From Lachnospiraceae bacterium (lineage in GTDB: Bacteria > Bacillota > Clostridia > Lachnospirales > Lachnospiraceae): a stretch of DNA of 49,389 nucleotides. Shown here one piece after another: positions 1-49,389 of the stretch (its first letter is position 1; every line of letters starts with the position of its first letter). The notes under the pieces are model-generated. The model was not told the DNA's origin, did no database searches, and saw nothing but the letters and a program-made list of their open reading frames with translations. The position numbers and the translations under genes were made by a program. Location of the stretch: NCBI GenBank assembly GCA_017462755.1, contig JAFTQM010000069.1, forward strand, positions 1-49,389, in the 5' to 3' direction.

Positions 1-71
1 ATATAATCTTTAGTTAATTTATCAATAAGTTCATTTCTTCCTTTTAAATGGCTATAAGTATATTCTTTCAT
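1..71 (-). CDS. Start of an unidentified protein (cut by window edge)
   Basis: The minus strand opens with ATG at 71 and stays open for 23 codons to the window edge. The predicted N-terminus is MKEYTYSHLKGRNELIDKLT. An AGGTGGG ribosome-binding-like sequence lies about 9 bases upstream (around 80-88), and a TATACT -10-like box lies at 94-99, so a real start is plausible. The codons are very A/T-rich compared with the rest of the window. I do not recognise the protein and too little is present to assign a family. Confidence 0.5.
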   Translation of the reverse strand, partial: MKEYTYSHLKGRNELIDKLTKDY

Positions 72-583
72 AAAACAATTCCCACCTAACAATAGTATAC
101 ACAAATTTATCAACGGATAACTAAGAATTATCCTTTATTCATTTTAACACAAAATTACAAATTTTGCAATAAATAATTACCAAATAATGCGATTTTTTGA
201 AATTTGTTACATCATAGAAAGGATATAGTTTTTAATAACCATCTATCTTTATAAGTATCAATTACTATATAAGAAAAATTATATCACTTATGATTTTAAT
301 ATCAACTGCTACCACTACGTCGCATCTTCCCGCAATTTACCCTCATTTTTAAACTCAATTTTGCAATAATTCCTCTCTTTTTGTTTTTCGGTTATTTTCT
401 CCCAGCTTTTTCTCGTGTTTTCGTGCTTTTTTTGAGTGTTTTTTACATTGTATTGTATTCATAAGATTATTGCATACCTGTTTTCATTTTAGGTTAAACT
501 TGTCTGTTCTCAGAAATAACAAGAATTTTGCTACGCTTTATTTCTCCCAACCAAAAACTCCCAACTTCCCAAGCGGTTCATAC
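72..583. other. AT-rich intergenic stretch, no gene seen
   Basis: About 500 bases with stop codons in every frame and no credible gene. The left third is strongly AT-rich. From about 340 to 450 the plus strand is pyrimidine-rich with long T runs, so the minus strand is purine-rich. No tRNA, rRNA or obvious riboswitch fold was recognised. The composition differs from the coding regions to the right and could mark the edge of an acquired or rearranged segment. Confidence 0.5.
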
Positions 584-612
584 TTGAAAAATACTCCTTC
601 TCCCTTTATAAT
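584..612 (+). promoter_or_regulatory. Sigma-A promoter of the zinc-ribbon gene
   Basis: TTGAAA at 584-589 and a perfect TATAAT at 607-612 are separated by exactly 17 bases. The start codon at 654 follows about 40 bases downstream, with AGGAG at 641-645 as ribosome binding site. Confidence 0.75.
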
Positions 613-653
613 GTTTATGATAATGTATCGTAAATCGGAAAGGAGCATAAATT

Positions 654-1673
654 ATGCCTTGGTGTCCTAAATGTAAAAATGAATACCGCGCCGGTGTCAC
701 CGTCTGTGCGGATTGTAACGTAGAGCTGGTAGACGAGCTTGCCAGTGACCCAAAGGAAAATTGTGATGTTTTAGTGGTTCTTGAAAAAGAGGAGGATGCA
801 AAAAAGCTGATTGCATATCTGGAATATTCCTCGATTACGGCATTCTGCGAGTACTCCGCAGAGGCAGGCGGCTTTGCCGTTTACGTTGCAAAAAAAGCGT
901 ACAAGCAGGCAAAAAAAGCCTTTGCCGCATTCTATACCGTAGAAACGATTTCCGCTATGCAGCAGGAGCAGGAAGCCGCAGCCTCCGGTGAAGCACAGGA
1001 ATCGAATTCAGTGGAAGCTCATTCAGATACTTCCGTGAACGAAGCAACTGAAGATGCAGACGATGACGATGAGGACGAATACGAAGAAAAGCCTCTTTCC
1101 GGCAATACCGGCTCCTATGTAACAAAGGCAGAAAAAAGCGCAGATTACCGTTCCTCCGGCTTTACCTTTACCTTCTTCGGTATCGCAGGTCTGATTGTGA
1201 TGGTTTTGCACTGGTTAAGGGTATTCCAGTACTTTACCACGATGTCTGCCGTTATTATGACTATCATGTTTGTGGCATTTATCTTCATCGGAATCGACAG
1301 CTTCCGCCGTGCGAAAAAGGCCGCAGCTGAATCCACGGATGAAGAGGATTTTACCAAACAGTTGACCGCATGGCTGGATGAGAATGTTACACATGAGGAT
1401 TTAACAGCGGCTCATGTTGCAGATGCTTCCATGGAAATCAATTTCTTAAACGAATTGAACCAACTGAAGGAAATCATCACAAAGCAGTTCGGCGCTCTGG
1501 ACAACTCGTTTTTGGACCGTTTGCAGAAGAATACTATAACGACCATTTTTAATCGATTTTTCCCAAAGACTGAACGAAAAGAGTTCCTCTCGCGGAACTC
1601 TCGCGTCGAGCGCGGTCGCTTTAGTGACATCAACAAAAAGTCATGGAGTCTAAATGCTTATCTCAAAGCTTAG
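654..1673 (+). CDS. Zinc-ribbon, DUF2007-like membrane protein with apparent C-terminal frameshift
   Basis: The protein starts with a zinc ribbon (C4, C7, C18, C21). Residues about 36-95 resemble a DUF2007-type putative signal-transducing domain, followed by an acidic linker (about 115-147) and two hydrophobic segments (about 171-187 and 195-215). The molecular function is unknown. AGGAG at 641-645 supports the ATG at 654. The 3' end looks broken. After Arg289 (codon 1518-1520) the other frame reads AEEYYNDHF and stops at TAA 1550-1552, whereas the frame as given continues through a GC-rich palindromic stretch and ends at 1673 inside the terminator stem. One missing base near 1521-1522 would restore a 299-residue protein ending at 1552. 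I infer a frameshift, either a mutation or a sequencing error. Confidence 0.8.
   Translation: MPWCPKCKNEYRAGVTVCADCNVELVDELASDPKENCDVLVVLEKEEDAKKLIAYLEYSSITAFCEYSAEAGGFAVYVAKKAYKQAKKAFAAFYTVETISAMQQEQEAAASGEAQESNSVEAHSDTSVNEATEDADDDDEDEYEEKPLSGNTGSYVTKAEKSADYRSSGFTFTFFGIAGLIVMVLHWLRVFQYFTTMSAVIMTIMFVAFIFIGIDSFRRAKKAAAESTDEEDFTKQLTAWLDENVTHEDLTAAHVADASMEINFLNELNQLKEIITKQFGALDNSFLDRLQKNTITTIFNRFFPKTERKEFLSRNSRVERGRFSDINKKSWSLNAYLKA
1581..1614. repeat. Short GC-rich palindromic element
   Basis: GAGTTCC at 1581-1587 pairs with GGAACTC at 1594-1600 around a 6-base loop. The heptamer TCTCGCG is repeated (1588-1594 and 1599-1605), followed by CGCG-TCGAG-CGCG at 1602-1614. It sits between the likely true stop of the zinc-ribbon gene and its terminator and is much more GC-rich than its surroundings. 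It may be an extragenic repetitive element, but no second copy was noticed in this window. Confidence 0.4.
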
Positions 1674-1693
1674 ATTCCATGACTTTATTTTTT
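1636..1693. terminator. Bidirectional terminator between convergent genes
   Basis: AAAGTCATGGA-(G)-TCTAA pairs with TTAGA-(T)-TCCATGACTTT around a 16-base loop. A T-rich tract follows on the plus strand (1684-1693) and an A run precedes it, giving a U run on the minus strand. It serves the zinc-ribbon gene on the left and the convergent Ig-like gene on the right. Confidence 0.8.
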
Positions 1694-1705
1694 ATAACAA
1701 GTAAT

Positions 1706-2968
1706 CTATTCTACCGTTTCTACTACTTCCTCTGTACTATCTAATCTCCGGAAGGTCGAAACCAGCTTCTGTGCCGCATCGGTCATATTCGGCTGCAATG
1801 CTTCATACGCATCAATGACATTTACAGTAATGTGCTCCATTCCATCATACCAGGTATAAATAGTATTATGAAACGCAAGCGACGGAATGGAAATATCCAC
1901 GCCCTCCTCAAAGACAAAATGAATGTTCTTTAAGGTAATATCGTATCCGATTTTATAGACCTTTTTTCCACCCAACGTTATTGTCTGCTTCTTCAGATTC
2001 TGAACGGTACATTTTTTTGCTGAATACGCTGTCTGCCAGCTTTCCGAAAGCATTTCCTTGGTATATGCCTGCGACATTGCATTCTTTAACGCTTCAAAAT
2101 CCGGCTCTTTCACTAACGAATCTACCCGGATATGGATGTTGGAGGAAGCCAGCTCCTTTCCGTTCAGTGCATTCACGGAACAAGTCAGTGTACCATCTGC
2201 AAAATCCTGTTCTCCTACAAAATAATCCTCCGGAATCTGCATGGTCCAGTCAGACACCCGCTCCTCTCTCGTCGAGAAATTTGCCAGTGTTACGGTCAGC
2301 ACCAGCTCGTCCGAAGCCATAAGCTTGCCTGCATATTTCTCACGGTCAGTGTTCCATGTCTTAAAGGTGCTTTCGTTCAAGAAGCAGTACACTTTTACCG
2401 TATAAGTAGCACAGCGCGTTGCCTTAAAAACACCATCCGTTACCGCCGCATTCTGCGCAGGCTCGCCTTTTTTGTTCAACACCTCGTAGTACAGGTAGTT
2501 TCCATATGTCTTGTTCGTGCCTGCCTTGGTCTTACAGGTATAAGTCAACGGATATTCCTTGTTCTTGCGCAGGTTATTGCTCCGCTGTGTTGTACTTTCC
2601 AAACTCAGTGTAATTTCCGTTACCGCATCTCTGACCTTGATACTGGTCTTGCATACCGTCTCCTGCTCTCCTGTCACAGCCGTACAGGTAATCGATGCAT
2701 TTCCCGGTGCTACTGCAGTCACCACCCCATTTGGGTCTACCGTAGCCACCTTTTCATTTGAAGTAGCAAAGGTTATCTCGGCACCCTCCGGAACGCCCTC
2801 CACCTTCAAAGCCCGACTTTCCTTTCCGTCTTCTCCCAAATACAAATAATAATAGGAGCCGGAAAAGGAAAACTCCGCAGCCTTTACCTGCAATCCATTT
2901 GCCGTAACAATCCCCAAAAGCAGCAGGATAAGAAAACCCCATATTTTTGATAATCCTGTTCTTTCCAT
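1706..2968 (-). CDS. Secreted bacterial Ig-like (BIG2) domain protein
   Basis: A 420-residue exported protein. The N-terminus has a short charged stretch, a hydrophobic core (about 9-25) and a likely signal peptidase site near VKAA (about 28-31). Residues about 34-113 form a BIG2 domain, with the typical 'SNEKVATVDPNGVVTAV' and 'GNASITCTA' strands. The remaining 300 residues are beta-rich and not recognised. GGAAAGGA lies about 10 bases upstream of the ATG. Its start follows the helicase stop by 41 bases, so the two may share a transcript. The role is probably cell-surface or extracellular; nothing indicates an enzyme. Confidence 0.8.
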   Translation of the reverse strand: MERTGLSKIWGFLILLLLGIVTANGLQVKAAEFSFSGSYYYLYLGEDGKESRALKVEGVPEGAEITFATSNEKVATVDPNGVVTAVAPGNASITCTAVTGEQETVCKTSIKVRDAVTEITLSLESTTQRSNNLRKNKEYPLTYTCKTKAGTNKTYGNYLYYEVLNKKGEPAQNAAVTDGVFKATRCATYTVKVYCFLNESTFKTWNTDREKYAGKLMASDELVLTVTLANFSTREERVSDWTMQIPEDYFVGEQDFADGTLTCSVNALNGKELASSNIHIRVDSLVKEPDFEALKNAMSQAYTKEMLSESWQTAYSAKKCTVQNLKKQTITLGGKKVYKIGYDITLKNIHFVFEEGVDISIPSLAFHNTIYTWYDGMEHITVNVIDAYEALQPNMTDAAQKLVSTFRRLDSTEEVVETVE

Positions 2969-3009
2969 CGTTTTTGCTGTCCTTTCCTTGTGTTTTGCCC
3001 GATGAACAG

Positions 3010-6000
3010 TTATGAGAAAATATCCTCTAACTCTTCTCGGGTCAGCTTGTTAATAAATACCTCCTTTGCCTGAATGACCGAATCAGACAAGTCCCTTTTT
3101 CTCTTCTGCAGCCTGAATATTTTTTCCTCAATGGTACCGCGCGTCAGAAGTCGTATGACATGTACATTGTTTTTCTGACCAATCCGGTATACACGATCCG
3201 TTGCCTGCTCCTCTACTGCCGGATTCCACCATGGGTCATAATGGATTACCGTATCGGCTCCGGTCAAATTCAAACCGGTACCGCCCGCTTTTAAGGAAAT
3301 CAGGAAAATCTGTCCCTCTCCGCCATTAAAGCGTTTTACATAGTCGGCACGGACATCTATCGGTGTCGCTCCCTCCAAATAGAAGTACTCATATTGATTC
3401 TTTTTCAGCTCCGCTTCTATCAACTGAAGCATCGAGGTAAATTGAGAAAAAATCAAAATCCAGTGACCGTTCGCCAATGCATCAGAAATTACCTCCATAA
3501 GCAAATCCAGCTTACCGCTGCCGCCCTCGTAATTGCTGATAAAGGTTGCCGGATGACAGCAAATCTGGCGCAATCTGGTCAAGGCAGCCAGAATCTTCAT
3601 CTGACTCTTCTCGATACCATGCTGCTCGATTTCTGTAGAAATTTCCTGACGTATATTGGACATATAGGAAACATATACCTTCTTCTGCTCCTCGGTCAGC
3701 TCCGTCAAAATCTTTTCCTCCAGCTTTTCCGGAAGCTCGGTCAATACATCCTTCTTCATGCGTCGCAGTACAAACGGCCGAATACGCCGATTCAGATTCT
3801 CCAACGCACTCTGGTCGTCCTTCATAATCTGCTTCTCGTAATTCTTTACAAATTTCGCATGACTCATTAGATAATTCGGCATCACGAAATCGAAAATCGA
3901 CCACAGCTCGGATAATGAGTTTTCAATCGGTGTACCGGTCAATGCAAACCGGTGCTGTGCCTGTAAGAGCTTGACGGATTGGGCGTTCATGGATGCCGCA
4001 TTCTTGATAAACTGTGCTTCATCAATAAATACCGTATGAAACTGAATATTCCGATAATGCATGATATCTCTGCGCATCAATGGATATGACGTAATGATTA
4101 CATCGACGGAATCAACGGCTTCTATGATGACCTGTCGCTCCGGCGGTGTACCGCTACATACAACCGCCCGCACCTGCGGGGCAAAATTTTCAAACTCGTC
4201 CAACCAGTTATAAACCAGAGAGGTCGGGCAGACAATCAGATACTTCCCTCCATGTGTTCTTAACTCGGAGGTAATATAGGTAATCGCCTGCAAGGTTTTA
4301 CCAAGACCCATATCGTCGGCAAGAATACCGCCAAGACTGTTCTCTGCCAGTGTTTTTAACCAGTAGAAGCCATTGCCCTGATATGGTCTTAGCTCCGCAT
4401 TTATCTCTGCCGGAAGCTCATAATCCCTCTTTTCCGGAGACAGAATACGCTCAATCAGCTCCGTAAAGTTCTCATTCTTTTCTACCACATAACCGGAATC
4501 CTTTAATGCTTCCTCCAGATAAAATGCGCTGTTCTTCGCCAGCTTTACCGTATCTCCGGTCATGTTTTTTACCGAAACATTCAGATTTTCCAACAGCTCG
4601 GAAATGCCGCGAATCTGCTCGTCTGCCAGATTTAAAAAGCTTCCGTCCTTCAAACGGTAATATTTCCGTTTCATTTGGAAGGAATAAAACAAATCACGAA
4701 GCTCTTCCTTTGGAATCTCATCATAATCCAAATCCATCTCCAGCAAATCAATATCACTGCTGACACGAAGCCCGATTTTGAAGTTTCCGCCGCTCCGGAT
4801 TCCGATTTTCTTGAATGCATCCGAATAATACAGCTGACACAGCTCCGCCAACTGATGAATTCCTTCCTGTAAAAAGTCAAAAATGCTTGTTTCGTTCTTC
4901 AACAAATAGAAGCTGGAATGCGGCTCAAAATCCAACCGCTCCAGATAATGCATAATTTCTTCTTCCTGCTCCTTGCGACGTACAATAATGTAGCCGGATA
5001 CCTTCGGGTCCTCAAAGCAATTAAAATCATACTCTCCATATTGAAAACGCAGCTCTGCTTTAATATTGTCATTGTACTTGTCGAGATAAATAACCGGCTG
5101 CATATCCAAATCCAGATAACGGCTCTTTAACTCCTCCGGAATCTCGATTTCCATGGTATCGTGCAGCCTTGGCAGTACCTCCTCTAAGAAGCGCTGCTTG
5201 TTTTCTCCGCGGAATACTAACGCCTTCTTCTCTCCGCCCAATGAATTGTAAAACGGAACATAATTCCGCAAAAAGCGCTTGTCCGGCTGATAGATTGCTC
5301 CTCGATAAAACAACAGCTCTCCATTTTCCGTCAACGGAATAATCGGCTCGCGTTCTTCATAATCGAGACAAATCATCTCATCGTATACATCCAACTCATA
5401 ACGAATCTTCGGATTACCTTTGACAAACCGCACACCTTCGTAGCTCTTTCCGTACAGCTCTAACTGAAAACGGCTTTTTCCGAACACATTCAGCAAGCGA
5501 ATTAACAGACGTCTGGAAAGCATCATCTGTGCCTTGGCAAACATTTTTGAATAAATCGCAGCATCTGCCATATTTTGAATATCAATAATATCGAGCAAAT
5601 CATTAATCAATCGGGTCGATTCCTTATCAAATTCACTCTCATTACCGATAAATTTAAATTCTTTTCCTAATACAATCGTTTCCTTCGCCACATATTCCGT
5701 CAGGAACTTCTTTAACGACTGTATCTTATACATTCTGCCGCTTCCTGCCTGTAACGTCAAATAAGCCCGGCTGTCGGAGCCCTTTAACATGGCAGGTAAA
5801 GTAATCGTCGGCATCAGATGAAAGACTTCTCCCTTGGTTCTCGCTTCCTCCTGATTGCAGAAATACTCTAAAATCTGGTAAGCCCGCTTCTCCTCCGTAT
5901 TCTGCGGTGCCTCCATTGCCGACTTCTCCTGATACTTCAACAAAAAAAGAAGAGCCGCAACCACATGCTTGCAAGCTCCTCTCTCCTTAATATGCGACGG

Positions 6001-6213
6001 ACAATTGCATGCATGCTCGAATGAACCATCTCCTTTTTCAGTAATGGAAACGGAATAATTATAGCTTCCCTTGACATTCATTCTGTACTGGTGATTTAGC
6101 TTAGAATATGCGACATTGCTTACTCTTCCGGCCTTATAATACTGAAGTCCCCTGGAATAAACGATATCACTTGCGGCCAAATTACGAATACCGGTACGCG
6201 ACAATGTTAACAT
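3010..6213 (-). CDS. SNF2-family DEAD/DEAH helicase with SWIM zinc finger
   Basis: A 1067-residue Swi2/Snf2 ATPase. The N-terminus carries a SWIM finger (C69, C71, C81, H83). The C-terminal 450 residues are a full SNF2 motor: motif I DDMGLGKT (K639), motif II DEAQ (731-734), the ALTGTPIENSLSELW motif III region, a helicase-C segment GGTGLNLTGADTVIHYDP, and the arginine-finger region ATDRVYRIGQ. Such proteins translocate on double-stranded DNA and are thought to remodel protein-DNA complexes or recycle RNA polymerase; the substrate here is unknown. AAAGGAGG lies 8 bases before the ATG at 6213, which decides that start over the in-frame start 11 codons upstream. Confidence 0.9.
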   Translation of the reverse strand: MLTLSRTGIRNLAASDIVYSRGLQYYKAGRVSNVAYSKLNHQYRMNVKGSYNYSVSITEKGDGSFEHACNCPSHIKERGACKHVVAALLFLLKYQEKSAMEAPQNTEEKRAYQILEYFCNQEEARTKGEVFHLMPTITLPAMLKGSDSRAYLTLQAGSGRMYKIQSLKKFLTEYVAKETIVLGKEFKFIGNESEFDKESTRLINDLLDIIDIQNMADAAIYSKMFAKAQMMLSRRLLIRLLNVFGKSRFQLELYGKSYEGVRFVKGNPKIRYELDVYDEMICLDYEEREPIIPLTENGELLFYRGAIYQPDKRFLRNYVPFYNSLGGEKKALVFRGENKQRFLEEVLPRLHDTMEIEIPEELKSRYLDLDMQPVIYLDKYNDNIKAELRFQYGEYDFNCFEDPKVSGYIIVRRKEQEEEIMHYLERLDFEPHSSFYLLKNETSIFDFLQEGIHQLAELCQLYYSDAFKKIGIRSGGNFKIGLRVSSDIDLLEMDLDYDEIPKEELRDLFYSFQMKRKYYRLKDGSFLNLADEQIRGISELLENLNVSVKNMTGDTVKLAKNSAFYLEEALKDSGYVVEKNENFTELIERILSPEKRDYELPAEINAELRPYQGNGFYWLKTLAENSLGGILADDMGLGKTLQAITYITSELRTHGGKYLIVCPTSLVYNWLDEFENFAPQVRAVVCSGTPPERQVIIEAVDSVDVIITSYPLMRRDIMHYRNIQFHTVFIDEAQFIKNAASMNAQSVKLLQAQHRFALTGTPIENSLSELWSIFDFVMPNYLMSHAKFVKNYEKQIMKDDQSALENLNRRIRPFVLRRMKKDVLTELPEKLEEKILTELTEEQKKVYVSYMSNIRQEISTEIEQHGIEKSQMKILAALTRLRQICCHPATFISNYEGGSGKLDLLMEVISDALANGHWILIFSQFTSMLQLIEAELKKNQYEYFYLEGATPIDVRADYVKRFNGGEGQIFLISLKAGGTGLNLTGADTVIHYDPWWNPAVEEQATDRVYRIGQKNNVHVIRLLTRGTIEEKIFRLQKRKRDLSDSVIQAKEVFINKLTREELEDIFS

Positions 6214-6318
6214 GCAATACAACCTCCTTTGAATTTTACCATGCATTACATTATATCATAAAATTCAATGTTGTGCATTCTTTTTTTATTTATTTTTCCA
6301 TATTTTCTTTTCTTTATG

Positions 6319-7959
6319 CTATTTGCAGATTTGAGCCGCCCGTTCTAACGCAAGATCGATGTTTGCACAGAAATTTTCGGCTCCCACCTGTGTAGAGAAG
6401 CCTTCTTTTTTCATGACATTCATCGGCTGCTCCAATACATGTGAGAAAACCATCGTTACCTGACGATTCTTCAATTCCAAGAAAACATCACGCAATGTAT
6501 TCATTGCCGTTACATCTAATGCAGGAACACCTCTCATACGCACTACCACCGCTTTGGTATCCTGCGTTACCTGATTTTTCAACGCAAGCAGCTTATCTGC
6601 CGCACCAAAGAACAACGGACCGTTGATTTCGTATACCAGCGTATGCGCCGGTACTGTCTTCAAATGAGTAGCATCCGGATCATTCTCCTCGTCAATATCG
6701 AGAAGCTTCCAGCTATGAACCTCGGTCTGGTCTGCCATTCTCTTCATGAACAGCGCACATGCGAGAATCATACCTACTTCAATCGCCAGTACCAAATCAA
6801 AGGCAAAGGTCAGAATACAGGCTGCCAAAAGCACGAACAAATCGCTCTTCGGTGCCTTACGGTAAGCTAAAAATGCCTTTACATTAAACATATTGTAAGA
6901 TACTACAATCAAAATAGCTGCCAACACACACAACGGAACATACTGAATGAGCGGCATACAAACCATCAAAAAGAAAAACAGGGTCAGACCATGAAAAATC
7001 GCAGCAATCGGAGTTCTCGCCCCGTTTTTGGCGTTTGCAATGGAACGTGCCACACCGCCGGTTGCCGGAATACATCCCAACAAGCCAAGCACGGTATTTG
7101 CCACACCCTCTGCAATCAACTCCATATTGGCACGATGCTTGCTCTGAATCATACCGTCCGTTACAACAGCAGAAAGCAGTGCCTGCAGCGCAATCAGAAT
7201 CGCAATCGTAAACGCAGGCGACATCAACGCAAAAATATCATCCAGCTGCATGCTTGGAAGCTCCGGTACCGAAAGGGTCTTTGGAATATCTCCAAGCAGC
7301 TTTACATCCAGCTTGCCAAAGCGCGCAATCAGCGTACCGATAATCAGTGCCACAAAGGAATTTGGAATTACCTTATTAATCTTTGGCCAAATTACCAGAA
7401 TCACAACACAGATAGCGCCCAATGCCACCGACTGCCAGTTAATCTCACTAAAATGCTTGATGTAGGTTGCCCACTTACCAAAAAAGTTTGTCGGCATCTC
7501 TGCAATCGAAAGTCCCAGAAAATCACGGACCTCCAAGGTAAAAATCGTCACGGCAATACCACCGGTAAAACCAATCGTAATCGGAGACGGAATATACTTA
7601 ATCAATTTGCCCAATCGGAACACACCGAGCAAAATCAGTATGATACCTGCCATAATCAGTGCTACCATCATACCGTCCATACCGTATTCTAAAATAACCG
7701 ACTGCGTAATGATAATAAACGCTCCGGTCGGACCGGTAATCTGCACTCTGCTTCCACCGAGCAGTGCTACAATAATACTGGAAATAATCGCTGAATAAAT
7801 TCCCTTTTCCGCAGAAACACCACAACCCAGCGCAAATGCAATCGACAATGGCAATGCAATAATCGCAACAATGATACCTGCCATCATATCCTTGCAGAAC
7901 TGCTTTCCGTTGTACCCTTTCATTACGGATAATAGCTTTGGTTTTAATTTCTCTTTCAT
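6319..7959 (-). CDS. SulP-family anion permease with STAS domain
   Basis: A 546-residue transporter with 10-12 hydrophobic segments in the first 420 residues, including the SulP signature region near the start (GIVAAIIALPLSIAFALG-like) and the 'GPTGAF' motif. A cytoplasmic STAS domain occupies about residues 440-540, with the 'VPALDVTAMNTL' loop where SulP regulators bind or are phosphorylated. The family carries sulfate, bicarbonate or other anions; the substrate cannot be read from the sequence. GAGGA lies about 5 bases upstream of the ATG, and a 17-bp-spaced promoter lies about 40 bases further up. No sulfur-assimilation neighbours are present. Confidence 0.9.
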   Translation of the reverse strand: MKEKLKPKLLSVMKGYNGKQFCKDMMAGIIVAIIALPLSIAFALGCGVSAEKGIYSAIISSIIVALLGGSRVQITGPTGAFIIITQSVILEYGMDGMMVALIMAGIILILLGVFRLGKLIKYIPSPITIGFTGGIAVTIFTLEVRDFLGLSIAEMPTNFFGKWATYIKHFSEINWQSVALGAICVVILVIWPKINKVIPNSFVALIIGTLIARFGKLDVKLLGDIPKTLSVPELPSMQLDDIFALMSPAFTIAILIALQALLSAVVTDGMIQSKHRANMELIAEGVANTVLGLLGCIPATGGVARSIANAKNGARTPIAAIFHGLTLFFFLMVCMPLIQYVPLCVLAAILIVVSYNMFNVKAFLAYRKAPKSDLFVLLAACILTFAFDLVLAIEVGMILACALFMKRMADQTEVHSWKLLDIDEENDPDATHLKTVPAHTLVYEINGPLFFGAADKLLALKNQVTQDTKAVVVRMRGVPALDVTAMNTLRDVFLELKNRQVTMVFSHVLEQPMNVMKKEGFSTQVGAENFCANIDLALERAAQICK

Positions 7960-7999
7960 AATGTCCTCTTTTCCTAAGCATATGTATTATACTAAGGTG

Positions 8000-8028
8000 A
8001 TTCTATACCCGTTTTTTTCGTTTTTCAA
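8000..8028 (-). promoter_or_regulatory. Sigma-A promoter of the SulP gene
   Basis: On the minus strand, TTGAAA (8028-8023) and TAGAAT (8005-8000) are separated by 17 bases, about 40 bases upstream of the SulP start codon. Confidence 0.65.
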
Positions 8029-8128
8029 TAGAAAGCATCGAAAAATGTCAGATTTATTAAAATTTCATAAAAAGTTTTTTATATTGTTTCCTGTTTTGTG
8101 ACTTTTTCACCGTACCGATTGTTTTAGA

Positions 8129-9406
8129 CTATGATTGCCCGCTCCAAAGTCCGATAATCCGTCCGATGCAGTATGCAAAATCCTTTTGTGCCACACGCTC
8201 TGCAGTATAGATACCTGCGGTTGCATAAGTAACTCCATCAATTCGGTATTCCAACGTCCCGATTTGTGTTCCTTCTAAAACCGGTGCCGTCATTGTTGTC
8301 TCATAACGAAATTCAAATTCGGTATCCTCCCAGTCCGCAAGCAATAACTCTTCTACAAATCCTTCCTCTTCCAATCGAATCTCTATGTAATCCTGCACTC
8401 CGTCATAGACCGGAATTGCATTCGGAAGCAACGACTCCAGATAAGAATACACACTGCTATAATTCGTCCACTCCTCCTGCGGCATAATCAATGTATCATT
8501 CATCAGAATCCGACTGTCCGCCAGCACATTCTCCGGCTTGTAATACTCCAAGCCATACTGCATCAGCTTTTTCGTATCGCTCCATTTATATTCCTTATTA
8601 GGCGGCCAGCCGCTGGCAAGCACAACACTAACCAGCTCATATCCGTTCCGACGAAGTGCTCCGACAAAGCAATATCCCGCCTTGTTGGTAAAACCGGTTT
8701 TCATTCCGATTGCCCCCTCCATCATATACAAAAAGCGATTTTTGTTGGTAACGGTAAAGGAACGCCCCTTGGTCAGCTCATTGAATTGATAGCTTGCCGT
8801 ATTGGTAATTTTAATAAAATCCTCGTTTTTTAGAGCATATGCCGCAATTTTGGCTAATTCTACAGCAGTCGTATAATGATTTTCCGCATCCAAACCGTTT
8901 GGAGTAGCAAAGCTGGTATCGGTTAATCCGAGCTCGGCAGCCTTTTGATTCATCATGGTACAAAAGCCCTCTACCGTTCCGCCGACATGCTCTGCTAACG
9001 CTACTGCAGTATCATTGTGACTTTCCAGCATCAGAGAGTACAACAAATCCTTCAGATAGTATTGCTCTCCCGTATTGATATTTAACTGAACATCCGGCTG
9101 CCTTGCTGCATTGGAGGACACGGTTACGATTTCATCCATTGCCGCATTCTCCAACAAGACAATCAGGGTCATAATTTTCGTTGTGCTTGCCATCGCAAGT
9201 TGTTCTGTCCCATGCGTTTCGTAGAGCACTCTCTCGCCCGCTGCATCGTAAAGGCAGCCTGCATACGCATAAAGACTTCCCGGCGAGCTTGCCCTCTCAG
9301 AGGTATCTGCCCGTGTTGTAATAGCACAAAAGGTACTGGTCCATAACAAACACAGAACCAGTACCTTGCTTATCCATTTTCTTTTTCGCTTTTTTGGTGT
9401 ACTCAT
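8129..9406 (-). CDS. D-alanyl-D-alanine carboxypeptidase (peptidase S11)
   Basis: A 425-residue low-molecular-weight penicillin-binding protein. Its signal peptide spans about residues 8-33. All three catalytic motifs are present: S74-T-T-K77, S129-H-N131 and K236-T-G238. It trims the terminal D-Ala of peptidoglycan stem peptides outside the membrane. The C-terminal part (about 300-390) fits the beta-rich PBP5 C-terminal domain. AAAAGGA precedes the ATG. It starts only 44 bases after the carbohydrate-binding lipoprotein gene and is probably co-transcribed with that cassette. A second S11 gene lies at 14781. Confidence 0.9.
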   Translation of the reverse strand: MSTPKKRKRKWISKVLVLCLLWTSTFCAITTRADTSERASSPGSLYAYAGCLYDAAGERVLYETHGTEQLAMASTTKIMTLIVLLENAAMDEIVTVSSNAARQPDVQLNINTGEQYYLKDLLYSLMLESHNDTAVALAEHVGGTVEGFCTMMNQKAAELGLTDTSFATPNGLDAENHYTTAVELAKIAAYALKNEDFIKITNTASYQFNELTKGRSFTVTNKNRFLYMMEGAIGMKTGFTNKAGYCFVGALRRNGYELVSVVLASGWPPNKEYKWSDTKKLMQYGLEYYKPENVLADSRILMNDTLIMPQEEWTNYSSVYSYLESLLPNAIPVYDGVQDYIEIRLEEEGFVEELLLADWEDTEFEFRYETTMTAPVLEGTQIGTLEYRIDGVTYATAGIYTAERVAQKDFAYCIGRIIGLWSGQS

Positions 9407-9450
9407 AAGAAAATCCTTTTTTGTTTATACTTATGAGTTTGTTTCTCCGG

Positions 9451-11679
9451 TTATGCCTGATTTTCTCCGAAGGCCGTTCCGTTTTCCGCGTCCGCACCTG
9501 GCATCTGCGGCATCTCACCGTTTGGCATCTGTGGCATTTCGCCATTTGGCATCTGTGGCATCTCGCCGTTTGGCATCTGTGGCATTTCGCCATTTGGCAT
9601 TTCCGGCCGCTCGCCGTTTGGCATTTCCCCATTCTGATTCCACTGGTTCTTCTTATCACCGCGTCCGCCGCCAAAGCCGCCCATGCCGCCCATGCCGCCT
9701 CCGCCACCAATATTACCAAAACCGCCGGAGTTTCCTGTCGTTACACCATTTTCATTGAAATAATTTCCGGTTCCGCTCACTGCAAATTCTGCAATCAGAG
9801 TTCCTGCCGTGTATGTAGCATCCGACTGATAATAGCCCTCCTGATTGGTGCCAAGAAGTGTTCCGCCGGTATATAAACGTAATGTTGTTCCCTCCGTAAG
9901 ACCCGGAGCAGAAATTACCACATGTGAAAAGCTCTTTGCCGGCGTATAGGCTGCTATTACTTTTCCGTTCGTATCGGTAAGTACAAGTGCATTACCTGCC
10001 GTCTGCATACTACTGTAAGTCATGGAAGCAAAGCCCTGTCCGCCTGCGGTCGGATTCATCGCCATTCCGGATGCACCGGCAGCTATCAGAACACCCCCGG
10101 TCACCTCACAGGTGCTTCCGTAGTCCAAGGCACCGTTACCGCCATTGGTCGGTCCGTCCACGATGCAGACACCACCGCTGATGCTTACCGTACCGTTCGA
10201 ATCCAGACCATCACCATCTGCATTCATGTATATATAACCATTGGTTACGATGAATGTGGCATCCTGTACATCAAACATACCTCCACCCATGCCCTGATTC
10301 ATCGAAGTACTGCCTGCAGTCGCATTCACACCATCATCCGAAGCGGTAAGTCTGGTGGTTCCGCCGTTGATGGTAATCACTCTTGCCTCAATACCTTCAT
10401 AAGACTTGATAATCGTAATCGTTCCATCGTCAATGGTTACGGCCTCCTCTGCATGAATACCGTCATCCCCTGCTGTCAGAGTAAGCATTCCCCCTTGAAG
10501 GGTTATCGTCCCATTGCTATGAAGTGTATCATCGGCACAATCTGCAACAATTGTACCACCGGTAATTACCAGATTGGCATCTACTTTGATTCCCTTCATA
10601 CTACCGGATGCATCGTCTGTTGCATCATCGGTATCCGAATCATTATACCAGTCGCCTCTGCCCCAAAAGCCCATGGACTCGCTGTGCGGTGCTGCATTCT
10701 GGCTGCCGCCTCCGGTCGTTACATTCAGGTTGCCACCGGCTATCAGCATACTACTGTCTGCCTGCAGACCATCTGCCCCTGCAACGAGCGTATAGCTTCC
10801 GTTTTCGACATAAAGATAGCCGCTTTCTTCCTTTTCTACATTTGTAGACTTAATACCGTCTCCACCTGCGGTGATACTTCCGGTACCTCCTAACACCCAT
10901 ACGGCGTCCTTACCTACGATACCGTCATCTGCCGCAGTAATCTCATAATGACCGGATACCAGCTTTAATACATCCTTGCAATTAATACCATCCTTATACT
11001 TCGCCTGTACGACTAACGTACCTTCTCCATTCAGGCTCAAATCATCCTTGCTGTACAGACATGCGCCGACTGGCTCGGTTTCGCCCTCCGGAATCGTAGC
11101 CTCCGCACCATCTGTTAATGTACTGGTCGTTCCGTCCTTTAAGGTAATGGTAATCAGACCATGCTTTGCATAAACTGCCGGACCATCGGCATTCGTAATA
11201 TTGACACCATCAAAAATCAGATGTACCTCATTCTCCTTCTCGGTATCAATGACCAACTCACCATCCGTCAATGTCCCCGAAACCAGATAAGTACCTGCCG
11301 CAGTAATCGTAACCGTTGTACCGGAAATCTTTACTGCACTGCTATCACTCTTAGCATCCGTTCCGCTTAGAACAATGCTTACAGCATTCTCCGACGAAGT
11401 ATTGGTATCCCGCGCATTTACAGAAATCATATCAGCGGATACATAAAAGTCAGTAAAATCCAACGCATTTTCAGAAACCGCCTCTTCCTTTCCGGTCTCC
11501 GACTGTGTTTTATTCGTATCGCCCTCCGAATTGTTTCCGACAACGTCTCCTGCACCGACATTCTCTGCCGCTCCGTTATTTTGCTTGTCTCCTTCCTTCT
11601 CTTTTCCACAAGCCGTGCAGAATAACATCGCAGCGGTCAGCAATGATATGATACATTTCTTTCCGTACTTTTTCATCAT
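9451..11679 (-). CDS. Carbohydrate-binding (DUF4353-type) surface lipoprotein
   Basis: A 742-residue exported protein. The N-terminus is a lipoprotein signal (hydrophobic 10-20, lipid-accepting Cys24 in LFCTAC). Much of the rest is a repetitive beta-helix-like array of 'GGTITITAGDDGIHAE'-type repeats, typical of the family annotated as carbohydrate-binding domain DUF4353. A Gly/Met-rich segment (GGGGMGGMGGFGGGRG) and five octapeptide repeats based on MPNGEMPQ (686-725) form the C-terminus. It follows the DUF4956 gene by 85 bases and precedes a carboxypeptidase by 44. The context suggests a cell-wall-associated protein acting with the VTC and DUF4956 proteins. The ligand is unknown. Confidence 0.85.
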   Translation of the reverse strand: MMKKYGKKCIISLLTAAMLFCTACGKEKEGDKQNNGAAENVGAGDVVGNNSEGDTNKTQSETGKEEAVSENALDFTDFYVSADMISVNARDTNTSSENAVSIVLSGTDAKSDSSAVKISGTTVTITAAGTYLVSGTLTDGELVIDTEKENEVHLIFDGVNITNADGPAVYAKHGLITITLKDGTTSTLTDGAEATIPEGETEPVGACLYSKDDLSLNGEGTLVVQAKYKDGINCKDVLKLVSGHYEITAADDGIVGKDAVWVLGGTGSITAGGDGIKSTNVEKEESGYLYVENGSYTLVAGADGLQADSSMLIAGGNLNVTTGGGSQNAAPHSESMGFWGRGDWYNDSDTDDATDDASGSMKGIKVDANLVITGGTIVADCADDTLHSNGTITLQGGMLTLTAGDDGIHAEEAVTIDDGTITIIKSYEGIEARVITINGGTTRLTASDDGVNATAGSTSMNQGMGGGMFDVQDATFIVTNGYIYMNADGDGLDSNGTVSISGGVCIVDGPTNGGNGALDYGSTCEVTGGVLIAAGASGMAMNPTAGGQGFASMTYSSMQTAGNALVLTDTNGKVIAAYTPAKSFSHVVISAPGLTEGTTLRLYTGGTLLGTNQEGYYQSDATYTAGTLIAEFAVSGTGNYFNENGVTTGNSGGFGNIGGGGGMGGMGGFGGGRGDKKNQWNQNGEMPNGERPEMPNGEMPQMPNGEMPQMPNGEMPQMPNGEMPQMPGADAENGTAFGENQA
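9505..9624 (-). repeat. Five 24-bp tandem repeats encoding MPNGEMPQ
   Basis: Five consecutive 24-base units at 9505, 9529, 9553, 9577 and 9601 encode MPNGERPE followed by four MPNGEMPQ. Units at 9529-9552 and 9577-9600 are identical, while 9505 and 9553 are closer to each other. This points to duplication of a 48-base pair of units. The array lies at the 3' end of the lipoprotein gene. Confidence 0.85.
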
Positions 11680-11714
11680 AACAAATCATTCCTTTCTTAT
11701 AGATTGGTATAAAA

Positions 11715-11755
11715 ATTGCACTCAGCAGGTGCTGTCTCCTTATGCCAAGTGCAAT
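11715..11755 (-). other. Intercistronic stem-loop between DUF4956 and lipoprotein genes
   Basis: ATTGCACT at 11715-11722 pairs with AGTGCAAT at 11748-11755. Inside it, CAGCA-GG-TGCTG (11723-11734) forms a second hairpin. There is no U tract on the minus strand, so it is more likely an RNA processing or stability element, or a partial attenuator, than a full terminator. Confidence 0.45.
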
Positions 11756-11764
11756 ATAATATTC

Positions 11765-12436
11765 TTACAACTCGGTCAACTCCGGCATCGGACGACTGAT
11801 AATTACGGTCAGATTACCATTTCGGCAACGCACGTCATCAATGAATTCCTTTTCCTTTACATCCTTCTTAAATTCCACGGTGTAAGTCATCTCAAACATA
11901 CTGCCCATATTGGTGGTTCTGACACGGTCTAATGTAAGACTCTTCGTATACTTTTCGAACAAATCATCAAATACATTGCTGTAATCCAGATTTTCCGGAA
12001 TCGTAATGCGTACAATTCTGGTCTCGGTACGCTTCTCGCCATACTTTGTATGTGAAAGTACAAACAGTACCACACAGAATACCACCGTAATAAATAACGA
12101 GAAAGTCAGATAGCCCATTGCGTTGGAAAGCCCTACTGCCATTGCAAGGAAAATCGTACTGATTTCAAGGGAGCTTGCCGGCTGGGAACGGAATCGTACC
12201 AAACTAAAGGCACCTGCAATCGCAATACCTGCACCAATGCTACCGTTTACCATCAAAATTACGACCTGTACAATGATTGGCAATACTACCAAAGTTATCG
12301 CGTAGCTCTTTGTATATTTTCCCTTGGATATGTAAGTTAATGAAATCAAAAGACCCATGACAAGGGAGCATGCAGTCATTAAAATCGCATCATTTACTGC
12401 GAAATTGCTGGTTGAATCGATAATGCTTGTAAACAT
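11765..12436 (-). CDS. DUF4956 membrane protein
   Basis: A 223-residue protein with four hydrophobic segments (about 17-36, 45-64, 66-80, 97-127) and a cytoplasmic C-terminal domain of about 90 residues, matching the DUF4956 family ('GAFSLVRFRSQP' is a family-type core motif). Function is unknown, but the family is commonly found next to VTC-domain genes. GAAGGAG lies about 10 bases upstream of the ATG and inside the end of the VTC gene. The two genes overlap by 43 bases, so translation is probably coupled and the products made together. Confidence 0.85.
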   Translation of the reverse strand: MFTSIIDSTSNFAVNDAILMTACSLVMGLLISLTYISKGKYTKSYAITLVVLPIIVQVVILMVNGSIGAGIAIAGAFSLVRFRSQPASSLEISTIFLAMAVGLSNAMGYLTFSLFITVVFCVVLFVLSHTKYGEKRTETRIVRITIPENLDYSNVFDDLFEKYTKSLTLDRVRTTNMGSMFEMTYTVEFKKDVKEKEFIDDVRCRNGNLTVIISRPMPELTEL

Positions 12437-13179
12437 TGTTCCTGTTCTCCTTCATATTGTACGTTATAATTTTTTTGCTTTGCTAAAACCTCCTGCTTAT
12501 ACACCGAACCGTATTTCGAAAACGAGGTCGGGAATATTTGGAGTTCTGACAAGGCTTTTGCAAGCCACAGCGGATATGCTCCGACTGCCTTAATTTCAAG
12601 CAAATGATAATCGTCATCTCTTAACTGCGTTCCATGGTCACCGCTGCCCAATGACAAATCCTCTCTCCGACTCCGTATCCCGGAATCAAAGGTCATTCGG
12701 AAATCTGCATCTTCCTTGCCGTAATAAGCGGTTCGGTCATAAGCCAAATAAAGCTTTGGAATCGGATGATAAAAATTAATAAAATAATCAATCTCCCGCA
12801 GAATCTGAGAATCCTTTTGCGGTCGGATTCCACGAAGCAGATAATCCTCCGCCTCAGAAAGCTTTAATGCAATTCTTCGCTTATATACAATGGAATCATA
12901 TTTTTTCTTTATCTCCAAATATACCTTTCCGTCCGGCTTCGGTACGCCATAGCTGCGCAATCTCAGCTTCTCTTTGTACGGCGGCTTTTCAATCGAGGTA
13001 CGAATCAGCTCATCGTTCTCCGTATCGAAATAGACATTGCATATCTTAGATAAGCCGTACTCGTCGATTTGCATATGAGCTTCCATGACCTGTAACAGGG
13101 CATCGTACTGCTCCCGGTTCAGCAGGTATTTCTTCTCCACTCGTTTGAATACAAAGCCCTTGGCCTGTTGTTCTGCCAT
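12394..13179 (-). CDS. VTC-domain (polyphosphate polymerase-like) protein
   Basis: A 261-residue protein of the VTC/CYTH-like superfamily. Family features include the 'RVEKKYLL' opening, 'NVYFDTEND', 'IEKPPYKEKLRLRSYG', 'VYLEIKKKYDSIVYKRRI' and a 'LLEIKAVGAYPLWL' C-terminal strand. The alternating Arg/Lys/Glu residues line the tunnel that in yeast Vtc4 makes polyphosphate from ATP. It has no membrane segment and probably works with the adjacent DUF4956 membrane protein. AAAGGAAG before the ATG at 13179 is better than anything at the in-frame start 15 codons upstream. The upstream 11-bp repeats suggest control by an OmpR/PhoP-type regulator. Activity is inferred only from family membership. 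Confidence 0.85.
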   Translation of the reverse strand: MAEQQAKGFVFKRVEKKYLLNREQYDALLQVMEAHMQIDEYGLSKICNVYFDTENDELIRTSIEKPPYKEKLRLRSYGVPKPDGKVYLEIKKKYDSIVYKRRIALKLSEAEDYLLRGIRPQKDSQILREIDYFINFYHPIPKLYLAYDRTAYYGKEDADFRMTFDSGIRSRREDLSLGSGDHGTQLRDDDYHLLEIKAVGAYPLWLAKALSELQIFPTSFSKYGSVYKQEVLAKQKNYNVQYEGEQEQCLQALSIQPAISQ

Positions 13180-13219
13180 CTCTCTTCTTCCTTTCAGCTT
13201 CTTGCTCTTGACGTTATCT

Positions 13220-13264
13220 ATCATAACTGGAAGTTGTGTCCAAATTGTGTAAAGCCTGTGTAAA
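13220..13264 (-). promoter_or_regulatory. Pho-box-like direct repeats and -10 upstream of the VTC operon
   Basis: On the minus strand three octamers, TTTACACA (13264-13257), TTTACACA (13253-13246) and TGGACACA (13242-13235), are spaced exactly 11 bases apart. A TATGAT -10-like box follows at 13225-13220, and no good -35 is present. OmpR-family activators such as PhoP/PhoB bind direct repeats of TTNACA/TGTCA type with 11-bp periodicity over a missing -35. The regulator's identity is inferred. Confidence 0.6.
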
Positions 13265-13301
13265 ATCTTTGAATTTCGATATTCCTGCCGCTTCGTTTTT
13301 C

Positions 13302-13877
13302 TTATGGCTGAATATCCAGTGTTAACTGTATTTCCTCTTCTGCCTCCAGCTTGAAATCCTCCACCTTCTCCGGATTTACTACCGGTAAATCCTCTAAGGA
13401 CGCGATGCCGAAGCTACGCAAAAATTCCTCCGTCGTCGCAAACAGAATCGGTCGTCCCGGTGCGTCCAGACGACCTACCTCACATACCAGATTATACTCA
13501 ATCAGCTTATTCACCGCATGATCACTCTTTACCCCTCGGATTGCTTCGATTTCCTGTTTGGTAATCGGCTGCTTGTACGCTACAATCGAAAGCGTTTCCA
13601 GCAATACATCCGTCAGTACATGCTTTTTCGGCACATGTGCGATTTTGACCAAATATTCGTACATTGATGCCTTCGTACACATCTGAAAGGCTCCGTTCAG
13701 CTCGATAATCTGAATTCCCCGATTGGCCTCCTCGTAGCGGTCCATCATATTACGAATGATTCTGCGTACCGTATCCTCATCCTGCTCGGTCGCTGCTGCA
13801 ATTCGTTCTACCTCCACTGCTTCGCCCATCGTAAACAGAATCGCCTCTACAATTGCTTCCAATTCCTTTATTTCCAT
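13302..13877 (-). CDS. scpB: Segregation and condensation protein B
   Basis: A 191-residue ScpB with two winged-helix domains ('EAIVEAILFTMGEAVEVERIA' and 'LLETLSIVAYKQPITKQEIEAIRGV', then 'LIEYNLVCEVGRLDAPGRP'). It is a kleisin-interacting subunit of the SMC-ScpA-ScpB condensin that organises and segregates the chromosome. GGAGG lies upstream of the ATG. It follows scpA by 49 bases in the usual order and surely shares its transcript. Confidence 0.93.
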   Translation of the reverse strand: MEIKELEAIVEAILFTMGEAVEVERIAAATEQDEDTVRRIIRNMMDRYEEANRGIQIIELNGAFQMCTKASMYEYLVKIAHVPKKHVLTDVLLETLSIVAYKQPITKQEIEAIRGVKSDHAVNKLIEYNLVCEVGRLDAPGRPILFATTEEFLRSFGIASLEDLPVVNPEKVEDFKLEAEEEIQLTLDIQP

Positions 13878-13926
13878 CGTTACCTATTTATCCTCCTATT
13901 TCTCTGCCTGTATCGCAGGGCTTCTC

Positions 13927-14706
13927 CTAATCAAAGGAGAAATTGTCAACCGGAGCAATATCCTCTGCCAGATATTCGATTTCGATATCATCAAACAATT
14001 CCTTCTGACAAATGGAAAGCCGCCCCATTTTCATCAGCTCCAATATACCAAGAAAGGTTACAATAATCTCCATCTTGTCCTTTTGGCTTTCCAGATACGT
14101 CCGGAAACTAAAATGGCGCTGCTTCAAACCATATTCCTGTATTTGCAAAATCTTGTCCGAAAGATTAATCTCTTCCTTTTCAATGCGTCCGAACTTACTG
14201 CGAATCGGGTCAATCTTGTCCACCTGACGCTTCATAATGGACTGGAAAATCGTATGCAGCTTTGAAAGCGTCAAATCTGACAACAGCTCTCCGACATTGA
14301 CTTCCTCTTTGTAATCCGCTATCTCCGGCGGAATCGTGCTGCCCTTAAACAGCATTAGGGATGCGTCCAGCTGCTTGTCCTTTAACTCCTGCGAAATATA
14401 CTTGTACATCTTGTATTCCAACAGACGCTCTACCAGCTCCTGACGCGGATCAATGACCTCTCCGTCTTCTTTTTCCTCGCGTGGCAGCAGCATTGCAGAC
14501 TTGATTCGAAGCAGTGTCGCTGCCATCACAAGAAACTCACTCATAACCTCCAGATTCTTGCTCTCCATCTGGCGGATATATTCCATATATTGCTCAGTAA
14601 TCTGTACAATCGGTATATCATAAATATTAATTTTATCTTTATCTATTAAGTGGAGCAGCAAATCGAGTGGTCCCTCAAATGCCTCCAGCTTTACCGGAAT
14701 TCCCAT
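13927..14706 (-). CDS. scpA: Segregation and condensation protein A (kleisin)
   Basis: A 259-residue kleisin opening with the canonical 'VKLEAFEGPLDLLLHLIDKDKINIYDIPI' region, which contacts the SMC neck, and ending with a winged-helix region that binds the SMC head. AAGGAG lies about 11 bases before the ATG at 14706. This is preferred over an in-frame start 33 codons upstream, because the family motif begins right after Met14706. It lies between a carboxypeptidase gene (74-base gap) and scpB. Confidence 0.93.
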   Translation of the reverse strand: MGIPVKLEAFEGPLDLLLHLIDKDKINIYDIPIVQITEQYMEYIRQMESKNLEVMSEFLVMAATLLRIKSAMLLPREEKEDGEVIDPRQELVERLLEYKMYKYISQELKDKQLDASLMLFKGSTIPPEIADYKEEVNVGELLSDLTLSKLHTIFQSIMKRQVDKIDPIRSKFGRIEKEEINLSDKILQIQEYGLKQRHFSFRTYLESQKDKMEIIVTFLGILELMKMGRLSICQKELFDDIEIEYLAEDIAPVDNFSFD

Positions 14707-14780
14707 GGTACTAACCGCTCCTTGTCTTCCTTCTGTTTTTTGCCCATATAGATTAACTATACTGATTTTTCTTTTTGCTG

Positions 14781-15989
14781 TCAAGAGCCAAAAAAGCATC
14801 CCCACACGGTCTTTAACGCATCTTTATATTTCATTTTTTCTACTGCCTCCACCGCCAGCAGTTCCACGCTGCCAAGCTCCTGTTCTCCGTAATAAAAGAT
14901 AGCCCTGCCCAGACTCATTCCTCCGGTTACCGGTGCCAATACTTCCTCATTTAACTGAAGCTCCATGCGTATATCACCTTGTACCATATCCTTGTTGCAC
15001 AGATAGCCGAAGGATTTTTTAGGACGTACCTGTACGCTCTGCTTTACACCGGCCTTTACCTTTACCTCCGGAAATTCGGTTGTCGAAAAATCCTCCTGAT
15101 ATAAGCTTGCAGTTGCATATCCGTAATCTAACAGCTTGGCTGCCTCCCGAAATCTCGTTTTGGTATCCGGTGCTGCCATAATAACCGCAATCAGATTCAT
15201 ATCGTCACGTCGCGCCGTTGCAGAAAGACAATATTTTGCCAAGCCGGTGGAGCCGGTTTTCAAACCGGTAATGCCCTGATACGATTTAATCAGCTTATTG
15301 GTGTTGGTCAGTCCGAATTCTGACTGGCCCTTACTGGTCGTATGTACAAAGGTATCCATCCAAACCGTCGAATAATTGCTGATTTCCGGATGATTCATAA
15401 TCAGCTCTCTGGACATGAGTGCAACATCCAGCGCACAGGAATAATGTCCGTCCGTATCGAGTCCGTAGCAATTCACAAAATTGGTGTGATTCATCCCAAG
15501 CTCCTTGGCTCGCTGATTCATTTTGGTCACAAAGGCTTCCTCGGAGCCTGCCAAAAATTCTGCCATTGCGACGCTGGCATCGTTTGCACTGGCAATGCTG
15601 ATACATTTTATCATCGTTTCTACCGTCTGTGTCTCATATGCCTCCAGATATACCTGCGAACCGCCCATTGAGGCCGCATGCTCCGAGACACTGACCATAT
15701 CGGTCAACGCAATCGTTCCGGCATTCAGAGCCTCAAAGATTAAAAGCAACGTCATTACCTTGGTAATACTGGCCGGGCGCAGCTCCTTGGTTGCCTCCTT
15801 CTCGTACAAAATCGTTCCGGTAGAGCCCTCCATCAATACCGCCGCAGCACTTTCCAACGTAAGTTCCTCTGCCGCTTTTACTAAAACCTGCGGCACTTCC
15901 CAAAGCAGCAAAGAAAATATCAGCGCAAATACACCGATGCCTTTCCTAAACCTATGCCTTCTGCTATACCAGTGATTGTTCTGCTTCAT
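14781..15989 (-). CDS. D-alanyl-D-alanine carboxypeptidase (peptidase S11, DacF/DacB-like)
   Basis: A 402-residue penicillin-binding protein with a signal peptide (about 12-40) and all motifs: S74-I-T-K77, S134-A-N136 and K244-T-G246. It removes the terminal D-Ala from muropeptides. GAGGAAG is 4-5 bases before the ATG at 15989; the 39 codons upstream lack any family similarity. A Dac gene next to scpAB is a known firmicute arrangement and is often a sporulation-related DacB/DacF, but no clear sporulation sigma-factor promoter was seen in the 145-base divergent gap. Confidence 0.9.
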   Translation of the reverse strand: MKQNNHWYSRRHRFRKGIGVFALIFSLLLWEVPQVLVKAAEELTLESAAAVLMEGSTGTILYEKEATKELRPASITKVMTLLLIFEALNAGTIALTDMVSVSEHAASMGGSQVYLEAYETQTVETMIKCISIASANDASVAMAEFLAGSEEAFVTKMNQRAKELGMNHTNFVNCYGLDTDGHYSCALDVALMSRELIMNHPEISNYSTVWMDTFVHTTSKGQSEFGLTNTNKLIKSYQGITGLKTGSTGLAKYCLSATARRDDMNLIAVIMAAPDTKTRFREAAKLLDYGYATASLYQEDFSTTEFPEVKVKAGVKQSVQVRPKKSFGYLCNKDMVQGDIRMELQLNEEVLAPVTGGMSLGRAIFYYGEQELGSVELLAVEAVEKMKYKDALKTVWGCFFGS

Positions 15990-16134
15990 CCGCTTCCTCT
16001 TTCTGTACTGCAGCTTTCCACTACAGCACTTCATTTTCTTTCTACAGTTTACGGAACAGTTCAAAAAAATATGCTGGATTAGGAACCTTTTCTGCTCCGA
16101 TTGCATACGCTGTCAGAAAAAAAAGGTATCTTTC

Positions 16135-16686
16135 ATGCGCCGAACTTCACGCCGAAAATCATACCGGCTTCTCCTGCCTTTGCTCCTGCTTTCGCTCCTT
16201 GCCGAGCCTGCTTCGAACTATTATCGGGACTGGCTCGACCTCCCGCTTTCTCTGCATTTTACTCCGGAGCTTTTGGTGCTGGCTCCCGGCGAACGTCACA
16301 CCTTACAAATCAACGGAATCTCACTGCTGGTTTCCTATCAAAGCTCCAAGCCCTACAATGCTACGGTTACCGATACCGGCGTCCTATACGGCGTATCCTG
16401 CGGCAAAAGCACCATTACTGCAACGGTACATAACCGGGATAATCAAACGCTGACCTGTCGTGTTCTGGTAACAAAGCTAAATACCTCCCGCCTGACTCTT
16501 TCTGTCGGAGAACGATACCATTTGAGCTTAAAAGGGGTGTTAAGCAACATCACCTATCAGAGCAGCGATTCTTCCGTGGTTTCCGTTTCACGCTTTGGCT
16601 GGCTGAAGGCAAAAAAAACAGGGACGGCAGTTATTACCGTCACCTGTCATAATAAAGAATTTGAATGCAAGGTTACCGTCCCATAA
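16135..16686 (+). CDS. Small exported protein with two Ig-like (BIG2) domains
   Basis: A 183-residue protein: basic N-terminus, hydrophobic signal or anchor (about 11-23), then two BIG2-type domains (about 43-113 and 116-183). Each has the 'SSKPYNATVTDTGVLYGV' / 'SSDSSVVSVSRFGWLKAK' pattern and a 'KSTITATV' / 'TAVITVTC' closing strand. The start at 16135 is chosen because the signal sequence begins there; AAGGT upstream is a weak ribosome binding site. It is transcribed divergently from the carboxypeptidase and converges on the ABC permease with only 12 bases between stops. Probably a surface binding protein; the partner is unknown. Confidence 0.75.
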   Translation: MRRTSRRKSYRLLLPLLLLSLLAEPASNYYRDWLDLPLSLHFTPELLVLAPGERHTLQINGISLLVSYQSSKPYNATVTDTGVLYGVSCGKSTITATVHNRDNQTLTCRVLVTKLNTSRLTLSVGERYHLSLKGVLSNITYQSSDSSVVSVSRFGWLKAKKTGTAVITVTCHNKEFECKVTVP

Positions 16687-16698
16687 GAACAAGCAAAT

Positions 16699-19600
16699 TT
16701 ACTCAATACTCTTTAAGGATTCAATCATATCTATTTTTTTCAGTTTAAAGTGCATAAAGATACCAATTACAATCGCGAACACCAGCGTTAACAGCGTACT
16801 GTATAAATAGCTTTCGGGTTCAATGATGCGCCCGAACATAACCATATCTACCTCTACCGTCTGCATGACAAAGATGTGCAGCACCTTTCCCAAAAATAAG
16901 CCCGCTACAATTCCAAGCAGCGTCAGAAGCACATTTTCACGATATACATAGGCGCTGACCTCTCCGTCATAAAAGCCCAACACCTTTAACGTTGCCAGCT
17001 CCCGCTTTCGCTCTGTAATGTTGATGTTGCTCAAATTGTACAATACGATAAACGCCAGCAAACCGGCACAGACAATCAGTACATAGGTAATGACATTCAG
17101 ACTCTGCAGCATATCATCAATGGATTTTTGCAGCGTGCTGACCAAGGATACTGACGTAACAATCTCCGACTGCTCCAAGATTCGTTCAGCAACTGCTTCC
17201 TCTGCCGCCTTTTCACTTACCCAAAGACGCAGCAGACAGGTGTTGTATTCCGGTGCTTCTCCAAATATCTGCTCATAGTAGCCTGCGGTAAGAAATGCAT
17301 AATGCGAAATATAGTTTTCGACCGTTGCCACAACCCTTACGGAATATACCTTTGTCTCCTCCGGCTTCAGCGTAATGGTATCTCCGACAGAAACATCCAG
17401 CATTCGCGCCAGCTTTTCGGTCAGTATCACACCATCGTCCGAACTCGTATACTGCTTCTTGCTTTCCCTGTCACGGAACACAAAAAATGTCTGAAAATCG
17501 GCTTCCTTTGGCATAACCATAATACTTGCCGTTTTGGTGGTATGCTCTGTGGCAAAATCCATTGCAGCCTTCTTTACAAAGCCCACGCTTTGAATCTCGG
17601 CATCTGCCAAAAGCATCTCTTCCAGCTCCTTTTGCTGTTCCGGTGTCGATGCAGCAAGTCCGACGGTCACATCCTGCAGCCAAAGCTCCTCGTATTGGAT
17701 TTCCGACATAACGCAGATGGAATCCTTGATGCCAAAGCCCACCAGCAGCAATGCCATACAACCGCCGATACCGATGACAGTCATAAAAAATCGCTTTTTA
17801 TATCGGAACATATTACGCAAGGAGGCTTTTTTCGTAAACGACAGACGCTTCCACAAAAATCCGACCCGCTCTAACAAAAGCCGCTTTCCTGCCTTTGGTG
17901 CCACCGGACGCATCAACGCCGACGGCTGCTCCTTCAATTCACGAATGCAGGCAGACAAAGCTGCAAGCGTCGTACAAAGTACTGCGAGTCCCGTTGCCAA
18001 AATCGCATAATTCCAGTTGATCGGCATGATAACCTCCGGCAAACAGGAATAAACCAGCTTATAGGTCGTAATCACAATATAAGGGAATATTTTACTTCCT
18101 AGCGCCACACCAAACACACTTCCCAAAAGGGTGGCATACAAAGCATATTTTATGTATTTTCCGGCAATGGCTCCCTTCGAATATCCCAGTGCCTTAAGCG
18201 TGCCAATCTGTGTCCGCTCCTCATCCACCATGCGTGTCATTGTCGTTAAGCTGACCAATGCCGCAACCAGAAAGAAGATAGCCGGAAATACCTTACCTAT
18301 GGCTTCCATACGGTCTGCATCCTGTTCGAAGCCGACGTATGCCTCCAGCGTATTACGATCTAACAGATACCATTCCGGTGCCGCCAGTTCACGAACCTCT
18401 GTCCGCTTTTGCTCAATCTCCTGATAAGCTTCGGTAATCGCCTCGCTGTTTTCTGCCAATGCATTGATATAATCCATTTCTGCCTGCTCTAATTCCTGTT
18501 TCTTCGCAAGCAGCTGTTCCTCTGCCGTAACCAGCTCCTGTTCCATCGCAACCAGCTCATCCGCCAGCGTCTGCTTCTGCATTTCAAGCTCGGTTTCCTG
18601 CTCTGCAAGCTCCTGCGCTTTGGCATCCAGCTCTGCTCTCGCATCGGCAATCTGCTGTTCTGCTTCGATGATATCCTCTTCGTAAATTCCCTTCAACGCC
18701 AATATACGCGCAATATCCTTCGGTCCCTGACTAATTGCAGATAATCTCTCTACATAATCATCATACTCCGCCCGTGCTTTAAGCACCGGCTCCTCCTGAA
18801 GGGCAAGCTCCTCATATGCCTGCTCAAGCTGTAGCTTAGCATCGGCAAGCTGCTGCTCATACTCCGTAAAAGCATTCGGTGCCGCTTCCTTTGCCGCTTC
18901 CAGCTCAGTCTTAGACGATTCCAAAGAAGCAAAGCCCTCCTGCAGCTGCTTTTTTCCTTCAATGATATCCGTCGCTGCCTGCTCAAGCTGCTGCTCCTGT
19001 TCCTGCAGCTTGACATATGCCTCATCCAGCTCGGTATACGCCTCCGACTGAATTGTTTCCAGCCGCTTTTGTACCTGCACCTCGGCCAGCGCCTCCAACG
19101 CATCGATTCGCTCCTCCACCAGCTCGTCGTATGCTTCCTGATAGGTATTCAGACCGGCTGCTTCTTCAAACACGACGGCAAGCTCGGTGTAATACTCCGA
19201 TTTCATGTTGTCCGGATAAAGCACCAGAAAGCTTGCTATTTCTCCGTTGCCAATCGTACTGCTTCCTCTTGCAGAGGAGAGATATCTTCCGGTGGTTACC
19301 GAACCGGTAATTGTCAGCTCGGTCTCCCACAGACTGTCTGTTATCTCGGTTTCGTCACCGGACACGATTTTGATTTTATCCCCGAGCCGATAGCCGCTTT
19401 GTGCCAAAAAACGCTCATCCACGGCACACTCCGCATTGCTCTGCGGCAATCTTCCCTCTTCAATCCGGTAGGTATTGACCGTTTCCGTCAGAGAATACAT
19501 CCGTACAACAAGATTTTTATTTACCAACGGTACGAATGCGTCCTTGGTTATAACACCCTCTGCCGCAGCAATTCCTTCGGCATTCCGTACCGCCGTCACA

Positions 19601-19818
19601 TCCTCTTCGGTCAGTCCCATCGTTGAAACAATCCGGGCATCCATCAGATTCGTTGCATCATAAAATGCATCTGCGGACAGCAGCATGTCTCCCTTGCAGG
19701 AACGTAAACCTGCAAAAAAGGCAACTCCAAGGGCAGAAATCAAAAAGATGGACAAAAAGCGCTGCCGCGACTTTCTGATTTCTCTGCGAAATTCTTTTTT
19801 TAATGCTTTTTTCTTCAT
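16699..19818 (-). CDS. ABC exporter permease (FtsX/MacB family) with long extracellular coiled coil
   Basis: A 1039-residue permease. A first membrane segment (about 21-37) is followed by an extracellular region that includes an unusually long Glu/Gln/Ala-rich coiled coil (about 225-475). Then come three membrane helices of the first FtsX domain (about 510-630), a second extracellular domain, and a C-terminal FtsX domain (about 910-1035). It forms a pair with the ATPase gene just upstream (27-base gap). Such systems export lipid-linked or peptide substrates, or transmit mechanical force to extracellular enzymes; no substrate is evident. GAGGAAGACAGGGAAC precedes the ATG. Confidence 0.88.
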   Translation of the reverse strand: MKKKALKKEFRREIRKSRQRFLSIFLISALGVAFFAGLRSCKGDMLLSADAFYDATNLMDARIVSTMGLTEEDVTAVRNAEGIAAAEGVITKDAFVPLVNKNLVVRMYSLTETVNTYRIEEGRLPQSNAECAVDERFLAQSGYRLGDKIKIVSGDETEITDSLWETELTITGSVTTGRYLSSARGSSTIGNGEIASFLVLYPDNMKSEYYTELAVVFEEAAGLNTYQEAYDELVEERIDALEALAEVQVQKRLETIQSEAYTELDEAYVKLQEQEQQLEQAATDIIEGKKQLQEGFASLESSKTELEAAKEAAPNAFTEYEQQLADAKLQLEQAYEELALQEEPVLKARAEYDDYVERLSAISQGPKDIARILALKGIYEEDIIEAEQQIADARAELDAKAQELAEQETELEMQKQTLADELVAMEQELVTAEEQLLAKKQELEQAEMDYINALAENSEAITEAYQEIEQKRTEVRELAAPEWYLLDRNTLEAYVGFEQDADRMEAIGKVFPAIFFLVAALVSLTTMTRMVDEERTQIGTLKALGYSKGAIAGKYIKYALYATLLGSVFGVALGSKIFPYIVITTYKLVYSCLPEVIMPINWNYAILATGLAVLCTTLAALSACIRELKEQPSALMRPVAPKAGKRLLLERVGFLWKRLSFTKKASLRNMFRYKKRFFMTVIGIGGCMALLLVGFGIKDSICVMSEIQYEELWLQDVTVGLAASTPEQQKELEEMLLADAEIQSVGFVKKAAMDFATEHTTKTASIMVMPKEADFQTFFVFRDRESKKQYTSSDDGVILTEKLARMLDVSVGDTITLKPEETKVYSVRVVATVENYISHYAFLTAGYYEQIFGEAPEYNTCLLRLWVSEKAAEEAVAERILEQSEIVTSVSLVSTLQKSIDDMLQSLNVITYVLIVCAGLLAFIVLYNLSNINITERKRELATLKVLGFYDGEVSAYVYRENVLLTLLGIVAGLFLGKVLHIFVMQTVEVDMVMFGRIIEPESYLYSTLLTLVFAIVIGIFMHFKLKKIDMIESLKSIE

Positions 19819-19845
19819 GTTCCCTGTCTTCCTCTTTTCTCGCCC

Positions 19846-20547
19846 TTACCACTCGATGTCCATGACATTTACCGGCTGTTCATTCTTTGTCATTTCGCTG
19901 ACCTTACCATTCTTAATGCGGATAATCCGGTCCGCCATCGGTGCAATCGCAGAGTTATGGGTAATCACCACTACGGTCATCCCTTTTTCCCGACAGGTAT
20001 CCTGCAAAAGCTTCAAAATCTGCTTACCGGTATTGTAATCCAGCGCACCGGTCGGCTCATCGCAAAGCAACAGCTTCGGATTTTTCGCTAACGCTCGCGC
20101 AATCGATACTCTCTGCTGCTCACCACCGGAAAGCTGTGCCGGAAAATTGTCCATCCGCTCGCCTAAGCCCACTTCCTTCAATACCTCCGTCGCATCCAGC
20201 GGGTCCTTGCAAATCTGCAATGCCAGCTCTACGTTCTCCTTTGCAGTCAGGTTCTGTACCAGATTATAAAACTGAAATACAAAGCCAATCTCGTTTCGGC
20301 GGTAGGTCGTCAGACGTTTGGCACGATATGCTGCAACATCCTCTCCGTCTACCAGCACCTGACCGGAATCACATACATCCATTCCGCCCAGAATATTCAA
20401 TACCGTCGTCTTTCCTGCACCACTCGGTCCGGCAATCACGACAAATTCTCCCTTGTCAATTTCAAAATTAATACCGTCCGATGCCGGAATCGTTACATCA
20501 CCCATCCGGTAAATTTTCTTTACATCCTTTAACTCTACAAATGCCAT
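19846..20547 (-). CDS. ABC transporter ATP-binding protein (LolD/MacB type)
   Basis: A 233-residue ATPase with Walker A GPSGAGKT (40-47), Q-loop near '[13 protein letters not shown]', signature [16 protein letters not shown] from 139, Walker B LLLCDEP (D163, E164) and D-loop 'TGALD'. It belongs to the lipoprotein/macrolide-export subfamily and energises the FtsX-type permease encoded next. GAGGAAG 4-5 bases upstream selects the ATG at 20547 rather than an in-frame ATG 11 codons earlier. Confidence 0.92.
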
Positions 20548-20617
20548 GTTTCTTCCTCGTTTCTTATTGCTTTCCCACACGCTTTTTTAGAAAAACGCTA
20601 CTTTAATCAATGCTTCC

Positions 20618-21943
20618 TTAGAGCATCACAACTCCTTCGCCGCTTACCGTTGCATAAATATGTTTTAACGGCTGCACCGGCTCCTTTGAAATCTGAATTG
20701 CTTTCTGAAAACGCTTTTCTGCATCAAGCAGCTTTTTCTCATCATTCGCATACAATACCGCCATCGGCTCTGCCGGATTCAATAAATCTCCAATCTTGGC
20801 TGTCATAATCAATCCGGCTGTCATATCGATTTCACTTTCCTTGGTTTCACGTCCGGCACCCAGCACCAGTGATACCATACCGATTTCCTCGGTCTGTACC
20901 GATGCCAGATAGCCCTCACTCTGCGGATAGATTTCTTTTGCATACGCTGCCACAGGAAAACGCTCCGGCTCATATACATATTTCGGGTCGCCGCCCTGCG
21001 CCTCAACCATCTCTGCGAGCTTCTTTAAGGCACTTCCGTCCGCAATGGTCTGCTTTGCCGCCGCGACTCCCTGCTCGAAATCTGTCACAATTCCGGTGCC
21101 TAACAACATCTGTGCCGCCAATACATAGCAGGACTCCATCAAATCTGCCGGAGCCTTGCCCTTCAAGGCATCTATTGCTTCCTTCACCTCCAAAATATTG
21201 CCCACTGCATAGCCTAACGGCTGGTTCATATCGGACACCACCGCATAGGTCGAGCGTCCGGCATTGTTGCCGAGCTTTACCATTTCCTGCGCCAGTGCAA
21301 TGGAATCCTCCAATGTCTTCATAAATGCACCGCTGCCGGTTTTGACATCCAATACAATCGTATCCGCACCTGCCGCCAGCTTCTTGCTCATGATGCTGCT
21401 GGCAATCAATGCCATCTGGTCTACGGTTGCAGTCACATCACGCAATGCATAAATCTTTTTATCTGCCGGTGCCAAATTGGCTGTCTGCCCCATCACTGCA
21501 ATCCCAAGCTCCTGCACCTGCTTTTCAAATTCTGCCTCTGCCAAATCCACCCGAAAGCCCGGAAAGCTCTCCAGCTTATCAATTGTTCCTCCGGTATGTC
21601 CTAAGCCTCTGCCGGACATCTTTGCCACCGCCACTCCAAGGCTCGCTACCATCGGTCCGACAATCAGGGTGGTCTTATCGCCTACACCGCCGGTACTATG
21701 CTTGTCTGCCGTTTTTTTCTCAATGCCGGAAAGTGTCAGCATATCACCGCTGTGTGCCATTGCCATCGTCAGATGCAGCGTCTCTTCTTCGCTCATCCCT
21801 TCAAAACACACTGCCATCAAAAAAGCAGACATCTGATAATCCGGTATCGTTCCATTGGTATATCCGTTTACAATAAATTCAATCTCTTCTTTTCGTAATG
21901 CTTCCCCATGCTTTTTCTTTTGGATACAATCATACATTCTCAT
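20618..21943 (-). CDS. pdp: Pyrimidine-nucleoside phosphorylase
   Basis: A 441-residue enzyme of the thymidine/pyrimidine phosphorylase family. It cleaves uridine, thymidine or deoxyuridine with phosphate to base and (deoxy)ribose-1-phosphate for nucleoside salvage. The 'DKHSTGGVGDKTTLIVGP' phosphate-binding signature lies at about residues 81-97, followed by 'KMSGRGLGHTGGTIDKLE' and 'SSIMSKKLAAGADTIVLDVK'. AAGGAG precedes the ATG. It has its own promoter, whose -35 lies within the terminator stem of the upstream chemotaxis gene. Confidence 0.92.
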   Translation of the reverse strand: MRMYDCIQKKKHGEALRKEEIEFIVNGYTNGTIPDYQMSAFLMAVCFEGMSEEETLHLTMAMAHSGDMLTLSGIEKKTADKHSTGGVGDKTTLIVGPMVASLGVAVAKMSGRGLGHTGGTIDKLESFPGFRVDLAEAEFEKQVQELGIAVMGQTANLAPADKKIYALRDVTATVDQMALIASSIMSKKLAAGADTIVLDVKTGSGAFMKTLEDSIALAQEMVKLGNNAGRSTYAVVSDMNQPLGYAVGNILEVKEAIDALKGKAPADLMESCYVLAAQMLLGTGIVTDFEQGVAAAKQTIADGSALKKLAEMVEAQGGDPKYVYEPERFPVAAYAKEIYPQSEGYLASVQTEEIGMVSLVLGAGRETKESEIDMTAGLIMTAKIGDLLNPAEPMAVLYANDEKKLLDAEKRFQKAIQISKEPVQPLKHIYATVSGEGVVML

Positions 21944-21981
21944 TGTCGTCTGCTCCTTCTTTGTAAGCTTTTCCTGCTTAT

Positions 21982-22010
21982 ACTATAACATATTTAAAAG
22001 CAGCCTGCAA
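21982..22010 (-). promoter_or_regulatory. Promoter of pdp overlapping the MCP terminator
   Basis: On the minus strand, TTGCAG (22010-22005) and TATAGT (21987-21982) are 17 bases apart. The -35 box is part of the 3' arm of the terminator hairpin of the chemotaxis receptor gene. Confidence 0.55.
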
Positions 22011-22035
22011 ACTAGATTTCTAATCTGCAGACTGC
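21996..22035 (-). terminator. Terminator of the chemotaxis receptor gene
   Basis: On the minus strand, GCAGTCTGCAGATTAGA pairs (with a few G-U and mismatched positions) with TCTAGTTTGCAGGCTGC, followed by CTTTT. It lies 33 bases after the receptor stop codon. Confidence 0.7.
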
Positions 22036-22067
22036 CCGTTTTATGTATTTTTATGCGATACTCCAAC

Positions 22068-23753
22068 CTATTTGGATGCTTTTATCTTGAAGCCTCTTAC
22101 CAACTGATCTAAGGTCTCTACCTGCGCACTCTGCTCTTCGCTGGTTGCTGCGGTTTCTTCTGCGGTCGCTGAATTGTTCTCAACTACGGAAGCCACCTGA
22201 TTTACCGCCTGGTTGATTTCATGAATCGAATCCAGATTACGCTGCATTACTACCGCAATACTCCGCATTTCTTCTGTTGCCATCTTTGCACCATCCATAA
22301 CGACCAGCATGCTTTCTGCGGTTTCCTCTGCAATCGAAATGCCGACGGTAACCGATTCTATTGTTCCCTGAATCAATTCGGTTGTACTGCTTGCTGCCTT
22401 TGCCGATTGCTCTGCCAGACTCTTTACCTGTTCTGCAACAACCGCAAAGCCTCTTCCTGCTTCTCCTGCTCTTGCAGCCTCGATTGCTGCATTTAAGGAT
22501 AAGAGATTGGTCTGGGATGCGATATCATCAATCGTCTGGATAATTGCACCAATCTGCTCCGAACGTTCACTGATTACGGCGATTGCTTCCTTCAATTCAT
22601 CCAGCTTCACGTTTGCCTTCGCCAGCTCTGCTCCTGCATTTTCTGCAATCGACGCAGTCTTCTGTGCATTCTCCGCACTGCCTCTTACGGCTTCCTCCAT
22701 CGTATCCATGGATGCAGTTAATTCTTCTACTACACTTGCCTGATTGGTATTTCCTTCTGCCAAATCCTGCGAAGCTTCTGCTAACTGGCTCGCACCCTGA
22801 TTTACCTGATAGGATACCTCCTGCAAGGTCGAAAGCATCACATTCAGGTCTTTGAGTATTTTATCTACTGCTTCCTTCAACGGAATGAATTCACCAATAT
22901 AATTACTCTGTAATTCGCCGGTAAAATCACCATCTGCCATCTTAATCAAATTAAATGACAGGTCTACAATAATATCCTTCAGGAACTGCTTGGTATCCTG
23001 AATCGCCTGTACCATCGTACCTACTTCGGTATCATCTGCTTCTAACTCTAACTCGGTCGTCAAATCACCCTGTGCTAACAGAAGCATATTGTCATGTACC
23101 TTCAAAATCGGATGCAGCAATTCATTGCGGATAAACTTTACTAGAGTCAATAACGAACGAATCGTGAAAATCATGGATACTACAATCATCACACTGAAGA
23201 CAATCGTAATAATTTCAAAAAGCTTTACCCGTCTCTCTGTTCGCTGCTCAATTTCTTTAAAAAAGTCATTTACATTTTGTTCGATTTTCTCGATACCGCT
23301 CTCGTAATTATTGCCATACAGAATCGACACAGCCGTATCATTATCGTCCTTTTGTGCCGCCGTCATAGCTTCCTCTTCTAACGGAACCAATGAATTAGAA
23401 ATCGTACCGACTTCTTCAATCAACGCCTGCTCTTTCTTCGACAGACCAATATCAAACATGTTTTCCTTTGCAATATCACGCCGCTTCGCGGTATTTACTT
23501 CATTCCAGTAATTGTTATAATGCTCTTCGTCACCGGTAACCGCATAATTACGTGCCTCTGTTGTCAAATACTGCGATGCCTGCCAAAAGTTATTCGCATT
23601 ATCTACCAATTCATAACGCATATCCTTCTGTGCTGAAAGCATATTATTCGCAAAGATTGTCCCGACAATCAATACAATCGATATTGCCAACATAATAATG
23701 GAACCATGAATCAGTTTTTTTGCCATAACACTTTGTGTCACTTTCTTCTTCAT
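22068..23753 (-). CDS. Methyl-accepting chemotaxis protein
   Basis: A 561-residue receptor. Its first membrane helix is about residues 14-38, followed by an extracellular helical sensor (about 40-178), which is probably a four-helix-bundle type, and a second membrane helix (about 180-200). A HAMP domain (about 212-265) and a long signalling coiled coil follow. The conserved hairpin tip '[20 protein letters not shown]' contacts CheA/CheW. The ligand is unknown. GGAGGG precedes the ATG and a 17-bp-spaced promoter lies upstream. No other chemotaxis or flagellar genes are in the window. Confidence 0.93.
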
Positions 23754-23797
23754 ACTTTTGTCCCTCCAGCCATAGCATTATTTTCAAAACCATTATT

Positions 23798-23826
23798 ATT
23801 TTACCATATTCTGAAAACTTAGTCAA
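23798..23826 (-). promoter_or_regulatory. Sigma-A promoter of the chemotaxis receptor gene
   Basis: On the minus strand, TTGACT (23826-23821) and TAAAAT (23803-23798) are 17 bases apart, about 45 bases before the start codon. This is a housekeeping-type promoter rather than a sigma-D flagellar one. Confidence 0.7.
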
Positions 23827-23916
23827 TTACTTTCCTTTTATTTGATTCTTCAACGTTTTAATTGTCATACTTCTCTACAATTCGCTTTTCTACGGTATTA
23901 CAACACCTTACTACGC

Positions 23917-23945
23917 TTGACAAGCCGCAAAAATAAGTATACAAT
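23917..23945 (+). promoter_or_regulatory. Consensus promoter of the DAHP synthase gene
   Basis: Perfect TTGACA (23917-23922), 17 bases, then TACAAT (23940-23945). The start codon is at 24009, leaving a leader of about 57 bases, too short for a T-box; none is visible. Confidence 0.8.
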
Positions 23946-24008
23946 ATCTGCTATATTTTAATGATTTATCTAAGTGAAGTATATATTCAGAAAGGAACGA
24001 ATGATACT

Positions 24009-25040
24009 ATGAGCTTTCAATTTGTTAGAGAAGTAATGTCTCCGGAGGAATTAAAGACACAGCTGCCCCTCTCGGATTTTGCCAAAAAGGTAAAAAAAGA
24101 ACGTGATGAGATGATTAAGAAAGTCTTTACCGGAGAATCCGATAAATTTCTTGCCATCATCGGACCATGCTCTGCCGACAACGAGGATGCGGTATTGGAT
24201 TATCTGAACCGTCTTGCTAAAGTAGCAGAACAGGTTTCTGATAAGATTATTGTTATTCCGCGTATCTATACAAACAAACCGCGTACCACCGGCGAAGGCT
24301 ACAAGGGTATCGTTTCCCAGCCGGACCCGGAAAAGCAGCCGGACTTCCAGGAAGGTCTGTTAGCGATGAGAAGAATGCATCTGCGTGCAATGGACGAAAC
24401 CGGTCTGACTGCAGCGGATGAGATGCTCTATCCGGAAAACTGGCTTTACATTGACGATATTCTCTCCTACGTTGCAGTCGGTGCGCGTTCGGTAGAGGAT
24501 CAGCAGCATCGTCTGACCATCAGTGGTATGGACATTCCTGCCGGTATGAAGAATCCAACCAGCGGTGTTCTTTCCGTAATGATGAATTCCGTTGTAGCTG
24601 CACAGGCAAGTCATACCTTCCTGTATCGCCAGTACGAAGTAAACACAACCGGAAATCCGCTCGCTCACACGATTCTTCGTGGTGCGACCAACAAGCACAA
24701 TCAGTCCATTGCAAACTATCATTATGAGGATTTACTGCTTGTTCATGAAATGTACGCAGAGCATCCAAAGCTGAAAAATCCGGCTTGTATTGTAGATGCA
24801 AACCACTCCAATTCCAACAAACAATACATGGAACAGCCTCGTATCGTCAAGGAAGTGCTGCACAGCCGTCGCGTCAACAGCGATTTGGCAAAGTTAGTTA
24901 AAGGTGTTATGGTGGAAAGCTACATTGAACCGGGCAGCCAGAAGGTTGGCGAGCATATCTACGGTAAATCCATTACCGACCCATGTATTGGCTGGGCTAC
25001 GACGGAAAAGCTGTTGCTTGAAATGGCAGAATTGCTGTAA
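24009..25040 (+). CDS. aroF: 3-deoxy-7-phosphoheptulonate (DAHP) synthase, class I
   Basis: A 343-residue AroF/G/H-type enzyme that condenses phosphoenolpyruvate with erythrose-4-phosphate, the entry step of the shikimate pathway. Family motifs are 'IIGPCSADNEDAV', 'KPRTTGEGYKGIV', the 'GARSVEDQQHR' region, 'ATNKHNQSIAN' and the metal-binding 'VDANHSNSNKQ'. AAAGGA lies about 11 bases before the ATG at 24009; the ATG at 24001 is out of frame. No ACT or chorismate mutase domain is attached. It is a monocistronic unit with its own promoter and terminator. Confidence 0.93.
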   Translation: MSFQFVREVMSPEELKTQLPLSDFAKKVKKERDEMIKKVFTGESDKFLAIIGPCSADNEDAVLDYLNRLAKVAEQVSDKIIVIPRIYTNKPRTTGEGYKGIVSQPDPEKQPDFQEGLLAMRRMHLRAMDETGLTAADEMLYPENWLYIDDILSYVAVGARSVEDQQHRLTISGMDIPAGMKNPTSGVLSVMMNSVVAAQASHTFLYRQYEVNTTGNPLAHTILRGATNKHNQSIANYHYEDLLLVHEMYAEHPKLKNPACIVDANHSNSNKQYMEQPRIVKEVLHSRRVNSDLAKLVKGVMVESYIEPGSQKVGEHIYGKSITDPCIGWATTEKLLLEMAELL

Positions 25041-25062
25041 TTTCGTTTTATTCCAAACAAAT

Positions 25063-25112
25063 AAAAAGCAGAAAGGACTATGCGGAGCTTCCGCTCTCCT
25101 TTCTGCTTTTTT
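25063..25112. terminator. Bidirectional terminator between DAHP synthase and xerD-like genes
   Basis: AAAAAGCAGAAAGGA (25063-25077) pairs with TCCTTTCTGCTTTTT (25097-25111), with an inner GCGGAAGC-like hairpin (25082-25094). T runs exist in both directions and the two flanking genes converge here. Confidence 0.9.
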
Positions 25113-25139
25113 GACTCTCTTTTTCCTGTTTTTTGTCAT

Positions 25140-26054
25140 CTAGTGTACAAGGGGATGCGCTTTCTGATATACCTCTCTGACTGCCCTTCCGCCAGCTTTT
25201 ACATGCTGACCGGCAAAGGACAAATCCGACACACCCAAAAGCTCCTGCATAGCATACAAATCTGCGCCGTTTTGCAGCATGTGCGCAATAAAGGAATCCC
25301 GAATGGTCTGAGGACTGAGCTCAGGCACGCCAAGCTTCACACCGTAGGCTCGAACCAGCTTCCAAAGTCCCTGTCTGGTAAACGGTTCACCATTTCGTGC
25401 CGGAAACAAAATAGAGTCCTTGAACTCATTTTCTCTCTCTGTCCCGTCCTCTGCGCAATTCTCTTCTTGCTCCCTTCGCATCGTCTGATATTTTCCCAAT
25501 GCCTCTACAGCAGTCTCATGTAACGGCACAATTCGTTCCCGTTTTCCATTGTGAACACAAACATAGCCGAGCTTTAGATTCACATCTCTCCAGCATAGAC
25601 CGGCAAGCTCACTCGCCTTCATCCCGGTCGCATACAAAAGCTCCAGAATAGCCTTGTCACGTATCCCCTTCGCCTTCATTGTATCCGGCAGGCTCAAAAG
25701 CTTTTTCATCTGCTTTGGCTCCAGTATCTCTACCTCCTTGCGCGTCACTCTGGCGACCTTTAGCTGCTCCGTCGGATCCTCCTTCACATATCCTTTCCGA
25801 ATGCAAAAATCAAAAAAGCCGCGCAATGCCGCCATCTTTCTCGCAATACTAGCAGGCTTCTTTCCCTCCTGCTCCAATGCCAGCAGATAGGAATTGCAAT
25901 TCGTATCTGTAACCCGCTCCAGACGTAAAATTTGATTTTTGTAGAGGAAACGTAAAAAATGGTACAAATCCAATTCGTAAGCATCCGCCGTATTCTTCGC
26001 AATGCTCCGATTTTCTATCAAATAATCCAGATATTCTAACACATATTTTTCCAT
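25140..26054 (-). CDS. XerD-like tyrosine recombinase lacking catalytic residues
   Basis: A 304-residue protein with the full XerC/XerD architecture: an N-terminal SAM-like core-binding domain (1-95) and a catalytic-fold domain (about 110-300). Aligned by eye to the XerD pattern, most active-site residues are changed. Arg I of 'TGLRxSEL' is Lys146. The HxxR histidine is Gln249 (R252 is kept). The GHS histidine is Val275. The nucleophilic Tyr of 'IYTHV' is Gly282 ('SFAGQHV'). Lys171 is kept. The reading frame is intact and the 'VREVYQKAHP' tail is conserved. The Nudix-SpoIIM-XerD order is the normal xerD locus. It probably does not cleave DNA. GGAAGGA precedes the ATG. Confidence 0.85.
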   Translation of the reverse strand: MEKYVLEYLDYLIENRSIAKNTADAYELDLYHFLRFLYKNQILRLERVTDTNCNSYLLALEQEGKKPASIARKMAALRGFFDFCIRKGYVKEDPTEQLKVARVTRKEVEILEPKQMKKLLSLPDTMKAKGIRDKAILELLYATGMKASELAGLCWRDVNLKLGYVCVHNGKRERIVPLHETAVEALGKYQTMRREQEENCAEDGTERENEFKDSILFPARNGEPFTRQGLWKLVRAYGVKLGVPELSPQTIRDSFIAHMLQNGADLYAMQELLGVSDLSFAGQHVKAGGRAVREVYQKAHPLVH

Positions 26055-26076
26055 AGTATTCCTTCCAACTTCCTTT

Positions 26077-26721
26077 CTACAAAAGCCAGTCTACGACTCT
26101 TCTTAGCAGCCAGTTGCCCGGCAGCACCTCCAAGGCACCTGCAATCAGACACATTCCTAACAACAGAATAACGCTTTTTCCGTCTAAATGCAACATATTT
26201 ATTTTATGTAAACTTAATTTACTGCTTTCTAACTTTGTGTAATCAGTTACTTCAGATTCTCTATTCTTTTTTCGCTCCAACCATATCTGCCAAGCCATAT
26301 AATAGCAAAACATCCAAAGCGGAATCTGTATCAGACATTGCGGCAGATAATATGCAAGCGTCAAAATTCCCCCCTTGAGTCGATATGCCTGAAACAATAC
26401 CGCAAATAAAAAGCCAAACAAAAAGCCCTGTCTTAGCAGATAAAAAATCGCACAGGGAAAACTCAGCCATGTCATTTGGAGCAAAAAGAATAATATCAGC
26501 TCCTTCAAGTGCTCCCAAACCGTATAGAAGTACAAATCCGGCACCGCTATCTGCTCCGTCAGCAGACATTCCAAATATGCTTCATTTACCAAATGCTTCT
26601 CGCCGGACCAGATACGCACCAGATGCGCAAACAAAATTCCCAAGACTGCACCGCAAAGAAAAAGAACCAGTATCTTTACTACCGGTTCTTTCTGCACATG
26701 TTTTCCTGTCATTCTTCTCAT
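26077..26721 (-). CDS. spoIIM: Stage II sporulation protein M
   Basis: A 214-residue membrane protein with five hydrophobic segments (about 16-35, 73-90, 92-112, 120-148, 183-203), in line with SpoIIM. SpoIIM works with SpoIID and SpoIIP in septal peptidoglycan removal during engulfment. GGAGG 7-8 bases upstream picks the ATG at 26721, not the in-frame ATG 27 codons earlier. It sits between the Nudix gene and the xerD-like gene (22-base gap), as in bacilli and clostridia, which supports the assignment more than sequence similarity alone. Confidence 0.8.
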   Translation of the reverse strand: MRRMTGKHVQKEPVVKILVLFLCGAVLGILFAHLVRIWSGEKHLVNEAYLECLLTEQIAVPDLYFYTVWEHLKELILFFLLQMTWLSFPCAIFYLLRQGFLFGFLFAVLFQAYRLKGGILTLAYYLPQCLIQIPLWMFCYYMAWQIWLERKKNRESEVTDYTKLESSKLSLHKINMLHLDGKSVILLLGMCLIAGALEVLPGNWLLRRVVDWLL

Positions 26722-26813
26722 AGATTTCCTCCATTCCACAAGCCTAAGACCTCTTCCGTCCTTCGCTCTTGTCCTATGAAAATCTATGTATGAAGTAAGC
26801 ATTTTATTCCTGT

Positions 26814-27347
26814 TTAACGTCCTGCCTTCGCCTTATACGCGAGAATTGCAGCAATCGTCTTCGCATCAATGATTTTTCCAGCCAGAATCATTTCCACCAA
26901 AGACTCTAACGAATGCACCTCCACATTCAGGTATTCACCCTCATCCAGATGCTGCTTGGATGGAGTCAGCTCCTCCGTATAGTAAATGCCGATTTTCTCA
27001 TTGCAAAAGGCTACTGTCGTATATAAATCGAGCAGATGCTCTACCTTACCGGCCTTAAAACCGGTCTCTTCCTCCAATTCTCTGGCAGCACAGGTCTGCA
27101 TATCCTCTCCTGCATTTAAGCCACCTGCCGGAATCTCTAGCGTATACTGCTCCGGTGCATTGCGATACTGACGTACCATAACCAAATCGCCATCCTTGTT
27201 GACCGGTACAATGGCCGCTGCTCCCTTATGCTCAATAAAATCCCATACTGCAGTCTGTCCGTCCGGCAACTCGATGGTATCACTGTAAAACTTTACGATT
27301 CTGCCCTCAAACTCTAACTTTCGGTCGACTCTCTTATATTCTGCCAT
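26814..27347 (-). CDS. nudF: Nudix hydrolase, ADP-ribose pyrophosphatase type
   Basis: A 177-residue Nudix enzyme with an intact box from G75 to F97 (G-x5-E81-x7-R89-E-L-x-E-E-x-T-G), and the upstream 'GAAAIVPV' and 'QYR' strands of the ADP-ribose pyrophosphatase subfamily. It hydrolyses ADP-ribose to AMP and ribose-5-phosphate. AGGAAA precedes the ATG. It lies 45 bases after proC and 92 bases before spoIIM. Confidence 0.9.
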   Translation of the reverse strand: MAEYKRVDRKLEFEGRIVKFYSDTIELPDGQTAVWDFIEHKGAAAIVPVNKDGDLVMVRQYRNAPEQYTLEIPAGGLNAGEDMQTCAARELEEETGFKAGKVEHLLDLYTTVAFCNEKIGIYYTEELTPSKQHLDEGEYLNVEVHSLESLVEMILAGKIIDAKTIAAILAYKAKAGR

Positions 27348-27391
27348 TTTCCTGTCCCAGTCCTTTCCTATCTCATTGAACGCTTTTCTTC

Positions 27392-28177
27392 TTAAAGCTT
27401 GGTCGCTTTTTCATAGCAGGCATCTGCCGCCTTAATCACTGCATTGCGCAGCCCATGCTCCTCCAATGCCGCTACACCGGCAATTGTCGTGCCTCCCGGA
27501 GAACATACCTCATCCTTCAATACCGCCGGATGCTTACCGGATTCCAACAGCATCTTGGCAGAGCCAAGCATCGTCTGTCCCACCAGACGATATGCCATAT
27601 CACGCGGAATACCATACTTTACAACTGCATCTGCCAGTGCTTCCATAAAAATATAAGCAAAGGCAGGAGAACTGCCATTCGCGCAAATTGCTGCATTCAT
27701 CAGCTTCTCCGTAATCTCTTCTACTTTACCGATACTGGTAAACAGCTGCTTTACAATATCCTTTTCTGCTGCAGCTACCTCGTCAGAATAACAAATGGAA
27801 GTCATACCCTCCTTTAGCATTGCCGGAGTATTCGGCATCGTGCGCACGATTTTCACCGCACCGGTTTCTTTCTTTAACGTATCAATTGATACGCCTGCCA
27901 TAATCGAAACCAAAACCTTTTCCTTCGACATAGCCAGACGGACATCCTCATAAATTTCAGATGCATACTGCGGTTTTACACACAATACTACCATATCCGA
28001 GCGTGTTACCATATCGAGTAAGGACGGAGCATATGCAACACCTGTTTCTGCCTGAATCTGCTCCATGTGCTCCTTACGCTTGGAGCGGAAGGTTACGTTC
28101 TCCTTGCCGAACAAATCAATCGCACCCTTCATAATCGGGTAGCCCATATTTCCCATACCAACAAAACAAATCTTCAT
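27392..28177 (-). CDS. proC: Pyrroline-5-carboxylate reductase
   Basis: A 261-residue NAD(P)H-dependent reductase making proline from pyrroline-5-carboxylate. The N-terminal Rossmann motif is G7-M-G9-N-M-G12, and the C-terminal signature 'EVCSPGGTTIAGVAALE' is typical of ProC. AAGGAGAGGG precedes the ATG at 28177, chosen over the start 11 codons upstream. The other proline genes, proB and proA, are in a separate run at 34882-37939. Confidence 0.95.
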   Translation of the reverse strand: MKICFVGMGNMGYPIMKGAIDLFGKENVTFRSKRKEHMEQIQAETGVAYAPSLLDMVTRSDMVVLCVKPQYASEIYEDVRLAMSKEKVLVSIMAGVSIDTLKKETGAVKIVRTMPNTPAMLKEGMTSICYSDEVAAAEKDIVKQLFTSIGKVEEITEKLMNAAICANGSSPAFAYIFMEALADAVVKYGIPRDMAYRLVGQTMLGSAKMLLESGKHPAVLKDEVCSPGGTTIAGVAALEEHGLRNAVIKAADACYEKATKL

Positions 28178-28209
28178 AGTCCCTCTCCTTTTCATACAGA
28201 ACAACGCCA

Positions 28210-28235
28210 ATATGCCCGATTCTCACCGGGCATAT
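28210..28235 (-). other. Hairpin between aminotransferase and proC genes
   Basis: ATATGCCCG (28210-28218) and CGGGCATAT (28227-28235) form a perfect 9-bp stem with an 8-base loop just after the aminotransferase stop. There is no U run, so it could be a 3' stabilising element or a weak terminator. Confidence 0.5.
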
Positions 28236-28243
28236 CCAAAATA

Positions 28244-29443
28244 TTATTCACAATCAGCTACAAACTTCTCAATACGGTCGATTCCCTTGCCAATCTGCTC
28301 GATGGAAATCGCATAGGACAGACGGATATGATCATCAAAACCGAAATCTGCACAAGGGATTACTGCAGTACTGTAATCGTTGATTAAGATTTCTGCCAGC
28401 TTACCAACCGTACCAATCTTCTCTCCCTTATAGCTCATGCCTAACAGCTCGCTCACATCGATAAACAGATAGAACGCACCCTGTGGCTTTAATGCAAATA
28501 CATGAGGTACCTTGCAGATACGCTCATACATATATTCTCTTCTCTTGTTGAATTCCTGCTTCATTGCCTCTACGGTGTCCTGCGGACCGGTCAGCGCCTC
28601 TACGGTCGCCTTCTGTGCAATGGAGTTTGGATTCGAGGTCTGATGGCTCTGTACGCTACTCATTACCTTTGCAATCTCTGCGGAGGAACCGGTATAACCG
28701 ATTCTCCAGCCGGTCATTGCATAGCTCTTTGCTACACCGGAGCAGGTAATTGTTCTCTTATAAATCTCTTCATTCAAGGACGCAATGCTGACAAAACCGT
28801 CTCCCTCATATACAAGGTTCTCGTACATCTCATCTGCTACTACATAAATATCCTTCTTTACTACAACCTCAGCGATTGCTTCTAACTCTTCTCTGGTGTA
28901 AACCATACCGGTTGGGTTGTTCGGTGTATTCAAAATCAGCGCCTTGGTCTTTTCGGTGCAAGCCTCTTCAATCTGCTTTGCCGTAACCTTGTAGCCCTGC
29001 TCCTTACCGCCACGGATAAATACCGGCACACCATCGGATAACTTTACGATTTCCGGATAGCTCAACCAATATGGAGACGGGATAATAACCTCATCGCCAG
29101 GATTTAAAATCGCTTCAAAAATATTGGTTAAGGAATGCTTTCCTCCGTTGCTGACTACAATCTGGTTCTCTGCATACTCTAAGTTGTTAAAGCTCTTAAA
29201 CTTTGCAGAAATTGCCTTCTTTAATTCCGGGATACCGGCAGCCGGTGTATATTTTGTAAAACCGGAGTTGATTGCATCAATGGCAACATTACAAATATTC
29301 TCCGGAGTATTAAAATCCGGCTCTCCTGCACCAAAACCTACTACGTCGATTCCCTGTGCCTTTAATTCCTTTGCCTTTGCCGTAATTGCTAATGTAGAGG
29401 ACGGCTTAACCGCCTGTGCCTTTTTGGATAATGTAAGTGACAT
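28244..29443 (-). CDS. PLP-dependent aspartate-type aminotransferase
   Basis: A 399-residue class I aminotransferase. The pyridoxal-binding lysine sits in 'GVAKSYAMTGWRIGY', the 'NTPNNPTG' motif binds cofactor, and the N-terminal 'GAGEPDFNTPENI' is typical of subgroup I-gamma aspartate aminotransferases. It probably interconverts aspartate and glutamate with their oxo acids. AGGAG suits the ATG at 29443, 8 bases downstream; the ATG two codons earlier is too close. A promoter 120-150 bases upstream gives it a leader of about 115 bases. Confidence 0.9.
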   Translation of the reverse strand: MSLTLSKKAQAVKPSSTLAITAKAKELKAQGIDVVGFGAGEPDFNTPENICNVAIDAINSGFTKYTPAAGIPELKKAISAKFKSFNNLEYAENQIVVSNGGKHSLTNIFEAILNPGDEVIIPSPYWLSYPEIVKLSDGVPVFIRGGKEQGYKVTAKQIEEACTEKTKALILNTPNNPTGMVYTREELEAIAEVVVKKDIYVVADEMYENLVYEGDGFVSIASLNEEIYKRTITCSGVAKSYAMTGWRIGYTGSSAEIAKVMSSVQSHQTSNPNSIAQKATVEALTGPQDTVEAMKQEFNKRREYMYERICKVPHVFALKPQGAFYLFIDVSELLGMSYKGEKIGTVGKLAEILINDYSTAVIPCADFGFDDHIRLSYAISIEQIGKGIDRIEKFVADCE

Positions 29444-29566
29444 ATGCATCTCTCCTGTTATGATTTAATTTTATTTGGCAATCGCCTGTTGCTTTTGCGT
29501 TGCTTATCAATTTCATGAAAGCATTACTCTTTGTGTTATTGTATACACGTATGAAATATCCTGTTC

Positions 29567-29595
29567 ATTTTAATATACTTTCACTGGAATTGCAA
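29567..29595 (-). promoter_or_regulatory. Probable promoter of the aminotransferase gene
   Basis: On the minus strand, TTGCAA (29595-29590) and TAAAAT (29572-29567) are 17 bases apart in an otherwise AT-rich gap downstream of the rny terminator. Confidence 0.55.
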
Positions 29596-29668
29596 GTGGT
29601 AAATGCAATTTTTGCTTTATTGCTTCATCACAACATAGTTTTATTGCTTTTGGCTGTAAAATGTGACG

Positions 29669-29700
29669 AAAAAAACAGCGGAAGCCTTGGCTTCCGCTGC
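29669..29700 (-). terminator. Terminator of rny
   Basis: On the minus strand, CAGCGGAAGCC-AA-GGCTTCCGCTG forms a perfect 11-bp stem followed by TTTTTTT, 7 bases after the rny stop codon. Confidence 0.92.
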
Positions 29701-29706
29701 TGTTTC

Positions 29707-31263
29707 TCACTTTGCGTAATCGGTTACTCTGGATTCTCTGATTACATTGACCTTAATCTGACCCGGATATTCTAATTCATCCTCGATCTTCTTTGACAAG
29801 TCGCGTGCTAACAGTACCATCTCATCATCGTTGACCTGATCCGGTACTACCATGACACGAACCTCACGACCTGCACTGATCGCAAAGGACTTGTCAACGC
29901 CCTTAAAGCCATTCGCAATATCTTCTAACTGATTCAATCTGTTGGTATATGTTTCTAATGTCTCTCTTCTTGCACCCGGTCTTGCAGCAGAAATCGTATC
30001 TGCAGCCTGAACGATACATGCAATCAGGGACTGGAACTCTACATCACCATGATGAGCTTCCACTGCATTGATTACAATCGGTGATTCCTTATACTTGCGA
30101 CACAAATCCACACCAATCTGAACATGAGTACCTTCCATCTCGTGGTCAACCGACTTACCAATATCATGCAGAAGACCTGCACGCTTTGCGGTTCTGACAT
30201 CCACACCGATTTCTCCGGCTAACAGACCGGAAAGAATCGCTACTTCGATGGAATGCTTCAATGCATTCTGTCCATAGCTTGTTCTGAACTTCATCTTACC
30301 AAGAAGTCTGACAAGCTCCGGATGAATACCATGAACTCCTACTTCAAGAGTCGCAGCTTCACCCTCTTCACGAATCATCGTTTCGACTTCCTTCTGCGCC
30401 TTCTCTACCATTTCCTCGATTCTCGCCGGATGAATACGACCATCTACAATCAGCTTCTCCAATGCAATTCTCGCAACCTCTCTGCGGATTGGATCAAAGC
30501 TGGAAAGAATAACAGCCTCCGGTGTATCGTCAATAATGAGATCCACACCGGTCAGGGTCTCAATCGTACGGATGTTACGTCCCTCACGACCGATAATTCT
30601 ACCCTTCATTTCATCGTTTGGCAACTGCACGACAGAAATCGTAGATTCAGCAACATGGTCAGCAGCACATTTCTGAATGGCAGTCACAACCAAGTCCTTC
30701 GCCTTTTTATCGGCTTCTTCCTTCGCTCTGGCTTCCATGTCCTTAATCAGGACTGCTGTTTCATGCTTCACTTCATCTTCAACAGTTTTAATAAGATATT
30801 CCTTAGCTTGTTCGGAGGTCAATCCTGAAATCTTCTCTAATTCAGCGATCTGCTTTGCATGGGACTCTTCCACTTCTGCGCGGATACGTTCCAGCTCCTG
30901 CTCACGCGAAACCAGTTTGGATTCCTTCTTTTCCAGTGACTCCATCTTGCGGTCCAGGGTCTCTTCCTTCGCCAGAACACGCTTCTCGTAACGCTGCACC
31001 TCTGCTCTACGGTCTTTAGCTTCCTTCTCTAACTCATTCTTTGTCCGGATGGACTCTTCCTTCGCTTCGAGAAGTGCTTCCTTCTTCTTTGTTTCTGCAG
31101 TCTTTAATGCTTCATCGATAATCTCACGCGCCTTCTCGTCTGCATTGCCAATTTTGGCTTCCACGAGCTTGGTATGGTAAGCGATTGCACATTTCACTGC
31201 AACAAATCCGACCAGAACACCAGTGACGATAACCGCAATTACGATTGGTAAAATGCCGTCCAC
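29707..31263 (-). CDS. rny: Ribonuclease Y
   Basis: A 518-residue membrane-anchored endoribonuclease that starts bulk mRNA turnover. Order: an N-terminal membrane helix (about 3-25), a charged coiled coil (about 30-200), a KH domain with '[15 protein letters not shown]' (about 215-235), and an HD domain with 'LKHSIEVA' and '[14 protein letters not shown]' (metal-binding H and HD). The start codon is GTG at 31263, fixed by a strong AAGGAGGAAT site 4-5 bases upstream. It has its own promoter and terminator. Confidence 0.96.
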
Positions 31264-31341
31264 AGGAATTCCTCCTTATTCTTTTTTGCTCCGTATGTAC
31301 TTTCGAATCTCTCTTCGAAATAAACAACACGTAACATATAA

Positions 31342-31370
31342 ATTTTATACTGTTTTACCTTCTATGTCAA
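31342..31370 (-). promoter_or_regulatory. Consensus promoter of rny
   Basis: On the minus strand, TTGACA (31370-31365) and TAAAAT (31347-31342) are 17 bases apart. A second TTGACA occurs 12 bases further upstream. The leader to the GTG start is about 70 bases. Confidence 0.75.
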
Positions 31371-31425
31371 TAGAAATGTCAATATTTTATGCAATTTGTT
31401 CAAATTTTGTCTGTTCCAGACACAA

Positions 31426-33213
31426 TTAGAGTGCTTCCTTCTCGTCTTTTCGTAAATCTGTTTTCTGCAATGCAAAGCCCAGAGCCTCCTCAAAGATAGG
31501 ATACGCGACATCAAATTGATAAAACACATAATAACACGGCTTTTCCCAGTCCCATTCTCCGTTCTTTTGATACACTATACCAAGCATAGCAGCTTCTATG
31601 CCGCTACAATACGATTTTACCTCTGCGATATACCTCTTTGCCGGATCATAAGCCGCACCAAGCACCTCGTTCAAATCCATTTCATAGCAGTAACTTCCTT
31701 CTTCAACAAACTCCGAGGCATTTCGTTCCGGTCCATCATTTCGAACCGCCAAAAGATACTCTCCTTTCGGTGCCTCTGCATAATATATTTCTTTTGCATT
31801 TTCATCGAAAAGCTTGACAGAAAACACCCCGACCTCGGAATGCTCCTGCATATTCCAGACCTCAAGCTTGATTTTTCCATCATCACAGTTTTCGATCGGA
31901 AAATACATAATCCGATTCTTATCCGCCGGAATCGGAGCCTTATTGCGTACCAAAAGCATATAGCTGTCTTCTTCAAAGTTTATCTGAATATCACTGTATA
32001 CCTCTCCTGCCCAGCCTTCATGCCTGTATTTCTTCCCATTTTTCCAAAGGCTACAGGCAAAATCAAATTGATTTGCTTTTAGGAATATTTCATAGCCTTT
32101 CGATGACAATAATTTTCGTGCCAATAACGCCTCACACCACTTGCTCAAATCTGCCATTGTCGTTATCAGCCCCTTAGCACCGTCTTCCGCCCAGCTAAAG
32201 TCCACCCGATAATCCTCAGCGTACCCGATAACATCTGTTTTTCCTGCACTAAGTGATGTCTTCTCCATACCAAGCGGCTCCCAGATATACTCCTTTAATA
32301 GCTGCTCCAGCGGCTTTCCAGAAACACGCTCTATAATCAGCTCTATAATCTCATAATTCAAATCTATCAGTTCGTATTGTTCTCCAGGAACAAAACCGAG
32401 CGGCACCGAATTTATCATCGCTAAAAGCTCTGTATCGCTTCTTTTTTTCAGATATTTCATGTTAAAACGATGATGATAATACGCCGCTTTGGCACCACTG
32501 GCATCTAACGCTTTGTTTTCCTCAAAATATTTCTGATGTGCTTCTTTGTAATGCTCCATTCTGATATCCCGGATTCCGGAGGTCATTCGAAGCAGATGTT
32601 CGATTTTCACCTGATTTCCATAAACATATTCCGGCAAATATTTACCGATATAAGCCTCGACCTCCAATAAACCCTTCTCTGCCAGCTGCAATGTACAAAA
32701 TGCTGTAAACAGCTTTGTCAAGCCGCCGGCAGCAAAAGTACCATCCGCCGAAAAATTAAGCTTCTTTTCCTCGTCTGCTTTTCCCCACGCTGCAAAATAC
32801 TCTTTTCCGTTTGACTGCCTGCTATATACGGCTCCATTATAATTATAATCCGTGACTACCTTATCAAGCCACGGATGAATCTTCGGACGTTCTGATAATC
32901 GCTCATCAATCGCAGCTATCCTTTCTTCAATTTGCTTTCTCTGCTCTGATAACTGTCTACGCTGCCTTAACAAAGAGGCATTCTGCTCTGCGTTTTTCAT
33001 TGTCAAAAGCTCCGGTATTTCCTTTAACGAAAAATTCAGCTCCTTATAATACAATATCTGCTTTAACTGTTCCAACGATTGCTCATTGTAAAAACGATAA
33101 TTATTCCGCTCGTCAATTTCCACCGGCTTTAATAATCCAATATCATCATAATAATGCAGTGTCCGTACACTGACCCCGGTCAACTTTGCTAACTCACTAA
33201 TCTGCATTTTCAT
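31426..33213 (-). CDS. MerR-family regulator fused to a catalytically degenerate beta-lactamase/PBP-like domain
   Basis: A 595-residue fusion. Residues 1-70 are a MerR helix-turn-helix ('ISELAKLTGVSVRTLHYYDDIGLL'), followed by a dimerisation coiled coil (about 75-108). Residues about 120-430 have the class C beta-lactamase/serine-hydrolase fold: 'FAAGGLTKLFTAF' at 160-172, 'LLRMTSGI' at 207-214 and 'HEG' at 398-400. The catalytic Ser of SxxK is Gly164 (Lys167 kept) and the YxN triad is Leu282-Ile-Asp284. The domain is therefore probably a sensor, not a hydrolase. A C-terminal extension (about 435-595) is unrecognised. GGGGGA precedes the ATG. The gene is alone, with its own MerR-type promoter, and is likely autoregulated. 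Confidence 0.87.
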   Translation of the reverse strand: MKMQISELAKLTGVSVRTLHYYDDIGLLKPVEIDERNNYRFYNEQSLEQLKQILYYKELNFSLKEIPELLTMKNAEQNASLLRQRRQLSEQRKQIEERIAAIDERLSERPKIHPWLDKVVTDYNYNGAVYSRQSNGKEYFAAWGKADEEKKLNFSADGTFAAGGLTKLFTAFCTLQLAEKGLLEVEAYIGKYLPEYVYGNQVKIEHLLRMTSGIRDIRMEHYKEAHQKYFEENKALDASGAKAAYYHHRFNMKYLKKRSDTELLAMINSVPLGFVPGEQYELIDLNYEIIELIIERVSGKPLEQLLKEYIWEPLGMEKTSLSAGKTDVIGYAEDYRVDFSWAEDGAKGLITTMADLSKWCEALLARKLLSSKGYEIFLKANQFDFACSLWKNGKKYRHEGWAGEVYSDIQINFEEDSYMLLVRNKAPIPADKNRIMYFPIENCDDGKIKLEVWNMQEHSEVGVFSVKLFDENAKEIYYAEAPKGEYLLAVRNDGPERNASEFVEEGSYCYEMDLNEVLGAAYDPAKRYIAEVKSYCSGIEAAMLGIVYQKNGEWDWEKPCYYVFYQFDVAYPIFEEALGFALQKTDLRKDEKEAL

Positions 33214-33274
33214 ACAAATCCCCCATTTCCCAAGTCAAAACATGTTTCCATGCTCCATTTCCCCAATTTCTTAA

Positions 33275-33305
33275 AGTATACACTATTACGCAACGTTAGA
33301 GTCAA
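33275..33305 (-). promoter_or_regulatory. MerR-type promoter with 19-bp spacer and operator dyad
   Basis: On the minus strand, TTGACT (33305-33300) and TATACT (33280-33275) are separated by 19 bases, the overlong spacing typical of MerR-activated promoters. The dyad ACTCTA-N11-TAGTGT (33302-33280) fills the spacer. It drives the MerR fusion gene itself. Confidence 0.75.
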
Positions 33306-33318
33306 GCAATCGAACATT

Positions 33319-33355
33319 AAAAAGTGCAGAACCTTTCTACCGTTCTGCACTTTTT
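33319..33355 (-). terminator. Terminator of the miaB transcript
   Basis: AAAAAGTGCAGAAC (33319-33332) pairs with GTTCTGCACTTTTT (33342-33355), with a T run on the minus strand, 52 bases after the miaB stop. It separates the long proB-miaB run from the MerR gene. Confidence 0.9.
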
Positions 33356-33407
33356 ATCACTTTCTATGCAATTTGTCCAATGTCGTTCCTAAGCCTACTT
33401 CTTTCCT

Positions 33408-34859
33408 CTACTTGACCCGTTCTCCAATATAGTAAAAGCCCTTGCATTCGTTTAAGCTTACCTTCACGTACTGACCAAGCAGTTCTTCGTCTCCCGGAAA
33501 ATGCACCAACAAATTGTTTGCCATACGTCCGGTCATAAGAGAGGCATCCTGTGCATTGCGCTCCTCGACCAATACCTCGACCACCTTGCCGGTATCCGCT
33601 TCGGCAAGCTCTGCCGAAATCTCCTGTACCACTGCAAGCAACCGATTGAAACGCTCCTTGGCTACCTCGTCCGGCACCTGATCCGGCATACTTGCCGCCG
33701 GCGTTCCGGTACGCTTACTGTAAAGGAACGTGTATGCGCTCGAAAAACGTGCCTTACGCACCACATCCAGTGTATCCTCAAAATCTTCCTCCGTCTCTCC
33801 CGGGAAACCTACGATAATATCTGTTGTCAATGCTACATCAGGCATGGCTTCCTTAATCCGCTCTACCAATGCCAGATAACTTTCCTTCGTATATTTTCGG
33901 TTCATCACCTTCAACACGCGCGAACTTCCGGACTGCATCGGCAGATGTACATGATGACAGATTTTCTCCGAATGCTTCATTACCTCAATAACCTCGTCCG
34001 ATAAATCCTTCGGATGCGGTGTCATAAAACGGATACGCCGAATGCCTTCTACTTTTTCTGCCATCTTTAACAGCTCCGCAAAGGATACCGGCTGCGCCAG
34101 AGTCTTACCATAAGAATTTACGTTCTGACCCAGCAGCATAATTTCCGTTACACCGGCCGCTGCCAGCTTCTGCATCTCTTCGATAATATCCTCCGGTCTT
34201 CTGCTGCGTTCTCTTCCGCGCACATACGGTACAATACAATAGCTGCAGAAATTGTTGCAGCCGTACATGATATTGACTCCTTCTTTAAACTGGAATTTCC
34301 GTTCACTCGGCAGCTCCTCGACAATCTGCTCCGTACTTTCCAAAATATCAATGACCATCTTCGGTCCATGAATACGCAGATACAACAGCTCTGCCAGCTT
34401 ATAAATATTGTGTGTACCAAAAATCAAATCCACAAAGCGATAGCTCTTTTTGATTTTTTCTACCACATGTGCTTCCTGCATCATGCAGCCGCACATCGCA
34501 ATTTTCATTTCCGGATTTTTCTTTTTCAGATTTCCCAGATAACCGATTCGCCCATACACACGGGTATTGGCATTCTCTCGTACAGTACAGGTATTGTACA
34601 ATACGAAATCTGCGTTCTCACCCTCGACCTCCTCATAGCCAACGGTCTTTAAAATCCCCGCCAGTTTTTCCGAATCCTTTGCATTCATCTGGCACCCAAA
34701 GGTCTGCACACTAAAAGTAAGCGGTCTCTTAAGACGCTCCACCTGTGCCTGATACCACTTTTTTAATTCCTCCATGAAAAAATACTGCCGCTCCGGCTCT
34801 GTCTCCGGTGCCTGCTGTAGCAGCGTTATCGCTTCAATATCCAGCTTCTTTGTATCCAT
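33408..34859 (-). CDS. miaB: tRNA-2-methylthio-N6-dimethylallyladenosine synthase
   Basis: A 483-residue radical-SAM methylthiotransferase acting on i6A37 of tRNAs. The N-terminal UPF0004 domain has cluster cysteines C56, C91 and C125. The radical-SAM motif is C201-x3-C205-x2-C208 ('CNNFCSYC'). The C-terminal 65 residues are a TRAM domain. The extra N-terminal 45 residues are common in clostridial MiaB. GAGG precedes the ATG; proA ends 22 bases upstream. Confidence 0.95.
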   Translation of the reverse strand: MDTKKLDIEAITLLQQAPETEPERQYFFMEELKKWYQAQVERLKRPLTFSVQTFGCQMNAKDSEKLAGILKTVGYEEVEGENADFVLYNTCTVRENANTRVYGRIGYLGNLKKKNPEMKIAMCGCMMQEAHVVEKIKKSYRFVDLIFGTHNIYKLAELLYLRIHGPKMVIDILESTEQIVEELPSERKFQFKEGVNIMYGCNNFCSYCIVPYVRGRERSRRPEDIIEEMQKLAAAGVTEIMLLGQNVNSYGKTLAQPVSFAELLKMAEKVEGIRRIRFMTPHPKDLSDEVIEVMKHSEKICHHVHLPMQSGSSRVLKVMNRKYTKESYLALVERIKEAMPDVALTTDIIVGFPGETEEDFEDTLDVVRKARFSSAYTFLYSKRTGTPAASMPDQVPDEVAKERFNRLLAVVQEISAELAEADTGKVVEVLVEERNAQDASLMTGRMANNLLVHFPGDEELLGQYVKVSLNECKGFYYIGERVK

Positions 34860-34881
34860 AATGCCTCATTTCTATCCTTCT

Positions 34882-36126
34882 TTATCGAATCTGTCCATTT
34901 CCCATAATCACATACTTTGTTGTTGTCAACGCCTTCAAGCCCATTGGTCCGCGTGCATGCAGCTTCTGGGTACTAATACCGATTTCCGCACCAAAGCCAA
35001 ATTCAAAGCCATCGGTAAAACGAGTCGATGCATTGACATATACCGCAGCCGCATCCACCTCATTCAAAAAGCGCATTGCGTTCGCATAATCCTTGGTCAC
35101 GATTGCCTCCGAATGTCCGGTATTGTACTGGTTGATATGCGCAATTGCTGCGGTAATATCCGGCACGATGCGCACCGACACCAGACGGTCAAGGTATTCC
35201 TTTGCAAAATCCTCCTCCGTTGCAGGCTCCATTTCGTTACAAATGCTCTTTGCCTGCTCATCCGCACGGAAGGTAATCTCTTTTTTCGTCAGACGTTCAT
35301 ACAGCTTTGGAAGAAATTCCTCTGCAATCTTTTCATGAATTACCAGAGACTCACAGGCATTGCATACACCAAGACGACTGGTCTTTGCATTGTCGATAAT
35401 ATCCAGTGCCATATCAAAATCCGCAGACTCATCCACAAATACATGGCAGTTTCCGGTTCCGGTCTCGATTACCGGTACGGTACTGTTCTGTACCACTGAA
35501 TGAATCTGACCTGCACCACCACGCGGAATCAACACGTCCACATACTCGTTCATACGCATCAGCTGCTGTACGGTTTCCCGATCCGTCGATTCAATCAGCT
35601 GCAGCACATCCGTAGTAACCCCACAGGCTGCAAGTGCCCGATGCAATGCTTTTACAATCGCCATATTGGACTGCAGTGCATCACTGCCGCCCTTTAAAAT
35701 TACGGTATTGCCCGCTTTAAAGCAAAGTCCGAAGGCATCTGCGGTTACATTTGGACGAGACTCATAAATCATACCCACCACACCAATCGGTACTCTGCGA
35801 TTCATGATTTCCAGTCCGTTCGGACGCTTTTCCATGGATACCAGCTCGCCTACCGGGTCCTTTAACGAAGCCACCTGCTGCAAGCCCTCTGCCATACCTG
35901 CAATTCTCGCATGATTCAGCGATAAACGGTCAATCAGTGCCTCACTGATGCCACGCTCTCTCGCCTTTTTCACATCCTCCGCATTGGCTGCCAAAATTTC
36001 AGCCTCTGCCGCAAGCAATGCCTCTGCCGCCGCCAAAAGCACCTCATTCTTTTTATTTTCTCCGAGCAGTCCGCTCACTCTAGCGGCCGCTCTTGCACGT
36101 TTTCCCATTTCCAAAAGCTCTGTCAT
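34882..36126 (-). CDS. proA: Gamma-glutamyl phosphate reductase
   Basis: A 414-residue NADPH-dependent enzyme converting glutamyl-5-phosphate to glutamate semialdehyde in proline synthesis. The catalytic Cys255 lies in '[11 protein letters not shown]', and 'PRGGAGQI' and '[10 protein letters not shown]' are family motifs. GGGGAAGAAG precedes the ATG. It is separated from its partner proB by two small genes. Confidence 0.95.
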
Positions 36127-36174
36127 ATTCTTCTTCCCCTTCCTGTTTTATCAATTATTATTGGAACAATCCTA

Positions 36175-36804
36175 TTAGTCTCTACATTCAATACTTTCTT
36201 TTTCGGTCACAAGCATCTTAATCGGCACATCGTGCGCCTCAACCGGCAAATGCTCCAAAATCGAAAATTCATACACCGGTGCAATCGTATACAGCCACGG
36301 GTATTTGGCAAGATAGCGATCATAATAGCCGCCTCCGTATCCCATACGCGCACCGCTCAGGTCAAATGCCAGTCCCGGCATCAGTATAATGCTTTGCACC
36401 TCCGGCTCCGGCACCACTACCGGCAAGCCCTCCACCGGCTCCAAAATACCATACGCTCCCGGCTCACAATCCGCCAGTCCTGTAATTTCAAAAAACTCCA
36501 TCTGCCCGGGACCGGTTACCTTCGGTACTGCCAGCCGTTTTCCCTGCTTGAGCAGAGCAGTCGCAAGCTCTAGGGTATCAATTTCCTTTCCATACGAAAG
36601 ATACAGATAGATACACTCCGCCTGCTCAATTTGCGGCAGTGCAAGCAGTCTCGCGGCTATGTTGCGACTAATTGTATCCAAGGCTTCCCTTGAAAGTGCT
36701 CGCCGCTTTTCCTTCATTTGACGTCGAATCTCTTCTCGTTTTTCCCTCAGTATGCCTTCCGCTATACTCGCCTGCTGTTCCACCGATACGCTCTGCGTTT
36801 CCAT
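36175..36804 (-). CDS. 5-formyltetrahydrofolate cyclo-ligase
   Basis: A 209-residue enzyme (MTHFS family) that makes 5,10-methenyl-THF from 5-formyl-THF with ATP. Family signs are the N-terminal 'KREEIRRQMKEKRRALS' helix, 'YLSYGKEIDTLEL', 'LAVPKV' and the C-terminal 'MPGLAFDLSGARMGYGGGYYDRYL' substrate/phosphate loop. Its ATG shares one base with the stop of the preceding DUF896 gene (TGATG), and AAGGAG lies inside that gene, so translation is coupled. Confidence 0.92.
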   Translation of the reverse strand: METQSVSVEQQASIAEGILREKREEIRRQMKEKRRALSREALDTISRNIAARLLALPQIEQAECIYLYLSYGKEIDTLELATALLKQGKRLAVPKVTGPGQMEFFEITGLADCEPGAYGILEPVEGLPVVVPEPEVQSIILMPGLAFDLSGARMGYGGGYYDRYLAKYPWLYTIAPVYEFSILEHLPVEAHDVPIKMLVTEKESIECRD

Positions 36805-37022
36805 CAGTTCAGATGCTCCTTCTTCTGCTTTGCCAGCTCCGTAATCGAACCATCCGGCTCCACAATCGAAACGTTATTTAATGTACCGCGCAAATTTGCA
36901 CGAACTGCCGCTACATATTCTGCGCGCAATCTGGTCTGCTCCTCCTTCTCTTCGAGAGTCAGCCCCTCCTTCTGTGACTTATGATATAACTCGTTGATGC
37001 GATGTATTCTGCTTTCTTCCAT
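36804..37022 (-). CDS. DUF896 (YnzC-like) small protein
   Basis: A 72-residue protein of the DUF896 family: 'IHRINELYHKSQKEGLTLEE' and 'LRAEYVAAVRANLRGTLNN' are the two signature helices. Its function is not established. The ATG at 37022 has GTGAGG 5 bases upstream; a GTG seven codons earlier lacks a site. It is inside the proB-proA run and coupled to the cyclo-ligase gene. Confidence 0.85.
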   Translation of the reverse strand: MEESRIHRINELYHKSQKEGLTLEEKEEQTRLRAEYVAAVRANLRGTLNNVSIVEPDGSITELAKQKKEHLN

Positions 37023-37078
37023 CTCTGCCTCACTTTCCTTCACGCCCGATGCCCGCGCCTTGGCAAGCTCTTTACTTC

Positions 37079-37939
37079 CTATCTCGGATACTGGTTTGTA
37101 TGTAAATAATCCTTTAACTGAAAATCCTCCGCCTTATGCGCCACAAAAAGCGTTCCGATTGCCTCGCCGCCAACAATATCACGAATTACCGAGACCTCTT
37201 CCCCGTTCGCAATAACCATGTCCGCTCCGCTTCCGGTAGAAATCCTTGCCGCCGTAATCTTCGTAGACATACCACCGGTACCCACATCACTTCCGGCACC
37301 CTTGCCCATTGCCAAAATTTCCGGTGTAATTACAGGTACACAGGAAATAAACGTTGCCGCTTCATTTTTTCTCGGATCATCCGTATACAGACCGTCAATA
37401 TCCGAAAGTAAAATCAGCAAATCCGCCTCTACCAGTGCTGCCACCAACGCCGATAAGGTATCATTATCACCGAACTCAATCTCATCCGTCGATACCGTAT
37501 CGTTCTCATTTACAATCGGAATCACCTTCATCCGCGCCAGTTCGGAAAATGTATTTTTGGCATTCTCTCTGCTGATGTCATTAATCATCGTATATTTGGT
37601 CAACAAAATCTGCGCCGTCAGCTGATTGTATTCTGCAAATAGCTTCTGATACAGCATCATCAGACGAGCCTGTCCTACCGCCGCACAGGCCTGCTTCTGC
37701 GATTTTTCCGTCGGCTTCTGTTGAAAGCCTAAGCTCTTGCGTCCCACCGCAATCGCACCGGAGGAAACCAAGATAACTTCCTTTCCCTGATTGCTCAAAT
37801 CCGTCAACACTCTGACCAAACGCTCCAGCTTTTCCAAATTAATATCTCCGGTCTCTATATGCGTCAGGGAAGACGAACCGATTTTTACCACGATTCTTTT
37901 TTTATCCTTTAATAGCTTACGATATTCTGCTTCCATCAT
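37079..37939 (-). CDS. proB: Glutamate 5-kinase without PUA domain
   Basis: A 286-residue amino-acid kinase that phosphorylates glutamate, the first step of proline synthesis and normally feedback-inhibited by proline. Motifs: 'RIVVKIGSSSLTH', 'VSSGAIAVGRKSLG', 'VNENDTVSTDEIEFGDND' and 'GTGGMSTKITAARI'. The usual C-terminal PUA domain of about 100 residues, present in E. coli-type enzymes of about 370 residues, is absent. Only a short tail follows. GGGAG precedes the ATG. The gap to the upstream FAD gene is 44 bases, so it may be read from further upstream. Confidence 0.93.
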   Translation of the reverse strand: MMEAEYRKLLKDKKRIVVKIGSSSLTHIETGDINLEKLERLVRVLTDLSNQGKEVILVSSGAIAVGRKSLGFQQKPTEKSQKQACAAVGQARLMMLYQKLFAEYNQLTAQILLTKYTMINDISRENAKNTFSELARMKVIPIVNENDTVSTDEIEFGDNDTLSALVAALVEADLLILLSDIDGLYTDDPRKNEAATFISCVPVITPEILAMGKGAGSDVGTGGMSTKITAARISTGSGADMVIANGEEVSVIRDIVGGEAIGTLFVAHKAEDFQLKDYLHTNQYPR

Positions 37940-37983
37940 ATATTCTCCCTATATCTCTATTTTTCTCATCCCATCGGAACGTA

Positions 37984-39636
37984 TTACTCCATACAATATC
38001 GTGCCGCAATTGCCTCGAACACCTTGATTCCGTCTACCGCAGCACTGGTAATACCTCCTGCGTAGCCTGCTCCTTCCCCGCAGGGGTACAGACCACCCAG
38101 ATTGCCTTCCAGTGTCTCATTCCGATGCATCCGTACCGGAGAAGAGGTTCGCATTTCTACACCGGAAAAGACGGTTTCCGGGTCTGCAAAGCCCGGGATA
38201 TAACGGTCAAAGGCCGGCATCCCTTCAAGCAATGTGGCAACAACTTCCTTTGGCAGACAATTCCGCAAATCCGACGGCACACCTGCCCCCTTATGATTCG
38301 GACAAATTCTGCCATACCCGGTGCTTGCTCTGCCTTCCTTCAAATCTCCGTACAACTGCCACGGAATGGCACCCCTTCCGGTATCATACGCCAGACCTTC
38401 ATAGTATTGCTGGAATCGCATCCCTGCCAGCGGATCATCCACTGCTCCCGGTATATTCCTAAAGTCCTCCGGTGTAACCGTGACAATCAAGGCGCTGTTT
38501 GCATTTCGCTCATCTCTGGCGTGATTACTCATTCCGTTTACCACCAGACGTCCCTGCTCCGAAGATGCATTGACTACAAAGCCACCCGGACACATACAAA
38601 ACGAATAAATTCCTCTGCCATTGCCTGCGGTATAAGTTACCTTATAATCCGCTGCCGGCAGGAGCGCCGCACTCCCCTTATACTGATTACGGTTAATCAT
38701 CTCCTGTTCATGCTCTACACGCACGCCTACGGCAAATGCCTTTGCCTCCATCGAAACTCCGGCCTGCTTTAACATTTCAAAGGTATCACGCGCACTATGT
38801 CCGATTGCCAGTACCAAAAGCTCTGTTTCAAGTACATAGCCCCCATCCTGCGCAATAAACTCCGACGGCAACGTCTCCTGCGGCACTCCGGTACGAACCA
38901 CCCGGACTGCCTTTATCTGATTCTGCTCTAAAACTACTCCGGTAAGCTTCGTCTGAAAACAAAACGTACCGCCCATTCGAAGTATTTCCTTGCGCATTCC
39001 GGCCACAACCCTGCGCAGATTGTCCGTACCGATATGCGGCTTATTTAAATACAATATTTCCTCCGGCGCACCATGTGCTACGAAGGTCTTTAAAACCTGT
39101 CGAATCCTGCCGTAGGTATCCTTTACCATCGTATTCAGCTTGCCGTCCGAAAAGGTTCCGGCTCCGCCTTCTCCAAACTGCACATTGGACTCCGGATTCA
39201 GCGATGCTCCCTGCCAAAAGCTCTCCACTGTCTGCTCCCGTTGTTCTACCGCTTCTCCGCGCTCCAACACAATCGGACAAAATCCCTGCTTTGCCAGAAA
39301 ATATGCTGCAAACAAGCCCGCCGGACCGCTGCCGCAAATAACCGGACGGTGCTTCAACGGCTCCTTGCCACCGCTTGGAAATTGATATTCTACTGTTGTA
39401 GATTTGCTAATATCACGGTTGCGGTTCTTCTTTAAATACGCAGACTCATCCTTCAACGCCACATCCAATGTATATGTATAATGAATTTCTTCTCTTTTTC
39501 TCGCATCCAGAGAACGCTTCAAAATCTCATAACGAAGCAACCGTTCCGGTGCTACCCTCAGTAGCCGTAACAGTTCCTTTTCCAGTTCTTCACCGGTATG
39601 CGTTATGGGTAATTTCAGCTGATTTACTCTTATCAC
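37984..39636 (-). CDS. FAD-dependent dehydrogenase (COG2509 type)
   Basis: A 550-residue flavoprotein. After an N-terminal 80-residue domain comes a dinucleotide-binding motif ('RPVICGSGPAGLFAAYFLAKQG'), then 'GEGGAGTFSDGKLNT' and a C-terminal 'GLYPCGEGAGYAGGITSAAVDG' FAD-binding closure. The substrate is unknown. I choose GTG at 39636, because GGAG lies 6 bases upstream and homologues are expected to begin with 'IRVNQLKLPI'; a TTG 12 codons earlier has no site. It overlaps the preceding flavoprotein gene by 47 bases. Confidence 0.87.
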   Translation of the reverse strand: MIRVNQLKLPITHTGEELEKELLRLLRVAPERLLRYEILKRSLDARKREEIHYTYTLDVALKDESAYLKKNRNRDISKSTTVEYQFPSGGKEPLKHRPVICGSGPAGLFAAYFLAKQGFCPIVLERGEAVEQREQTVESFWQGASLNPESNVQFGEGGAGTFSDGKLNTMVKDTYGRIRQVLKTFVAHGAPEEILYLNKPHIGTDNLRRVVAGMRKEILRMGGTFCFQTKLTGVVLEQNQIKAVRVVRTGVPQETLPSEFIAQDGGYVLETELLVLAIGHSARDTFEMLKQAGVSMEAKAFAVGVRVEHEQEMINRNQYKGSAALLPAADYKVTYTAGNGRGIYSFCMCPGGFVVNASSEQGRLVVNGMSNHARDERNANSALIVTVTPEDFRNIPGAVDDPLAGMRFQQYYEGLAYDTGRGAIPWQLYGDLKEGRASTGYGRICPNHKGAGVPSDLRNCLPKEVVATLLEGMPAFDRYIPGFADPETVFSGVEMRTSSPVRMHRNETLEGNLGGLYPCGEGAGYAGGITSAAVDGIKVFEAIAARYCME

Positions 39637-41020
39637 GATGTTCTCCAATCCTAGCTTCTCTATTTTGGGCAACTTTGCTTGCTGCCACTATGGCATCGGC
39701 TGCTGCAAACGCACTCATCCATGCCCATTGCAGATTGTAACCGCCACAGGTTCCGTCGATGTCTGCTAACTCACCAATGATATACAAATGCTCACACCGT
39801 CTGGATTCCATTGTTTCTGCCGCAAGCTCGGCAAGCGGCACACCGCCTGCAGTCACCTGCGCATTTTCAAAGGAATTCGTTCCGGTAATCTCAAGCTCAA
39901 AGTGTTTTAGTTCCGTTACCAGACGCTTTGCTATCTTCTGACCTTGCTCTGTCTGCAACGTCTCCTTTGCTTCCGAACGCATTCCCACTCGCTTTAGCAA
40001 AACCGCATTCAGCTTCGACGGAAGCAAGCCGGTAAGCTTTTGCAAATTTGTTCGTTCCGGAAAATTCAAAAAGCGCGCTTCTATCTGCTTTTGCAGACTA
40101 TTTTCCGTCGTCTGCGGGAAAAAGTCAAGATAAAGTTTCACATTTTGCACTTTTTCCTTGCGCAGTAGCGCACAAGCAGCGTATCTGGACAGCTGAAGAA
40201 TCGGAATTCCGGAAATACCATACTCCGTAAACAAAAATTCTCCCTGCTCCTGATAATGCTTCTCACCGACCCTCAGCGTAGCGGCTGCCTCCTGCCGCAC
40301 TCCTGCCAGTTCTGCGCACTCCGGATTTGCAGCCTTTAGCTGTACCAATGCCGGTACCGGCGTTATTACCTGATGCCCCAGAGCAGCCGCTAACATATAA
40401 CCGCTGCCATCTGCTCCTTTGATGTTTCCTGCCTGTCCGCCGGTAGCAAGAATCAAGTATTCCGCAGAAAACTCTACCGGAAATGGTTCGGAAAACACAG
40501 GCTTTGCAGGCTTCGACGCTTTCTTTCCGTTTTTGGCGTTTCCCTTACTAAAGCCATCTGCCGAGAGCAGCATTCGCTGCTGTGCCTGTATCCGAAAGCC
40601 ATTCTTCTCTTTTTGGACTGCCTCTGCATGGCAGTTCGTATAAATCGTAACCGGAAGCGCAGAAAGCGTCAGCTCCAACGCTTCTCGGACCGAAGCAGCC
40701 TGCTCCGAATACGGATAATAATAACCGTTCCGCTCCTTCGGAACGATACCAAGCTCTGTAAAAAACTCCAAAATGCGTTCCACCGGATACCTTACAAGCA
40801 GCTGCATTGCAACCTCCGGCTGCTCCCCGCGATAGCAATCCTCGCGCTGTACGCGATTGGTAAAATTACATTTTCCATTGCCGGTTGCCAAAATCTTTTT
40901 TCCCGGCAGCTCATTTGCCTCCAACAGTGCTGTATCAATGCCCTGTCGTGCCGCTACAATCGCTGCCAGCATCCCGGAGGCACCACCGCCTACGATGATT
41001 AACTTATGCTTCTTTTTCAT
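39590..41020 (-). CDS. BaiN/HI0933-family NAD(P)/FAD-dependent oxidoreductase
   Basis: A 476-residue flavoprotein of the HI0933/YhiN/BaiN family: N-terminal 'LIIVGGGASGMLAAIVAARQG', the hallmark 'GKKILATGNGKCNFTN', and C-terminal 'GELADIDGTCGGYNLQWAWMSA'. Some members are implicated in bile-acid reduction, but most are uncharacterised and that role cannot be assumed here. GGAGG lies 7-8 bases before the ATG at 41020, favouring it over the in-frame ATG 15 codons upstream. Confidence 0.9.
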   Translation of the reverse strand: MKKKHKLIIVGGGASGMLAAIVAARQGIDTALLEANELPGKKILATGNGKCNFTNRVQREDCYRGEQPEVAMQLLVRYPVERILEFFTELGIVPKERNGYYYPYSEQAASVREALELTLSALPVTIYTNCHAEAVQKEKNGFRIQAQQRMLLSADGFSKGNAKNGKKASKPAKPVFSEPFPVEFSAEYLILATGGQAGNIKGADGSGYMLAAALGHQVITPVPALVQLKAANPECAELAGVRQEAAATLRVGEKHYQEQGEFLFTEYGISGIPILQLSRYAACALLRKEKVQNVKLYLDFFPQTTENSLQKQIEARFLNFPERTNLQKLTGLLPSKLNAVLLKRVGMRSEAKETLQTEQGQKIAKRLVTELKHFELEITGTNSFENAQVTAGGVPLAELAAETMESRRCEHLYIIGELADIDGTCGGYNLQWAWMSAFAAADAIVAASKVAQNREARIGEHRDKSKSAEITHNAYR

Positions 41021-41088
41021 AATTTCCGCCTCCATACTACAGCTTATGGCATCATAACCGTTCATGACTTCAATACCTTCTTCACGGC

Positions 41089-41880
41089 TTAACTGGAGTA
41101 GCTCTCCAATAACGCAAACATTTCCTCTGCCGTCTGCACCGGAATTCCACTCATCAATGCCAGCCTGTCCTCCTCTGCCAGCGTAGCTGCGCTGATTCCG
41201 GTATATTCATAAACCGTTTTGCGATCACTGTAATATACAACAACCTCTCCGCTCTTTACTGCAATATAATACAAATATTCGATACGCTCCGCATCATAGG
41301 TACGCCGTACGATTACCTTGTCCTCCGAAAAAGTAATCAATTCATTGGAGAGCAAGCCGCGTTCATACTCACTAACCGGCATATTCTCCATTTCTTTTTT
41401 TAATTCTTCCATTAATTCTTCTCTGGTCATACCAACCAGAACCGCATCCGGCACCTTTTCTTCTATCGTAAATGCTCCGGTGCTCATCTCGTAGGTTTCA
41501 ATCAACAGCTTGGTATCCGGCAAAATATACGCTTGTCGTATCGTATCCGTCTCCACCGCTTCCGTACTGTTGTCCGGTGTCTGTACGGCTGCATCCGCTC
41601 TTTGGTCGGTATCTTCAGCTTCTGCATTCTGACGTTCGGCTTCTTTCGTTGCATCCGGCGTATCCTCTGCATTTACCGGCGGTGTAATCTCCACTGGTCC
41701 GTTTAACGCCGCAAACTGTTCCTCTCCGGTCATATGCTCTGCCAGCAGCGAATTCATATTCTGCTCCTGCCGCTGCGCTCCAAGCTTCCTCAATGCCTGC
41801 TTATAGCTAAAATAGTAACAGCCGCTAAATAGAAGGGCTAACATCACAAGTCCCGTCAAATATTTTCCTGCCTTCTTCAT
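41089..41880 (-). CDS. Membrane-anchored protein, possible BofC-like C-terminal domain
   Basis: A 263-residue protein with one N-terminal membrane anchor (about 9-27), an acidic, Thr/Ala-rich linker (about 50-115) and a C-terminal domain. The last 65 residues ('YYIAVKSGEVVVYYSD...GIPVQTAEEMFALLESYS') resemble the C-terminal domain of BofC, an intercompartmental regulator of the SpoIVB protease in sporulation. This similarity was judged by eye and is uncertain. GTGAGG precedes the ATG. It lies between a SpoVB-like flippase and a flavoprotein gene. Confidence 0.6.
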   Translation of the reverse strand: MKKAGKYLTGLVMLALLFSGCYYFSYKQALRKLGAQRQEQNMNSLLAEHMTGEEQFAALNGPVEITPPVNAEDTPDATKEAERQNAEAEDTDQRADAAVQTPDNSTEAVETDTIRQAYILPDTKLLIETYEMSTGAFTIEEKVPDAVLVGMTREELMEELKKEMENMPVSEYERGLLSNELITFSEDKVIVRRTYDAERIEYLYYIAVKSGEVVVYYSDRKTVYEYTGISAATLAEEDRLALMSGIPVQTAEEMFALLESYSS

Positions 41881-41961
41881 CTCTACCTCACTTCCGGTTC
41901 GCCGGTCTCTCCGGCACTACCTGTCATCCGTCAGATAAAGTATGAACCACATTTGGATTCT

Positions 41962-43587
41962 TTATACCAAATGCATTTTTTGCAGAATTCGTAACAATAC
42001 ATTTCCTTTCGGAAATCCCAAAATCTCCTGCTCCGATATTGTTTTTGTGAACACCAGCATCAAACCATATACCAATACCGCCAGTACCACCGCAGGAAGC
42101 AATGCTGCCAAATTGTTCGAACACAACCGGTAAATGCCCTGATAAACCAAATAGGCAACTGCGCCCATCACAGCCGAGCATATCAGCGGCATAACAAAGG
42201 TAGAAAGCACCTCCTGCCGATAATGTGCATATTTCTGAATCGCGTTCCAATTTAAGACACTGACACAGAACGCATAAAATACATTTCCGATGACCAGTCC
42301 GTATACCGAAAGCTCAAATACCGACAAGAGCAGAAACAACACACCGACATGGATTGCCAGCGAGATTGCTGCATGGTATACCGGCTGCTTCATCCGGTTA
42401 ATACCCTGCAAAATTCCGTTGGTCAAAGTGGAGTATGCAAAAAATACAATTGCCACCGAGCCGCAGGTCAGAAGCTTTGCGCTCAATTCTATCTCCGTAT
42501 TGGAAAACAGCAGCAGTATAATCGGCTTTGCCAATACCCCCATGCCGACCGCTGCCGGTATGGCAATCAGCATATTAAATTTTACCGCCGACGCTATTTT
42601 ATGTCGAACGCCCTTCCGGTCTCCGGCAACATAGGTCTTGGACAGTGCCGGTACAATCGAGGTACCGAGTGCCGTTGCTACTGCCACCGGCAGATTGGTA
42701 AGCAACCGATATTTGTTGGAGTATAGTCCCCAAAGCAAGGAGGTATCCTCTCCCGGTGCCACTCGTTCCATTACCTGACCGAAGATTGCATTGTCAATCG
42801 TACCGCTTAACTGATATACCGTCTGACTCAGGATAATCGGTATTACCGTTACCAAAAATGCGTAAAAAAGCTCCGAATAGCTTTCCGTATCCGGTGTCCG
42901 ATCCTTACGCACTTTTTTATGAATATACGCATGATTCAGTGCATAAATAAAGAGTAGAAAAACCAGACCCGCGATTGCACCTACCAGCGAACCCATCGTA
43001 CCACCGGCAGCACCATACGCCTCCACATCTACAGATGCATTGTGCAGCTGCATCAGTCGATATGCTGCAAATACACTGACAAACGCATTGACAATCTGCT
43101 CTAAAAGCTGTGAAAATGCAGTTGGTATCATAGTGCGTTTCCCTTGGAAATATCCGCGGAAAACACCCATAATCGCAAATACAAAGATAGTCGGTGCCAG
43201 CACGCGCAACGGAATTGCTACCGGCATATCTCCTACCAGCTTTGCCCAGGCATCCGCTGCCAGATATACAATCACACTCGCCAAGCCGCCCACAATTGCT
43301 GCGACACTCAACGCCAGCTTAAATACCCTGAACGCATTACGATACTGCTTGTCTGACTCCCGCATGGAAACCAGCTTCGAAACCGCCACCGGAATACTAT
43401 AGGAGGACAAAATCAGCGCCAGATTGTACAACTCATATGCCGAGCCGTAATACCCCATTCCGACGTCTCCGACGATATTCGTCAGCGGAATCCGGTACAG
43501 CATTCCGATAAAACGTGACAAGATAGAGGATATCGCCAAAATCGAACCCTGTATTAAAAAATTATTCTTATTTGAAGATTTCGCCAT
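41962..43587 (-). CDS. Polysaccharide/lipid flippase of the SpoVB (MOP/MATE) family
   Basis: A 541-residue integral membrane protein with about 14 hydrophobic helices and the N-terminal 'NNFLIQGSILAISSILSRFIGMLYRIPL' typical of SpoVB/MurJ-like exporters. Such proteins flip lipid-linked cell-wall or polysaccharide precursors; SpoVB is needed for spore cortex. The ATG at 43587 fits homologues, but GAGAGG is 13 bases upstream. A TTG at 43596 has it 4 bases upstream, so the true start is ambiguous by three codons. The gap to the upstream DUF3048 gene is 18 bases. Confidence 0.87.
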   Translation of the reverse strand: MAKSSNKNNFLIQGSILAISSILSRFIGMLYRIPLTNIVGDVGMGYYGSAYELYNLALILSSYSIPVAVSKLVSMRESDKQYRNAFRVFKLALSVAAIVGGLASVIVYLAADAWAKLVGDMPVAIPLRVLAPTIFVFAIMGVFRGYFQGKRTMIPTAFSQLLEQIVNAFVSVFAAYRLMQLHNASVDVEAYGAAGGTMGSLVGAIAGLVFLLFIYALNHAYIHKKVRKDRTPDTESYSELFYAFLVTVIPIILSQTVYQLSGTIDNAIFGQVMERVAPGEDTSLLWGLYSNKYRLLTNLPVAVATALGTSIVPALSKTYVAGDRKGVRHKIASAVKFNMLIAIPAAVGMGVLAKPIILLLFSNTEIELSAKLLTCGSVAIVFFAYSTLTNGILQGINRMKQPVYHAAISLAIHVGVLFLLLSVFELSVYGLVIGNVFYAFCVSVLNWNAIQKYAHYRQEVLSTFVMPLICSAVMGAVAYLVYQGIYRLCSNNLAALLPAVVLAVLVYGLMLVFTKTISEQEILGFPKGNVLLRILQKMHLV

Positions 43588-43605
43588 TTGTTCCAAAAAG
43601 CCTCT

Positions 43606-44910
43606 CTATTCTGTTGTAATATAATCGGTACGATACGTTGGATATACCGCAATATAGGTCTTGCCCGGATTGAGGACTAACTCCTCTCCGTTCTCTGCAT
43701 AATAACGCATCCATCGCTTGCTCTCGCTCTTTTTCCAGGTAATCGGCACCATACTTCCATTGGTAATATAATAGCCGCTTCCCTCTGCTTCCTCAATATC
43801 CATGGTCTGATAACCATTATCATCAATATTCCATTCCTTTACCAACTGAATGACAATATTCTTGTATGCCAGCTGATTACCGGTATTGTAGTCAACATGC
43901 GGTTCTCCGAATTGATACCGCAGATAACACTTCTGATTAGCATCGTATACAAAATACGGCGAGGTATACTTTGAAAAGCCCAGCGTCAGTTTATTTACCG
44001 ACGTAAGGCCAGGCTCTGTAAGATTGGCTTCTCCTGTATTTCCTGCCGCCAAATCCGTGGTCTCCTCACAAGCACCTCCGGTTGCAGTCAAATCCGTATC
44101 CTCTTTGTAGAATGTAAAATGACTCTCGTAGTCTTCCTCATACTCGGTCCGAAAGCCCGCCTTTTTTACTGCCTTCTCAATTCCCTCTAACGAGGCAAAG
44201 GCATTGTGCGGTGCTTTGATGGTATTATCCCGGTAAAAGCTGGATACACCTGCTCCGTACATACCGGTAATATGATCAATCCCGAGCTTTTTGATTTTTT
44301 TCGTCGCATAGGTGGTTTCGCCGTAGTGTATAAAAATCGCATCATACTCATCCGCAATGCTTACAAAATAATGTCTTGCACTGCGCACCGAGCCAAGCCG
44401 TTCTGCCGTTCCCGCATCCGCCGGAATTTCCGAATAAATTCCCATCAGTCTGGTAATTCCGCCCTCTGTCAGAATCTCATACAAAATGTCAGCATCCTCG
44501 GTTCCGCTCTGCGGACTCGCAAGCTTTACATTATTCAGCATTACCGCATACGGTCGTTTCTCGATGGTTTCCTCCGGTATCCATTCTCCGGTCAGTCTGC
44601 TCTGCTTCTTTCCCAAATATGGGTCCGGTGTCGGTGTCGGCGTTACCGTTGGAGTCGGGGTTACCGTTGCGGTCGGCTCCGGTGTCGGCGTTGCCGTTGG
44701 AGCAGGACTTGGACTTGGGGTTGCCTCCGAGGTCGGTGCCACCGTCACCGTAATCGTCGGTTCCGGTGAAATCTCGCTGCCGGTCTGGCTTTCACTCGCA
44801 TTCTTCCCACAACCGGTCAGACAAAACAAGGAAAGCAGAAGCAAGGCCAGAACTCCTCCTCTGCCTCTGCTCTGCTTTTTCGCAATTCGTTTTTGTATCC
44901 TTTTCTGCAT
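43606..44910 (-). CDS. DUF3048 (YerB-like) lipoprotein
   Basis: A 434-residue exported lipoprotein: basic N-terminus, hydrophobic stretch, lipobox LTGC with Cys34, then a Pro/Thr-rich spacer (about 50-94, alternating TP/TVTP/TATP) that probably crosses the wall. The DUF3048 domain ('RPYAVMLNNVKLASPQSG', 'DILYEILTEGGITRLMGIY', 'GSVRSARHYFVSIADEYDAIFIHYG') fills the rest. Function is unknown. AAGGGAAG precedes the ATG. Confidence 0.9.
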   Translation of the reverse strand: MQKRIQKRIAKKQSRGRGGVLALLLLSLFCLTGCGKNASESQTGSEISPEPTITVTVAPTSEATPSPSPAPTATPTPEPTATVTPTPTVTPTPTPDPYLGKKQSRLTGEWIPEETIEKRPYAVMLNNVKLASPQSGTEDADILYEILTEGGITRLMGIYSEIPADAGTAERLGSVRSARHYFVSIADEYDAIFIHYGETTYATKKIKKLGIDHITGMYGAGVSSFYRDNTIKAPHNAFASLEGIEKAVKKAGFRTEYEEDYESHFTFYKEDTDLTATGGACEETTDLAAGNTGEANLTEPGLTSVNKLTLGFSKYTSPYFVYDANQKCYLRYQFGEPHVDYNTGNQLAYKNIVIQLVKEWNIDDNGYQTMDIEEAEGSGYYITNGSMVPITWKKSESKRWMRYYAENGEELVLNPGKTYIAVYPTYRTDYITTE

Positions 44911-44959
44911 ATGCAGTTCTTCCCTTCTTTATCACTATTCTTTCCTACATTTGTCGCAT

Positions 44960-45457
44960 TTAACGGGTCAGGTTGATTCCTTCTAAGATTTCCCGCTGCT
45001 TTTTTTCCATTACAACACGTTCGTCATCCTCTATATGGTCGTATCCGAACAAATGCAGCATACTGTGGGCTACCAGAAATCCAAGCTCGCGTTCCGGACT
45101 ATGTCCGTATTCCTCCGCCTGCGCCATTACCTTTTCAACCGAAATCACGATATCTCCCAGCATCAGCTCACCGGTATCCGGATTGAAATAATCCATTGCC
45201 GCCTCCTCCAATGCATCAAAATCCGCAGGAGCGGCATAATCTACCGCAGGAAAAGACAAGACATCCGTCGGTGCATCAATCTGGCGATACTCCCGATTCA
45301 GCTCATGAATCTCCGTATTATCCGTAAGCAATACATTCACTTCTGCTTCATAAGGACAAGCCTCATAATCCATTGCTGCATTTACTACCTGTTCAATCAA
45401 AGGCTTGTAATCTACCTTTAACAGAATTTCCGTTTCGTATTCAATATGAATCGTCAT
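44960..45457 (-). CDS. ybeY: Endoribonuclease YbeY (rRNA maturation factor)
   Basis: A 165-residue metallo-RNase for 16S rRNA 3' end processing and ribosome quality control. The zinc motif H-x3-H-x5-H is in 'HSMLHLFGYDHIEDDE', preceded by 'PTDVLSFP' and 'LGDIVIS'. TGAGG precedes the ATG. The phoH-(pgpH)-ybeY order is conserved in Firmicutes; the gap to the HD gene is 8 bases. Confidence 0.95.
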   Translation of the reverse strand: MTIHIEYETEILLKVDYKPLIEQVVNAAMDYEACPYEAEVNVLLTDNTEIHELNREYRQIDAPTDVLSFPAVDYAAPADFDALEEAAMDYFNPDTGELMLGDIVISVEKVMAQAEEYGHSPERELGFLVAHSMLHLFGYDHIEDDERVVMEKKQREILEGINLTR

Positions 45458-45465
45458 CGTTTACC

Positions 45466-46512
45466 TCATTTCTGCATATCGCTCTTTGTTGTCTCTTTGC
45501 TCATTTCCGAAAGATAAAACCTCTTCAGTGTCGTATAATCCTTTATCGAAAGCGCAGACTCGTCCAACATTCCCTTCATCAGCGGAACCCGTAAATTACT
45601 TTCTATCAGCTTGTCCGCAGACACCATGGTTCCGTTCTGTCTTAGGAATTCCAGCGTCGTAAGAATACTCTCGGTCAAACGCAAAATCGCTGCCTCCGGA
45701 CTTTTCGGTGCCTCCGACTTGTTACCGGTCTGCCTTACTACCTCCAAAAGCCGCATCGGGAGCTTCTGCGCTTCTAATAAACGCAAGCCCTCCGTTATGT
45801 ACTCTTTGTTTTGCTCCAGCCTGCCAATCTCGTGATACAGCCCCGCCGCCCGACAAAGCTTCGCATCGGCTTCAACGGCTTCTGCTGCCTTGGCAGAAAG
45901 CTCTGCTACCCTTACCGAATGCTCATATACCTTGGGAAGCTCTGCTTCAAGACGCTTTAGCAGGTCGGAATCATACGAAGCCTCCTGTGCGCGTTTCCTT
46001 GTACAAAAATGCACACCAAGCAATACCATTCCAAATAACAGCAGCGTACCGGTCAGCTGCCAAAACAATTCCTTCCTACAAGCCTCATGCAAGCGAAACT
46101 TATTTGCCATTAAGGTCAGCACTGCCGCTATGATTTCCGCAGACAACAGCACCCGGGGAATGCTTTTTTTCTCCCGAAGCCAGACAGCCAGCATCGAAAA
46201 TATCATTCCCTCCAGCAAGAAAAGCACCAAATTTATCTCAGGCGCTATTACGCAGAGGTGGAGCAACGCAAGCACCTCCGTGACTAGAATACCTGCACCC
46301 ACGTCACAAACCACCGCCGGCAAAAGCCCACCAACAAAATACAGCGGCACCCCTGCCGGAAGCCCCGGCAATACTGCTAACACGACAGATAGCAGCAAAT
46401 TTCCGAGTAACACCGTTTTCTTTACCTCTTTTTCCCAAAGGACTTCCTTCTTAAGCCGCCAAAATACCAGCAGTACTCCCGCCAGCAGTACAATCTGAAA
46501 ACACATTTCCAT
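45466..46512 (-). CDS. PgpH-like membrane HD protein, shortened and with altered metal motif
   Basis: A 348-residue protein at the position of pgpH, between phoH and ybeY. PgpH is a c-di-AMP phosphodiesterase of about 700-800 residues with an extracellular 7TMR-HDED domain. Here the extracellular domain is absent: residues 1-170 are six or seven membrane helices, then an HD-like domain (about 185-335). It has H198 ('YEHSVRVAELS') and 'GLYHEIG' with H227-E228 instead of HD. Glu281 ('RLTESI') stands where PgpH has Asp. The middle of the domain with further metal histidines is collapsed. The last 50 residues still follow the PgpH pattern. Activity is doubtful. GAGAGG precedes the ATG. Confidence 0.75.
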   Translation of the reverse strand: MEMCFQIVLLAGVLLVFWRLKKEVLWEKEVKKTVLLGNLLLSVVLAVLPGLPAGVPLYFVGGLLPAVVCDVGAGILVTEVLALLHLCVIAPEINLVLFLLEGMIFSMLAVWLREKKSIPRVLLSAEIIAAVLTLMANKFRLHEACRKELFWQLTGTLLLFGMVLLGVHFCTRKRAQEASYDSDLLKRLEAELPKVYEHSVRVAELSAKAAEAVEADAKLCRAAGLYHEIGRLEQNKEYITEGLRLLEAQKLPMRLLEVVRQTGNKSEAPKSPEAAILRLTESILTTLEFLRQNGTMVSADKLIESNLRVPLMKGMLDESALSIKDYTTLKRFYLSEMSKETTKSDMQK

Positions 46513-46518
46513 GCGTTA

Positions 46519-47544
46519 TCAATTCCTCTCTGTATATTTTACCTTCTTTCCGCGAACCGCAAGCTTCTGACGCTCCTTCTGCCGGTTCTGCTTCTTTTCA
46601 TATTCATCATAAGCGGTTACAATCTTCTGCACCAGAGGATGTCTTACGACGTCCTGACTGGTCAGATACGAAAATCCGATGTCTTCAATACCGGACAGCA
46701 CCTTCATCGCTACATCCAGTCCGGACTGCTGTCCTGCAGGCAAATCCTTCTGTGTCATATCTCCGGTAATGATTACCTTCGAGCCAAAGCCAATGCGGGT
46801 CAAAAACATCTTCATCTGCGCCGGCGTCGTATTCTGTGCCTCATCCAGAATAATAAAAGCATTGTCCAGTGTACGACCACGCATATACGCAAGCGGAGCC
46901 ACCTCAATCAAGCCTTTTTCCGTATTACGCAAAAAGCTCTCCGGTCCCATAATCTGATACAGTGCATCATACAGCGGTCTCAAATACGGGTCCACCTTGC
47001 TCTGCAAATCTCCCGGAAGAAAGCCGAGCTTTTCTCCCGCTTCAATCGCCGGACGGGTCAGAATAATCTTACTTACCTCATCGTTTTTAAACGCAGTAAT
47101 TCCCATAGCCATTGCCAGATAGGTCTTACCGGTACCTGCCGGTCCGATACCAAATACAATCATCTTTTTACGAATCTGGTCCACATATGCCTTCTGCCCC
47201 AAAGTCTTCGGCTTAATCGGTTTGCCGTTAATCGTGTGGCAGACCAAATCCTTATCAATCTCCAAAAGCGCATCTGTCTTTCCGTCCATATTCAGCGAAA
47301 TTGCATAATTCACACTTTGCTCGGTAATCTCACCGCCATTTGCAGACAACGCAATCAGCTTTTCAAATACATTTTTCGCCTTTTCCACCGGTCCCGGTTC
47401 GCCAATCAGCTTTACCTCACCGTTTCTGGAAATAATCGTTACATGGTATGCCCGCTCTATCATCTTGGCATAAGCATCATATTCTCCAAACACCCGCTTT
47501 TCATGCTCTGCCGGTATATTAATCATTGTTTGTGTTATACTCAT
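46519..47544 (-). CDS. phoH: PhoH-family P-loop ATPase
   Basis: A 341-residue PhoH/PhoL protein with an N-terminal KH-like region, Walker A 'GPAGTGKTYLA', Walker B 'AFIILDEAQNTTPAQMKMFLTR' and 'SKVIITGDMTQKDLP'. It is a putative RNA helicase/ATPase linked to RNA metabolism together with YbeY. I choose the ATG at 47544; GGAGG is 13 bases upstream, somewhat far, and an ATG eight codons earlier has no site. It overlaps the 3' end of yqfD by 26 bases. Confidence 0.93.
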   Translation of the reverse strand: MSITQTMINIPAEHEKRVFGEYDAYAKMIERAYHVTIISRNGEVKLIGEPGPVEKAKNVFEKLIALSANGGEITEQSVNYAISLNMDGKTDALLEIDKDLVCHTINGKPIKPKTLGQKAYVDQIRKKMIVFGIGPAGTGKTYLAMAMGITAFKNDEVSKIILTRPAIEAGEKLGFLPGDLQSKVDPYLRPLYDALYQIMGPESFLRNTEKGLIEVAPLAYMRGRTLDNAFIILDEAQNTTPAQMKMFLTRIGFGSKVIITGDMTQKDLPAGQQSGLDVAMKVLSGIEDIGFSYLTSQDVVRHPLVQKIVTAYDEYEKKQNRQKERQKLAVRGKKVKYTERN

Positions 47545-48802
47545 TCCCGTTTTCCAACCTCCACTCATCAGGAATTATCGCCTGATATTGCCAAGCTGTC
47601 TCCAGCAGTTGTATCTCGCCTGTCGTCACACAGCGTTTCCCTGTAAACTGTGTTTCAACTTCCGATGCCAGAATGACCGCTCCTAGTTTTTTCTGTTCCT
47701 CCAAATAACGCAGCAAATGCTCATCCGCCAGAAGCTTCGCCTCCTCCTTCGTATACACTGCTGCCTCATAACGGTACTCACGAAAAAGCTGCTCTTTTTT
47801 CGTCAGAGGAAGATAAAAATCATCCCATAGACAATATTGGCTTATCTCATTTATTATATCACATTCTTTATAAGAATTACTAGGAGTATATGAAAATATT
47901 TTTCTCCCAAACGCTTGCAATTGATACCCTTTTTTTTCTTTTCCCGTATAAATCTTTTTCTGATACTGCATTGCAAAATCATCCCGGTATTCCTTTACCG
48001 TTTTTAAGGTTATCTCTCCCTTTGCTAATACCGGATAGCGGTTTACCGCCATTCCGTCATCTCCGGCAACGGTAATCACCCCGGAAATCAAAACATCTCC
48101 CTTTCGTACAATATCCCCTGCTTTTACCATCGGAATTCCCTTCAGTGCAATAATCTCTGACACAATTCCGTCTGATGCCGCTACAATATGCCCTTCTTCT
48201 GCTTCCCAAAGCTCTCCGATGCCACTATATGCCTGCTCCGTTACCAGCGTTGGCATTCTGGTTTCATTGATTCGGATGCTCATTTTGGTTCCGATAATTT
48301 CAACCGAAACCCAGCCAATATCCGTAAAACGGCTTCGAATTGCCTCTTCAATGCCGGACGCATCTGCCTGCCGTTTTTTCATTCCCTCCCGTACACCAAG
48401 CTCCGTCAAAAAAGCGCTTAATTGTTCTCTGGTATGATAGTAGCAGCCTTCGTATTCGATTCTCCACAAAAAACCGGAAAGATAAAACAGCAACGTGATA
48501 AACAGGATTGCCACCGCCAATAATATCTTTCGTTTTCGGTTTCTTCTCAAAAAAAAAGGAAATCCATACTTCCCGACAATTTGCGGACACATCCCGGTCT
48601 TTTTTATAATCGGGCGCAGCGCAAAATAAGAAGCCGCTTCTGTTTTTGCCTCATATACCGCTCCGCAACGCTCGATATCATACAGCATAATCCCATGATT
48701 ACGACACAAATTCAAAAATCGTTCCGCATTGCTTCCGTCCAGTCGAAATTCAACATACCCCCTCATAGAACTGAGGAGGCGATTCAATACCCCTTTTTTC
48801 AT
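47519..48802 (-). CDS. yqfD: Sporulation protein YqfD
   Basis: A 427-residue YqfD: the N-terminal 'GYVEFRLDGSNAERFLNLC' domain, one membrane helix (about 92-113), and an extracytoplasmic domain with 'IGTKMSIRINETRMP' and 'VKAGDIVRKGDVLISG'. It belongs to the mother-cell sporulation gene set of Bacillus and clostridia; its precise role is not settled. GAGGGTGA lies about 10 bases before the ATG at 48802. The 46 codons upstream, overlapping yqfC, lack family similarity. Confidence 0.92.
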   Translation of the reverse strand: MKKGVLNRLLSSMRGYVEFRLDGSNAERFLNLCRNHGIMLYDIERCGAVYEAKTEAASYFALRPIIKKTGMCPQIVGKYGFPFFLRRNRKRKILLAVAILFITLLFYLSGFLWRIEYEGCYYHTREQLSAFLTELGVREGMKKRQADASGIEEAIRSRFTDIGWVSVEIIGTKMSIRINETRMPTLVTEQAYSGIGELWEAEEGHIVAASDGIVSEIIALKGIPMVKAGDIVRKGDVLISGVITVAGDDGMAVNRYPVLAKGEITLKTVKEYRDDFAMQYQKKIYTGKEKKGYQLQAFGRKIFSYTPSNSYKECDIINEISQYCLWDDFYLPLTKKEQLFREYRYEAAVYTKEEAKLLADEHLLRYLEEQKKLGAVILASEVETQFTGKRCVTTGEIQLLETAWQYQAIIPDEWRLENGNEYNTNND

Positions 48803-48819
48803 TTTATCACGCTCACCCT

Positions 48820-49212
48820 CTATTTTTCGCCTCTCATTTGGTTTCGATACGACACCTGCGATATCATACCGCTGATTTTCATCTCTTCCTTCGAAAAATA
48901 TTCTACCTTCAAATGCTTTCCCTCTATCATCACAAAGCAATACCCTGCCTGAATCAGGATGGCGCTTTCACTATATTCCGCAATCTTTTTATAATTTTCT
49001 ATGTAAACTGCATTTCTGCCATGCATAGTTACCACCGGCACACCTGCTAACAGCTCGGCCGGAAGGGACATTGCCTCGGACAAGCTTTCCAAGAAACGTA
49101 AGCGCTCTTCCTTCGCCTGCTTTTTCTGTTTTCGAAGTTCTTCATAAAGCTCTCCGTTCGAACGCTTCTTATTCTTTTGATGGATTGATTTGGTTTCGTT
49201 CTGCCACTTCAA
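48820..49212 (-). CDS. yqfC: Sporulation protein YqfC
   Basis: A 131-residue YabP/YqfC-family protein: 'LSEAMSLPAELLAGVPVVTMHGRNAVYIENYKKI' and 'ILIQAGYCFVMIEGKHLKVEYFSKEEMKI SGMI' are the family's beta-strands. It is a partner of YqfD in sporulation, probably spore-coat or membrane associated. The start appears to be TTG at 49212 with GGAAGGAAG just upstream; an earlier in-frame TTG at 49269 lies inside the rpsU terminator. The gap to yqfD is 17 bases. Confidence 0.87.
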   Translation of the reverse strand: MKWQNETKSIHQKNKKRSNGELYEELRKQKKQAKEERLRFLESLSEAMSLPAELLAGVPVVTMHGRNAVYIENYKKIAEYSESAILIQAGYCFVMIEGKHLKVEYFSKEEMKISGMISQVSYRNQMRGEK

Positions 49213-49267
49213 ACTGCTTCCTTCCTTCCCCAATCCATTTGCTAACTTATTGTATGTCAGAAAACAC

Positions 49268-49310
49268 AAAAAAAGACCTTAATCTGCGATTAACGCGACT
49301 AAGGTCTTTT
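49268..49310 (-). terminator. Terminator of rpsU
   Basis: AAAAGACCTTA (49271-49281) pairs with TAAGGTCTTTT (49300-49310) around an 18-base loop, with a T run on the minus strand at 49274-49268, 10 bases after the rpsU stop. It separates rpsU from yqfC, possibly allowing partial readthrough. Confidence 0.88.
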
Positions 49311-49320
49311 CTGCACACAA

Positions 49321-49389
49321 TTATTTGAACTTTCTCTTACGAGCTGCCTCAGACTTCTTCTTACGCTTTACGCTTGGCTTCTCGTAATG
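49321..49389 (-). CDS. rpsU: 30S ribosomal protein S21, C-terminal part (cut by window edge)
   Basis: The minus strand reads HYEKPSVKRKKKSEAARKRK-FK then TAA. This is the highly basic C-terminus of ribosomal protein S21. The N-terminal portion lies beyond the window. The rpsU-yqfC-yqfD-phoH order is as in Bacillus and clostridia. Confidence 0.93.
   Translation of the reverse strand, partial: HYEKPSVKRKKKSEAARKRKFK

Follow-up and report, generated by a model that had tools for sequence, protein, structure and literature searches.

The window, i.e., the whole stretch of 49,389 nucleotides of Lachnospiraceae bacterium DNA that was analysed (contig JAFTQM010000069.1), carries on its reverse strand a single intact open reading frame of 595 codons with an ATG start at positions 31426-33213. 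It lies between two genes that we take, from reading their translations, to be miaB and rny. The genome to which the window belongs is 2.73 Mb in 99 contigs and is 81.7% complete. The gene, the parts of its product and the promoter sites around it are as follows, with the basis of each assignment in parentheses.

31426..33213, reverse strand: gene of a 595-aa protein comprised of a MerR head, a dead S12 domain and a tail (open reading frame, Pfam domains and the relative L005)
32902..33213, reverse strand: MerR head and dimerisation helix, about residues 1-104 (Pfam; head comparison)
31924..32871, reverse strand: PF00144/S12 domain without the catalytic Ser and Tyr, about residues 115-430 (Pfam; alignment with eight intact relatives)
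31429..31923, reverse strand: tail without an assigned family, about residues 431-595 (38% identity to the tail of L005)
33275..33305, reverse strand: the gene's own promoter and putative operator, with TTGACT, a 19-bp spacer containing an imperfect dyad, and TATACT (sequence pattern)
31342..31370, reverse strand: promoter-like site of the downstream rny, 11 of 12 consensus positions (genomes that lack the MerR gene have the stretch in front of rny as well)

Domain architecture, occurrence and genomic setting

The earlier note on this DNA had read the protein as a MerR head followed by a beta-lactamase-like fold and a tail, and the open reading frame and the Pfam domains bear this out. MerR_1 (PF13411) was matched at residues 3-71 (E 2.1e-17) and MerR-DNA-bind at residues 47-104, and the MerR profiles matched include PF00376 and PF09278; the protein therefore has the N-terminal MerR winged helix-turn-helix by which the MerR family is recognized. 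The Beta-lactamase profile (PF00144) was matched at residues 117-375 with an E value of 4.6e-36 and a score of 125.1 bits, against a curated cut-off of 27. This match stops at position 247 of the 329 in the profile and is followed by the tail, and the limits of 115-430 given above for the S12 domain were drawn by hand. The tail of the window protein has no Pfam match at E 0.1. When it was searched as a pair with the tail of L005, no solved chain was matched up to E 10, and the sole stray Pfam match, to Fam20C (E 0.076), came from just one tail of the pair.

The relative L005, encoded in genome G288 by an intact frame of 566 codons, is composed of the same three parts, and 237 of the 588 aligned positions (40%) are identical between the two proteins (66% in the head, 30% in the helix, 42% in the S12 part and 38% in the tail). 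Over the whole alignment pN is 0.384 and pS is 0.815, and pN is lower than pS in the head, the S12 part and the tail; silent sites are saturated, and a dN/dS ratio is therefore not given. Because pN is well below pS and the frames are intact, both fused proteins appear to have been kept as proteins, and a pseudogene was rejected on the same grounds. L005 is located among radA, tRNA-Trp and tgt (protein gene names again assigned by us from the translations), and the window copy is located between miaB and rny.

L005 is the sole full-length relative that was found. It was detected in one of 299 genomes of the family besides the window's own, and the same single genome was recovered from an overlapping sample of 397 genomes; no further full-length relative was identified among 392 genomes of the order, 398 of the phylum or 391 of the class, one of the last encoding two S12 proteins without a MerR head. 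All of these genome samples, including those of the two genera below, overlap, and the large searches scored only the best three or four candidates per genome, such that divergent fusions could escape them. Five other genomes of the window's genus gave no match in a 61-genome search, and three other genomes of the genus of G288 gave no full-length match (including a 41-genome search), several of these same-genus genomes being 67-86% complete. G639, which also belongs to the genus of G288, carries an intact stand-alone S12 protein (L115); the first search of that genus, at E 1e-45, did not return it, and the 41-genome search gave it at 9.2e-45. A contig scan with a two-row alignment, in which two MerR peptides served as queries, yielded at least 80 loci, and no S12 fusion was found in them with the S12 part and tail of the window protein as query (E 1e-3, frames of at least 150 aa); a contig scan for which the window protein was the sole query confirmed no such fusion. 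Among titles and abstract openings, which cover subscription journals poorly, no published description of a MerR-S12 fusion or of a dead S12 sensor was found.

Three genomes of the window's genus (L112, L113 and L114) have rny directly behind miaB and no MerR gene between the two; the miaB of L114 was read in two pieces, the L111 locus is too short to judge and G300 has no rny match. The patchy occurrence of the fusion, with one full-length relative among the sampled genomes, and its absence from this position in three genomes of the genus might be taken to indicate a decaying gene without a present role. Such decay is highly improbable, as the frames of 595 and 566 codons are intact, pN is below pS throughout and the operator has been retained in both copies. 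In the window, a hairpin after miaB and the promoter-like site before rny are both still present around the inserted gene. The hairpin, with its A-run and T-run, lies before the operator at 33356-33318 on the reverse strand and is a likely terminator, found as a self-match and absent from a separate scan. An imperfect 19-base direct repeat flanks the MerR gene (33380-33362 and 31403-31385, reverse strand; 17 of 19 bases alike, E 0.002) and was matched in L113 and L114, where the site is empty, and in part in L111, but not in L112; this repeat may mark how the MerR gene came in.

Several other accounts of the locus were considered and rejected. Cotranscription with rny is unlikely to be the purpose of the gene, given the promoter-like site before rny and the three genomes in which miaB and rny adjoin without it. 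For plasmid cargo, no plasmid match was obtained at 1e-20, and none at 0.01 for residues 400-595. For phage cargo, 21 phage records were matched, none of them over 80% of the protein; among the 20 matches listed, 19 cover the S12 part and one covers the MerR head, and no relative was found on viral contigs in five protein scans and one pattern scan. As to a defence system, PADLOC matched the head alone, to mad1 and weakly to PbeC (residues 47-108, E 0.0059).

The MerR head, its operator and the TipA/Mta class

The promoter that had been noted earlier at 33275-33305 reads as a MerR-type site, in which the putative operator occupies a 19-bp spacer between the -35 and -10 elements; spacers of 19-20 bp are described as typical of MerR promoters (PMC9909328). 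A site of the same arrangement, also with a 19-bp spacer, precedes L005 amid other genes, and 27 of the 31 bases are alike by hand count (operators: window TTGACTCTAACGTTGCGTAATAGTGTATACT; L005 TTGACTATGACGTCACGTAATAGTGTATACT). A pattern of 17 fixed operator positions was matched exactly once in the window's genome (G000) and once in G288, in each case at the gene's own promoter. At two to three mismatches, four further sites were found in G000 and six in G288 (one of the six being the same site on the opposite strand), compared with eight and six for a reversed control. A wider regulon was rejected because such sites are about as frequent as in the control in both genomes, even though one may exist, since the genome is incomplete and sites with two to three mismatches are present.

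The same pattern was sought upstream of the MerR genes recovered in the contig scan. Among the matches listed from the at least 80 loci, 15 or more of the 17 operator positions were present in 77 of 79 upstream regions (79 of 81 frames, two having too little upstream DNA; up to 300 bases plus 40), the regions short of this being those of L071 (13) and the 517-aa L078 protein (10); the best of 395 base-shuffled controls reached 13 of 17. The TipAS domain (PF07739) was found in 76 of the 77 MerR-head proteins scanned among these listed matches, the 77 being what remained of 81 frames after three cut by contig ends and the L078 protein were excluded. Judged by its sequence, the operator of the window gene is the site of TipA/Mta-type MerR-TipAS genes. 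The L078 protein (L078:3715-5268) is encoded directly behind a gene of MerR-TipAS type and has a long C-terminal part without an above-cut-off Pfam match.

The head points in the same direction. Among the matches listed, 78 MerR heads have TipAS-type length, and its identity to these is 46-57%, a figure that describes likeness and is not a survey, as these heads were fetched by their resemblance to the query; its identity to the six other MerR heads found in its own genome is 26-38%. Its best solved matches include MtaN and TipAN, and in a tree of 36 rows, for which 24 of the 78 heads were picked at random, the heads of the two S12 fusions form a pair at 100/96. Given the shared head type and the operator match, the head and promoter look as if they were inherited as one unit, the C-terminal part being what differs. 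Thus, the window protein resembles members of the TipA/Mta class (TipAL, Mta, SkgA and AlbA) in possessing a MerR head and a class operator with a 19-bp spacer before its own gene, with no other exact operator site in its genome (81.7% complete). It differs from them in that their C-terminal TipAS effector domain, which was not found by Pfam in either the window protein or L005, is replaced by a dead S12 domain and a tail.

Besides the window protein, six MerR proteins were found in its genome, and three of these also have an unusual partner domain, which is a methyltransferase in two and RDD in one. These fusions (L118, L121 and L119) are similar to the window protein in that a MerR head is joined to an enzyme or membrane-type domain, but the C-terminal domains are other ones and the heads are just 28-38% identical to the window head. 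A site with two operator mismatches precedes the MerR-methyltransferase fusion L118 (= L099).

Catalytic sites of the S12 domain

That Ser, Lys and Tyr serve in catalysis by S12 enzymes is well established. The domain was aligned with that of L005 and with eight intact PF00144-type proteins. Two of the eight (L001 and L002) are encoded in the window's own genome and five (L006, L008, L092, L093 and L115) in other genomes, and L109 comes from a record labelled as phage. That record (MT837707.1, marked UNVERIFIED) carries, by its translations, a helicase-like gene as well as the S12 protein and may be bacterial DNA. The alignment defines three motif sites in the window protein.

32713..32724, reverse strand: SxxK site, G164-L-T-K167; I-L-S-S in L005 (alignment)
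32362..32370, reverse strand: YxN site, L282-I-D284; P-C-G in L005 (alignment)
32014..32022, reverse strand: KTG-like site, H398-E-G400; F-H-G in L005 (alignment)

The catalytic Ser, Lys and Tyr are all present in each of the eight intact proteins. Position 164 is Ser in all eight, Gly in the window protein and Ile in L005; likewise, position 282 is Tyr in all eight, Leu in the window protein and Pro in L005. Each of the two fused proteins retains 14 of the 18 columns that are invariant across the intact set. The window protein has lost Ser164 (Gly), Tyr282 (Leu), Ser351 (Thr) and Gly388 (Ser), and L005 has lost Ser164 (Ile), Lys167 (Ser), Ala171 (Val) and Tyr282 (Pro), so that the invariant columns missing from both are just those of the nucleophile, Ser164, and of Tyr282. 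The earlier note's reading of Gly164 in place of the nucleophile and of Leu-Ile-Asp for the YxN motif therefore holds against the eight intact proteins. Its statement that Lys167 and the HEG motif remain is correct for the window protein and fails for L005, in which the corresponding residues are Ser and Phe and Gly400 alone of HEG is common to the two. Had orthologues retained Ser at position 164, the loss could have been a local mutation; this is ruled out, because the single relative lacks both Ser and Tyr and carries different residues in their place.

It might be argued that the protein is still an active enzyme with a substitute nucleophile such as Thr166 (Ser in L005), because a hydroxyl residue occupies the +2 place of the SxxK site in both fused proteins. 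However, the eight intact relatives also have Thr or Ser at this place beside the catalytic Ser, which makes it an ordinary feature of the family, and Lys is absent from L005 and Tyr from both fused proteins; retained activity of this kind is scarcely to be expected. The window protein is thus similar to the PF00144/S12 serine hydrolases (class C beta-lactamase, D-Ala-D-Ala carboxypeptidase, EstB-type esterases and the stand-alone proteins L006 and L115) in having a PF00144 domain above the curated cut-off with 14 of 18 invariant columns. It differs from them in lacking the catalytic Ser-x-x-Lys and Tyr signature (GLTK and LID here, ILSS and PCG in L005, from which Lys is also missing), in the added tail and in its fusion to MerR. 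These comparisons support the view that two genomes share a fusion of a MerR regulator to a serine beta-lactamase-like fold that lacks its catalytic residues.

Proposed mode of action and possible ligands

The earlier note had proposed that the dead domain senses penicillins or muropeptides. A non-hydrolytic receptor whose old active-site cleft binds beta-lactams, muropeptides or D-amino-acid peptides would be in keeping with the membership of the PF00144 family, which includes class C beta-lactamases, D-Ala-D-Ala carboxypeptidases and D-peptidases, and with the retention of Lys167 and HEG in the window protein; against this, the family also includes esterases, and the Lys and His are absent from L005. 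If the cleft were a receptor shared by both fused proteins, the segments around the motifs would be expected to be conserved between them. In segments that we chose around the three motifs, 10 of 38 positions are identical between the window protein and L005, compared with 104 of 254 in the rest of the domain; the resulting ratio of 0.64 is not significant (p = 0.11), though it is the lowest beside 28 pairs of intact S12 proteins, in which the ratio exceeds 1 in 25 and is at least 0.95. This low likeness weakens the case for a beta-lactam or muropeptide ligand, as far as can be judged from residue identities. Without Ser, covalent penicillin recognition is not expected. BlaR1 and MecR1 are membrane sensors of beta-lactams with a class D-like domain in which the acylated Ser has been kept; the window protein would resemble them in using a fold of the penicillin-recognising type as a sensor, and differs in being a one-piece DNA binder without that Ser. 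With Lys and His not conserved in L005, the motif segments less alike than the rest, and esterases as well as D-peptidases among the solved PF00144 structures, the sensor proposed earlier is not supported, and we regard it as improbable.

Alternatively, the sensor may be the tail (about residues 431-595) or the interface between the S12 domain and the tail, the S12 domain serving as a mere scaffold. The identity of the tails (38%) is near that of the S12 parts (42%), and the tail matched no solved chain up to E 10 and no Pfam family except for the stray Fam20C match. The S12 part, by contrast, retains 14 of the 18 invariant columns as if its fold still matters. A sensor in the tail or at the interface seems rather unlikely.

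The window protein probably belongs to the TipA/Mta type of one-component regulators and controls its own gene, a catalytically dead S12 domain and an unclassified tail having taken the place of the drug-binding TipAS domain. The evidence for this reading consists of two intact frames, a head of the TipAS-regulator type, a matching operator with a 19-bp spacer and the loss of Ser and Tyr in both proteins; that only two members of the fusion were found counts against it. Of the interpretation put forward earlier, the fusion of MerR to a dead S12 domain has been extended to a second genome and the sensing of penicillins or muropeptides is not supported; TipA/Mta autoregulation, which was not proposed at the time, is better supported.

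In the scheme that we favour, a dimer of the protein would act at the gene's own promoter, and a cytoplasmic ligand would bind the S12/tail part non-covalently and alter the shape of the protein. The head would then distort the DNA so that the over-long promoter becomes usable by RNA polymerase. The main output would be more regulator protein, and this protein, as has been described for TipA, would in addition sequester the ligand. TipA proteins have been presented as minimal autoregulated multidrug-resistance systems whose own promoter is switched by ligand (PMC7762955), and comparable switching is reported for MerR promoters in general (PMC9909328). Because unliganded TipAS is reported to hinder DNA binding (PMC7762955), the window protein may or may not occupy its promoter before the ligand is bound. 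As the old cleft is not specially conserved, it is not necessarily where a ligand would bind, and the tail or another face of the protein could be the sensor.

More tentatively, the locus may represent a new class of autoinducible sensor-sponge, in which regulators of the TipA type have recruited a serine beta-lactamase-like enzyme, switched its catalysis off and now use its fold to bind a small molecule of the cytoplasm non-covalently, perhaps an antibiotic or a cell-wall fragment, alongside an unclassified tail; this is possible rather than likely. A class of regulators seems to have given up its drug-binding domain in favour of a retired enzyme, with its head and promoter retained. If ligand binding holds true, a pseudoenzyme receptor would join the known effector domains of MerR proteins, and the protein would provide a scaffold for a one-gene biosensor.
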